The notes under the pieces are model-generated. The model was not told the origin of the DNA, ran no database searches, and saw nothing but the letters and a program-made list of their open reading frames with translations. From the NCBI GenBank assembly GCA_020629935.1, contig JAHDCJ010000002.1, forward strand, positions 28,307-72,500: a stretch of 44,194 nt of DNA, written 5' to 3'. Below are positions 1 through 44,194 of the stretch, piece by piece. Position numbers and translations under genes: made by a program. Numbering within the stretch: position 1 is the first letter of the stretch; each line of letters opens with the position of its first letter. The stretch is from Saprospiraceae bacterium (GTDB lineage: Bacteria > Bacteroidota > Bacteroidia > Chitinophagales > Saprospiraceae).

Positions 1-2010
1 TCAAGTTCTTGCTGGTTTCCAACAATTGATAAACCCAATGAGCGATGTACACAAGAAATTTCTATTACTGTTCAAGATAAATTTCAAACGCTTTCTAATG
101 GCGTTATGACTTCATCTAAGAAAAATTCAGATGGTACAAGAACAGATTCTTATAAGATGGAACAACCACATGCCCCTTATTTGTTTATGATGGCTGTGGG
201 TGAGTTTGCTGTAGTAAGAGATACGTGGGAAGGAATTCCAGTTGAGTATTTTGTAGAAAAAGAATATGAAGATAGTGCAGAAGAAATTTTCGCTCACACC
301 AAAGAAATGCTTACGTTCTTTTCTGATTTATTAGGCTATAAATATCCTTGGCCTAAATATTCACAAATTGTAGTTAGAGACTATGTTTCTGGTGCAATGG
401 AAAATACGACAGGCGTTATTTTTGGTGAATTTGTTCAAAAACATAAAAGAGAACTTATTGATGGAGGAAATGAGCGTATTGTTGCTCATGAATTATTCCA
501 CCATTGGTTTGGTGATTTAGTTACCTGCGAAAGTTGGTCAAATTTACCATTGAATGAAGCGTTTGCTAATTATTCAGAATACTTATGGTTTGAACATAAA
601 CATGGAAAAGATGAGGCAGATTATCACCGATTAAATGAAATGAATGGATATATCCGATCTGCTGGCGATGGTGGTCATGATTTGATCTGGTACGATTTCA
701 ATGATAAGGAGCAGATGTTTGATGCCCATAGTTATAACAAAGGAGGCTGTATCTTACATATGTTGAGAAACTACGTAGGCAAGGAAGCATTTTTTGAAGG
801 ATTTAGACATTACTTATCTACAAATGAATATTCTGATGTAGAGGCGCACGAATTACGTCTAGCTTTTGAAGATGTAACAGGTGAAGATTTAAACTGGTTT
901 TTCAATCAATGGTTCTTTTCTTCAGGACATCCTGTTTTAGAAGTGACGCATAATTATAATGCGACCACGAAGAAATTAGAAGTAATGGTAGAACAAAAAC
1001 AAAATGCGAAAAAGCATCCGCCAATTTTTGTATTACCAGTAGCCATTGATGTGCATACGAATGGGGAAAAAGTGCGTCATGAGGTAACCATAAATGAAAG
1101 AAAACAAACCTTTACTTTTGATAATGCATCTGCACCAGATTGGGTAAATGTTGATGGAGATCGAATGTTATTAGCAGAAATCTCTTATCCTAAGAAATCA
1201 TTAAATACATACATGACTCAATATAATTCTGCTGAATTTCTAGATCGATATGATGCTATCCAATTCTTAAAAGGAAAAGAAGGAGACGGAGTAAATGCTG
1301 TAGTCGATAAAGCCCTAAAAGACAAATCTTGGGTCATCCGTAGAAATGCTTTAAATGGAATGAATAATCCTGATCCTGCTATGGTAGCCAATATGGCAAA
1401 AAATGATAAACGATCTCAAGTACGTGCTTCTGCCCTTAAAATTTTAGGAAAGATCAAAGATCCTAAATATGCTTCAGTTTGTAAAGATGCGATTGAAAAA
1501 GATCAAGCTTATCGTTGTGTAGGCGCAGGCTTAAAAGCCTTAAATGCGATTGATAAAAATGAAGGACTCGCTTATGCTAAAAAGATGGAGAATGAAAGTA
1601 ATGGTAGCATTATGTCAGCGGTAGGTGAATTATACTCTACTACTGGAGACAAAAAGTACATGGGCTTTTTTGAAAATAATTGGGACAAATTTAGTGGATT
1701 TCAAACCTTCTCCTTTTTTGAAGGATATACCAATTTAGTAAAAGCTTGTGATGTTAATACAGGAGAAAGTGCGGTCAATAAACTTAAAGATGTTTCTTTA
1801 GATATGGGCAAATCACCCTTTCATAGATATAGTTCTACGGTCTCTTTAAATTCTTTGAAAAAAGATTATGCAAAACGAGCGAAGAATGAAGAAGATGCGA
1901 CTAAAAAAGCAGGTCTTGAAGGAATGGTAGTGAAGATAAAAGCACTAATGGAAAAGATTAAAGAGAAAGAAACCAATAGTCAATTAAAGCAATTTTATAA
2001 TTCTTTATAA
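1..2010 (+). CDS. M1-family metallo-aminopeptidase (5' truncated by window edge)
   Basis: Zinc aminopeptidase of the M1 (aminopeptidase N-like) family, which removes N-terminal residues from peptides. The frame is open from base 1 and reads SSCWFPTIDKP before the ATG at 106, so that ATG is internal and the true start lies before the window. The visible part has the substrate-binding GAMEN motif (as GAMENTT), the zinc motif HELFHHWFGD and the downstream NEAFANYSE glutamate, which together complete the HExxH-x18-E signature. The C-terminal half (from about KDKSWVIRRNAL) looks like HEAT-type helical repeats, as in Bacteroidota M1 enzymes. A strong bidirectional hairpin follows the stop codon. 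The family is certain. The cellular location cannot be judged because the N-terminus is missing. Confidence 0.95.
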   Translation, partial: SSSCWFPTIDKPNERCTQEISITVQDKFQTLSNGVMTSSKKNSDGTRTDSYKMEQPHAPYLFMMAVGEFAVVRDTWEGIPVEYFVEKEYEDSAEEIFAHTKEMLTFFSDLLGYKYPWPKYSQIVVRDYVSGAMENTTGVIFGEFVQKHKRELIDGGNERIVAHELFHHWFGDLVTCESWSNLPLNEAFANYSEYLWFEHKHGKDEADYHRLNEMNGYIRSAGDGGHDLIWYDFNDKEQMFDAHSYNKGGCILHMLRNYVGKEAFFEGFRHYLSTNEYSDVEAHELRLAFEDVTGEDLNWFFNQWFFSSGHPVLEVTHNYNATTKKLEVMVEQKQNAKKHPPIFVLPVAIDVHTNGEKVRHEVTINERKQTFTFDNASAPDWVNVDGDRMLLAEISYPKKSLNTYMTQYNSAEFLDRYDAIQFLKGKEGDGVNAVVDKALKDKSWVIRRNALNGMNNPDPAMVANMAKNDKRSQVRASALKILGKIKDPKYASVCKDAIEKDQAYRCVGAGLKALNAIDKNEGLAYAKKMENESNGSIMSAVGELYSTTGDKKYMGFFENNWDKFSGFQTFSFFEGYTNLVKACDVNTGESAVNKLKDVSLDMGKSPFHRYSSTVSLNSLKKDYAKRAKNEEDATKKAGLEGMVVKIKALMEKIKEKETNSQLKQFYNSL

Positions 2011-2034
2011 AAGCAATTGATTAATATAAAAACT

Positions 2035-2073
2035 AAAAAAGGTGATGGTCTATAAAAACCATCACCTTTTTTT
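2035..2073. terminator. Bidirectional intrinsic terminator
   Basis: Perfect 9-bp stem GGTGATGGT / ACCATCACC with an 8-nt loop, flanked by A6 on the left and T7 on the right. It can terminate both the + strand aminopeptidase and the - strand YugP-like gene that converges on it. Confidence 0.9.
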
Positions 2074-2089
2074 ATGTTTTAATTTTTGA

Positions 2090-2782
2090 TTAATCTCTAC
2101 TTCCCATGTATTGTAAAACTAAATACACAAGCATAGCCAAAGAAGAAATCGCAGCAACCACATAAGTCATAGCCGCCCATTTAAGCGCATCTTTTGCGCC
2201 ATCATATTCAGGACCAGCTGGAGTGACATTACTACTATCTAACCAAGCCATCGCTCGTTTACTCGCATCAAACTCTACAGGTAAAGTAATAAAACTAAAT
2301 AGGGTAGTAGCTGCAAAAAGGCCAATCGCAATAAGCATAATACTTGGCATACTTCCCAATAGGAAAAAACCCGCCATTAAAGCGTATTGTTGAAAACTAG
2401 CCGCAATATTAACTACAGGAACGATAGCCGATCTCATTTCTAAAAATTGATAAGCTTCTGCATGTTGTACGGCATGGCCACATTCATGCGCTGCCACTGC
2501 TGCCGCAGCAACGGATCGTTGACCGTAAACTGGCTCACTTAAACTAATTGTTTTTGTTCTTGGATTATAATGATCCGTCAACATGCCTTTTCCTGCAACG
2601 ACTTGTACATCATGAATTCCATAGTGTGCCAACATCTGTTCAGCCACTTCTTTTCCTGTAAGCCCAGAGGATAATCCCATTTGGCTGTAGGTACTAAATT
2701 TACTTTTGAGTTTAGAGCTCACGAACATACCTAAAGCAGTAAGTACAGCTCCTAAAATCATATAACCATAATATGCGCCCAT
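2090..2782 (-). CDS. YugP-like membrane zinc metallopeptidase
   Basis: Integral membrane protein of the Zn_peptidase_2 (YugP) family, 230 aa, the usual length. It opens with a hydrophobic segment (GYMILGAVLTALGMFVSS). The zinc-binding motif AAHECGHAVQHA (HExxH as HECGH) sits near residue 97. At least two hydrophobic segments follow: one around ALMAGFFLLGSMPSIMLIAIGLF and one near the C-terminus (YVVAAISSLAMLVYLVL). The family is predicted to be a membrane-bound protease and its physiological substrate is not established. The ATG start (MGAYYGYM) agrees with relatives. It lies downstream of serS on the same strand but behind the serS terminator, so it is probably transcribed separately. Confidence 0.88.
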   Translation of the reverse strand: MGAYYGYMILGAVLTALGMFVSSKLKSKFSTYSQMGLSSGLTGKEVAEQMLAHYGIHDVQVVAGKGMLTDHYNPRTKTISLSEPVYGQRSVAAAAVAAHECGHAVQHAEAYQFLEMRSAIVPVVNIAASFQQYALMAGFFLLGSMPSIMLIAIGLFAATTLFSFITLPVEFDASKRAMAWLDSSNVTPAGPEYDGAKDALKWAAMTYVVAAISSLAMLVYLVLQYMGSRD

Positions 2783-2904
2783 AATTATCTTTTTTTGTTA
2801 AGACTTATTTTTTTTAAAACGTCACCATTTTATATCTTAATTGAAATACATTTTTATCTAAAAAGTTGTTCTTAATAGATGAATGTCTCTTTTTTTTCTA
2901 CGAA

Positions 2905-2932
2905 CAAAAACACCTGATGATGCCAACAGGTG
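2905..2932 (-). terminator. Intrinsic terminator of serS
   Basis: On the minus strand a CACCTG/CAGGTG stem with a 10-nt loop is followed by TTTTTG, just after the serS stop codon. Confidence 0.7.
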
Positions 2933-2939
2933 ATAAAAG

Positions 2940-4214
2940 TTAATCAATTTTAGCAAAACCCGTATAAGGTCTCAAAACTTCAGGAATGACGATTCCTTCT
3001 TCTGTTTGATTATTTTCTAAAATGGAAGCATAAATTCGAGCTAAGGCCAATGCACTTCCATTTAACGTATGTGCCAATTGAGTTTTACCATTTTGATCTT
3101 TAAATCTCAATTTTAAACGATTCGCTTGGAAACTTAAAAAATTAGATACAGAACTAACTTCTAACCAACGTTTTTGCGCAGCAGAAAATACTTCAAAGTC
3201 GAAGGTAAGATTAGAGGTAAATCCTAAATCCCCTCCACAAAGTCTTAAAATCCGATAAGGTAATTCAAGTTTGTGTAATAAATTTTCAATATGAATAACC
3301 ATTTGATCTAAGGATTCATAAGATTTATCAGGGTGTTGAATCTGTACAATTTCTACTTTATCAAACTGATGCACTCGGTTTAAACCCCGAACATGCGCCC
3401 CATAAGAACCCGCTTCTCTTCGAAAACAAGGCGTATAACCGGTAAGTTTTATGGGTAAGTCAGCTTCACTCACAATTACATTTCTGTATATGTTAGTAAT
3501 AGGAACTTCTGCCGTTGGAATCAAATATAAATCATCTGCATTGGCATAATACATTTGTCCTTCTTTGTCGGGTAATTGTCCCGTACCAAAGGCAGATTCT
3601 TCATTCACAAGGAAAGGAGGTAAAATTTCTAGATAACCCCCTTTTTCTGCTTCATCAAGGAAAAAAGAAACTAAAGCCCGTTGAAGTTTTGATCCTTTTC
3701 CTTTATATAATGGAAAACCAGAGCCTGTGATTTTAGCCCCCAACTCAAAATCAATGAGATCATATTTCTTTGCTAACTCCCAATGAGGTAATGCATCTTC
3801 AGCTAAATTTGGAAAATCGCCAGACCAATCTTTATGCACTTCATTGTCTTCATCACTATTTCCTACAGGCACAGATTCATGTGGAATATTTGGAATTTGA
3901 ACTAAAATATCAAACACTTTTTGTTTGTTTTCTCCCAATTCTGATTCAAATTTTTCTATGTCAGATTTTAAATTTCCTGTTTCTCCTTTCAGTTTTTCGG
4001 CTTCTTCACGCTTCCCTTGTCCATATAATTGTCCAATTTCTTTAGAAAGTTTATTGCGTTTTGCATTAAGATCTTCTAAAAGTTGTTGGTTTTTTCTACG
4101 CTTTTCATCTTCCGAAATTAAAACGTCAATCAGGTCTAACTGTTTGAATCCACGCTGTTTAAGTCGTTTTAGTACGGTGTCTTTGTTCTCTCTAATAAAA
4201 GATAATTGCAACAT
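2940..4214 (-). CDS. serS: Seryl-tRNA synthetase
   Basis: Class II aminoacyl-tRNA synthetase that charges tRNA-Ser (and tRNA-Sec where present) with serine in the cytoplasm. At 424 aa it has the normal length. Residues about 1-110 form the tRNA-binding antiparallel coiled coil (charged heptads such as LLEDLNAKRNKLSKEIGQLYG). The catalytic core has the TAEVP serine-site motif, motif 2 (FRREAGSYGAHVRGLNRVHQF) and motif 3 near the C-terminus (NGSALALARIYASILENNQ). The ATG start MLQLSFIRENKD is typical of the family. A Bacteroidota -7 motif lies upstream on this strand. Confidence 0.98.
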   Translation of the reverse strand: MLQLSFIRENKDTVLKRLKQRGFKQLDLIDVLISEDEKRRKNQQLLEDLNAKRNKLSKEIGQLYGQGKREEAEKLKGETGNLKSDIEKFESELGENKQKVFDILVQIPNIPHESVPVGNSDEDNEVHKDWSGDFPNLAEDALPHWELAKKYDLIDFELGAKITGSGFPLYKGKGSKLQRALVSFFLDEAEKGGYLEILPPFLVNEESAFGTGQLPDKEGQMYYANADDLYLIPTAEVPITNIYRNVIVSEADLPIKLTGYTPCFRREAGSYGAHVRGLNRVHQFDKVEIVQIQHPDKSYESLDQMVIHIENLLHKLELPYRILRLCGGDLGFTSNLTFDFEVFSAAQKRWLEVSSVSNFLSFQANRLKLRFKDQNGKTQLAHTLNGSALALARIYASILENNQTEEGIVIPEVLRPYTGFAKID

Positions 4215-4280
4215 AATTGGTAAATGTTCGTTTGATAATAATAAGAATAGCTGTTTTTACAAGGCTTTTTTATTTTTTTG

Positions 4281-4288
4281 CAAATATA
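4281..4288 (-). promoter_or_regulatory. Putative serS -7 promoter element
   Basis: CAAATATA on the + strand is TATATTTG on the minus strand, a match to the Bacteroidota -7 consensus TAnnTTTG about 70 bp upstream of the serS ATG. No clear -33 element was found. Confidence 0.4.
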
Positions 4289-4290
4289 GT

Positions 4291-4321
4291 ATTGTGAATT
4301 AAAAAATTAAATGTAATTTTG
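4291..4321 (+). promoter_or_regulatory. Putative rho promoter (TTGtg - N18 - TAATTTTG)
   Basis: TTGTG at 4291-4295 and TAATTTTG at 4314-4321 match the Bacteroidota -33/-7 arrangement with an 18-bp spacer. Initiation near 4328 would give rho a leader of about 250 nt. Confidence 0.45.
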
Positions 4322-4580
4322 TAGCAGCAGAAAACCGTTGCGCTTTTAAATCCTATATTCCATATACACTTTCTAGTGCCTACGAGTTCCTCAAAACCTT
4401 TCACTTTTTCAATTAAGGTCAATTATATTTAACATCTCTACTTTTTAGATGATAGGTTAATGCCTTTCAAAAGTGTTCCCAAATTTAATTAATACATATA
4501 TTTTTATAACCATTTATTCTCTTCTTTTTAATAAATACCCCTCTATTTAGATTCATTTAAAAAAAAATTATTTTATCAGT
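4322..4580 (+). promoter_or_regulatory. Gene-free, C-rich and G-poor putative rho leader
   Basis: No ORF of note lies in the 366 bp between serS and rho. By hand count, bases 4341-4560 on the + strand hold about 43 C and 15 G, with many YC dinucleotides and little obvious stable hairpin structure. C-over-G bias of this kind is typical of Rho loading (rut) sites. Rho of several bacteria is known to attenuate its own mRNA through its leader, so autoregulation here is a reasonable inference. It is not proven by sequence. Confidence 0.35.
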
Positions 4581-6326
4581 ATGTACGATATATTGCAACT
4601 TAATGAAATGTTGGTTCCGGAGTTGAAGGAAATTGCGGAAAAATTAAGCTTGAAATCTTATAAGAAATTAAACAAAAAGGACCTTATCTATAAAATCTTA
4701 GATCATCAAGCGCTTATGGCGTCTGAAGATCCAAATAATAAAGGTACAGTGCCAGATGAAGATTCTCTTAAACCTAAAAAGCCAGTAAGACGAAATACGT
4801 CTAGAACTAAAAAACCGGCGGGTAAAGAAAAAGAATTGAAGTTTGATGAACCTAAGCCTAAAGCACAAAAAAAACCTACCCCTGTCCCTAAAGAGATAAG
4901 AGAGCAAGTAAAAAATGAAGCAACGAAAGAAAAAGAAGTTGTTGAAAATAGAAAGGTAGAAGAAAAGTCGAATTCGAAAAATCATAGAGATCATCAAAAA
5001 AATCAAAACCATCGAAATGGTAAAGATGGGGACAACCGATCATCTCGAAAAGATTTCAAAAAAGAGAATAGAGATAATTCAAAAGATCGCGATAATAGAG
5101 ATAATCGTGACAACAGGAATAATAGAGATAACAACCGAGATAAAAATAGAGACCAACGCGAGAATAGAGAGAAAAGAGAAGAGTTTCAAAAACCAAAATT
5201 TAATATCGAATTTGATGGAATTATCGAAGGCGATGGCGTTTTAGAAATGATGCCTGATGGTTATGGCTTTTTGCGTTCTCCAGATTATAATTACTTGACG
5301 TCACCAGATGATATTTATGTGTCTCCATCACAAATCAAATTATTTGGATTACGTACTGGAGATCATGTGCAAGGTGCTATTCGACCTCCAAAAGAAGGAG
5401 AGAAATATTTTGCATTGCTTAAGGTTTCTTATATCAATGGAAGAGAGCCCAAAGAAGCAAGAGATCGAGTACCTTTTGATTATTTGACACCACTTTTCCC
5501 AAATGAAAAATTAAACTTGATTACGAAGCCAGGAATGTATTCCACTCGTATGATTGATTTATTTACGCCTATAGGAAAAGGACAACGTGGACTTATCGTG
5601 GCTCAACCCAAAACAGGTAAAACTTTTTTACTTAAGGATGTGGCTAATGCAATTGCAGAAAATCATCCAGAAGTTTATATGATCATTTTATTGATCGATG
5701 AGCGTCCAGAAGAGGTGACGGATATGAAACGAAGTGTTCGGGCAGAAGTAGTAGCTTCTACTTTTGATGAACCACACGAACGACACGTTAGAGTATCTAA
5801 TATCGCTTTAGAAAAAGGAAAACGATTGGTAGAGTGTGGACACGATGTGGTTATTTTACTAGATTCGATTACTCGTCTAGCACGGGCACATAACACCGTA
5901 GCTCCTGCAAGTGGAAAAGTATTAAGTGGAGGGGTAGAAGCCAATGCATTACATAAACCCAAACAGTTTTTTGGAGCCGCAAGAAATATTGAAAATGGTG
6001 GATCATTGACCATTTTAGCAACTGCTCTAATTGATACAGGGTCAAAAATGGATGCCGTAATTTTTGAAGAATTTAAAGGAACGGGTAATATGGAACTTCA
6101 ATTGGACCGTTCTTTAGCCAATAAACGAATTTATCCAGCAATTAATTTAACGGCTTCAAGTACTAGACGTGAAGATTTATTATTAGATAAGGATTCTTTA
6201 CAACGAATGTGGATTCTTAGAAATCACCTCGGAGATATGAATCCTGAAGAAGCAATGAACTTCCTTAGAAATCATATGAAAGGGACAGAAACCAATGATG
6301 AGTTTTTGATTTCTATGAATGGATAA
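4581..6326 (+). CDS. rho: Transcription termination factor Rho with disordered N-terminal insertion
   Basis: Hexameric RNA-dependent ATPase/translocase that terminates transcription. The 581-aa protein is much longer than E. coli Rho (419 aa). Residues 1-45 are the Rho_N helical domain ([16 protein letters not shown]). Residues about 50-210 are a low-complexity K/E/P-rich then N/D/R-rich insertion with repeated DNR triplets. The cold-shock-like RNA-binding domain follows ([15 protein letters not shown]), then the ATPase with Walker [11 protein letters not shown], Walker [17 protein letters not shown], and Q/R-loop regions ([33 protein letters not shown]). Such insertions are known in Bacteroidota Rho, and in Bacteroides thetaiotaomicron the disordered region drives phase separation. 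Transcription is probably monocistronic from a long C-rich leader. Confidence 0.97.
5060..5190 (+). repeat. In-frame degenerate tandem repeat inside rho
   Basis: Purine-rich units of the form GATAATAGAGATAATCGTGAC encode DNR/DNN/NRD triplets. The units have diverged but stay in frame, which suggests replication-slippage growth of the disordered linker. Confidence 0.6.
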
Positions 6327-6344
6327 ATCAATATATTGATTTGA

Positions 6345-6376
6345 TTTGGTTAGTAATTTAATAATCCGTATCTTTG
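6345..6376 (+). promoter_or_regulatory. rpmH promoter (TTTGG - N19 - TATCTTTG)
   Basis: A textbook Bacteroidota promoter: TTTGG at 6345-6349, a 19-bp spacer, then TATCTTTG (TAnnTTTG) at 6369-6376, about 33 bp before the L34 start codon. It begins 19 bp after the rho stop codon. Confidence 0.75.
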
Positions 6377-6408
6377 GCGGGCTAAACCGTATATTAAAAA
6401 TATTTATC

Positions 6409-6564
6409 ATGAAGCGAACTTTCCAACCTTCGAAAAGAAAACGAGCCAACAAGCATGGATTCCGCGAGCGGATGAGTAGCAAAGGTGGTCGTAAAGTACT
6501 AGCACGTCGACGTGCTAAAGGTCGTGCTAAACTTAGTGTTGCAGACGAAAGAGGCCAAAAATAG
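6409..6564 (+). CDS. rpmH: 50S ribosomal protein L34
   Basis: Ribosomal protein bL34, 51 aa, highly basic, with the signature [22 protein letters not shown]. The ORF-track start at 6346 adds 21 residues that contain the promoter, so the ATG at 6409 is the right start. rpmH followed by rnpA is the classic conserved order. Confidence 0.97.
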
Positions 6565-6588
6565 GTCTTTTAAAAATAATAATATTCA

Positions 6589-6619
6589 AAAAGCAATAGT
6601 TGAAAAGCTATTGCTTTTT
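6589..6619 (+). terminator. Terminator/attenuator between rpmH and rnpA
   Basis: Stem AAGCAATAG / CTATTGCTT (9 bp, 8-nt loop) followed by TTT. It probably makes rnpA expression depend on partial readthrough, giving far more L34 than RNase P protein. Confidence 0.7.
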
Positions 6620-6648
6620 GTGTTTATTAAAATCAAATTTATTGCTCT

Positions 6649-7029
6649 ATGTCTTTTCGAGTTTTACAAAAAGAACGATTAAAACGACGAAACTTAATTA
6701 ATCGGTTGTTTAACCGAGAGGGAAAGACATTGGCCGTACACCCACTTCGAATCATTTGGTTAGAAACGCCTTTACACGTAGACATTCCCGTTCAATTTAC
6801 GGTAAGTGTGCCTAAACGTGCTTTTGCTAAAGCAGCTCATCGAAATCGCATTCGTCGGCAAATAAAGGAAGCCTTTCGTTTAAAAAAACATCTTATTCAT
6901 GAATTTGCATTAACAAACAATAAGCAATTCGCCATTATTCTTTTATATACTGGAAAAAGAGCAGTATCTTATGAAGAAATAACGAAGAACCTTGACCGAA
7001 TTATTGAGCGATTTATCGAAAAGAATTGA
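6649..7029 (+). CDS. rnpA: Ribonuclease P protein component
   Basis: Protein subunit of RNase P. It binds the catalytic RNA and aids 5' maturation of pre-tRNA. The 126-aa protein is basic and has the conserved RNR box in the segment AAHRNRIRRQIKEAFRL (residues about 62-78). The N-terminal part (LKRRNLINRLFNREGK) fits the family. It lies between rpmH and yidD, as in many bacteria. The ATG start follows the rpmH hairpin. Confidence 0.93.
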   Translation: MSFRVLQKERLKRRNLINRLFNREGKTLAVHPLRIIWLETPLHVDIPVQFTVSVPKRAFAKAAHRNRIRRQIKEAFRLKKHLIHEFALTNNKQFAIILLYTGKRAVSYEEITKNLDRIIERFIEKN

Positions 7030-7060
7030 TTGCTTATTCATCGACTTTTATCTTTAATTT

Positions 7061-7312
7061 ATGAATCCTTTTACCTTCATTTGGAAATTAATAAAAACAG
7101 CAATAGCTTCTGTATTTATCGTAATTATTAAATTCTACAAAGCTTGTATCTCTCCTTTGTTACCTGCTTCTTGTCGATATACACCTACTTGCTCCGCCTA
7201 TAGCTTGGAGGCTATCCAAAAATATGGCCCTTTTAAAGGAGGATGGATGGCAATTAAACGAATCGTTTCTTGTAATCCTTGGGGTGGTCATGGTCATGAT
7301 CCTGTGCCCTAA
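7061..7312 (+). CDS. yidD: YidD membrane protein insertion efficiency factor
   Basis: Small 83-aa protein of the YidD (DUF37) family, thought to aid YidC-dependent membrane insertion. An N-terminal hydrophobic/amphipathic helix ([19 protein letters not shown]) is followed by the Cys-containing signature [19 protein letters not shown] and the [16 protein letters not shown] block. It follows rnpA by 31 bp and so completes the rpmH-rnpA-yidD group. Confidence 0.95.
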
Positions 7313-7313
7313 T

Positions 7314-7341
7314 AAAAGGGCTGCCTCAAAGAGACAGCCCA
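7314..7341. terminator. Terminator between convergent yidD and VIT-protein genes
   Basis: Hairpin GGGCTGCCTC-AAA-GAGACAGCCC (one mismatch). The TTTTATT run lies on the minus-strand side, so it mainly serves the - strand gene, and it also lies just after the yidD stop. Confidence 0.7.
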
Positions 7342-7358
7342 CCAATAATAAAACCCAA

Positions 7359-9536
7359 CTATCGTCCAATGACGAGTTTATGCGTCTGTGTGATTTTTCC
7401 AGATCGCAATTGTAAAAAATAAACCCCACTAGGAAGTGCATTTCCTCTTTGATCTAATCCGTGCCAAGTCAAATTTAATTGACCTTGATTAATTAAAGAG
7501 CTAGCATCTAAAACGTCAACTATTTGTCCTACCGCATTGATAATTTGTACCTCTAAATCGTCTAAAATAAGATCATCAGGTAAATCAATTTCTACTGTAC
7601 AAAAATCACTAAACGGATTTGGAGAAATCTTAATTTCCGCGCCTAGATCATGGATGTTTTCTGTACTCGTACTTCCTCCTCCTGGCGTATAATTCCAACA
7701 AGCGATACAGGGTTCTGCACCGTTTTCTAAATCCAAGGCCAAAAATGCAGTATAGTTAGATAATACCCGTTCTTCAATACTGATTTCTATAATTTCCTCA
7801 ATATCTTGTTGTGAAGATACTTCGCTTTCTAAATCAAAAATATAGTTGCCATACCAAACTTCTCTACCTAAACTATCTGAAAGGTGAACGTCTAAAACAT
7901 CAATACTTTTTGTGTGGTTAATAAACCCATCATCGGTTATTGCATTAAACTCCGCCGTTAAAGGGATTTGACCTATATATCGTCCTACTTGTACAATCGG
8001 CTTATTATCGAAGAAGTCTTGTGAGGAATAAGGGTGTGTATATTCAAGAATGGAAAAACCAGAATCAAAATTTAGATTAAATTCGAAATCAAAAACACTA
8101 TAATCAAATTCCTCTGGCTCATAAAAAAGACTTAGACTTTGTTCTATATTCGGTGGGGTAGAATACTGTGAATAATCAATTAATTGTCCTTCCGACATGG
8201 AGGTAATATTCTCATAGAGTTGCCAATGTTGATAAGAGAGATAATAAATCATAGGCTCCGGATTAACCCAGAAAAATTGATCTGTTTGATAATTTAAAAT
8301 ATTGATGTTAGCAAGATCAAAGCCTGCATTTGATGCGATGATTTGACTTTGATCTTCAGCCATAGAACTATCAAAGTTGGTAGAACTTGTACAAAGTATA
8401 ACATCTGCACTATCTATATCTAGTGCAAGAAAATCAAGTCCTGTATTTAGTAAATCAACTACATGTGGATTTTCGTCTATCGTGTCAGGCAAAGTAGAAA
8501 AAAATACTTCTGCTTCCAATTTGTTTTTCCAACTTGTAGTCGATTGAACCACACCAGAAATATCGGTATACATCAAGCCAAATAGATCTTGGTCTTCCAT
8601 ATTTTCATCAATATATTGCTGGATATAATCAAGTATTTCTTCAAAAGAAAAAGAAGTTGAATTACTATCGTGATCAACTAAGAAAAGCACTTTTTCAACT
8701 TTAGGAGTAATTTCAAATTCTTCAGGGAAATAGACCACTTGATAAAATTTATCTAAGCTCGTATCATCTAATATGCTAACAAAAACTTGGTCATCAATCA
8801 ATGGAGAATCCATAGAGAAGTTTATATTTGGATATACATTGTTTAAAGGAACAGTCATTGTAAGTAGACTCCCATAAACAGGATCGGGTTCACTAACAAA
8901 AACACTATTGGGATAAAGTGTAATTCTTGGATTTTGCCAATTGGTATCGGGAAAAGTAATGATTCGAAAATGGGAGAGTTGAAGCGCAGAGGTCTGCAAA
9001 ATGTGCATAGGTAATGAAGTAATCACCTTCTCTTTAGTCCACTGTGTAGGAATTAAAAATGTGACCTTTACTTTTCGACTTCCATTGGCTGGCAAAGGAT
9101 ATACACGCAATTGATATCCGCCATCTGGTTTTCTATATAATAAGGACGGATCAGTATTGCGATCTACCACCTCTTCATAATTGGCTAAAGCTTCATAGTA
9201 CTCTAAAATATCTGCTTTAACAATAGTACTATCATCTAACATCCAAAGCCATGAATCCGTAACAATAGATCCTTCTGGTAAAGTGAAATTTAAAATCGCC
9301 TCTAGCCAAAAATCCCCCCAATGCTCAACCTCCGAACTTGAAATGGTAAGTACCATTCCGACCTCTGTATATGCGCCTTGAGGTTTTATTATAAAATCAG
9401 CCGCATTGATGTCTGCAGAATATTCATTCGCCCAAAATCCTGCGTCAGGATTTATTACAGTAAGCGAATTTTGCGCATTAACCGTTACCACAAGGCATAA
9501 CAATGCCATTTGAAAAAGCGTAAATAATTTTTTCAT
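7359..9536 (-). CDS. Secreted VIT-domain protein with T9SS type A sorting domain
   Basis: 725-aa secreted protein. Residues 1-21 are a signal peptide (MKKLFTLFQMALLCLVVTVNAQ). Residues about 45-200 resemble the vault/inter-alpha-trypsin (VIT) domain: a SEVEHWGDFWLEAILNFTLP strand pattern, then YEALANYEEVVDR and the RVYPLPANGSRKVKVTF segment. A von Willebrand A-like region follows (VEKVLFLVDHDSN), but its MIDAS-like site is not the canonical DxSxS, so metal binding is doubtful. The last 80 residues are a T9SS sorting domain (KISPNPFSDF...GVYFLQLRSGK...KLVIG), which predicts export across the outer membrane and surface attachment or release. The ligand is unknown. Confidence 0.8.
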   Translation of the reverse strand: MKKLFTLFQMALLCLVVTVNAQNSLTVINPDAGFWANEYSADINAADFIIKPQGAYTEVGMVLTISSSEVEHWGDFWLEAILNFTLPEGSIVTDSWLWMLDDSTIVKADILEYYEALANYEEVVDRNTDPSLLYRKPDGGYQLRVYPLPANGSRKVKVTFLIPTQWTKEKVITSLPMHILQTSALQLSHFRIITFPDTNWQNPRITLYPNSVFVSEPDPVYGSLLTMTVPLNNVYPNINFSMDSPLIDDQVFVSILDDTSLDKFYQVVYFPEEFEITPKVEKVLFLVDHDSNSTSFSFEEILDYIQQYIDENMEDQDLFGLMYTDISGVVQSTTSWKNKLEAEVFFSTLPDTIDENPHVVDLLNTGLDFLALDIDSADVILCTSSTNFDSSMAEDQSQIIASNAGFDLANINILNYQTDQFFWVNPEPMIYYLSYQHWQLYENITSMSEGQLIDYSQYSTPPNIEQSLSLFYEPEEFDYSVFDFEFNLNFDSGFSILEYTHPYSSQDFFDNKPIVQVGRYIGQIPLTAEFNAITDDGFINHTKSIDVLDVHLSDSLGREVWYGNYIFDLESEVSSQQDIEEIIEISIEERVLSNYTAFLALDLENGAEPCIACWNYTPGGGSTSTENIHDLGAEIKISPNPFSDFCTVEIDLPDDLILDDLEVQIINAVGQIVDVLDASSLINQGQLNLTWHGLDQRGNALPSGVYFLQLRSGKITQTHKLVIGR

Positions 9537-9649
9537 TTTTATAAAATTTTAATTGAAAAATATAATTGTATTCGACTTTTATTTTTGATTTAAATCCTGA
9601 TTCATACTACGTTTTTATTGTTACAGAAACTTGATTCAATCGTTGTTGT

Positions 9650-10843
9650 TTATAAATTGTTAAAATAATTTTCTAGCCTGCTATGTCTTAAGTCTATAAA
9701 GTTTATCATGATATTTATCTCATCTATAAAGTTGTTGTCATCATAATACCATTGATCATCAACTGACCAAAGTTCAAAGTTCTTTGCTACGGATTCACTA
9801 ATCTGCGCACTTTTTATTTGTATCCTTTGCTTTAATCCATCGGCACTCAAAATGTTTGCATGGTTTAATTCTTCCCATCGTTCTTTTAGGTTCGTTTTGT
9901 ACCAGTCAAATGCTAATAATCGGCGAAATAAAATAGATCGTTCCATAGTCAATGGTCGTTCATCTAAGTTTAATTCATTATCTCCATCACGGCCAAAACT
10001 ATGATCATAATCCCAAGGAGAAATCCTAATTGGTGTTTCATTATCGACTTTATACAAATAAAAGTTTTTCAATATCCCATCCCCATTATTTGAAATCAAT
10101 AACAGTAAATGCCAATCTATAATGTTTTCCAGATCAAAGATTTTTGAGAAATCATTTTCAAACACTAGATCATTGCTGGTAAGAATAAAATCTCGTACTC
10201 CTTCGATATAGTCTGTTTTATCTTCTATTTCAATTTTAGGATAAATTTGTTGATGAAAATTACTCCAGTCCTGAGGCGAAATGTTATCATAGCTTTCTCT
10301 AAATATAAGTGGCTCTTTAAATATCATAGCCAAGGAATCTGATCCATTTATCTTTAAACTAGACTTGTCTAATTTTTCCTTCATTACATAAAGACCATTA
10401 TAGACTCCATTGAGTTCCAATTCAATATATTGGCATTTTGAAGCGACATTGATATCATTCATGAGCGAAAATAATTCGTAAGACAACACGTGACGAAGAA
10501 AAGTTTTATCAATATAATTTGCATTCAATATCCAATCATCATCTTTGGGTAAATCAACGATTGCAATATCTGCACCCAAATCAATCTCATATGAATGTTT
10601 AGGAAATTGAATGGAATATCCACCTCTACGTTCTATTCTCCCATCGTATATAAATTGCACGTCGTTTTTTGTTTCATTAATTGTAATATTGATTTTCTCA
10701 TCTATGGGGATGGTACCTTCAAACTCAAGATTCAGGATATACTTGTTTAGAAGGCGTTGTTCTATTGGGATGATTTTTTCCTTATCACAGCTTATCACTG
10801 ACAAAAGAAAAATACACATAATGAACTTTGTGTAGCTTTTCAT
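9650..10843 (-). CDS. CotH kinase-family lipoprotein
   Basis: 397-aa lipoprotein. I chose the internal ATG (MKSYTKFIMCIFLLSVISC) because it starts a lipoprotein signal with Cys in a VISC lipobox. The longer ORF start at 10873 adds ten residues ahead of it. The body matches the CotH (spore coat protein H-like kinase) fold: PKHSYEIDL, LPKDDDWILNANYIDKTFLR, YIELELNGVYNGLYVMKEKLD and the acidic active-site segment ISPWDYDHSFGRDGD. CotH-type proteins are atypical kinases, shown for spore-coat proteins in Bacillus. In Bacteroidota they are usually extracytoplasmic and their substrates are unknown. The protein is probably anchored in a membrane facing the periplasm or outside. Confidence 0.78.
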   Translation of the reverse strand: MKSYTKFIMCIFLLSVISCDKEKIIPIEQRLLNKYILNLEFEGTIPIDEKINITINETKNDVQFIYDGRIERRGGYSIQFPKHSYEIDLGADIAIVDLPKDDDWILNANYIDKTFLRHVLSYELFSLMNDINVASKCQYIELELNGVYNGLYVMKEKLDKSSLKINGSDSLAMIFKEPLIFRESYDNISPQDWSNFHQQIYPKIEIEDKTDYIEGVRDFILTSNDLVFENDFSKIFDLENIIDWHLLLLISNNGDGILKNFYLYKVDNETPIRISPWDYDHSFGRDGDNELNLDERPLTMERSILFRRLLAFDWYKTNLKERWEELNHANILSADGLKQRIQIKSAQISESVAKNFELWSVDDQWYYDDNNFIDEINIMINFIDLRHSRLENYFNNL

Positions 10844-11338
10844 TATTATTGCTTTTGGGCCTTTTAGTATCAAACAAAAGGATTAAAATTTATCCATTTG
10901 AGGATCGCACAAGACATAGAAATGCCATATGAAATCGAACAAATAATTTTGTTGTTTCAATAAAAGTGTAATTTAAAAATGGTTATAATCGAAGAAACTA
11001 AAAGGGGGAGGGGGGAATTAATAATTTCTCATTAGTGTGGAAATTTCCATTCAAAAAAAAAGACACAGTAAATGAAAAATGCCCCTACCTTATCCATCAA
11101 ATTATGTTAAAATTATATTTGAACTAAAAATAAAAGGCAAATTTCCTACCTGGGAAGTTATTAAAACGTTAAAGCTATAGAATAACTTGGCGTTGTTTTT
11201 GAAAACACTTTATAATAGAGTAAATTAAATTGCAGACAATTTTAGAATACCCATTGTATTTACTGTTTTTTTAGCTTAAACTTGTCTTATATTTTAATCC
11301 TTTTAACCAATCACCAATTTTTTACCAAAACATTTACC
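10844..11338. other. Gene-free region between CotH gene and C-terminal protease gene
   Basis: About 495 bp between divergent genes with no credible ORF or RNA gene. It contains a pure G tract (GGGGGAGGGGGG, 11004-11015) and the palindrome GGAAATTTCC (11039-11048). No clear TAnnTTTG promoter was found in either direction. Confidence 0.5.
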
Positions 11339-12997
11339 ATGAAGAAGGTGCGTAGTTTTATATATAACCGAAAAAAGACAGTAGCTGCTTTTGCTATTGC
11401 AATAATGGGAGGCTTCTTTGTTTCCTCTGACTATAATAAATATTTTGAGATCGCTAAAAATCTTGAAATATTTGCCAATTTATATAAAGAAATTAATACC
11501 TACTACGTAGATGATGTAGATCCTGCAAAATTGATGCGCACAGGGGTAGATGCCATGCTCGAATCGCTTGACCCTTTTACTAATTATATTTCAGAAGCTG
11601 AAATTTCTGGTTTCCGACTACAAATTACAGGAAAATATGGAGGCATTGGTGCTTCTATTCGAAACGTAGGTGAACGGGTGATCATCACCGAACCTTATGA
11701 AGACTTTCCAGCTCATAAAGCAGGCTTATTAGCGGGTGATGAAATCTTAATGATCAATGGAAAATCGGCTATAGGTAAAACAACGAAAGAAGTAAGTAAT
11801 GTGCTAAAAGGTGGGGCGGGTGATGAAGTAGAGTTGACGATTAAACGACCTGGTGAAGATAAAAAAATGAACTTCAAAGTCACCCGAGAAGAAATTCGTA
11901 TTCCCAATGTACCTTACTTTGGAATGGCCGATGAAAAAACTGCCTACATCAATCTAACAACCTTTACTGAAAATGCAGGTAAAAATGTAGCCAACGCATT
12001 GAAAGAATTGAAAAATGAAAACGAAGTGGAGCAAGTGATTCTTGACCTTCGAGGAAATGGTGGCGGTCTTTTAAGAGAAGCCATTAATCTTTGTAACGTA
12101 TTTATTCCAGAGGGACAAAATATTGTCACCACAAAAGGAAAGATTAAAGATTGGGATAAAAATTATAAAACGCTTAATAAACCTGTAGATTTAGATATCC
12201 CATTGGCTATTTTAATTAATAAAAGCTCTGCTTCTGCCTCTGAAATCGTTTCTGGTGTACTACAAGATTTAGATCGAGGAGTCGTAATCGGACAAAAGTC
12301 TTATGGAAAAGGCCTGGTTCAAAATACTAGAGACGTAGGTTACAATTCTAAAGTGAAATTAACCACTGCAAAATACTATATCGCAAGCGGACGATGTATT
12401 CAGTCTGTTCAATATAAGGATGGAGAACCTGTTGAAATTTCGGATTCTTTAAAAACACCATTTAAAACCAAAAGTGGACGGACCGTTTATGATGGTGGTG
12501 GAATTGATCCAGATGTAAAAGTAGGTAATGATAAACTTGGTTTAATCACCCAAACACTGCTTGCTAAAAATCACATTTTTGACTATGCCACAGAATATCG
12601 CTTAAAGCATCCTACTATAGCCGAACCGCAAGATTATAACTTTACGGATGCAGACTATGCCGATTTTAAACGTTTCTTAGCAGGACGGTCTTATGACTAC
12701 GAAACACAAAGCGAGAAACAATTAGAAAAATTAGTGGAAAAAGCTAAAAAAGAAAAATATTATTCAGCAATGGAAACTTCTATTAATGAAATGAAACAAC
12801 GTATTAAAAATGAAAAAACACGTGATTTAGATACCTATAAAAAAGAAATCACTTATTTTTTAGAACAAGAAATCGTTACCCGATATTATTTTGCTAAAGG
12901 TAGAATTCAATCTACAATGGATACGGATCCAGAAATTAAAGAAGCACTTCGTATTTTGGCTAATCCAACAGAGTATAAAAAGATCTTAGGAAAATAA
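11339..12997 (+). CDS. C-terminal processing peptidase (S41, PDZ)
   Basis: Ser/Lys-dyad protease of the CtpA/Prc family that trims or degrades periplasmic proteins from the C-terminus. I chose the ATG at 11339 (MKKVRSFIYN), since the track start is an upstream TTG. Residues about 15-32 form an N-terminal membrane/signal segment (TVAAFAIAIMGGFFVSS). A PDZ domain lies at about 80-165 (IGASIRNVGE...AGLLAGDEILMINGKS). The S41 core has NKSSASASEIVSG, with predicted nucleophile Ser299, and GQKSYGKGLVQ, with predicted base Lys324, exactly 25 residues later as in known CTPs. The C-terminus is a charged helical extension. The 552-aa length is typical of Bacteroidota S41A proteases. Confidence 0.93.
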   Translation: MKKVRSFIYNRKKTVAAFAIAIMGGFFVSSDYNKYFEIAKNLEIFANLYKEINTYYVDDVDPAKLMRTGVDAMLESLDPFTNYISEAEISGFRLQITGKYGGIGASIRNVGERVIITEPYEDFPAHKAGLLAGDEILMINGKSAIGKTTKEVSNVLKGGAGDEVELTIKRPGEDKKMNFKVTREEIRIPNVPYFGMADEKTAYINLTTFTENAGKNVANALKELKNENEVEQVILDLRGNGGGLLREAINLCNVFIPEGQNIVTTKGKIKDWDKNYKTLNKPVDLDIPLAILINKSSASASEIVSGVLQDLDRGVVIGQKSYGKGLVQNTRDVGYNSKVKLTTAKYYIASGRCIQSVQYKDGEPVEISDSLKTPFKTKSGRTVYDGGGIDPDVKVGNDKLGLITQTLLAKNHIFDYATEYRLKHPTIAEPQDYNFTDADYADFKRFLAGRSYDYETQSEKQLEKLVEKAKKEKYYSAMETSINEMKQRIKNEKTRDLDTYKKEITYFLEQEIVTRYYFAKGRIQSTMDTDPEIKEALRILANPTEYKKILGK

Positions 12998-13023
12998 TAA
13001 TTCGAGATTAAAAAATATTTTTT

Positions 13024-13061
13024 AAAGCGGTGTAAATCATTAAATTTGCACCGCTTTTATT
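13024..13061 (+). terminator. Terminator of the S41 protease gene abutting tsaB
   Basis: 14-bp stem AAAGCGGTGTAAAT / ATTTGCACCGCTTT with one T-G wobble and a 6-nt loop, then TTTTATT... It ends only about 4 nt before the tsaB ATG. The right arm also holds TAAATTTG (13041-13048), a match to the -7 promoter motif. Confidence 0.75.
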
Positions 13062-13745
13062 ATGGGACTAATCTTAAATATCGATACCGCTACTTCGAAT
13101 TGTTCGATCGCACTTGGACTAAAAGGAAAAGAAATTGCTTTCTCCGAAGCAAAAGAAGTCATGTCGCATGCCTCCAAATTAACCGTTTTAATCCAAGACC
13201 TTATCAAGGAAAATAAGTTGAAACTATCAGACCTCGATGCGGTGGCGGTCTCTTCAGGTCCTGGTTCGTACACGGGTCTTCGAATTGGTACTTCTGTAGC
13301 TAAAGGGCTTTGTTATGCATTAAATATCCCTCTTATTGCGGTAAGTACATTAGAAGCGTTGGCCTATGCAAGTCATCAATTAGCCCCAAATGAGGATCAC
13401 TTTTGTATTCCGCTCTTAGACGCTAGACGAATGGAAGTTTATACCGCAGTTTTTGACGGAACAACAAAAATTGAAAAAGATCACGCTAAAATTATAGACG
13501 AATTAAGTTTTAAAAAATACATTGATTCTAATAAAAAAATTATTTTTTCTGGGAACGCTCAAGAAAAATGTAAACCCGTTTTAACACATCCATCCTTCCA
13601 TTATACGTCCGTGGTATCTAGTGCCTCACACTTGATTGCCCTATCTTGGAAGCATTTTCAAAACCAAAAAATGGAGGAAATGGCCTATTTTACGCCATTC
13701 TACCTTAAACCTCCCAATATTACGACCAAGAAAAAAAATATTTAA
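13062..13745 (+). CDS. tsaB: tRNA threonylcarbamoyladenosine biosynthesis protein TsaB
   Basis: Cytoplasmic ASKHA-fold partner of TsaD, needed for the t6A modification at A37 of ANN-decoding tRNAs. The 227-aa protein starts MGLILNIDTATSNCSIAL (phosphate-1-like loop) and has the family block VAVSSGPGSYTGLRIGTSVAKGL at about residues 65-87 and the DARRMEVYTAVF segment. Length and motifs are normal. The ATG lies directly behind the terminator of the upstream protease gene, which leaves almost no leader if tsaB has its own promoter. Confidence 0.93.
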   Translation: MGLILNIDTATSNCSIALGLKGKEIAFSEAKEVMSHASKLTVLIQDLIKENKLKLSDLDAVAVSSGPGSYTGLRIGTSVAKGLCYALNIPLIAVSTLEALAYASHQLAPNEDHFCIPLLDARRMEVYTAVFDGTTKIEKDHAKIIDELSFKKYIDSNKKIIFSGNAQEKCKPVLTHPSFHYTSVVSSASHLIALSWKHFQNQKMEEMAYFTPFYLKPPNITTKKKNI

Positions 13746-13843
13746 ATATTTGAAACATTCTTATTATGAGTGGCGTATCAATATTTGTATTTATTATATG
13801 AAAGTGGGCTTTTTTGACCATTTTTTTAAAATTGTGACAGATC

Positions 13844-13895
13844 AATAATTTCATTTCGGCATTATTTTTGCTGAATTGTATTAGTTGAAATTATT
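13844..13895 (+). promoter_or_regulatory. Promoter with flanking inverted repeat upstream of first ArsR-like gene
   Basis: TATTTTTG (TAnnTTTG) at 13863-13870 is bracketed by perfect 10-bp inverted arms AATAATTTCA (13844-13853) and TGAAATTATT (13886-13895). This is an operator-like layout ahead of a winged-helix repressor gene. Confidence 0.4.
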
Positions 13896-13927
13896 AATCA
13901 ATAGAACTTGCATAAAAAAACTAAATT

Positions 13928-14266
13928 ATGAGGAAGCAAAAAAATGAAACAATTGTGCTCAAAAAGATGAAGAACAATGTACATCTTGATTATGCTGAAC
14001 TCCGCAAAGCCGTGTTGGTTTTACGAGCAGTAAATCATAAACTTCGTCAATCGGTAATCGATTTACTTGAAGAACAAGATAAAATGACGGTAACAGATAT
14101 TTATATCAAACTTCGTCTTGAGCAATCTGTGGCTTCACAACATCTTGCTATTTTAAGAAGAGCTGGTGTGGTTATTACAGAAAGACAAGGTAAGTTTATC
14201 TATTATTCTTTAGATAAAGATCGCCTTAATCAAATTAGCCGTCTTGTTGAAGAACTTGCGGGATAA
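13928..14266 (+). CDS. ArsR-like winged-helix transcriptional regulator (copy 1)
   Basis: 112-aa ArsR-type winged helix-turn-helix DNA-binding protein. After a basic N-terminus it has ELRKAVLVLRAVNHKLRQSVIDLLEEQ (helices 1-2), the MTVTDIYIKLRLEQSVASQHLAIL recognition helix region and the wing RAGVVITERQGKFIYYSL. No cysteine or obvious metal-binding set is present, so it is unlikely to sense arsenic or heavy metals in the classic way. It is a clear paralogue of the next gene. It could be an autorepressor, and the sensed signal is unknown. A strong terminator follows, so the two copies are separate transcription units. Confidence 0.88.
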   Translation: MRKQKNETIVLKKMKNNVHLDYAELRKAVLVLRAVNHKLRQSVIDLLEEQDKMTVTDIYIKLRLEQSVASQHLAILRRAGVVITERQGKFIYYSLDKDRLNQISRLVEELAG

Positions 14267-14321
14267 TTTACGAAAGGACCAAACAAAAACAGATCCAGAG
14301 CAAATTGTTTTGCTAAAAAAT

Positions 14322-14358
14322 AAAAGTGCCAAGCTATTTAGCCGAGCACTTTTTTTTT
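14322..14358 (+). terminator. Intrinsic terminator of ArsR-like copy 1
   Basis: AAAGTGC / GCACTTT outer stem with an inner GCT/AGC pair, followed by a run of about 9 T. Confidence 0.8.
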
Positions 14359-14526
14359 GTCTAGGTTAAAAAAAACAGCTTAAAATAGCGATAAATTTGT
14401 TTTTTTACTGGTTTTTATTTAACTGAATAATAGCGATTTATGTACGGTTTTTGGCGATTTCAAATGTAATACCTGCCGAAAACCATGTCACGAAAAAACA
14501 AAAAATGAGGTTTAATTAGAGCCGGT

Positions 14527-14559
14527 CAATATATAAATTAGTACTTTATTTATATATTG
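14527..14559. promoter_or_regulatory. 33-bp perfect inverted repeat, candidate operator
   Basis: CAATATATAAAT - 9 nt (TAGTACTTT) - ATTTATATATTG: two perfect 12-bp arms around an AGTACT centre, 128 bp upstream of the second regulator. The size and AT-rich dyad fit an ArsR-family dimer site. That assignment is inference. Confidence 0.5.
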
Positions 14560-14686
14560 CAGGTTAATTTAAAGCAATATGTAAAAGGCTAAAATCACAG
14601 AACTTTAAATTAAAACCCAATCCTTTACCCTTATGAAAACCAACTAAGGAAAAGGAACCAATTTTTTAAAATTAAATAAAAGGCTT

Positions 14687-14998
14687 ATGAGAAAGGCAAA
14701 GGTCATGATTGACAATGATAGGCTACAGGTGTCTGTAGAAATCCTAAGAGCGTTAGCGCATCCTTTAAGAATGCAAATTTTAGAGTTTATTGACCAGAAC
14801 GAAGAAATTAATGTTAACAAAATTTACAATACATTAAAACTCGAACAATCAATTACTTCACAGCATTTAAGAATTCTACGATTAGCAGGTATTGTTGAAA
14901 CAAGTAGAAACGGAAAATTCATCTATTACAAAATTGATTATAGTAAAGTGAGACATGTGGTTTCCTCTATTAATCGTTTCCTAGAAGATGATAAATAA
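14687..14998 (+). CDS. ArsR-like winged-helix transcriptional regulator (copy 2)
   Basis: 103-aa paralogue of the preceding regulator. It has the same layout: SVEILRALAHPLRMQILEFIDQ (the conserved L.HP.R..IL block of ArsR proteins), VNKIYNTLKLEQSITSQHLRIL as the recognition helix and SRNGKFIYYKIDYSKV as wing plus dimerisation helix. It also lacks cysteines. A 33-bp perfect inverted repeat lies upstream and a strong terminator downstream. Its target genes cannot be told from the window. Confidence 0.9.
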   Translation: MRKAKVMIDNDRLQVSVEILRALAHPLRMQILEFIDQNEEINVNKIYNTLKLEQSITSQHLRILRLAGIVETSRNGKFIYYKIDYSKVRHVVSSINRFLEDDK

Positions 14999-15012
14999 CG
15001 TGAAAGAATCAT

Positions 15013-15049
15013 AAAAAAAGCGTACTTAATTATTAAGTACGCTTTTTTT
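15013..15049. terminator. Bidirectional terminator between ArsR-like copy 2 and lspA
   Basis: Nearly perfect palindrome AAAAAAAGCGTACTTAAT-T-ATTAAGTACGCTTTTTTT. It serves the + strand regulator and the convergent - strand lspA, whose stop codon it touches. Confidence 0.9.
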
Positions 15050-15719
15050 ATATCTCACCAATTACATGTTCTCCTGGTGGTACTAATTTCTCATGAACCT
15101 CACGGAGTTCAAATCCTTCTCCAGAGAAAAAACGATTGTGATATATTAATATGGAAATCACACCTAAAGACACCGAAATATCGGCAATGTTAAAAATAGA
15201 ATTGAAAAATTTTAAATAACGACCACCCCAAAAAGGAACCCAATCAGGCAAATAACCTTCAAAAACGGGTAAATAGAACATATCTACTACATGACCCATT
15301 AAAAAGCCTGTATAACCGCCTCCAGAAGGCATAAACTGGGCAATGGTATGAAAACTCGAAGAAAAGAAAATTCCATAAAAAACGGAATCCATTATATTGC
15401 CCAATGCTCCAGCTAAAATCAAGGATAAAGAAATTATTAAACCCTTATGTGCCTTGCGTTTTATTAACAAACGAATAATATAAACTAAAACAGCAGCAGC
15501 AATTATTCGAAAAATACTTAACAATATTTTACCCGTATCTCCTCCTAAAGAAATACCAAATGCCATCCCGTCATTTTCCGTAAATCGTAAACGAAACCAA
15601 GAGCCTATTAGCGGAATCTCCGATTCTAAGACCATAGTGAGCTTTACATATATTTTTAAAGCCTGATCTAAAAATAGAACACTTAATACAATAAGAATTA
15701 CAAGGGTGCTTTTTTTCAC
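15048..15719 (-). CDS. lspA: Lipoprotein signal peptidase (signal peptidase II)
   Basis: Inner-membrane aspartyl protease that cleaves prolipoprotein signal peptides. Motifs: an N-terminal membrane helix with the LFLDQALK block, the FTENDGMAFG box, GNIMDSVFYG with the first catalytic Asp region, GHVVDMFYL, and FNIADISVSLG with the second catalytic Asp region. It is longer than enterobacterial LspA because of a loop (SSSFHTIAQFMPSGGGYT) and a C-terminal tail, as in other Bacteroidota. The track start at 15770 is a TTG overlapping the upstream gene. I prefer the GTG at 15719 (reads MKKSTLVILIVL), where the membrane helix begins, but the longer form is possible. It is cotranscribed with the DksA-like gene. 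Confidence 0.92.
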   Translation of the reverse strand: MKKSTLVILIVLSVLFLDQALKIYVKLTMVLESEIPLIGSWFRLRFTENDGMAFGISLGGDTGKILLSIFRIIAAAVLVYIIRLLIKRKAHKGLIISLSLILAGALGNIMDSVFYGIFFSSSFHTIAQFMPSGGGYTGFLMGHVVDMFYLPVFEGYLPDWVPFWGGRYLKFFNSIFNIADISVSLGVISILIYHNRFFSGEGFELREVHEKLVPPGEHVIGEI

Positions 15720-15744
15720 TATTATGTTAGGACCAACGATGTGA

Positions 15745-16110
15745 TTATTTTTGTGATTCTTTCGCCTCAATGCTTAATGTCGCATGAGGTACAATTTTGA
15801 GCCTTTCTTTGTTGATTAATTTGCCTGAAACTCGACAAATACCATATACTTTATTCTCAATTCGGATTAAGGCATTTTCTAAATGCTTAATATATTTCTC
15901 TTGACGAGAAGCTAAATTTGAAAGTCGCTCTCCTTCCGCAGTGCCCGTCCCATCATCTAATCCTTTCAATTTTGAATCGGCATTTTGTGAACGCTCTGTC
16001 AATTGTGCTTTATAAAATCGAAGATCTTCTTGTGCAGTGCCCAATTTTTTTTCGATTATCTGTTTGAATTCTTCCAATTCTTCGTCGGTATATCTCGTTT
16101 TCTCAGACAT
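15745..16110 (-). CDS. DksA/TraR-family protein with degenerate zinc finger
   Basis: 121-aa protein. I chose the internal ATG (MSEKTRYTDEELEEF) over the track start 17 codons upstream, which adds an unrelated hydrophobic stretch. An N-terminal coiled coil (EELEEFKQIIEKKLGTAQEDLRFYK) and the segment RLSNLASRQEKYIKHLENALIRI match the DksA/TraR fold. The C-terminal block YGICRVSGKLINKERLKIVPHAT is the zinc-finger region, but only one Cys of the usual four remains. DksA proteins bind RNA polymerase through the secondary channel and modulate the stringent response. It lies just upstream of lspA. Confidence 0.85.
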   Translation of the reverse strand: MSEKTRYTDEELEEFKQIIEKKLGTAQEDLRFYKAQLTERSQNADSKLKGLDDGTGTAEGERLSNLASRQEKYIKHLENALIRIENKVYGICRVSGKLINKERLKIVPHATLSIEAKESQK

Positions 16111-16189
16111 AATTACCTTTTTGATTAGTGATAACAACAATAAATCCAGCAGGTTATCCAAAATTACCCTCGCATGGTTTTATTTCGTG

Positions 16190-16197
16190 CAAAGGTA
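16190..16197 (-). promoter_or_regulatory. Putative -7 element of the dksA-like/lspA operon
   Basis: TACCTTTG on the minus strand (CAAAGGTA on +) matches TAnnTTTG, about 80 bp upstream of the DksA-like start codon. Confidence 0.5.
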
Positions 16198-16304
16198 CAA
16201 AAAAAGAGCCAACTTTATAAATTTCATTTTCTATAAGCAGTTATATCATAACTTCTAAGTAAAATCTTTTAATTTTAGTGGATCGCTTAAAAAATATAAA
16301 CTCG

Positions 16305-17480
16305 ATGAAATCACAACCGAAAAACCTCAGTCATACCTTAAATCACCTCGGTGAAAATCGAGAACAATATTTCAATGCTATTGCTCCGCCAATCATCCAA
16401 ACGAGTAATTTTTCCTTTTCTTCCGTTCAATCTTTTCGAAAAGCGTTACATGATGAACTCGAAAATACCATTTATACTAGAGGGAATAATCCTACAGTAA
16501 AAATATTGAGAGAAAAACTCGCCGCATTGGAAAAAACCGAAGATGCCTTAGTCTTTGCTAGTGGTTCTGCCGCAGTAGCAGCCACCGTTATCGCACAAGT
16601 TAAAGCTGGCGATCATATCGTTTGTGTGCAATCTCCTTATAGTTGGACATATAAACTATTGCATCAATTTTTACCTCGATTTGGAGTGAAAACTACCTTT
16701 GTCAATGCGCAAAAAATAGAAACTATTGAAGCTGCAATAAAAGAAAATACCAAAGTACTATATCTAGAATCGCCCAATAGTATGACCTTTGAATTACAAG
16801 ACCTAAAACAATGCGCGCAACTCGCTAAAAAACGAGGTTTGGTCAGTATTATTGATAACAGTCATGCCTCGCCATATTATCAAAATCCAGCAGATTTTGG
16901 CATTGACCTCATCTTGCATTCCGGGACAAAATACCTCAATGGACATAGTGATGTGGTCTTTGGCGTAGTCTGTGGTAATCATACACAAATTCGGAAAATC
17001 TTTGAGTCAGAATTTATGACTTTAGGCGCTATTATGTCTCCGCTCGAAGCCGCAATGGTTTTACGTGGTCTACGCACGTTTCCATTACGTATGGAACAGA
17101 GCAATAAGACAGCATTCGCTTTGGCTAAATGGCTAGAAACGCAGCCCAAAGTCAAAAAAGTATATCATCCTTTATTGCCCAATTCTCCACAAATTGAATT
17201 GGCAAATGCGCAAATGCGAGGAGCAGGAGGCCTGTTTTCTATAGAATTAGTTACTGAAGACATTGAAAAAATTGAACGTTTTAGTAATCATTTAACCCGG
17301 TTTTTGATTGCTGCTTCTTGGGGAGGACATGAATCTCTTCAAATTCCAGTTTGTGCTTTTTATGGCATGGAAAACCGTGAAAAACCAACACTTCCGATCA
17401 ATTTTATTCGATTTTATGCTGGATTAGAATCGGTAGAATGGCTCAAAGAAGATTTTATTCAAGCCTTTGCTGAAATCTGA
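16305..17480 (+). CDS. Cys/Met-metabolism PLP-dependent lyase (cystathionine gamma-synthase/beta-lyase family)
   Basis: PLP enzyme of the trans-sulfuration family (fold type I), acting on cystathionine or related gamma/beta-substituted amino acids. I chose the ATG at 16305 (MKSQPKNLSHTLNHLGENR), since the track start is a GTG nine codons upstream. Motifs: IYTRGNNPTVKILREKLAALE (active-site Tyr/Arg region), ALVFASGSAAVAATV (cofactor phosphate loop), YLESPNSMTFELQDL, IIDNSHASPYYQNP (PLP-stacking Asp) and the Schiff-base Lys in LILHSGTKYLNGHSD. The 391-aa length is normal. The exact reaction (gamma-synthase, beta-lyase, gamma-lyase) cannot be resolved by eye. It appears monocistronic. Confidence 0.88.
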   Translation: MKSQPKNLSHTLNHLGENREQYFNAIAPPIIQTSNFSFSSVQSFRKALHDELENTIYTRGNNPTVKILREKLAALEKTEDALVFASGSAAVAATVIAQVKAGDHIVCVQSPYSWTYKLLHQFLPRFGVKTTFVNAQKIETIEAAIKENTKVLYLESPNSMTFELQDLKQCAQLAKKRGLVSIIDNSHASPYYQNPADFGIDLILHSGTKYLNGHSDVVFGVVCGNHTQIRKIFESEFMTLGAIMSPLEAAMVLRGLRTFPLRMEQSNKTAFALAKWLETQPKVKKVYHPLLPNSPQIELANAQMRGAGGLFSIELVTEDIEKIERFSNHLTRFLIAASWGGHESLQIPVCAFYGMENREKPTLPINFIRFYAGLESVEWLKEDFIQAFAEI

Positions 17481-17759
17481 CATTGGACAAGCGATGTGGA
17501 AGTGTAGGCCAAAGGCCTAGATTGCGGTACGCAAGCCGAGTGAATAACGAGCACTGTAACGTAGCGACAGAGAAAAATCTCATTTTTTCTCTGATGGCCC
17601 CAAAATAAATTCGTATTCCCTTTGATGGTAAATGATTTGGGCGGCCCGCTCATCAAATCCCTGCGGGCTTTAATGAGCGTCAGGCTATTCGCTATTATGT
17701 GCTCGCTGTGCTGCGCGCATACCGCTGCTATCCTTCCCGCAGTGTTCCTGTTTTAGTAG
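17481..17759. repeat. GC-richer structured intergenic element, probably a dispersed repeat
   Basis: A 279-bp stretch visibly richer in GC than its surroundings and without a real gene. It contains TAGGCC-AAA-GGCCTA (17505-17519), the hairpin CAGAGAAAAA/TTTTTCTCTG (17568-17593) and a 15-bp stem (two mismatches, TGC loop) at 17647-17679 from CGCTCAT to ATGAGCG. The 3' part (GGGCGGCCCGC..., GGCTATTCGCTATT, ACCGCTGCTATCC) resembles the GGCTATCCGC-type intergenic repeats I know from other Bacteroidota genomes. The copy number cannot be tested from one window. Confidence 0.5.
17568..17593 (+). terminator. Terminator-like hairpin downstream of the PLP lyase
   Basis: Perfect 10-bp stem CAGAGAAAAA / TTTTTCTCTG with a 6-nt loop, about 90 bp after the stop codon. 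The T run is inside the stem, so efficiency is uncertain. Confidence 0.4.
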
Positions 17760-18662
17760 TTAGATCGTGAGTTCGAGGTAAGGAATAACCGTGTCAAATC
17801 CTTTTTGATGAAAGTATTGAAAGGTGGCTTCTAAAGAACGATTGCTTGTGGCCAAAACAAAGTCTCCTCCCCAAGCGCCTAGAGATTTAGTTTGTCCCCA
17901 ATAATCAGAAAAATGGAGATCCTGCGCACGGTCTAATTGTAAGGCTTTGGCTACCAATTGCTCATGTGTCAAAATGTGTTTTTCTAAGGTGTTCAAGTCT
18001 GAGGCATCCAAAAACTGAGCACTTAGTTTCGAAAATTTTTCTATTAAATCTTGATCTCCTTTTTGATGCTTCCGATATCGTTGGATTCCTTCTCGACTAT
18101 TTTGTTTATGACCTAAATAGACAAAATAAAGTTGTCCTGCGAAGTGCGGTTGAAAATGTAAAGGAATAACTTCAGGTTTCTTTTTGCGTGTGTATAAAAT
18201 AGGACCATTGGCTCCCGCGCAAGCTAAATCGTAACCCGATCCTCCAAACGTTTTTTCTAGGAGTTCATAAGGATCAATCCCCGCCCATTTGGCCATTGCA
18301 TAAATTAAAGTAGAACTGCTTCCTAAACCCCAATCTCTTGGGAAATCGAGTTTAGACTCAATGCGTACCAAAGGCAGTTTACCCAATGATTGAAGTATTT
18401 TTTGAAGCGCTATTGCCGTCTTATTGTCCGTGCTTTGAATGATACTTAAATCAACAGGATTAAATTGCGCATTGAACCAACATTGTCCATTTAAATCAAA
18501 GCTAAACCATTCGATATGTTTAGTAAGACTTTTTTGAATATGAAAGGATTGTCCGCGGTTTAAAGGCAAGGCAATGGCTTGTGCGCCATCAAGGACAAAG
18601 TATTCGGAAGTCAATAAAAATTTTCCCCTTGCTCGGAACGAAAAGGGAAGGGGTTTGGCCAA
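17760..18662 (-). CDS. GHMP kinase of the GYDIA type (isoprenoid operon)
   Basis: 300-aa GHMP-fold small-molecule kinase. The ATP-binding glycine/serine loop is DWGLGSSSTLIYAMAKW (residues about 105-120), the N-terminus GKFLLTSEYFVLDGAQAIALPL is the usual GHMP substrate region, and the segment GGSGYDLACAGANGP identifies the Bacteroidota GYDIA family. Its place directly behind mvaA and fni suggests mevalonate or phosphomevalonate phosphorylation. That is inference, since the substrate of this family is not certain. The start codon appears to be TTG, 8 nt after the mvaA stop. No ATG is available nearby. Confidence 0.85.
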   Translation of the reverse strand: MAKPLPFSFRARGKFLLTSEYFVLDGAQAIALPLNRGQSFHIQKSLTKHIEWFSFDLNGQCWFNAQFNPVDLSIIQSTDNKTAIALQKILQSLGKLPLVRIESKLDFPRDWGLGSSSTLIYAMAKWAGIDPYELLEKTFGGSGYDLACAGANGPILYTRKKKPEVIPLHFQPHFAGQLYFVYLGHKQNSREGIQRYRKHQKGDQDLIEKFSKLSAQFLDASDLNTLEKHILTHEQLVAKALQLDRAQDLHFSDYWGQTKSLGAWGGDFVLATSNRSLEATFQYFHQKGFDTVIPYLELTI

Positions 18663-18670
18663 TTCGCTAG

Positions 18671-20035
18671 CTACTTTTTTTCGTAGACAAAGCTTTTGGA
18701 GTCATTAGGTTTTGACTTCCTTGTTTTTAGGATGTAATCTCTTACGGCCGTAAAGGAAACGACTTTGTCTTTGAAATAACTTATGGCTTGTTTCACTTCT
18801 TTTTCACTAGCTTCCATATGATTCAAAATATTAACCAAATGCATTTTCATGTGGCCTTTTTGGATACCTGTAGTTACCAAAGACTTAACGGCGGCAAAGT
18901 TTTGAGATAAACCTACAGAAACCATAATTTGCATCAATTCTTGAGCACCAGGAGAGCCTAACATTTCTAGAGATCGTCGAGCTAAAGGATGTAAAGAAGT
19001 TAAGCCACCAACAGTACCCACAGCAATAGGAAAATCAATCCAAAATTTAAACATTCCATCTTTAACTTCTACATGCGAAAGACTACGATATTGACCATCT
19101 TTAGCGGCGTAAGTATGTCCACAAGCTTCTATGGCTCTAAAGTCATTTCCTGTAGCAATTGCTACAGCGTCAATACCATTAAAAATGCCTTTATTATGTG
19201 TAGTTGCTCGTGAAATATCGAGATGAGCAATTTTGATCGCTTTCTCAAATTTAAAGGCAAACTCTTCGGGCGTTTCATTTTCGAAAGGACCCAGATCTGC
19301 CACAGGACATTCGACCCAAGAACGAACCAAACACTCTGGAGTATAGTTGGATAAAATGGACATGATAATGGTAATTTCCCCTTTTTCCTCTTTAAGCGAA
19401 GGATGTCCATCTACGATTTGTGTAAGAATACAAGCAAACTCTTCAAGCACCGAGTTGATAAAATTGGCGCCCATAGAATCACAAGTGTCAAAATGTGCTT
19501 TTAATTGGAAATAGTCTGCTTCAAGATGCGTCATGTTGATCAATTGCACATCAAGAATTCCACCTCCACGTTTTTGCATATTACGGGTAATATGCTCTGT
19601 TTTTTCAAATAATTCCTTTTTAATTTGTGGGAAAATAGCTTCGAATTTTTGGGCATTTCCAGTATAAGTGAAATGAACTTGGCCTACTTTTTTAGTGCCA
19701 ATAATTTCTGCATGAAATCCACCACGTTGTTGCCAAAATTTAGCTCCACTACTTGCCGCAGCAACGACTGAACTTTCTTCGATAACCATAGGAACACAAT
19801 AATTGTTTCCATTGATTGTAAAATTAGGAGCGACCCCAAAAGGAAGCACATAGTTGCTCAGGGTATTTTCACTAAAATCATCGATGATTTTCTGTTGTCT
19901 CTCATCTTTATGCCAAAAGCTCATCAATTCTTGCGTTACCTCTTCCGGATTTCGAAAGAAGTTTTCCACTACCCAGCGGAGTTTTTTCCGCTTTGACATT
20001 TTGGAGAATCCAGATACTTTTTGTTCCGGTTTCAT
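18671..20035 (-). CDS. mvaA: Hydroxymethylglutaryl-CoA reductase, class II type
   Basis: Reduces (or in class II enzymes may oxidise in reverse) HMG-CoA to mevalonate, the committed step of the mevalonate route to isoprenoids. 454 aa. The N-terminal helical region is followed by ENTLSNYVLPFGVAPNF and PMVIEESSVVAAAS (catalytic Glu), THNKGIFNGIDAVAIATGNDFRA (catalytic Lys and cofactor region), TVGGLTSLHPLARRSLEMLG and LSQNFAAVKSLVTTGIQKGHMKMH, which has the mobile catalytic His. It lies 4 nt after fni and 8 nt before the GHMP kinase, so the three are translationally linked. Confidence 0.95.
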   Translation of the reverse strand: MKPEQKVSGFSKMSKRKKLRWVVENFFRNPEEVTQELMSFWHKDERQQKIIDDFSENTLSNYVLPFGVAPNFTINGNNYCVPMVIEESSVVAAASSGAKFWQQRGGFHAEIIGTKKVGQVHFTYTGNAQKFEAIFPQIKKELFEKTEHITRNMQKRGGGILDVQLINMTHLEADYFQLKAHFDTCDSMGANFINSVLEEFACILTQIVDGHPSLKEEKGEITIIMSILSNYTPECLVRSWVECPVADLGPFENETPEEFAFKFEKAIKIAHLDISRATTHNKGIFNGIDAVAIATGNDFRAIEACGHTYAAKDGQYRSLSHVEVKDGMFKFWIDFPIAVGTVGGLTSLHPLARRSLEMLGSPGAQELMQIMVSVGLSQNFAAVKSLVTTGIQKGHMKMHLVNILNHMEASEKEVKQAISYFKDKVVSFTAVRDYILKTRKSKPNDSKSFVYEKK

Positions 20036-20039
20036 CTAT

Positions 20040-21098
20040 TTATTTTTTTAGTCGTAAAAAGGCATTCGCCAATTCTAGTCCTTTAATTTGCATTTCTACA
20101 AATTGCGCGAGCAATTCGTAAGATTCTCTAGCATGTTTAAGGAAGGCCGAAGCTTGTCCGTAAATACTAGGAACGTTCAATTTATTAATTAAATAATAAC
20201 CATCCAAGAAATTTTGTATTCCACCTGAAATAATTACTTGCTTACAAAGCGCTTTATTACCAAGAGAATGGATTATTTCATTGGTAAAGTTAGTCATTTC
20301 TTCGGCATTATGTCCAATTTGGGCTAAGGGCTCGTACATTGCCTTGATATGATTGGCTGCTCTTAACAGTTCTACTTTAGCAAAATTGGTGCCTCCATTG
20401 GCTGCAAAGTCGATGGCTTGTAGCGGAAGTTGAAACAATGCTTCTAAGCTTTGGTATCCCATTCCTTGTCCAACTTCTTTCACTATGATATTGAGGTCTT
20501 TCTTTTCCAATAATCGAGTAATGGTTTCAATTGGAGGATGTTCTATTCGATCACCTTCGGGTTGTAACCATTCTTGCAATGGATTGATATGTATGATTAA
20601 ACCATCCGCAGAGAGTTTATCAAGTAATTCGGTAATCAGCTGGATTTGGCCGTTATGAATTAATTGTTCTACTTGGGCGATACCAAGATTGGCATAAAGC
20701 GGAAGATCATCACCAATGAGTTTTCGAATATTGAAATCATTAAGTGTTTCGTTGGTATAGAGTAAAGATCTACAAGAACCTAATCCCATTCCAAAGCCAA
20801 ATTCTTTGCAAGCTCGAGCTAGGTTATGATTAATGGTATGTGCAAGTGCTGTTCCTCCTGTCATACTAGATACCCACATTGGCGCGCGTAAGGTTTTGCC
20901 TAAGAAGGAGATATTGGGTAAACTCCCTTCTTTGGGGTGCCCAGCAAGTAGAGGTTCGTATTGAAACCTTGGGTCAATGTGTAGTTGAGAGATTTGAGAC
21001 TGGAAAGCCAGTTCAATATGATCTTTTTTTCGGGTGAATGCATTGGCATCTTCCCTTTCCATAGTTTCTCTTAAAACCTGTTCCCGCTTTTTATCCAT
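20040..21098 (-). CDS. fni: Isopentenyl-diphosphate delta-isomerase, type 2 (FMN)
   Basis: FMN- and NADPH-dependent type 2 IDI that interconverts IPP and DMAPP. 352 aa, normal length. Motifs: TRKKDHIELAF at the N-terminus (substrate binding), PMWVSSMTGGTALAHTINHNLA, FGMGLGSCRSLL, HINPLQEWLQPEGDR (metal/diphosphate region), IVKEVGQGMGY and DFAANGGTNFAKVE (FMN phosphate region). It is the first gene of the fni-mvaA-GHMP kinase operon. A -7 motif and a short inverted repeat sit immediately upstream. Confidence 0.95.
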   Translation of the reverse strand: MDKKREQVLRETMEREDANAFTRKKDHIELAFQSQISQLHIDPRFQYEPLLAGHPKEGSLPNISFLGKTLRAPMWVSSMTGGTALAHTINHNLARACKEFGFGMGLGSCRSLLYTNETLNDFNIRKLIGDDLPLYANLGIAQVEQLIHNGQIQLITELLDKLSADGLIIHINPLQEWLQPEGDRIEHPPIETITRLLEKKDLNIIVKEVGQGMGYQSLEALFQLPLQAIDFAANGGTNFAKVELLRAANHIKAMYEPLAQIGHNAEEMTNFTNEIIHSLGNKALCKQVIISGGIQNFLDGYYLINKLNVPSIYGQASAFLKHARESYELLAQFVEMQIKGLELANAFLRLKK

Positions 21099-21118
21099 GT
21101 AGTGTTTTATCTATTTCA

Positions 21119-21146
21119 CAAAGGTAAGGTTTAATTACTAAACCTT
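21119..21146 (-). promoter_or_regulatory. fni operon -7 element with adjacent inverted repeat
   Basis: TACCTTTG on the minus strand (21119-21126), directly preceded by the perfect 8-bp inverted repeat AAGGTTTA-ATTAC-TAAACCTT (21126-21146). The repeat occupies the spacer upstream of -7, where a repressor would block polymerase. Confidence 0.5.
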
Positions 21147-21257
21147 AGACTTAAATGATACTGAAAAATCAAGCTAGATAAATAACAGTTGTTTTAGAAA
21201 ATGGTTGGGGAAAAAGTCTATTTTGTTTAACGAAAGTGTTTTTTTTATCCAAAAAGG

Positions 21258-22025
21258 TTAAACAAAATGTTTAAGCATGATAATTTCTTGAGGTTTTAGG
21301 AAGCGAAATTTTCCCCTTGGCAAGTCTTTTTTTGTTAATCCTCCAAAGTAAACCCGATCCAGTTTTAGGACTTGATATTTCCAGTGTTCAAACATTCGTC
21401 GAACGATTCGATTTCTTCCAATATGGATTTCCACACCAATTATAGTTTTATCATTTTCTTGAAGGAAATGAATTTTATCTGGTTTTACATGGCCATCTTC
21501 AAGGTCGAATCCTTTTTTTATTTTTTCAAAATGGGCTTGGCTTAGCGGTTTATCTAGGATGACATGGTAGATTTTCTTTACGCCATGACTTGGATGCGTT
21601 AATTTTTTGGCAAGATCTCCATCGTTAGTAAATAGGAGTAATCCAGTGGTGGCTCGATCAAGTCGACCTACAGGAAAGATTCGTTGTTTGACGGCTTTAC
21701 CTACGATATCCATTACGGTTTTTCGATTGCGTTCGTCACTTACTGTAGTAATATAATTTTTAGGTTTATTAAGAAGGATATAGACTTGTTCTTTTTCTAC
21801 GTCAATCTTTTTCCCTCTAAAGGTAACGACATCATCGGGTTTGATTTTGTGTCCCATTTCAAGCACCACATCTCCATTGACCGTAACTAAACCCTCTTTA
21901 ATAAATTCGTCTGCTTTTCTACGTGAGCAAATACCACAATGTGCCACAAACTTATTGAGTCTCATAGGGAATTGGGTCGATTCCTCTGTTTTTTGTTTAG
22001 ACGTTTTTTTTTGGAAATTTTTCAT
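21258..22025 (-). CDS. RsuA/RluB-family pseudouridine synthase
   Basis: 255-aa rRNA pseudouridine synthase. After a basic N-terminal tail there is an S4 RNA-binding domain (MRLNKFVAHCGICSRRKADEFIKEG) at about residues 20-80. The catalytic domain has VGRLDRATTGLLLFTNDGDLA with the catalytic Asp, IYHVILDKPL, and the C-terminal IHIGRNRIVRRMFEH block typical of RluB/E/F/RsuA. The uridine it modifies is not certain; RluB-like action on 23S rRNA is the most likely. It overlaps the scpB stop codon by one base (TAATG), so it is translationally coupled. Confidence 0.9.
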   Translation of the reverse strand: MKNFQKKTSKQKTEESTQFPMRLNKFVAHCGICSRRKADEFIKEGLVTVNGDVVLEMGHKIKPDDVVTFRGKKIDVEKEQVYILLNKPKNYITTVSDERNRKTVMDIVGKAVKQRIFPVGRLDRATTGLLLFTNDGDLAKKLTHPSHGVKKIYHVILDKPLSQAHFEKIKKGFDLEDGHVKPDKIHFLQENDKTIIGVEIHIGRNRIVRRMFEHWKYQVLKLDRVYFGGLTKKDLPRGKFRFLKPQEIIMLKHFV

Positions 22026-22687
22026 TATTCTTCTTCGCTTGAACTCGATTCGATATCCGCAGGTTCGCTAATGTTCGTATCTATTTGTGTGGCATCTTTG
22101 GTTTCTATTACATTTGAATTTTCTTCAATCTCTGCAGGTGCGCCAATTTCATTTTGTGGGAGCTTGAAGTCTTTTAATTTTGGTAAATCATTGATGGTGT
22201 TGATTCCAAAATAGTTCATGAATTTAGGACTTGTGCCATAGAGAAGTGGTCGACCAGGGAGTTCGCTTCGACCGGTAATGGAAATCAATTCTTTTTCCAA
22301 TAGTTTCTGGATGGAATAATCGCAACTTACCCCTCGTATTTGTTCCAATTCGGTTTTGGTAACGGGTTGTTTATAAGCAATAATAGACAAGGTTTCTAGC
22401 GCAGCTTTTGTAAGCCGTTTTTTGGTTTGTTGTTTTAGATGAATCCCAATTACTTCATGGTAAGCGGCTTTACTTAAGAATTGGAAACCATCAGATATTT
22501 TGACCAATTCAAAAGAGAACTGTTCATTTAGGTAGTTTTGTTGCAGACGGCCAATGGCTTCTTCGATTTGTTCTTTTTCAAAGTTTTGGCTGTAAGTTAA
22601 ATCAAGACAGGTTTTTATCTCCAATAATGTAATTGGATTTTCTGCCGTAAAAATAAGAGACTCTATTTGTCGATCGTAATTTTTCAA
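22025..22687 (-). CDS. scpB: Segregation and condensation protein B
   Basis: Subunit of the SMC-ScpA-ScpB condensin. Tandem winged-helix protein, 220 aa. Family blocks: RQIESLIFTAENPITLLEI near the N-terminus, LTKAALETLSIIAYKQPVTKTELEQIRGV, SIQKLLEKELISITGRSELPGRPLLYGTS and FMNYFGINTINDLPKL. The C-terminal about 45 residues are an acidic, Ser/Glu-rich tail ending SSSSEEE, likely disordered. The start codon appears to be TTG (reads MKNYDRQIE). It is followed by the pseudouridine synthase gene, a common pairing in many bacteria. A TATTTTTG motif (22781-22788, minus strand) could be its -7 element. Confidence 0.93.
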   Translation of the reverse strand: MKNYDRQIESLIFTAENPITLLEIKTCLDLTYSQNFEKEQIEEAIGRLQQNYLNEQFSFELVKISDGFQFLSKAAYHEVIGIHLKQQTKKRLTKAALETLSIIAYKQPVTKTELEQIRGVSCDYSIQKLLEKELISITGRSELPGRPLLYGTSPKFMNYFGINTINDLPKLKDFKLPQNEIGAPAEIEENSNVIETKDATQIDTNISEPADIESSSSEEE

Positions 22688-22780
22688 TGGAATGTATTTA
22701 ACGCAAGCTAATAAAATTTTAAGCGCTTGTTTTTAAGGCGAAGTTCTTCTCAACTTCATACCTAAATTTTAAAATGCATG

Positions 22781-22788
22781 CAAAAATA
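22781..22788 (-). promoter_or_regulatory. Putative scpB -7 element
   Basis: TATTTTTG on the minus strand matches TAnnTTTG about 95 bp upstream of scpB. No clear -33 element. Confidence 0.35.
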
Positions 22789-22848
22789 GCGATTCTTCGT
22801 GAATGATTTAGAATATTATCTACATCTTTTTAAAAGAGAGCTAGAAAC

Positions 22849-22883
22849 AAAAAAGCGGAACTTCATTTGAAGTCCCGCTTTTG
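22849..22883 (-). terminator. Terminator of the two-PDZ secreted protein gene
   Basis: AAAAGCGG-A-ACTTC / GAAGT-C-CCGCTTTT hairpin, with A/T tracts on both sides, 20 bp past the stop codon at 22903. Confidence 0.8.
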
Positions 22884-22902
22884 ACAAAAAATACTTGTTT
22901 AA

Positions 22903-25017
22903 TTATCGTGCATTATTAAACACAAAACGTTTAGAGAAAATGTTTTCTCCCTGTTGTACATTTAGGAAATATACACCAGGCGCTTGGTTTGTAATGTTTA
23001 ATTCCTTGTTATAATTTCCATTAAATTCACTTACTTCTTCTCGATAGACTTCTTTACCAGAAAGATCTACAATAGTAATGGTTAATGGTGCTAATTCCTC
23101 TGCAGTAAAAGTTACTTTAAAAGAACCCGTATTCGGATTTGGGAATAAATTAAATTGATCTAAACTTAAGCTGTTTCTAGGTGCGAAAGGTTCCAAAGCG
23201 ATAGGTGTTTCAGAAATAGATTCTTCAGGGGTATTGGTACTGAATTCTTTGATGATAATTAATTCATCTCTTCGGTATTCACCCGTTTCACAATCGCAAC
23301 CGCTGTATTTGTCAAGATCAGATTTACGACTCAATTCCGCTTTAATTTTCTTAATTTTTCCATTTTGTTGGATACGTAATTTAACTTGATCTCCAGGGCT
23401 TTTACTCTGAACCATATTAGCCAACTGGTCTACATCTTTAATTTCAGTTCCCTCAAAACTAAGAATAACTGCGCCATCGTCTAATTTTGATTTTTCGGCA
23501 CCAGACCCTGCAAAGATACCGCTTACATTTACTCCAATTTGATCTTCTCGATTTTCGATTTCTACTCCTAACATTGGTGTAACACAAAGTACTTTACAAT
23601 CAAAGTTTTCTTGGAAAGATTTGAAGCCATGAGGTTTTGCGTACTTATGGTTGAAATGAGGTTTACGAGGAAAAGCACCCATTGAATAATTTTCTTTTTT
23701 CTTTAACGTAGCTTGCATGGTTTGAACTGCCCCATCTCTAGTCACTTCAATGGCTAAAGCATCACCCACTTTTTTCGTTTTAATATGATTTATTACGTCA
23801 GCGATAGAATTCATAGCTTTATTATCTAGTTTTTTGATAATATCACCTGCTTGAATTCCTGCCGCGGCTGCCGCACTATTTTCCATGACTTTTTCAATGC
23901 GTATGGTTTGGTCTTCAGAATTAGAAGTGAAAACTACACCTAAAAATGGACGATCTTCATGCAATGTTTGCATTTTACTTTTGAAGGATTCCAATTGGTC
24001 TTTACAATCAAAACCTTCTAACCCATCCATTTCAATTTTTAAGTTTTTAAATAGGTCGTCTGCATTTTTAGAAAGGTTTTCGATATTGAAATTCCCATCG
24101 CCTTTGATATTGAAAAACTTAATCATGTCGTCCCCTTCTTTTAGTTCGATGTTGAGGTCCATGTTTTGTAAATCATCACCCGTAATGATTTTTATTTTGC
24201 CTTGACCATTGCCCATGTTGTTTAAGTCAATTCCTTTTTCTTTCAACATTTTTTCAATTCCTTCAGGAAGTTGTCCATCAGATTTAAACTGAAAAGAATG
24301 TGTTTCCCCATCATTAGAATTCCAATTGAAATTGCCATTAGGCAAATCACAATCACCTTTTTTAAACATGAAGGTGTTTGCCCCAGAATTTCTACCCATG
24401 AAATGAGGTGTTTTGTCGGCTTGGATAACCGCATCTTTACTACCTTCTTTCACGATTCGAATAGAATGTTCTGCTTGATCTAAAGCATTTTTTACTTCAT
24501 TAGGATTTAATCCCATTGCTTTAATTTTTTCAATGATTGCTTCAGGAATAGCTTCTCCTTCTTTTAGCGTAACCATATCAAAGTTGGTATTTTGAGGGCC
24601 GCCCATTTTAAACCCACGCATAAAGGCGTCTTCCTTAGAAAGGAATGGGTGTCTATGGTGTTTTCGGCGTGGAGATACCTGATGATCCTTGTCAATAGTA
24701 ATTTGAATTTCTTTTTCTGAATGCGTAGCATTTTCATCATCAGAAAAAATAATGACATCAATATCTTCTTCTATTACATTGCCGTTGGCATCTTCGGAAA
24801 TGGTAATGTTTCCATTTTCATTGATCCATTCTGTGGCTTCTTCGCCTTCGTAGACTTCTTCTGTAATTTGTTCATTACCTTCATCATCAATAATGATTTT
24901 TTTGATGATTACTTTGTTTTGTTCGGCTTGTGAGAAGATAGGAGAAACACTAGCAGAAATAAATAAAGTGGTTAATAAAAAGGGGAATAAAAATGTCTTG
25001 GTGTTAAATTGAATCAT
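22903..25017 (-). CDS. Secreted two-PDZ protein with T9SS sorting domain
   Basis: 704-aa secreted protein. I start it at the ATG at 25017 (MIQFNTKTFLFPFLLTTLFISA), which gives a clean signal peptide ending IFSQA; the track start adds 15 residues. Residues about 30-340 are acidic, D/E/N/G-rich and match no domain I recognise. PDZ1 follows (RPFLGVVFTSNSEDQTIRI...GIQAGDIIKKLDN) and PDZ2 (TPMLGVEIENREDQIGVNV...KLDDGAVILSFEG). A Cys pair (SGCDCETGEY) comes before the T9SS domain (NLFPNPNTGSFKVTF...GVYFLNVQQGE). No protease domain is seen, so it is probably a binding or scaffold protein. It is divergent from a two-component system and probably regulated by it. Confidence 0.82.
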   Translation of the reverse strand: MIQFNTKTFLFPFLLTTLFISASVSPIFSQAEQNKVIIKKIIIDDEGNEQITEEVYEGEEATEWINENGNITISEDANGNVIEEDIDVIIFSDDENATHSEKEIQITIDKDHQVSPRRKHHRHPFLSKEDAFMRGFKMGGPQNTNFDMVTLKEGEAIPEAIIEKIKAMGLNPNEVKNALDQAEHSIRIVKEGSKDAVIQADKTPHFMGRNSGANTFMFKKGDCDLPNGNFNWNSNDGETHSFQFKSDGQLPEGIEKMLKEKGIDLNNMGNGQGKIKIITGDDLQNMDLNIELKEGDDMIKFFNIKGDGNFNIENLSKNADDLFKNLKIEMDGLEGFDCKDQLESFKSKMQTLHEDRPFLGVVFTSNSEDQTIRIEKVMENSAAAAAGIQAGDIIKKLDNKAMNSIADVINHIKTKKVGDALAIEVTRDGAVQTMQATLKKKENYSMGAFPRKPHFNHKYAKPHGFKSFQENFDCKVLCVTPMLGVEIENREDQIGVNVSGIFAGSGAEKSKLDDGAVILSFEGTEIKDVDQLANMVQSKSPGDQVKLRIQQNGKIKKIKAELSRKSDLDKYSGCDCETGEYRRDELIIIKEFSTNTPEESISETPIALEPFAPRNSLSLDQFNLFPNPNTGSFKVTFTAEELAPLTITIVDLSGKEVYREEVSEFNGNYNKELNITNQAPGVYFLNVQQGENIFSKRFVFNNAR

Positions 25018-25073
25018 AGCACATAATTTTTTTTTGAAAAAATAAAATTGTAGTGGTTTCATTTTTGATATTA

Positions 25074-25081
25074 CAAATGTA
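25074..25081 (-). promoter_or_regulatory. -7 element of the two-PDZ gene
   Basis: TACATTTG on the minus strand (CAAATGTA on +) matches TAnnTTTG 57 bp upstream of the chosen start. No -33 element is visible, but direct repeats occupy that position. Confidence 0.5.
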
Positions 25082-25103
25082 AAATCAAAGCCTCATGCTT
25101 TCA

Positions 25104-25130
25104 GTTAATGAAAAGTTAAAGATTGTTTAA
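25104..25130. promoter_or_regulatory. Triple direct repeat, candidate OmpR-family response-regulator box
   Basis: GTTAA (25104), GTTAA (25115) and GTTTAA (25125) recur at 10-11 bp, one helical turn apart, as in PhoB/OmpR-type binding sites. They lie between the divergent PDZ and histidine kinase genes, over the expected -33 region of the PDZ gene. Confidence 0.5.
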
Positions 25131-25169
25131 ATACGGTTTTGCGTAAGCATAATGCATAATTTAGTAGCA

Positions 25170-25189
25170 GATTTATTTCCAAATAAATC
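25170..25189. promoter_or_regulatory. Inverted repeat upstream of the histidine kinase
   Basis: GATTTATTT-CC-AAATAAATC, perfect 9-bp arms with a 2-nt centre, followed by TAACTTTA, a one-mismatch match to the -7 motif. Possible operator for the kinase gene. Confidence 0.4.
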
Positions 25190-25245
25190 ATAACTTTAAT
25201 TATTAAGATAACGGATTATTTTTAAAAAGTAACCAAAGTTGATAA

Positions 25246-26784
25246 ATGGATAAAAAAGCAATAGGGTTAATTATTGGTTTGATGAGCATGTCGCTTCTAG
25301 GGATTGTATTGATGCAATCCTATTGGATTCGATATTCTATTAATCTAAATGAAGCACAATTTGATAAGAATGTGCGTATTGCCCTTCGCGATGTTTCTCA
25401 GATATTAATGAATGAAGAAGTAGAAACGATATCTAGAGATTTGTTTTTTGGGGATTTTGCTAGTATGCCAGGAAAGATGGCTTATGAAGAAGAAATTTTT
25501 TATGATTTTAAAAGTGATCCAACCTTTAATGTAGAGCGGACTTTTTCTCAAGAAATTCCAGAAGATAGTTTTTTATTAATAGATAAAGACATCTTTTATT
25601 ATCATGATGCTTTAGATCATAGCTGTTATACTCCAGATGATTTAAAACATATTTATGAAAGTTTTGAGCTTCAAATGACTCGAATGTTGACTTATTCGCA
25701 ACCACTTGTTGAGCGTATAAATTTGAATCGACTGGATGATTTAATACAGCGCGAGTTGGTAGAAAAGGGGATTGATTTAGCTTATCAATATGGCGTGTTT
25801 TCAAATCGTAGGCGTAATTTTGTTTTTGTAAAAGATAGTGAACCCTCAGGGGTGAAAGTTTCGGGAGGAATTAGTAAAGAAGGGCTCCAAAGGTTATATA
25901 ATTCTTCCTTTAAAGTAGATCTTTTCCCCTTTGATCGTCCAGGAAAATTAATGATGTTTTTTCCTAGAAAAACGAGTTTTATTTGGCAATCTGTGTTAGG
26001 GATGTTGTTGGCGTCTATTTTATTTACGGCGATTATATTATTCTGTTTTATGTATACCATTCAAGTTATTTTTAAACAGAAAAAACTATCAGAAATAAAG
26101 ACCGATTTTATCAACAACATGACTCATGAATTCAAAACGCCTATTGCTACCATATCTTTAGCAGCAGACTCTATAACGAGTAAAATGGTTTCTGAAGATT
26201 CGTCCAAAGTGAAGCGATTTGCTTCGATAATTAAAGAAGAGAACAAACGGATGAACAGCCAAGTAGAAAAGGTTTTACAAATGGCTTTATTGGATAAAGA
26301 TGATTTTAAATTAAATATCAGAGCCATTGATGTGCATGAAGTGATTCGTCAGGCAAGTCGGCATATGGGATTACAATTGGAGCAAAAGTCGGGAAGAATA
26401 AAATTAGATCTTCAAGCAAACGATTTTGAGATTGAAGGAGATTTGACCCATTTTTCTTCGGTAATTCATAATCTTTTAGATAACGCAAATAAATATACAC
26501 CAGAAAAACCAGAAATAACGATACGAACCGCGAATGTTTCGGGAGGAATAAAAGTATTTATAAAAGACAACGGTATTGGAATGGATGCAGAAGTGCGTAA
26601 ACGTATTTTTGATAAATTTTATCGTGTGCATACAGGTAACCTTCACGATGTCAAAGGCTTTGGGCTAGGTCTTAGTTACGTGAAGGCAATTATTACGGCA
26701 CATAAAGGCCATGTTGATGTAAAGAGCGAGTTAGGGAAGGGGAGTGAGTTTATTCTATTTTTCCCGTTTCAAATTTCGCGTTAA
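25246..26784 (+). CDS. Sensor histidine kinase (RprX-like)
   Basis: 512-aa membrane histidine kinase. TM1 at about residues 6-27 (IGLIIGLMSMSLLGIVLMQSYWI) and TM2 at about 244-270 enclose a periplasmic sensor of about 215 residues that I do not recognise. The HisKA box FINNMTHEFKTPIATISLAADS has the phospho-accepting His at residue 294. The ATPase has the N box HNLLDNANKYTPE, G1 DNGIGMD and G2 GFGLGLSYVKAI, followed by GSEFILFFPF. The architecture fits the RprX kinases of Bacteroidota. It lies 78 bp upstream of its partner regulator. The signal is unknown. The divergent secreted PDZ protein hints at an envelope-related stimulus. Confidence 0.92.
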   Translation: MDKKAIGLIIGLMSMSLLGIVLMQSYWIRYSINLNEAQFDKNVRIALRDVSQILMNEEVETISRDLFFGDFASMPGKMAYEEEIFYDFKSDPTFNVERTFSQEIPEDSFLLIDKDIFYYHDALDHSCYTPDDLKHIYESFELQMTRMLTYSQPLVERINLNRLDDLIQRELVEKGIDLAYQYGVFSNRRRNFVFVKDSEPSGVKVSGGISKEGLQRLYNSSFKVDLFPFDRPGKLMMFFPRKTSFIWQSVLGMLLASILFTAIILFCFMYTIQVIFKQKKLSEIKTDFINNMTHEFKTPIATISLAADSITSKMVSEDSSKVKRFASIIKEENKRMNSQVEKVLQMALLDKDDFKLNIRAIDVHEVIRQASRHMGLQLEQKSGRIKLDLQANDFEIEGDLTHFSSVIHNLLDNANKYTPEKPEITIRTANVSGGIKVFIKDNGIGMDAEVRKRIFDKFYRVHTGNLHDVKGFGLGLSYVKAIITAHKGHVDVKSELGKGSEFILFFPFQISR

Positions 26785-26862
26785 CATTTATTTAACGAGA
26801 TCAGGAACGACTTTTGCTATAAAAAAGTATGTTAGAAGTTCCTAATAAGTAAAACTAGTGAG

Positions 26863-27573
26863 ATGACAGAGACCACAAAAATTCTATTAGTAGAAGATGA
26901 CCAAAATTTTGGGGATGTATTGAAATCCTATTTAGAGATGCATGGATATGGTATTACCCTAGCACAAGATGGAGATGCAGGAGTAGAGGCATATAAAGCA
27001 GGAGCCTACAATCTTTGTATTTTGGATGTAATGATGCCTAAAAAGGACGGGTTTACCGTTGCTAAAGAAATTAGAGAAATCAATAATAATCAACCGATTA
27101 TCTTTTTAACAGCCAAGACGCTTAAAGAAGATATCATACAAGGGTTTAAATTAGGTGCGGATGATTATATTTCTAAGCCGTTTAATTCTGAGGAACTTTT
27201 ATATCGAATTCAAGCCGTATTGAAACGAAGTACTGCGAATGAAGTAGAAGAGGAAGAAGCTAAAGAGTTTGAAATTGGTCAATATCATTTCAACTATCCT
27301 CTTCGAATTTTATCTTTTAATGGGGAAAAATCAAAATTGTCGCCTAAAGAAGCCGAATTGCTTCGGATGTTTTGCGTCAAAATGAACGATATTTTACCTC
27401 GTTCCGAAGCGCTTACGCATATTTGGGGAGAAGACAATTATTTCACTGCTCGAAGTATGGACGTTTTCGTTACAAAGTTACGTAAATACCTAAAAGGAGA
27501 TGAAAATATTGAAATCATCAATATCCACGGAAACGGTTTTCAACTTAAGGTCTTAGCCGCAGAAACGACTTAA
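26863..27573 (+). CDS. OmpR-family response regulator (RprY-like)
   Basis: 236-aa response regulator. Receiver domain: ILLVEDDQNFG (acidic pair), CILDVMMPKKDG with phospho-acceptor Asp55, FLTAKTLKED (Thr switch) and GADDYISKPFNSEEL (conserved Lys). The C-terminal OmpR/PhoB winged helix shows LSPKEAELLRMFCVKMNDILPRSEAL and the recognition part FTARSMDVFVTKLRKYLKGDENIEIINIHGNGF. It is the partner of the kinase just upstream. Its likely DNA target is the triple GTTAA repeat at 25104-25130. Its stop codon is 1 nt from the convergent next gene and no terminator lies between them. Confidence 0.95.
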   Translation: MTETTKILLVEDDQNFGDVLKSYLEMHGYGITLAQDGDAGVEAYKAGAYNLCILDVMMPKKDGFTVAKEIREINNNQPIIFLTAKTLKEDIIQGFKLGADDYISKPFNSEELLYRIQAVLKRSTANEVEEEEAKEFEIGQYHFNYPLRILSFNGEKSKLSPKEAELLRMFCVKMNDILPRSEALTHIWGEDNYFTARSMDVFVTKLRKYLKGDENIEIINIHGNGFQLKVLAAETT

Positions 27574-27574
27574 T

Positions 27575-29002
27575 TTAAGCATGTAAAATTTTTAATAACC
27601 AATCTTTTTGAATTAAAGGATTGGTCGAATGGATTTCTTTTTCAAGTACATCTACTTGAAGTCGTCTAGCCATTTTTTTCGTAGCAATTCTTCGGACTAA
27701 ACGAATAAAGTTAGAATAGGAATTTTTGTATTCTGTTGGGACTTTTTTATTTCTAAATAAATAAATACGAAAGGCTTCTAAAGTAGATAACATCAATTCG
27801 GTCTCATCTAACTCAAAGGCTGTTTTTATCAATAAGGTCTTGAAATACATATGATAATAGAAATCGATAAACTCTATATCGGAATACTGAATATCACGTA
27901 AATGACTCATCGCTTGCTCAAATTGGCTTTTTTCAAAAAAGAGCATGGCCATACTAAAAGCAAATACATTTTCACGAAATTTAGGCATTACCCGATCCTT
28001 AAAAGAAAGAATAAATTCTTCTGTCCAATTATATTCTTTGACATAAAGAGCGGCTTGGACAATATTTCGAAAATGATTATGTGAAAAATATTTATGCGCC
28101 GTCAAGATATCCATTTCTAAAATATGCTCGTATAATAAAAAAGACTCCTTAAGAAAATGGCGCTTTCCTTGGTTAATTTTAAACCGACAATAATTTAATA
28201 AGGCCGTATAAAATTGACGAATATCAAAGTCTTGTAATTGTTTTTCATATTTTAAAACCCCTTCTTTAAAATTGGTATAATGACTCTCTTCATCAAAATA
28301 ATTATAGGTTAATACCAGTTGGTGGAGTAGATGGATAGAAGGAACATCCGTAAACGGATTTTTTTCTAAGAAATTCAATGTTTCCTTCAACATGTGAATC
28401 TCATATTTGGTGTTTAATACCCGTTCCCATTGAAGTACAGCGGCTGAATGTCGAATTTTATCCGCTATGTAATATTGATCTAAACTATAAACAACCTCTT
28501 GTAAACTAGTTTGGCGAGCTCTATTTATGTTTACATTTGAGTGTTGATAAGAGACTTTATCTAAGAGGTATTTTTGATAAAAATAGTCCGTGTTTTTAAT
28601 TTCCTTTTGGTTTTCATGTTCAACCATTTTGGTCAATTTCCTTCCAAAAAGATCAAAAAGGAATCGTTCATGAAAGGAAAGAGCAGTCCAATAGTCTTTA
28701 TAAAAATTATTTTTTTCTAGTTTTTGCTGCGCTAAAAAGGTTTCTACTAAATTCGTTAAATCAGAAGTTAAGGCTCTAAACAAGCCATCATGATATTTTT
28801 TTTTATCAAGAAAAACTTTAAAAAACAATTTCTCTTTATCCAACTTCAAAAAAACGGGGTGCTTTTTCTTCAATAAATCAAAAAGTCGCATCACTTTTTT
28901 ATTCTTATTGAAGTAAGGAGAATGTACTAATTCTCCCAAACGACGAATTTCTGTGTTGTTTAAAGCTTTTAAAAGCAGGATTAATTTAGATTTTTCTTTC
29001 AT
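27575..29002 (-). CDS. Large helical protein of unknown function (Saprospiria-type)
   Basis: 475-aa protein, predicted almost entirely helical and rich in aromatic and charged residues, with no signal peptide or membrane segment. The N-terminus (LLLKALNNTEIRRLGELVHSPYFNKNK) recurs, as far as I recall, in large families of uncharacterised Saprospiraceae proteins. The middle (LLHQLVLTYNYFDEESHY...FYTALLNYCRFKINQGK...AMLFFEKSQFEQAMSHLRDIQY) reads like TPR-like helix pairs, which suggests protein binding. No catalytic motif is seen. It converges on the response regulator with a 1-nt gap. Function unknown. Confidence 0.8.
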   Translation of the reverse strand: MKEKSKLILLLKALNNTEIRRLGELVHSPYFNKNKKVMRLFDLLKKKHPVFLKLDKEKLFFKVFLDKKKYHDGLFRALTSDLTNLVETFLAQQKLEKNNFYKDYWTALSFHERFLFDLFGRKLTKMVEHENQKEIKNTDYFYQKYLLDKVSYQHSNVNINRARQTSLQEVVYSLDQYYIADKIRHSAAVLQWERVLNTKYEIHMLKETLNFLEKNPFTDVPSIHLLHQLVLTYNYFDEESHYTNFKEGVLKYEKQLQDFDIRQFYTALLNYCRFKINQGKRHFLKESFLLYEHILEMDILTAHKYFSHNHFRNIVQAALYVKEYNWTEEFILSFKDRVMPKFRENVFAFSMAMLFFEKSQFEQAMSHLRDIQYSDIEFIDFYYHMYFKTLLIKTAFELDETELMLSTLEAFRIYLFRNKKVPTEYKNSYSNFIRLVRRIATKKMARRLQVDVLEKEIHSTNPLIQKDWLLKILHA

Positions 29003-29213
29003 TATAGTAATTAAAATGGGTGTTTTTTACTGCAAAAACAAGTGGTATTTATTGCGTAAATTATTGTCTTTTAGTGATTTGTGTTGTTTGTTGTTGTTTT
29101 TTATGTTTGTTTTTTCTCTACAAAATACAAAAAAAGTACTTTGGACACCATTAAATAGGATGTAGATTTACAGTAACAAATCCAATTTACTGCCCACTTA
29201 ATCTAAAAAACAA

Positions 29214-29243
29214 AGAGTCGGAAAACGTTTCGACTCTGTTTTA
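29214..29243. terminator. Orphan terminator-like hairpin
   Basis: AGAGTCG / CGACTCT with further inner pairing (GAAAACGTTT core). The minus strand has TTTGTTTTTT after the stem and the + strand TGTTTT. No annotated gene ends here. Confidence 0.5.
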
Positions 29244-29406
29244 AAAAACTCTTAACAGAGAAAAAAAATGAATGTCCTCTATTGGCTTTCACGTGTTTTT
29301 AAGGAAATAATATTTTTTAGTAGCCTTTAAAATTGAATCGACTTAAAAACCAAACCATCAACCAAATCCGTCAAAACCCACATTTTGACCCTTTTGAAAT
29401 CCAATG

Positions 29407-29483
29407 TACGTCAGGACAGTAGAATTTAACGTGTTTGTAGCTAGTCATGTTAATGATATTGATGTCCTGACGTATTTTTTTTT
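29407..29483 (+). ncRNA. Long stem-loop with T9 tail, possible 3' end of a small RNA
   Basis: Perfect 12-bp stem TACGTCAGGACA / TGTCCTGACGTA closing a 44-nt interior that has its own stem (TTAACGTG / CATGTTAA, one mismatch), then T9. The nearest + strand gene ends 1.8 kb upstream with an opposing gene between, so this terminator probably belongs to an unannotated + strand transcript. The 5' end is unknown. Confidence 0.4.
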
Positions 29484-29484
29484 G

Positions 29485-29506
29485 TTAAAAACAACGTTGT
29501 TTTTAA
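29485..29506. repeat. 22-bp perfect palindrome
   Basis: TTAAAAACAAC followed immediately by GTTGTTTTTAA, with no spacer, 2 bp after the T9 tract. Possible protein-binding dyad or second terminator stem. Confidence 0.6.
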
Positions 29507-29944
29507 TAACCCAAGTTCTTTGAATTCTAGGTATTGATTTTTAAAATTACACCATCAATTACTTTTCTTTAATTCCTAAAATGCTTTAGATAAAACCAAA
29601 ATTTGGTATCTTTTAAAGCTAAGGTTTTAAAGGCTGCCCAAAAATGTGTATTTTCGTAGAAGAAAATACATGTAAAACGATACTCCCCAACATTTTTAAT
29701 CCTAGTTTAAACCGTATGTAGTTTTTAAAACTACATTGAATTGTTTTTGATAATAGCCCCTCATTTTTATCAGGTATAACTATGATTGGCTTGCTTTATG
29801 TTTTTTAACGTATGATCATAAAACAAGTGTAGGAATAAAGTCTTTTAGCCATCCACTAAAAGCAAAACCACTCAAATCAAATTAGATGTTTCTAAAATAA
29901 TAGACAAACATGATTTGTTTAAGGTGAAAACGTGTAACAATTTA

Positions 29945-29973
29945 TTGACACGCTCCGTTAATATATTTATAAA
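29945..29973 (+). promoter_or_regulatory. Sigma70-consensus-like promoter (TTGACA - N17 - TATAAA)
   Basis: Exact TTGACA at 29945-29950, a 17-bp spacer and TATAAA at 29968-29973, 54 bp before the next start codon. This is the general bacterial consensus rather than the usual Bacteroidota TAnnTTTG type. Confidence 0.35.
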
Positions 29974-29992
29974 TGGATAATCTAAGGGTATG

Positions 29993-30009
29993 TACCGTTG
30001 GTTTACCGT
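29993..30009 (+). repeat. Direct repeat TACCGT in the leader of the cohesin-like gene
   Basis: TACCGT at 29993 and again at 30004, exactly 11 bp apart, 19-35 bp before the ATG. Possible binding site for a regulator. Confidence 0.4.
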
Positions 30010-30027
30010 CAATTTAACTGACAGCTT

Positions 30028-32421
30028 ATGAAACGAATTTTTATTAAAATAAGAATATTTATCGGGCTATTTTTATTTGCCTCGATGACTACTTTTGCGC
30101 AGAATGGAATGTATGATGTACGATTTCAAACAGCATACGATGGTTGTAATGCTTTTGTGGTGATACAAATCAAAGCAAATAATGCAGGAGCAACATTTAA
30201 AGTAGCTTCTCAAAATTATAGATTTGAATACAATAACTTGGTTCTATCTAATCCACAACTTGAAGCTGAATTAGGCTTGTCGGGTTTTGTAGTAGATGAA
30301 AACCAAATGAGTTCATTTTATGAACCACATAGTCTTAGCGGATCACTTGGGAATGTGATAAGTTATAGTGTGCCCATGATTTCTGGTAATGGCTATTTTT
30401 TAAATGAAACCAATTGGCTAAGTGTCGGTCGAATTAAATTTGACGTTTTAACAGAAGACAATCCATCGGATTTAGTTTGGAATGATTCCAACACGTTTCC
30501 AAGTACTACTATCCAAGAAAAAATTGGAGATCAAATTTATGGAGCAACAGAAGGGGAGTACAATGATAAAAATGGTTGGACTTTTGCACCTGTAGCCCTC
30601 GAAAAAACAGAACAAAACGAACATGTTTGTTTGTCTGATTTAGATCAAGTGTATTATTACGAAGTCAAAAATGCAACCGATGCAATCTGGGAAATTTCTC
30701 CAGCCAATGCAGCAGAGTTTGTCGCTCAACCTTGGAATGGTAGCGGTTTAGCTTTTAATAAAGGGGAAAAAGTCTTTGTTAGATTTTTAGATGCTTCCAT
30801 ACAAAATGTAGAAATAAAAGCCCTTCGTCCAACTTCATGTGAAAATGAATTCACATGGGACGTAAAACTTAATAGTGATGGGGTTTGGCCAGGCGATGTG
30901 AATCACGATGGGGAAGTTGATTGGGCTTCAGATGCTTCTGCATATCTTTTTGCTAAAAGCGTACTTGATTTACAAAAAATGGTCGATCCAAATTTTGAAA
31001 CAAATCCCCGACCAAGTGATATTAGTGGTTATGATGATGGTGCTTATTCCGTTCCTGTTGATCCCAGTACTTCGTATGATTGGGGCTGTCAATATGGAGA
31101 AGATTGGATTCAGCCCAATGGTAATCCCTTAGATATTTCTTATGATGGAGGAGCAGCTGTTAATCTAAAGCATGCAGATATCAATGGAGATGGAAACCTT
31201 GAATTAGGAACCGAAGGATATTATCCTGCAAATGAGACATTAAACTCTATTAGTACAGGAGCAAAAGATTTAGATGTAATAGCAAAATACGATTGGGATG
31301 CCATCGCACCATATAGCGGATCTGGTGGTTCTTCCTCCGGGTCTGGCGGTTCTCTGAACTTAATCCATTTGGATTCCGTACTTGTTCCAGATTTAGATGA
31401 ACTTCGATTGGTTGTTACTTTGGGAACAGAAGAAAACCCAATAGAAAATGTGCATTCTATTGCATTTGAAACCAAATTTAAATTTGGTACTTACTTGAAC
31501 CCAAGAGTAGATTATTCAGAATCTCATTTAGGTTCTAGTGCAGAGTTAAATACAGGAGATTTTCCAGCATTTGAAACAACAAATGATGAAGATCCAAGCT
31601 ATTATGTGGCTTTAGGTAGACATGATTTATCAGGAAAATCTTTTGGAGACGAAATAGTAAACTCTTTATTCTGTGATTTTCCTGTAGCAGGAATAGAACA
31701 CATTGATGAAGAAGAAATGGAAATATTATTAGAAGATGATTCTAAAAATAATGTAATTATTGATACCCTAGAAATTGAAATTACAAGAGCAGTTGTGCGT
31801 ACCACAAGTGGCGGCACGCTAGCGATAAAAGGAAGTAAAGTAGAAGTTCCTTACCGTCATGTGGTATTGCCTTTAGAATTAATTTCTTTTGAGGCTTTCG
31901 CAAAACGAGAAGATGCTAAACTACGATGGGAAACCGCAAATGAAGTTGCATTTGCAGGTTTTGAAATCGAGCGTTCTTTTGATGGAGTAACTTTTGAAAA
32001 AATAGCATGGGTAGCTTCTACCACTTTAGAAGGAGAAGGTGCTCAATATGAATACGTCGATGAAAATGTTCAGTCAGACGCTTATGTTTATTACCGGTTA
32101 AATATGTTAGACTTGGATGGCACATCTATCCATTCTAAAATACGAGAAGTTAAATTTGGTCAAAATGATTTTTCTTCTGTATCTATTCAACCCAACCCGG
32201 TGAAAGGGGAGTTTGAACTTAGTTTTGAAACTAATTTAGCAGACCCAGCCACCATTCAGATTGTGAATACCCTTGGACAAGTGGTTTTTCAACAAAATGA
32301 AAAAATTCAGGAAGGATTTAATCGTATCGCTATTGATGCGGCTAGTCTGAGTGCAGGAATGTATATGGTAGAAGTAAGACAAGGCCCTTATCGTTTTACT
32401 AGAAAGTTTGTAAAACAATAA
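30028..32421 (+). CDS. Secreted cohesin/dockerin-like protein with T9SS sorting domain
   Basis: 797-aa secreted protein. Signal peptide at residues 1-25 (ending TTFAQ). The N-terminal about 150 residues form a beta-rich, cohesin-like domain (YDVRFQTAYDG...). Two EF-hand-like calcium loops of dockerin type follow: GDVNHDGEVDWASDAS and HADINGDGNLELGTE, separated by about 90 residues. A Gly/Ser linker (SGSGGSSSGSGGS) leads to a second beta-rich, cohesin-like domain. Next is the Bacteroidota module PLELISFEAFAKREDAKLRW...FEIERSFDG, then a T9SS sorting domain (SIQPNPVKGEFELSF...GMYMVEVRQGPYRF). It probably acts at the cell surface or outside. The partner is unknown. A strong terminator follows. 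Confidence 0.8.
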   Translation: MKRIFIKIRIFIGLFLFASMTTFAQNGMYDVRFQTAYDGCNAFVVIQIKANNAGATFKVASQNYRFEYNNLVLSNPQLEAELGLSGFVVDENQMSSFYEPHSLSGSLGNVISYSVPMISGNGYFLNETNWLSVGRIKFDVLTEDNPSDLVWNDSNTFPSTTIQEKIGDQIYGATEGEYNDKNGWTFAPVALEKTEQNEHVCLSDLDQVYYYEVKNATDAIWEISPANAAEFVAQPWNGSGLAFNKGEKVFVRFLDASIQNVEIKALRPTSCENEFTWDVKLNSDGVWPGDVNHDGEVDWASDASAYLFAKSVLDLQKMVDPNFETNPRPSDISGYDDGAYSVPVDPSTSYDWGCQYGEDWIQPNGNPLDISYDGGAAVNLKHADINGDGNLELGTEGYYPANETLNSISTGAKDLDVIAKYDWDAIAPYSGSGGSSSGSGGSLNLIHLDSVLVPDLDELRLVVTLGTEENPIENVHSIAFETKFKFGTYLNPRVDYSESHLGSSAELNTGDFPAFETTNDEDPSYYVALGRHDLSGKSFGDEIVNSLFCDFPVAGIEHIDEEEMEILLEDDSKNNVIIDTLEIEITRAVVRTTSGGTLAIKGSKVEVPYRHVVLPLELISFEAFAKREDAKLRWETANEVAFAGFEIERSFDGVTFEKIAWVASTTLEGEGAQYEYVDENVQSDAYVYYRLNMLDLDGTSIHSKIREVKFGQNDFSSVSIQPNPVKGEFELSFETNLADPATIQIVNTLGQVVFQQNEKIQEGFNRIAIDAASLSAGMYMVEVRQGPYRFTRKFVKQ

Positions 32422-32489
32422 GCAGAATCCTCCCTCACAGTTTATGGCAAGTTTTTATAGGTAGTTTTATTAAATGTCGTTCATTTAAC

Positions 32490-32519
32490 ACTCCCAGAAA
32501 CGTCTGGGAGTTTTTTTTT
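32490..32519 (+). terminator. Intrinsic terminator of the cohesin-like gene
   Basis: Perfect 9-bp stem ACTCCCAGA-AACG-TCTGGGAGT followed by T8-T9. Confidence 0.92.
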
Positions 32520-32593
32520 GTTTAAAAGTCTACCAAACCAACTAAAATATTGAAAGGGAAGATGTATCTTGTGCAGTATCAATTTCATTGTTT

Positions 32594-33589
32594 ATGAAAG
32601 CATTAATTCCCGTTGCAGGTGTGGGTACCCGATTAAGACCCCACACTTATACCCAACCTAAACCTTTAATTCCTGTTGCAGGAAAGCCTATCATTTCATT
32701 TATTATCGAACAACTCTACGAAATAGGGATCACTGATTTCGTTTTTGTTATTGGTTATCTTGGCGAAAAAATCCAAGATTATGTAACCTTAGCTCATCCT
32801 GAAATTAATAAAACCTTTGTACATCAATCAGAGCGAAAAGGCCTTGGACATGCTGTTTGGACGGCAAGAGAAGCCTTAGAAGGGACTGATGAAGTTTTTA
32901 TAGTTTTAGGAGATACCATCTTTGAGGCAGATTTAAAAGAAATGATCGATGAACCGCTTTCTTGTCTTGGTGTAAAGAAAGTGGAACATCCTTCCAACTT
33001 TGGAGTAGCTGCTTTCGGTGAGGATCAAATGGTGACTAAAGTGGTTGAAAAACCCCAAATCCCATTAAGTAATATGGCTTTAGTCGGATTATATAAATGC
33101 TTAGATGTAAAAGGCTTGATTCAAGCGATTCAATATAATATTGATCATGACATCCGGACAAAAGATGAATACCAACTTACAGATGCCTTAATGCATATGA
33201 TCAACCAGGGGGCTAAGTTTAAAGCAGTAGAAATAAATAATTGGTTTGATTGTAGTAAAAAAGAAATTCTATTAGAGACCAATTCTACCTTATTGAAAAA
33301 AAGTGGATTTGCTTCTGAAGAAATTCCCGAATATATCAATAGCATTATTATTCATCCAGTAAGTATTGCTAAAAATTGTAAAATTAGTAACTCGATTATA
33401 GGTCCATTTGTTACTATTGGCGAACAAACAACCATTAATTATTCTATAGTAAAGAATTCTATTATTGGCAGTTATGCTTCCATTATAGAAGTCGTACTCG
33501 AAGAATCTGTAGTGGGTTCTGACGCTTCCATTAAAGGTTTAAGTCAAAGTTTAAATATTGGAGATAATACAGAAATTGATTTTAGCTAA
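32594..33589 (+). CDS. Sugar-phosphate nucleotidyltransferase with left-handed beta-helix tail
   Basis: 331-aa enzyme that joins an NTP and a sugar-1-phosphate. I chose the ATG at 32594, as the track start is a TTG two codons upstream. The N-terminus MKALIPVAGVGTRLRPHTYTQPKPLIPVAGKPI is the nucleotide-binding signature. Further blocks are FVIGYLGEKIQDYV, VFIVLGDTIFEADL (metal-binding Asp), VVEKPQIPLSNMALVGLYKC and WFDCSKKEILLETN. The C-terminal about 85 residues show hexapeptide repeats (IGPFVTIGEQTTINYSIVKNSIIG). This is the long form of RmlA-like or GlmU-like transferases. The substrate (dTTP/Glc-1-P or UTP/GlcNAc-1-P) cannot be fixed by eye. It probably serves cell-surface polysaccharide synthesis. 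Confidence 0.9.
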   Translation: MKALIPVAGVGTRLRPHTYTQPKPLIPVAGKPIISFIIEQLYEIGITDFVFVIGYLGEKIQDYVTLAHPEINKTFVHQSERKGLGHAVWTAREALEGTDEVFIVLGDTIFEADLKEMIDEPLSCLGVKKVEHPSNFGVAAFGEDQMVTKVVEKPQIPLSNMALVGLYKCLDVKGLIQAIQYNIDHDIRTKDEYQLTDALMHMINQGAKFKAVEINNWFDCSKKEILLETNSTLLKKSGFASEEIPEYINSIIIHPVSIAKNCKISNSIIGPFVTIGEQTTINYSIVKNSIIGSYASIIEVVLEESVVGSDASIKGLSQSLNIGDNTEIDFS

Positions 33590-33599
33590 GTCTATTCCT

Positions 33600-35024
33600 T
33601 TATCGTAAAAGGTCTTCTAAATGTTTCTGCAATTGGATCGAATCTGTATGTTTGGGTTTAGGAGCAAAATTTCCATTTCTGTCAATAATAAAATATTCGG
33701 GAATGGCTCTTACATTATATGCTTTAATCACCTCAGAGTCTAAGCCTCCTTCAACAAATAAATGTATACCTTCTAAATTTCTAAAATTGACTTGATCTTT
33801 CCATTTTTCTGGTGATCGATCTAATGATAAATGAATAAACACAATATCATTTGATCCCAAACGTCGTTGTACGGTTTTAACCGTTTCTAATTTACTAATA
33901 CAGGGTCTACACCAAGTTGCCCAAAAATCAAGATAAACCAACTTCCCCCTATAGCTGTTTAAAGATACTTGATTTCCATAAATATCTTTCATTGTAAACA
34001 TCGGTGCTTCGCTTCCTACGGCGTATTTATTCGCTTCTTGAAAGGCTTCTAGTACCTTAGTGTCAAATTCTTCATATGGATTGACTTCTACAAAATTATT
34101 GAAGATCGGAATAATGGTATTAATATCTAATTTTTTAAATCCACGATCAATTAAATCGGCTTGAAAGAAAAACAATACTTCATCTTGTAATAAAGATTTA
34201 GACATTTCATATTGACCAGCATAAGGTTCCTTTTTATTTGGGCTTGTATCGTATTTGTAATTGACAAATCCAGCAAGAAATTTTCTATACTTGGCATTGG
34301 TTAATAACTTCGGATTATACATTTCTACTTCGTAAAGGAAGTCATAAAAGTCTGGGGTAATTTGATGGAGGTTTTTATAGCAATATCCATACAACATCAT
34401 TTTATAAGCCCAATCGTATTGTACCTCTGCCCAAATATATTCCCTGAAGGTTTTAGAAAGGGTACCATGTGTTTTTTGATAAAAATCAATGGCATCTAAT
34501 TTCCGCATTTTTTCACGATCCATCTCCTTGCTAAAATTCACCTGATTGAGTTGACGCATTCGGGTATCTAGATCTTCTTCCAACTCATAATGCACAATGC
34601 CTTTATTATAACCACGAAGTTTAAATCGGTTGGTCTCTTCTGGAAAACGCTTTTTAAACTCTTGAATAAAAATGTTATTCCCTGCACTTTTCCCTTCAAA
34701 CTTCATCGAAAATTGAAAATTCATCGCATCAAAATTCACATAAAGTGTATCATTAGGTTCAAGATAAACCTGGGCTTTATTCCTTGCGTATTCTATCGTT
34801 ACGAGTTGTGGCATTAAGATTTCTAAGGCAAAACCAAATTGATTGCTTTCATTTAATTTAGAAGTATAGGTTTCTACCGTATTATCCAAAAACTTTTTAT
34901 CCACACTGACCACAATATCTTTAGCAATGGCTTTATCAATATGGCCCATAAGCAAGGTGTTGGAACTTGCAAAAATGATTTGATAAGACAAGGTAAGGAG
35001 GCAAATCAACAAAAATCTTTTCAT
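33600..35024 (-). CDS. Secreted TlpA-like thioredoxin-fold protein
   Basis: 474-aa exported protein. Signal peptide MKRFLLICLLTLSYQIIFASS. Residues about 20-320 are a Bacteroidota-type N-terminal extension (beta-rich, then helical, of the DUF4369-like kind) without enzyme motifs. The C-terminal 140 residues are a TlpA/ResA-like thioredoxin domain: MFTMKDIYGNQVSLNSYRGK, YLDFWATWCRPCISKL with the redox-active CxxC (WCRPC), and the cis-Pro region VRAIPEYFIIDRNG. It probably acts as a periplasmic thiol-disulfide reductase. A CAAAGATA (TATCTTTG on minus) element lies at 35073-35080. It converges on the nucleotidyltransferase with a 10-bp gap. Confidence 0.88.
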   Translation of the reverse strand: MKRFLLICLLTLSYQIIFASSNTLLMGHIDKAIAKDIVVSVDKKFLDNTVETYTSKLNESNQFGFALEILMPQLVTIEYARNKAQVYLEPNDTLYVNFDAMNFQFSMKFEGKSAGNNIFIQEFKKRFPEETNRFKLRGYNKGIVHYELEEDLDTRMRQLNQVNFSKEMDREKMRKLDAIDFYQKTHGTLSKTFREYIWAEVQYDWAYKMMLYGYCYKNLHQITPDFYDFLYEVEMYNPKLLTNAKYRKFLAGFVNYKYDTSPNKKEPYAGQYEMSKSLLQDEVLFFFQADLIDRGFKKLDINTIIPIFNNFVEVNPYEEFDTKVLEAFQEANKYAVGSEAPMFTMKDIYGNQVSLNSYRGKLVYLDFWATWCRPCISKLETVKTVQRRLGSNDIVFIHLSLDRSPEKWKDQVNFRNLEGIHLFVEGGLDSEVIKAYNVRAIPEYFIIDRNGNFAPKPKHTDSIQLQKHLEDLLR

Positions 35025-35072
35025 AGTAAATAGCTAAGTAGAGAGATAAATTTATAATAGTAACAATTCTAC

Positions 35073-35080
35073 CAAAGATA
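35073..35080 (-). promoter_or_regulatory. Putative -7 element of the TlpA-like gene
   Basis: TATCTTTG on the minus strand matches TAnnTTTG about 49 bp upstream of the start codon. Confidence 0.5.
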
Positions 35081-35307
35081 GAATGTAAGCCAAAATGAAT
35101 TTTATAACCATTCAACTGATATTAATCGATATGGTTATGTAAAAACGAGATAGGAATCCAAATATATTAATATTCTATAAAATTAAAAACCGAGAAGATT
35201 TTTTCATTTCATTTTAATGTATCTTTAACATTCAGAAATCCTTCTTTACTTATACTAATACAAAGGATAGGCCAAAATATGAAATTTAGCCCAAGTGAAG
35301 TCGAGCA

Positions 35308-36240
35308 CTATCGCCAACTTATGGGTTGGGTATTTGATTTTTTCTTTAAATTTTTAGGCAAATTCTTAACCAACTCCGCTTTCAATAAGTCAATGAGTTT
35401 TCGTTTTAAATATCCTCGATGGATAACTAAACTGATGGCTCGAACAGGCTGAGGGGCATTAAATCGCTTAATATTGGCTTGCTGAGATTTAGACATATCT
35501 CGGACCGCTAACTCTGGAATTAATGTATATCCTTTTTGTTGATCCACTATTTTTTTAAGGGTTTCTAAACTTCCACTCTCAAAATTCAATTGTTGTTTTT
35601 CAATAGGTTGCTCCCCACATATATTAATCGCTTGACTCCGTAAACAATGGCCTTCTTTTAAAAGCCATAAATCTTTCATATTTAAATCCTCAATCTCTAT
35701 ATAAGGCCTGTTGATATATGGGTGTTGGCTAGAAATATAAAGTAAAAAATCTTCTTCAAATAATGGAAATTCAATCAAACCAGACTCCGTTATCGGAGCA
35801 GCTAAAATACCAATGTCTAACTGATCGTTTTGTAATCGAGATAAAATTTCGTTAGAAAGAATTTCCTCAATGAAAATCTCAATGTCTGGATATTGGTCGA
35901 TAAAACTAGAAATGAATAAGGGAATTAAATAAGGACTCAAGGTTGGAATGATACCTATTCGAAGTGTACCTGTAATTTCTCCTTTTTGCTCCTTAATCAA
36001 TTCATGAATTCGCTCCGATTCAAGTACCGCAATTCTTGCCTGATCTATTATCTTTCGGCCAATATCGGTCGTAAGAATCGGTTTTTTACTTCGATCAAAA
36101 ATGAGCACATTTAAAGTGTCTTCCAATTTTTTGATTTGCATACTAAGTGTTGGCTGAGTAACAAAACATTTTTTTGCTGCCTCACCAAAACTCTGATAAG
36201 TGTCTACCGCAATTACATATTCTAGTTGAGTTAAGGTCAT
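35308..36240 (-). CDS. oxyR: Hydrogen-peroxide-responsive LysR regulator OxyR
   Basis: 310-aa LysR-family activator. The N-terminal winged helix is MTLTQLEYVIAVDTYQSFGEAAKKCFVTQPTLSMQIKKLE. The effector domain holds LKEGHCLRSQAINICGE, whose cysteines fall at residues 199 and 208, exactly the numbering of the redox pair in E. coli OxyR, with the GHC motif intact. It should therefore form the peroxide-induced disulfide and activate antioxidant genes. None of its usual targets (catalase, dps, ahpC) is next to it. The C-terminus is slightly extended and basic. Start codon ATG. Confidence 0.92.
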   Translation of the reverse strand: MTLTQLEYVIAVDTYQSFGEAAKKCFVTQPTLSMQIKKLEDTLNVLIFDRSKKPILTTDIGRKIIDQARIAVLESERIHELIKEQKGEITGTLRIGIIPTLSPYLIPLFISSFIDQYPDIEIFIEEILSNEILSRLQNDQLDIGILAAPITESGLIEFPLFEEDFLLYISSQHPYINRPYIEIEDLNMKDLWLLKEGHCLRSQAINICGEQPIEKQQLNFESGSLETLKKIVDQQKGYTLIPELAVRDMSKSQQANIKRFNAPQPVRAISLVIHRGYLKRKLIDLLKAELVKNLPKNLKKKSNTQPISWR

Positions 36241-36332
36241 CGTCTATTGGTGCTTAATTTTATGATTATAAAATTTGTCTATGTAATATACAAAACAATA
36301 ACCAAAAACAATAATGTGTGCCTTAACTTTTC

Positions 36333-37586
36333 CTATGCTTTAACCTTTAGTTTGCTCAATCCTATAAGCAATCGATGAAGAATAGGACCTTTTTTCCCAT
36401 TCTTATGTCCTTTTCGAAAACTATCAAAATACATTTTAGTATAAATTGCGGCAAATAGGGCACATTTCTGATGACCGTATTTTTTGCCTGCTCGAAGTGC
36501 TTTTACATTTTTTGCTCCAAGGGCTTTCATCTGTTTTTCTGCAACTAAGGCATTCTTATAGGTGACTTGTTCATCTGCATTACAATAACACATCTGTACT
36601 GGGGCTTCTGGCTTCCAATTATATAAATCATTTTCTTTTAAGGCAAGCGTAAATTTATATTGTGGGTTCTCCACATATTCTTTTACCATATCATCAACGA
36701 CCATTTCTGTTGGAATTTTAGGTAAAGCTTTATTGACTTGACCCCGATTGTGTTTTCCGTCAAACAATTTAGGAATCAAAGTATCATAGGGCGGTTTGAA
36801 GATTTCATAAAATGTTTCTTTAGGTACAATCTCGTAAACTTCATTATATCCCTTTAATAAATAGGGCAAATAATGCGGCTCATCATAAGGCTTAAACATC
36901 ACCTCACTTTGCACGCCACTCATGTCATAAGCTCCAGACATTGGCGCACTGGCTGTAACTGGAAATTGTATTTTATAAGAGGCTTCTAATTCTTTATGTG
37001 TAGCCATCGCCGAATGACCGCCTTGAGAATAACCAGTCAAAAATAAATGGTCATTGGTTTCAATGCCAATTTTAGGATTTAATAATTTACTCGCTTTTAA
37101 AAAATCAATACTCGCCTGAGCTTCAGAATCTGCATGTTGATATAAATGAAATTTTTCTCCATGTCCTAAACCAATATAATCAGGCATCAAAACCGCATAA
37201 CCATCTGTGGCAAAAGCTACACAAATAGCGTTTTCTCCTCCAAGCTTTTTATTACGACCTTTTTCTATGCGTGTCCCATGGTGATAAATTAAAGTAGCCA
37301 TTGGCTTAGTCGCTCCAATAGGAACATAATATAAACCAGAAGCTTTAATCGGCGTTCCATCATGCCATTCGGTCATATAAATTACATCATACACATCCAC
37401 CCCATGATTTATAGGAATAATAAATTCAGGTACTTTGTTCTTCTTCCAAGTATCTTTGAGTTCTGCACTCGTGTAAGATGCCATCAAGGTGGAACTTACG
37501 ATCTTAGATTGTGCAACACTTTGTTTAATAGTAAATAGAAAAAATAGGCAACTTATAAAGAGGCCAGCGTAAATTGATTTTTGCAT
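36333..37586 (-). CDS. Secreted alpha/beta hydrolase (lipase/esterase-like)
   Basis: 417-aa exported hydrolase. I chose the ATG at 37586 (MQKSIYAGLFISCLFFLF), which begins a signal peptide ending SVAQS; the track start adds ten residues. The fold shows the oxyanion region LIYHHGTRIEKGRNK, GYAVLMPDYIGLGHG, the nucleophile elbow GYSQGGHSAMATHKE, a likely acid in YCNADEQVTYKNAL and the His in GKKYGHQKCALF. The layout resembles secretory lipases and cinnamoyl-ester hydrolases; the substrate is unknown. It is divergent from the SDR gene and 92 bp downstream of the oxyR start. Confidence 0.83.
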   Translation of the reverse strand: MQKSIYAGLFISCLFFLFTIKQSVAQSKIVSSTLMASYTSAELKDTWKKNKVPEFIIPINHGVDVYDVIYMTEWHDGTPIKASGLYYVPIGATKPMATLIYHHGTRIEKGRNKKLGGENAICVAFATDGYAVLMPDYIGLGHGEKFHLYQHADSEAQASIDFLKASKLLNPKIGIETNDHLFLTGYSQGGHSAMATHKELEASYKIQFPVTASAPMSGAYDMSGVQSEVMFKPYDEPHYLPYLLKGYNEVYEIVPKETFYEIFKPPYDTLIPKLFDGKHNRGQVNKALPKIPTEMVVDDMVKEYVENPQYKFTLALKENDLYNWKPEAPVQMCYCNADEQVTYKNALVAEKQMKALGAKNVKALRAGKKYGHQKCALFAAIYTKMYFDSFRKGHKNGKKGPILHRLLIGLSKLKVKA

Positions 37587-37675
37587 CGTTATTAATATTT
37601 TCCCTAAGATAATCATTCGTCTTTCCTCTTAAAAGAAAAGTTCAAATTTTAATATCAAAGAATTACCTTTATTTT

Positions 37676-38674
37676 ATGAAAATAGGAATTACTGGAGCTA
37701 CGGGACATGTAGGAGCTGCTTTATGTAGGGCATTATTGCTAGATGGAAATCATCAAGTTCGTGCCTTAGTTCATCGAAGCAAAAACCAAGCGCTTTCTGG
37801 TTTGGAACTCGAAGAACAGAAAGGAGATATTCTTGACTTGGATTCTATGCGACAATTTACGGAGGGCTTAGATGTAGTTATTCATCTTGCCGCAAAAATA
37901 TCGATTGATGGTGATCCTGATGGAAGTGTGTATAGGATCAATGTAAATGGAACCCAAAATGTGGTGCAGGCAGCTTATGATAACGGCGTGAAAAAGTGTA
38001 TTCATTTTAGTTCTATTCACGCCATGAATCCAACACCTTTAGATAAGGAGTTAAATGAAACAAGACCTTTGGTTGGCGAGGATTGGAAAGGATCAGCCTA
38101 TGATCAATCCAAAGCGGAAGCAGAAGTTTTTTTACAAACATTTATGAAAAAAACAGGATTTCATATCGTCATTATTTCCCCAACCTCTATCATTGGCCCT
38201 TTTGATTTTGGCCCTTCTTTACAAGGCTCGGCTTTGCTTGATATGTATTATGGAAAACTTCCTGCATTAATAAAAGGGGGATATGATTGGGTAGATGTTA
38301 GAGATGTAGCTCAAGGGACAATACAGGCCATGAACAAAGGAAAGGCCGGAGAAAAATATTTACTTTCGGGACATTTTATGTCATTGAAAAAAATGGCTGA
38401 TTTTGTCGCTTCATTGAATGGGAAAAAAGGCCCAAAATTGGTCTTGCCGTTTTGGCTCGCTGCCCTCGGCGTGCCTTTTGCTAAAATTCAAAGTAAACTG
38501 CGAGGCATCCCACCTGTATTTACACACGAAGCATTACATGCCATCAAATATGGAAGTACGCCAATTAGCCACGCAAAGGCATCTTCTGCGCTCGATTATC
38601 AACCTAGAGCCATTGAAGAAACACTAAAGGATGCCTTAGATTGGTTGGTTAAAAATAAAGCCAATTCTAGTTAA
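37676..38674 (+). CDS. NAD(P)-dependent epimerase/dehydratase-like extended SDR
   Basis: 332-aa extended short-chain dehydrogenase. The Rossmann motif ITGATGHVGAALCRALL is at the N-terminus. DILDLDSM carries the adenine-binding Asp, VVIHLAAKISIDGDPD is the NAG-like region, and the catalytic Tyr-Lys pair is in SAYDQSKAEAEVF, followed by SPTSIIGPFDFGPS. This resembles dihydroflavonol reductase/3-beta-hydroxysteroid dehydrogenase-like SDRs (hopanoid-associated epimerases are close). The real substrate is unknown. The 3' end overlaps the convergent tyrosinase gene by 4 bp. Confidence 0.88.
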   Translation: MKIGITGATGHVGAALCRALLLDGNHQVRALVHRSKNQALSGLELEEQKGDILDLDSMRQFTEGLDVVIHLAAKISIDGDPDGSVYRINVNGTQNVVQAAYDNGVKKCIHFSSIHAMNPTPLDKELNETRPLVGEDWKGSAYDQSKAEAEVFLQTFMKKTGFHIVIISPTSIIGPFDFGPSLQGSALLDMYYGKLPALIKGGYDWVDVRDVAQGTIQAMNKGKAGEKYLLSGHFMSLKKMADFVASLNGKKGPKLVLPFWLAALGVPFAKIQSKLRGIPPVFTHEALHAIKYGSTPISHAKASSALDYQPRAIEETLKDALDWLVKNKANSS

Positions 38675-39483
38675 ACACTCAAAGATTTATAGGTATAAGA
38701 AAGCGCAGAAGTATTGCTAATGTCTTTATATCGAGTAGCCCAAGGGTCCATAATTGCATCATTGTCCATCAAAGGCGGATGTTGATCTGGATGATCTTGT
38801 TGCCATATATACCAAAGCCGATCACATTCGGCATGATGCATCCAAAAAATAGGATCAGCAGGGGAGTACATCGTATTCATAGTACCTCCAACCCAGCCAT
38901 GTACGAGGTTATGTGCGCCCCTAGGTTCCATGCCTTCAATTGCCATACTAAAACTTCGGAAATCTTTATTTTCTAATCGCGAACGGATATCTTTTTTCGT
39001 AGGCAATTCAGATCCTTCACTGGTTAATGATCGGTACACTGAATACGTTTCTCCAGCACGATTTACTAAATTTTTAGGTTCGAATTTTTTTAACCAATTC
39101 GGAAACCTTCTACGTCTTGTCCAACGCCAATAAGGAATAAAATTATACTTGTCTACTTCTTGAAGTTTTTCTTCTAGCTTAAGTAAATACACTCGATGCC
39201 AAGGCAAAAACCGAAAGCCTGCAATAATATCACAACGCCCTGTCATCATATTGCATGTATGCATCCGATGCATCATGTTGCCGTGAATATTTACATGTTC
39301 ATTATACCAACCATCTTTGATCAATGCTTTCATACTCTTCAAAAATCGCTCTTTCTGAAGCTTTGTCATTTGCGCTTCGCTTTTTCGAATGGTTTTACGA
39401 CCTGCATATTTTCTTTTAAACAAAGCACGTAGTTGTTCTTCAATTTCTGGAGGAGACATTTTCATGTCGGTAAATTTCAACAT
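38671..39483 (-). CDS. Tyrosinase-family protein with atypical CuA site
   Basis: 270-aa protein of the tyrosinase/hemocyanin type-3 copper family. The CuB site is complete: HNLVHG gives two His and FWMHHAECDRLW the third, and SPADPIFW is typical. The CuA region shows FLPWHRVYLLKLEEKL, but the residue nine positions before its WHR histidine, where the second CuA His normally sits, is Ile (CDIIAGFRFLPWH). Several His occur earlier (NIHGNMMHRMH). There is no signal peptide. Possible activity is phenol or catechol oxidation, as in melanin synthesis, but copper loading is uncertain. Confidence 0.85.
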   Translation of the reverse strand: MLKFTDMKMSPPEIEEQLRALFKRKYAGRKTIRKSEAQMTKLQKERFLKSMKALIKDGWYNEHVNIHGNMMHRMHTCNMMTGRCDIIAGFRFLPWHRVYLLKLEEKLQEVDKYNFIPYWRWTRRRRFPNWLKKFEPKNLVNRAGETYSVYRSLTSEGSELPTKKDIRSRLENKDFRSFSMAIEGMEPRGAHNLVHGWVGGTMNTMYSPADPIFWMHHAECDRLWYIWQQDHPDQHPPLMDNDAIMDPWATRYKDISNTSALSYTYKSLSV

Positions 39484-39679
39484 AGGCTAAAATATAAAGT
39501 GGTGGATAATTATTTAGTAATTTGTCTGTAGATCCTAAGATCTTTTTAAATAACTTTATATAAAAATAAAGGATAATTATAGAATACCTAAGAGGAACGA
39601 GTTTTTTTGAAAAATTAGTACCTTCGTGAAAGGGTTTTAGTTCATTTTTTTTTACGTAGAAAAATAAAATACAAAAAGC

Positions 39680-40726
39680 ATGATTCCATTAAGCTTTAGT
39701 GATATAAAAGTGCATCGTTTGATTACACACCATGTAGGGAATAAACACAGAGAAGAATCTGTTTTTCTTTCAGAAACAATTACTGAAATTGAAGACGAAA
39801 CAATGGATTTTTTGCTTAAGTATTTTTTGCATCCGTTTAACTCAGAATTGTATTATCGCTTTATGCATACGGTAGACGTAGAGATGAACGATGTATTTTC
39901 ATTGACTAAAAAATTATTTGATTCGCCCAATGAGTTTGTGGAAATTTCACAACATCTAGCGCGATTGCTTTATGATTATTCTACACACCCTAGAATTGAA
40001 ATGGGTGAACTGAATGTCGTTTATTTTTCCAATATCGTTTTGGATGATGAAATCGTAGAAGCCATTGGTATATTTAAATCAGAAACTCAAGTTCCGTTTT
40101 TGAAAATGAATACCAAAGACAAAGCCTATCACATTGATCATGAATTTGGTTTTGAATTAAAAGGAATCGATAAAGCAGCTTTAATTTTTAATACCGAAAA
40201 TGAAGATGGATTTCGGGTTTTAATTAAAGATCATAAAAACAAAACAGAGGATGCACAATATTGGAAAGATGATTTCTTGAAATTGGAACATGTAAGTAAT
40301 GCCTTTTATCAAACAACCCAATTTTTAAATGTAGCTAAAGATTATTTGACGCATAAAATCTCAGAAGATTTTGCAGTAGAAAAAGCCGACCAAATTGATC
40401 TAATGAATAAGTCGGTTGGGTATTTTAAAAATAATGAATCCTTTAATAAAAATCAATTTGAACAAGAAGTCTTAGGTGATGATGAATTGATTGAATCGTT
40501 TCGAAATTTTGAGGAAGATTACAAAACTTCCAATAACGTAGCATTCAAAGAAGACTTTGAAATTTCTGGACAAGCAGTAAAAAAACAAGCAAAAGTTTTT
40601 AAAAGTGTATTGAAACTCGACAAGAACTTTCATATCTATATTCATGGAGATCGCAATTTGATTGAGCGAGGACAAGAAGAAGATGGAAGAAAGTTTTATA
40701 AAGTCTATTATGAAAATGAAGAGTAA
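39680..40726 (+). CDS. Nucleoid-associated protein, NdpA/YejK family
   Basis: 348-aa cytoplasmic protein of the 37-kDa nucleoid-associated family. The N-terminal IKVHRLITHHVGNKHREESVFLS, SQHLARLLYDYSTHPRIEMGELNVVYF, ETQVPFLKMNTKD and the late blocks VSNAFYQTTQFLNVAKDYL and FHIYIHGDRNLIERG match this family. E. coli YejK binds nucleoid DNA and interacts with topoisomerases, but the function in Bacteroidota is not known. It appears monocistronic and converges on the CvfB-like gene with a 16-bp gap. Confidence 0.85.
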   Translation: MIPLSFSDIKVHRLITHHVGNKHREESVFLSETITEIEDETMDFLLKYFLHPFNSELYYRFMHTVDVEMNDVFSLTKKLFDSPNEFVEISQHLARLLYDYSTHPRIEMGELNVVYFSNIVLDDEIVEAIGIFKSETQVPFLKMNTKDKAYHIDHEFGFELKGIDKAALIFNTENEDGFRVLIKDHKNKTEDAQYWKDDFLKLEHVSNAFYQTTQFLNVAKDYLTHKISEDFAVEKADQIDLMNKSVGYFKNNESFNKNQFEQEVLGDDELIESFRNFEEDYKTSNNVAFKEDFEISGQAVKKQAKVFKSVLKLDKNFHIYIHGDRNLIERGQEEDGRKFYKVYYENEE

Positions 40727-40742
40727 AGTAAGTACTCACGCA

Positions 40743-41597
40743 CTACTCTTCTTCTTCTAAATTTGCTAGACGAAAGCCATTAAATTCGAGGGTAACTATT
40801 TTATCTTTATAAAGCGAACCTAAAGATTTTTTAAATAATTTTTTACTCATTCCAAAAACACCTCTAATGTCGTCGGGTGTGCTTTTGTCGTGAAAAGGAA
40901 GAAAACCTCCGTGTTGTTTTAGAAGGTCTAATATCTTTTGAGCACCAGGAGCGATACTCTGATAGCCAATCGGATTAATACTCACATCAATTTTCCCGTC
41001 GGGGCGAAAAGGTTTAATATAACCTTCAAGTTTTTCACCAATTCCCATTCGATAAGGCACTTCGTTTTTATAAAGCAATCCGCTATATTCATTATTGATG
41101 ATTACTTGATATCCAATTTCGGTGATACCACTAACCAGAAGATTTACTTGATCTCCTTCTTGGATATTTTCATCATAAATAGATTTTAAATAGTATCTGA
41201 TTTTGGTAGTTCCTACTAATCTATCGGTTAAATCGTCAAGGTACATATAGACAATATAAAATCGATTTTCCTCCATGTCTACCGCCATGTTTTTAAAAGG
41301 AACGAGCAAATCTTTTTGTACGCCCCATTCTAAGAAAGCACCAAGTTTGGTCATTTGATTTACTTTCAAACAAGCAAATTGTCCGAGGGTTAAAAGCGGT
41401 TTGTCTGTCGTGGCAATTAAACGATCTTCGGAATCTCTATAGACAAAAACTCGAATAGTATCTCCTACCATTGCACCTTGAGGTACAAATTTATGTGGCA
41501 GTAATACATCCGTTTCTGAATCCTCTTCATGCAAGAATACACCGACATTGGTATCTCGGTCAATAGTGAGTTCTTGATATTTTCCTACGTAAATCAT
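40743..41597 (-). CDS. CvfB-like S1 RNA-binding protein
   Basis: 284-aa protein of the CvfB/YitL family, built from S1-like OB folds and a C-terminal winged helix. Recognisable blocks are YQELTIDRDTNVGVFL (first S1-like), LGQFACLKVNQMTKLGAFLEWGVQKDLLVPF (second S1), GDQVNLLVSGITEIGYQVIINNEYSGLLY (third S1), and the winged-helix HDKSTPDDIRGVFGMSKKLFKKSLG. S. aureus CvfB binds RNA and affects virulence gene expression; the role here is unknown. A TACCTTTG -7 motif and a 10-bp palindrome lie just upstream. Confidence 0.9.
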   Translation of the reverse strand: MIYVGKYQELTIDRDTNVGVFLHEEDSETDVLLPHKFVPQGAMVGDTIRVFVYRDSEDRLIATTDKPLLTLGQFACLKVNQMTKLGAFLEWGVQKDLLVPFKNMAVDMEENRFYIVYMYLDDLTDRLVGTTKIRYYLKSIYDENIQEGDQVNLLVSGITEIGYQVIINNEYSGLLYKNEVPYRMGIGEKLEGYIKPFRPDGKIDVSINPIGYQSIAPGAQKILDLLKQHGGFLPFHDKSTPDDIRGVFGMSKKLFKKSLGSLYKDKIVTLEFNGFRLANLEEEE

Positions 41598-41612
41598 GGC
41601 CTAAATTTTAAA

Positions 41613-41655
41613 CAAAGGTAAGAAAGTGCTAGCACAAAGTTTGAAATCGTTTCAA
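41613..41655. promoter_or_regulatory. Divergent promoter region with two small dyads
   Basis: CAAAGGTA at 41613-41620 (TACCTTTG on minus) is a -7 element for the CvfB-like gene. GTGCTAGCAC (41626-41635) and TTGAAA-TCG-TTTCAA (41641-41655) are perfect dyads in the 62-bp gap shared with the muramidase gene. Confidence 0.45.
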
Positions 41656-41659
41656 TGAA

Positions 41660-42724
41660 ATGAAAAAATCCTTAAATTTGAATATGTCAGAAAAAATAAA
41701 CATCAATACCGCAGATAAATCTACGCTTTGTTCTTTGAATGGAATAGGCCCTGCTTTAGCCAAAAAAGTGATTGCTTTTCGAAAAAAAAATGGTCGATTT
41801 AAAAAGACGTCGGATTTGAAAAAAGTGCCTGGAATGCCATCGGATATTCTTTCTGAAAATAGAGGGCGTGTGGTATTAACAAATAAGGAAGCTTCAAAGT
41901 CAAAAACAAAGAAGAAGTCTAAAAAGAAGCGCAAAAAAACAAAGACGGTAGAACAGGAAGTAAGAGAAGCAGCGGATGAAATTTTGACCAATTTGATACG
42001 GAAAGGCTTTGATTTTTTCGGAAGAAAAATAAAAAAGAAGCAATCAGCTAAACCGAAAGCGGTAATTATTCGTCGAGTGAAAAAAGAGAAAAAGAAAACT
42101 AATCCTATTGCAAAATTAAAGAAAAAATCATCTTCAACTTCTCGTTTATCTAATGATCAAATTATTTCTACGGCTAAAAAATTAAAAATTCGACCTGCGG
42201 CGTTGAAAGCAGTCATTGAAGTAGAATCAAGTGGTCAAGGCTTTTTGTCTAATGGAAACCCCAAAATTTTATTTGAAGGACATGTGTTTTGGCGATCCTT
42301 ACAAGCCCTTGGAATTTCACCGAGTAAATACCAAAAAGGAAATGAAGATATATTATATCGGAAGTGGACTAAACAACATTACATTGGTGGAGAAAAAGAA
42401 TATCAACGACTTGCACGCGCCATGAAAATTAATGAAGACGCTGCGTTGAATTCGGCCTCTTGGGGCATGTTTCAAATTATGGGCTTTAATTATAAAGCCG
42501 CAGGTTTTTCCTCTGTTACTGCTTTTGTTTCGGCGCAAAAAAAATCAGAAAAAGAACAACTACAAGCCTTCTTAAATTTTACAAAGAAAAAAGGATTGCT
42601 TCGGTATTTACGTTCTTGTAATTGGGAAGCATTTGCACGAGGATATAATGGCGCAGGATTTAAGAAAAACAAGTACGACACTAAAATGGAAAAGGCATTT
42701 AAGAAATATAAAAAAATAATGTAG
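41660..42724 (+). CDS. Helix-hairpin-helix / N-acetylmuramidase fusion protein
   Basis: 354-aa two-domain protein. Residues about 9-75 are a ComEA-like helix-hairpin-helix DNA-binding module (INTADKSTLCSLNGIGPALAKKVIAFRKK...DLKKVPGMP). Residues about 75-170 are an extremely Lys-rich linker. Residues about 175-354 match the phage-type N-acetylmuramidase family (DUF3380): IRPAALKAVIEVESSGQGF with the likely catalytic Glu in VES, PKILFEGHVFWRSL, NSASWGMFQIMGFNYKAAGF and WEAFARGYNGAGFKKNKYD. There is no signal peptide, so export would need lysis or a contractile or other secretion system. Two short genes follow on the same strand. Start is ATG 41660; ATG 41684 (MSEKININ) is also plausible. Confidence 0.88.
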   Translation: MKKSLNLNMSEKININTADKSTLCSLNGIGPALAKKVIAFRKKNGRFKKTSDLKKVPGMPSDILSENRGRVVLTNKEASKSKTKKKSKKKRKKTKTVEQEVREAADEILTNLIRKGFDFFGRKIKKKQSAKPKAVIIRRVKKEKKKTNPIAKLKKKSSSTSRLSNDQIISTAKKLKIRPAALKAVIEVESSGQGFLSNGNPKILFEGHVFWRSLQALGISPSKYQKGNEDILYRKWTKQHYIGGEKEYQRLARAMKINEDAALNSASWGMFQIMGFNYKAAGFSSVTAFVSAQKKSEKEQLQAFLNFTKKKGLLRYLRSCNWEAFARGYNGAGFKKNKYDTKMEKAFKKYKKIM

Positions 42725-42734
42725 TTTTAATCTT

Positions 42735-43079
42735 ATGAATTTAAAAGAAGTAGTTTTGTTCCATTCGGTTTCGCCAACGATTAAAATTGACATTAAAGCT
42801 TTTTTTTCTAATGAAGGAAATCTGGTAGTAGATGGATATGATCGTGGATCTTTTGTAAAGGAAACGATGGGCGATTGGGATTATGAATATAGTATTACTG
42901 TGGCGAAAGATGATCTTCCTCAATTGTTCGATTTGTTTAAACTATCAGAAAATAAACATCCCAAAGAGGCCTTATTGATTTACTTAGAAAAACATTATAG
43001 TGGCAATTACGCGTTCTCTAAAATTCGGGATTTTTTGAATGCAAAGGAAGTGAAGTACACCCATTTCCATTGGAGATAA
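42735..43079 (+). CDS. Small conserved protein of unknown function, possible immunity protein
   Basis: 114-aa soluble, acidic protein that starts 10 bp after the muramidase stop, so it is probably cotranscribed. Features are a beta-rich N-terminus (LVVDGYDRGSFVKETMGDWDYEYSITV) and a helical C-terminus (LIYLEKHYSGNYAFSKIRDFLNAKEVKYTHFHW). Small proteins with this YDxG...GDxDYEY and FRDFL-like pattern are, as far as I recall, common uncharacterised genes in many bacteria, some near toxin genes. There is no signal peptide. That argues against simple neutralisation of a periplasmic muramidase, so the immunity idea is only a hypothesis. Confidence 0.7.
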   Translation: MNLKEVVLFHSVSPTIKIDIKAFFSNEGNLVVDGYDRGSFVKETMGDWDYEYSITVAKDDLPQLFDLFKLSENKHPKEALLIYLEKHYSGNYAFSKIRDFLNAKEVKYTHFHWR

Positions 43080-43112
43080 AAGAGATACTATTTTGTTTTT
43101 TAACGAAAAAAA

Positions 43113-43895
43113 ATGATCATGATGAAACCCCAATATTATTTAGTACTCATTCTCTTTAGTTTATTTGCTTGTCAATCCCCAGAAAATCCAATAGAAGAAA
43201 ATCCAAAACCTAAGCCGCCAATAAGTCGAATTGATGCCGACTCAAATGGCGTGCAAGTCTTGCCTGTCAATGAACAACCCACTTCTTTTAGTCATCTGAA
43301 AACATTGCGTTTTGATTTGTCAACAGAGCCTGCGATTCATTTTGGGGCTGATGCTAAAATAGTAAATCAACGTTTAAAAGAGAGTTCAGAAGAAGCTTAT
43401 GATTTGATTAAGGTAAAAATAAATACAAAAGAGAAGCAGGTATTTTCAATTCATTTTTCTTGGGGACCGAGTGATGACCCGCAATATTTAATTTACAAAG
43501 AAGGAAAAGAAAAGGAAGCACCATTAGATGTTTTATATGGATATGAATTGTACATTCCTGGCAATGGATATTTGTATACCGCAGGGCATGTCAATTCTTT
43601 TTTTGACCTACGTCAAAAATATAAAGTAGAAAAAGACAGCATTCGCGAAATCCAACAACCGTATAAATATGTAGGAATAAAAACAGCCCTCAATAAACCT
43701 ATAACTTTGTTTGAAAGTATAGAATATAAAAATAAAATAGCAAGCTTACCTAAAGGAGCGCCCGTCGAAGTTTTAGTGTATCAAGAAGAAAATCACTTTT
43801 TGATAAAGACCTCTTTTGGATTGGTAGGCTGGTGGGAAATGGATCAACATCTTCGAAGTGAAATAATAAATGAATTATACTTTGCTGGAGATTAA
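43113..43895 (+). CDS. Lipoprotein with C-terminal SH3-like domain
   Basis: About 260-aa lipoprotein. The signal MMKPQYYLVLILFSLFAC ends in a Cys lipobox (LFAC) and is followed by a Pro/Lys-rich tether (NPIEENPKPKPPIS). The middle is beta-rich with no recognised domain. The last 70 residues (NKPITLFESIEYKNKIASLPKGAPVEVLVYQEENHFLIKTSFGLVGWWEM) look like a bacterial SH3 domain of the kind that binds cell wall or peptides. Three in-frame ATGs lie at the 5' end; ATG 43122 gives the most typical signal peptide. It lies 33 bp after the 114-aa gene on the same strand. As an envelope protein it is the better immunity or inhibitor candidate for the muramidase, though untested. Confidence 0.78.
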   Translation: MIMMKPQYYLVLILFSLFACQSPENPIEENPKPKPPISRIDADSNGVQVLPVNEQPTSFSHLKTLRFDLSTEPAIHFGADAKIVNQRLKESSEEAYDLIKVKINTKEKQVFSIHFSWGPSDDPQYLIYKEGKEKEAPLDVLYGYELYIPGNGYLYTAGHVNSFFDLRQKYKVEKDSIREIQQPYKYVGIKTALNKPITLFESIEYKNKIASLPKGAPVEVLVYQEENHFLIKTSFGLVGWWEMDQHLRSEIINELYFAGD

Positions 43896-43927
43896 TTTAA
43901 ACTAAAATAAGCGATTTAAATTCGGGC

Positions 43928-43954
43928 AAAAAAAAATGCCGGGAATCACCCGGC
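43928..43954 (-). terminator. Minus-strand intrinsic terminator with no annotated gene
   Basis: GCCGGG-5 nt-CCCGGC stem. On the minus strand it is followed by T9, a complete terminator; the + strand has no T run. No - strand gene ends here within the window. Confidence 0.7.
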
Positions 43955-44081
43955 AACCCAAATCTGATTGTTTAACCCAACTAAAATGTAACAATCATTA
44001 AATTTAATACAAGTTTACAATATTAAATTCATCCTTAAGACGGTGTCACAATATAAAGTCACTAAATGAAATGTTAAAATT
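43930..44081 (-). ncRNA. Possible small RNA on the minus strand
   Basis: A minus-strand -7 motif TATATTTG (44087-44094) would start a transcript near 44081 that ends at the T9 terminator at 43928, about 150 nt. It contains a second stem (GATTGTT / AACAATC) before the terminator. No ORF is seen. It is supported only by this arrangement. Confidence 0.3.
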
Positions 44082-44147
44082 TTGTTCAAATATATTGTTA
44101 ATCTGTAAGTTTTTGATTTTTAGTAATTTGTAGGTAAAAATAATTTT

Positions 44148-44194
44148 ATGAATAGAATAATTAATGTAGAAGAATTAAAAAAACAATTGGATTT
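44148..44194 (+). CDS. Start of a CDS cut by the window end
   Basis: An ATG at 44148 opens a frame reading MNRIINVEELKKQLD and running off the window end. Fifteen residues are too few to assign a family. It follows a 250-bp AT-rich gap. Confidence 0.4.
   Translation, partial: MNRIINVEELKKQLD

What the first reader, a model, noticed from the sequence alone, without database searches (positions are those of the whole stretch)
41660..43895. DNA-binding motif fused to a phage-type muramidase, with two small downstream genes
The sequence shows a ComEA-like helix-hairpin-helix, a linker of dozens of Lys residues and a complete DUF3380-type N-acetylmuramidase in one protein without a signal peptide, followed after 10 bp by a 114-aa protein and after 33 bp by an SH3-like lipoprotein. 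Known muramidases of this type are phage endolysins. The nucleic-acid-binding front half is unexpected. It could be an antibacterial effector loaded by a contractile system, a DNA-uptake or lysis tool, or a domesticated endolysin, with the lipoprotein as protector. All three roles are inference.
Basis: partly seen in the sequence, partly recalled or inferred. Interest (0 to 1): 0.7.

Follow-up and report, generated by a model that had tools for sequence, protein, structure and literature searches.

The report
DNA-binding domain fused to phage-type lysozyme
A Saprospiraceae bacterium, like at least ten related genomes, carries a phage-type cell-wall-cutting enzyme in which the usual wall-binding part is replaced by a competence-type DNA-binding domain on a very basic, flexible tail; the fusion is real and conserved, but its two neighbouring genes do not travel with it, so the idea of a toxin with its own protector is not supported.

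Summary
The fusion is real. The gene at 41684-42724 has a ComEA-like double helix-hairpin-helix (HhH, Pfam E=7.5e-19), a roughly 85-residue disordered Lys-rich linker (net charge +26) and a complete DUF3380/PF11860 N-acetylmuramidase (E=1.3e-69). It has no signal peptide, and the proven catalytic Glu of this family is present. It is not a one-off: 12 genes in 11 Saprospiraceae/Chitinophagales assemblies share the architecture. The Glu is invariant in all 83 domains compared, the HhH is under purifying selection, and in most members the N-terminal half is extremely basic. Related muramidases elsewhere usually carry a neutral peptidoglycan-binding domain there, and 80 viral relatives have no HhH. 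The neighbours are random: homologues of the 114-aa protein and of the lipoprotein lie elsewhere, next to unrelated genes, and no contractile sheath is found in the window's own genome. The effector-immunity cassette reading is therefore not supported, and the SH3 call on the lipoprotein is unconfirmed. Best reading: a bacterial, endolysin-derived, cytosolic muramidase that swapped its wall-binding domain for a DNA/polyanion tether. It probably acts after cell lysis, held on released DNA or on anionic surfaces; that step is inference. New variant of a known enzyme kind; moderate interest.

The parts
41684..42724 (+). HhH-muramidase gene, conserved start M9 (the ORF opens at 41660), 346 aa
   Evidence: relatives start at the residue aligned with M9 or within about 10 aa of the HhH
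41687..41872 (+). ComEA-like (HhH)2 domain, ORF residues 10-71
   Evidence: Pfam HHH_3 7.5e-19; AF2 pLDDT about 80-93 over residues 1-60; Foldseek 8dss ComEA (rmsd 0.9 A) and 2duy
41879..42133 (+). Lys-rich linker, net charge +26, predicted disordered
   Evidence: charge; AF2 pLDDT <50 over residues 68-150
42194..42712 (+). PF11860/DUF3380 N-acetylmuramidase domain, complete
   Evidence: Pfam 1.3e-69; Foldseek 5nm7, 7q4s, 7rum
42224..42226 (+). codon of the catalytic Glu (E189 of the ORF = Glu101 of AP3gp15)
   Evidence: alignment to 5nm7; invariant 83/83; Glu101Ala loses 99.4% of activity in AP3gp15 (PMC5674055)
42735..43079 (+). 114-aa protein of unknown family, 10 bp downstream; not a conserved partner
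   Evidence: no confident Pfam/PHROG/NCBIfam hit; homologues unlinked to the fusion in relatives
43113..43895 (+). 260-aa putative lipoprotein, 33 bp further downstream; not a conserved partner
   Evidence: lipobox by reading; one partial homologue (36% identity, residues 96-260) in 60 relatives, not next to a muramidase

Best explanation
It is a bacterial, chromosomally encoded descendant of phage endolysins: an intact N-acetylmuramidase made in the cytosol without an export signal. Its usual N-terminal peptidoglycan-binding domain has been replaced by a ComEA-type (HhH)2 domain plus a long basic disordered tail. SHOWN by computation: domains, invariant catalytic Glu, conservation and purifying selection of the HhH, strong basicity in most members, absence of the two neighbours from relatives. 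INFERRED: the N-terminal half binds DNA (or other polyanions such as LPS), so the enzyme stays on the nucleoid while the cell is intact, and on spilled DNA or anionic surfaces once the cell is lysed or leaky, where it cuts the glycan strands of its own ghost and of nearby cells.
For: Domains and fold. Catalytic Glu E189 = Glu101 of AP3gp15, proven by mutation, and other active-site residues invariant in 83/83 domains. Fusion in 12 genes of 11 assemblies; none in 80 viral relatives. dN/dS about 0.05 for the muramidase and 0.06-0.18 for the HhH, against 0.08-0.34 for the linker. Net charge of the N-part +24 on average vs +0.6 for the PG-binding type (P=4e-5). HhH hairpin glycines kept in 11 of 12; the ComEA Lys199 position, needed for transformation in B. 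subtilis (PMC9747964), is basic in 11 of 12. Precedent: ComEA-type (HhH)2 domains serve as DNA tethers on other enzymes (Thioalkalivibrio DNase; PMC4777378). No signal peptide in any family member. Gene positions unrelated between genera.
Against: ComEA Lys164, equally critical in B. subtilis, is Leu/Val/Thr in all 12, though Lys/Arg residues follow two and three positions later. The second hairpin of the window protein is degenerate (GMP). ComEA-type HhH can also bind protein (fibronectin; PMC2601033, abstract). Two members (L082, L146) lack net charge in the linker. No holin, spanin or release device is adjacent, so when the enzyme reaches the wall is unknown. No expression or activity data exist.
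Confidence: 0.4

Rival explanations
1. Polycationic outer-membrane crosser: the basic N-terminal half works like the antimicrobial-peptide-like parts of Gram-negative phage lysins, carrying the enzyme released by lysis through the LPS layer of neighbours; the HhH is only part of the cationic head.
For: Whole-protein pI 9.4-10.4 and a basic catalytic domain as well. The window linker holds a cationic stretch of high hydrophobic moment, LTNLIRKGFDFFGRKIKK (shuffle P=0.01). The related PF11860 lysin Pae87 was reported active on Gram-negative cells and has a predicted AMP-like C-terminus (PMC8185167).
Against: A moment above shuffles is seen in only 2 of 12 members. AF2 gives no helix there. It does not explain why a folded, conserved HhH domain is kept.
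Confidence: 0.2
2. Domesticated endolysin for programmed lysis of its own cell or sibling cells (autolysin), with the DNA-binding half acting as a nucleoid anchor or a regulator.
For: Phage-type catalytic domain, no signal peptide, single copy in its genome, setting among ordinary chromosomal genes.
Against: No holin, pinholin or spanin beside it, and no regulatory gene shared between loci. Sporadic: 27 of 396 Saprospiraceae genomes have any related muramidase.
Confidence: 0.22
3. Antibacterial effector of a contractile injection system with the downstream lipoprotein as immunity protein.
For: Muramidase and lipoprotein lie in one likely transcription unit. Some other Saprospiraceae muramidases (Aureispira type) do have a conserved lipoprotein next to them.
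Against: Lipoprotein and 114-aa gene are not beside the fusion in any relative. No sheath in the own genome (94.7% complete) or in G428. No enrichment of sheaths in fusion carriers.
Confidence: 0.08
4. The HhH in this family is a protein- or wall-interaction module and not a DNA binder; the protein is simply a muramidase with a different anchor.
For: HhH relatives with non-DNA roles (PsbU, T2SS protein K) appear among the hits; Lys164 of ComEA is not conserved; the HhH sits where the PG-binding domain sits in relatives.
Against: The strongly basic HhH and linker, with a Lys/Arg behind the first hairpin in all 12, fit polyanion binding better.
Confidence: 0.1

Closest known systems
DUF3380/PF11860 phage endolysins: AP3gp15 (5nm7), Pae87 (7q4s), LysT84 (7rum)
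   Same: Complete catalytic domain (35-44% identity in structural alignment), single catalytic Glu, no signal peptide here as in endolysins of this kind
   Different: Those have an N-terminal PG-binding domain or none, and sit in phages; here HhH plus basic tail, in a chromosome without phage or lysis neighbours
PG_binding_1 + PF11860 muramidases of Bacteroidota chromosomes (e.g. Chryseobacterium)
   Same: Same catalytic domain, signal-less, often one copy per genome, non-phage setting
   Different: N-terminal domain is wall-binding and nearly neutral in charge
ComEA / ComE HhH DNA-binding domain (8dss, 8dfk, 2duy)
   Same: Fold (rmsd 0.9 A), NINTA start, hairpin glycines, Lys199-equivalent basic
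   Different: ComEA is exported or membrane-anchored and has no enzyme; Lys164 position is Leu here
Thioalkalivibrio DNase with ComEA-type (HhH)2 domain
   Same: ComEA-type HhH used as a tether on an enzyme
   Different: There the enzyme acts on DNA itself; here it acts on peptidoglycan

Membership tests
DUF3380/PF11860 N-acetylmuramidase | full-length catalytic domain above Pfam cut-off | tested here: met
   234 bits vs 22.3, profile 2-175/175
DUF3380/PF11860 N-acetylmuramidase | catalytic Glu (AP3gp15 Glu101) | tested here: met
   E189, invariant 83/83
DUF3380/PF11860 N-acetylmuramidase | muralytic activity | not testable with these tools
   needs purified protein
phage endolysin (lysis gene of a phage) | phage or lysis-cassette neighbours | tested here: not met
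   housekeeping-type neighbours in the window and in the other fusion loci
ComEA-type (HhH)2 domain | sequence and fold match | tested here: met
ComEA-type (HhH)2 domain | DNA-contact lysines of ComEA | tested here: inconclusive
   Lys199 position basic in 11/12, Lys164 position not basic in any
ComEA competence protein | export signal or membrane anchor | tested here: not met
   members start directly at the HhH
effector-immunity pair of a contractile injection system | immunity gene conserved beside the effector | tested here: not met
effector-immunity pair of a contractile injection system | sheath genes in the same genome | tested here: not met
   no PF04984 or PF17482 match in G000, a 94.7% complete draft

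The most novel reading that the evidence does not exclude
A lineage of Saprospiraceae has turned a phage endolysin into a DNA-tethered lysozyme: after lysis the enzyme remains bound to extracellular DNA, making the spilled DNA itself a lytic, competitor-killing or prey-digesting matrix.
Probability: 0.2. Interest if true: 0.65.

Novelty: new variant of a known kind. Interest (0 to 1): 0.42.

Why it matters
Swapping a wall-binding domain for a DNA-binding one on a cell-wall hydrolase is unexpected and, as far as the searched papers show, undescribed. If the N-terminal half binds DNA, it would link cell-wall digestion to the nucleoid or to extracellular DNA, and give a simple, testable design for a matrix-bound lysozyme. 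It also warns against calling any two small genes downstream of a hydrolase an immunity cassette.

Tried and rejected
Effector-immunity cassette: rejected on neighbours. Contractile-system cargo: no sheath in the own genome, no enrichment. Prophage remnant: no phage genes around, and viral relatives lack the HhH. A family-wide amphipathic AMP-like helix in the linker: above shuffles in only 2 of 12. SH3 fold of the lipoprotein: single-sequence model failed (pLDDT 34) and the HMM hit is sub-threshold. One origin for all 12 fusions: the tree joins 10 of 12 (support 81/79) and leaves L079 and L146 unresolved, so one or more origins remain possible. Paper search for HhH plus muramidase found nothing relevant.

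Full report
OBSERVATION. The three ORFs exist at the stated positions with the stated gaps. The first protein has Pfam HHH_3 (residues 10-71, E=7.5e-19) and a complete PF11860 Muramidase (179-351, E=1.3e-69). It also matches phage endolysin families of PHROGs. It is the only PF11860 protein found in its genome G000. Alignment with relatives puts the start at M9, base 41684. AlphaFold2 with 12 family members gives two confident domains (pLDDT roughly 80-95) joined by a linker of pLDDT <50, residues 68-150. Foldseek pairs the C-terminal domain with AP3 endolysin 5nm7, Pae87 7q4s and LysT84 7rum, and the N-terminal domain with ComEA 8dss and 2duy at 0.9 A (sequence support).

CATALYSIS. E189 aligns with Glu101 of AP3gp15. 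The Glu101Ala change removed 99.4% of muralytic activity in that enzyme (PMC5674055). E189, E206, H208, S267, G269, Q272, G275, Y329 and N330 are invariant in 83 domains. The enzyme half is therefore probably active (inference from conservation).

HOW WIDESPREAD. A survey of 397 Bacteroidota genomes found PF11860 in 24; those first loci have PG-binding or other N-termini, apart from the window's own. Among 60 close relatives the fusion is in G399, G401, G428 and G450 besides the own genome. The genome collection gave 12 full-length fusion genes including the window's: L072-L080, L082, L146 and the window. All are from Saprospiraceae, Chitinophagales or unclassified Bacteroidetes MAGs; L077 and L078 are two copies in one assembly. 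In 396 Saprospiraceae genomes 27 have a related muramidase; 8 show the fusion and one more (G605) is a truncated relative. Of 80 viral relatives none covers the HhH and none has an HhH ORF nearby. A tree of the muramidase domain groups 10 of 12 fusions (81/79); L079 and L146 are unresolved, so one origin is possible but not shown.

THE FRONT HALF. Net charge of the N-terminal part averages +24 in fusions against +0.6 in PG-binding types (P=4e-5; related sequences, so the P value is only indicative). The window's best 85-residue stretch reaches +26, while the maximum in 1684 windows of neighbouring proteins is +14. Two members (L082, L146) lack this in the linker. Sequence identity is 48% in the HhH, 25% in the linker and 61% in the muramidase. 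dN/dS for usable pairs is about 0.05 in the muramidase, 0.06-0.18 in the HhH and 0.08-0.34 in the linker, so the HhH is kept by selection. Compared with B. subtilis ComEA, the hairpin glycines are kept in at least 11 of 12. Lys199, whose loss costs over 100-fold in transformation (PMC9747964), corresponds to Lys/Arg in 11 of 12. DNA binding is plausible but unproven. A ComEA-type HhH used as an enzyme's DNA tether is known from a Thioalkalivibrio DNase (PMC4777378), and such HhH domains can also bind a protein (PMC2601033, abstract).

NEIGHBOURS. ORF families around the 12 fusion genes do not recur except between sister species (L072/L074 share nrd-like genes; L075/L077 share two genes). The 114-aa protein has homologues in G413 (38%) and G399 (29%), both away from any muramidase and in G399 on another contig than the fusion. 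The lipoprotein has one partial homologue, in G441, next to unrelated genes. The two downstream genes are thus local company. They may be co-transcribed in this genome, but they are not a conserved partner or protector.

CONTRACTILE SYSTEM. G000 has no sheath by PF04984 or PF17482. Fusion carriers have a sheath in 5 of 9 against 137 of 387 (P=0.29). The other Saprospiraceae muramidase carriers do show an excess (13 of 18, P=0.0016), but they are closely related to each other, so this is only a lead.

MECHANISM. Most likely this is a domesticated endolysin enzyme, cytosolic until lysis, with its substrate-side anchor exchanged for a DNA/polyanion anchor. While the cell is intact the nucleoid could hold it away from the wall. 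After lysis it would stay on released DNA or on anionic surfaces and cut murein there. Every step from DNA binding onward is inference. Rivals are an outer-membrane-crossing cationic lysin, a self-lysis autolysin, and an HhH with a non-DNA ligand.

VERDICT. Observation confirmed, cassette interpretation not supported, architecture conserved and unusual: a new variant of a known enzyme kind.

Noticed in passing
L095:8882-9553, L116:5629-6264, L148:9156-9755: Directly downstream of Aureispira-type PF11860 muramidases lies a family of homologous lipoproteins (shared CGGxxGDP and YGGS-xRWAR-type motifs) without a confident Pfam family; a better candidate muramidase-protector pair than the one in the finding.
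   Followed up: partly
L116:4229-5536 and L116:7734-9491: Two neighbouring proteins share an N-terminal coiled region (MSEEL..EIEKLEQEVKKLKDTLKYY) but carry different wall-cutting domains (muramidase; M15 peptidase plus CHAP), like effectors with a common delivery head. Most Saprospiraceae genomes with the non-HhH muramidases also have a contractile sheath gene.
   Followed up: partly
L104:7185-9654, L112:3828-6291: Membrane-anchored muramidase of about 620 aa immediately followed by a DUF4230 lipoprotein in two Bacteroidia; L083 and L122 (Calditrichota) have similar membrane-anchored muramidases.
   Followed up: no
L103, L117: Chryseobacterium PG-binding muramidase (no signal peptide) keeps the same chromosomal neighbours, beside an adenylosuccinate-synthetase-like gene, in two species; its role is unknown.
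   Followed up: no
window 39680-40726: A 37-kD nucleoid-associated protein (NA37, PF04245, E=1.4e-27) lies two genes upstream of the HhH-muramidase; not seen near the other fusions.
   Followed up: no
window 38671-39483: ORF with His-rich motifs resembling tyrosinase/polyphenol-oxidase copper sites (by reading only).
   Followed up: no
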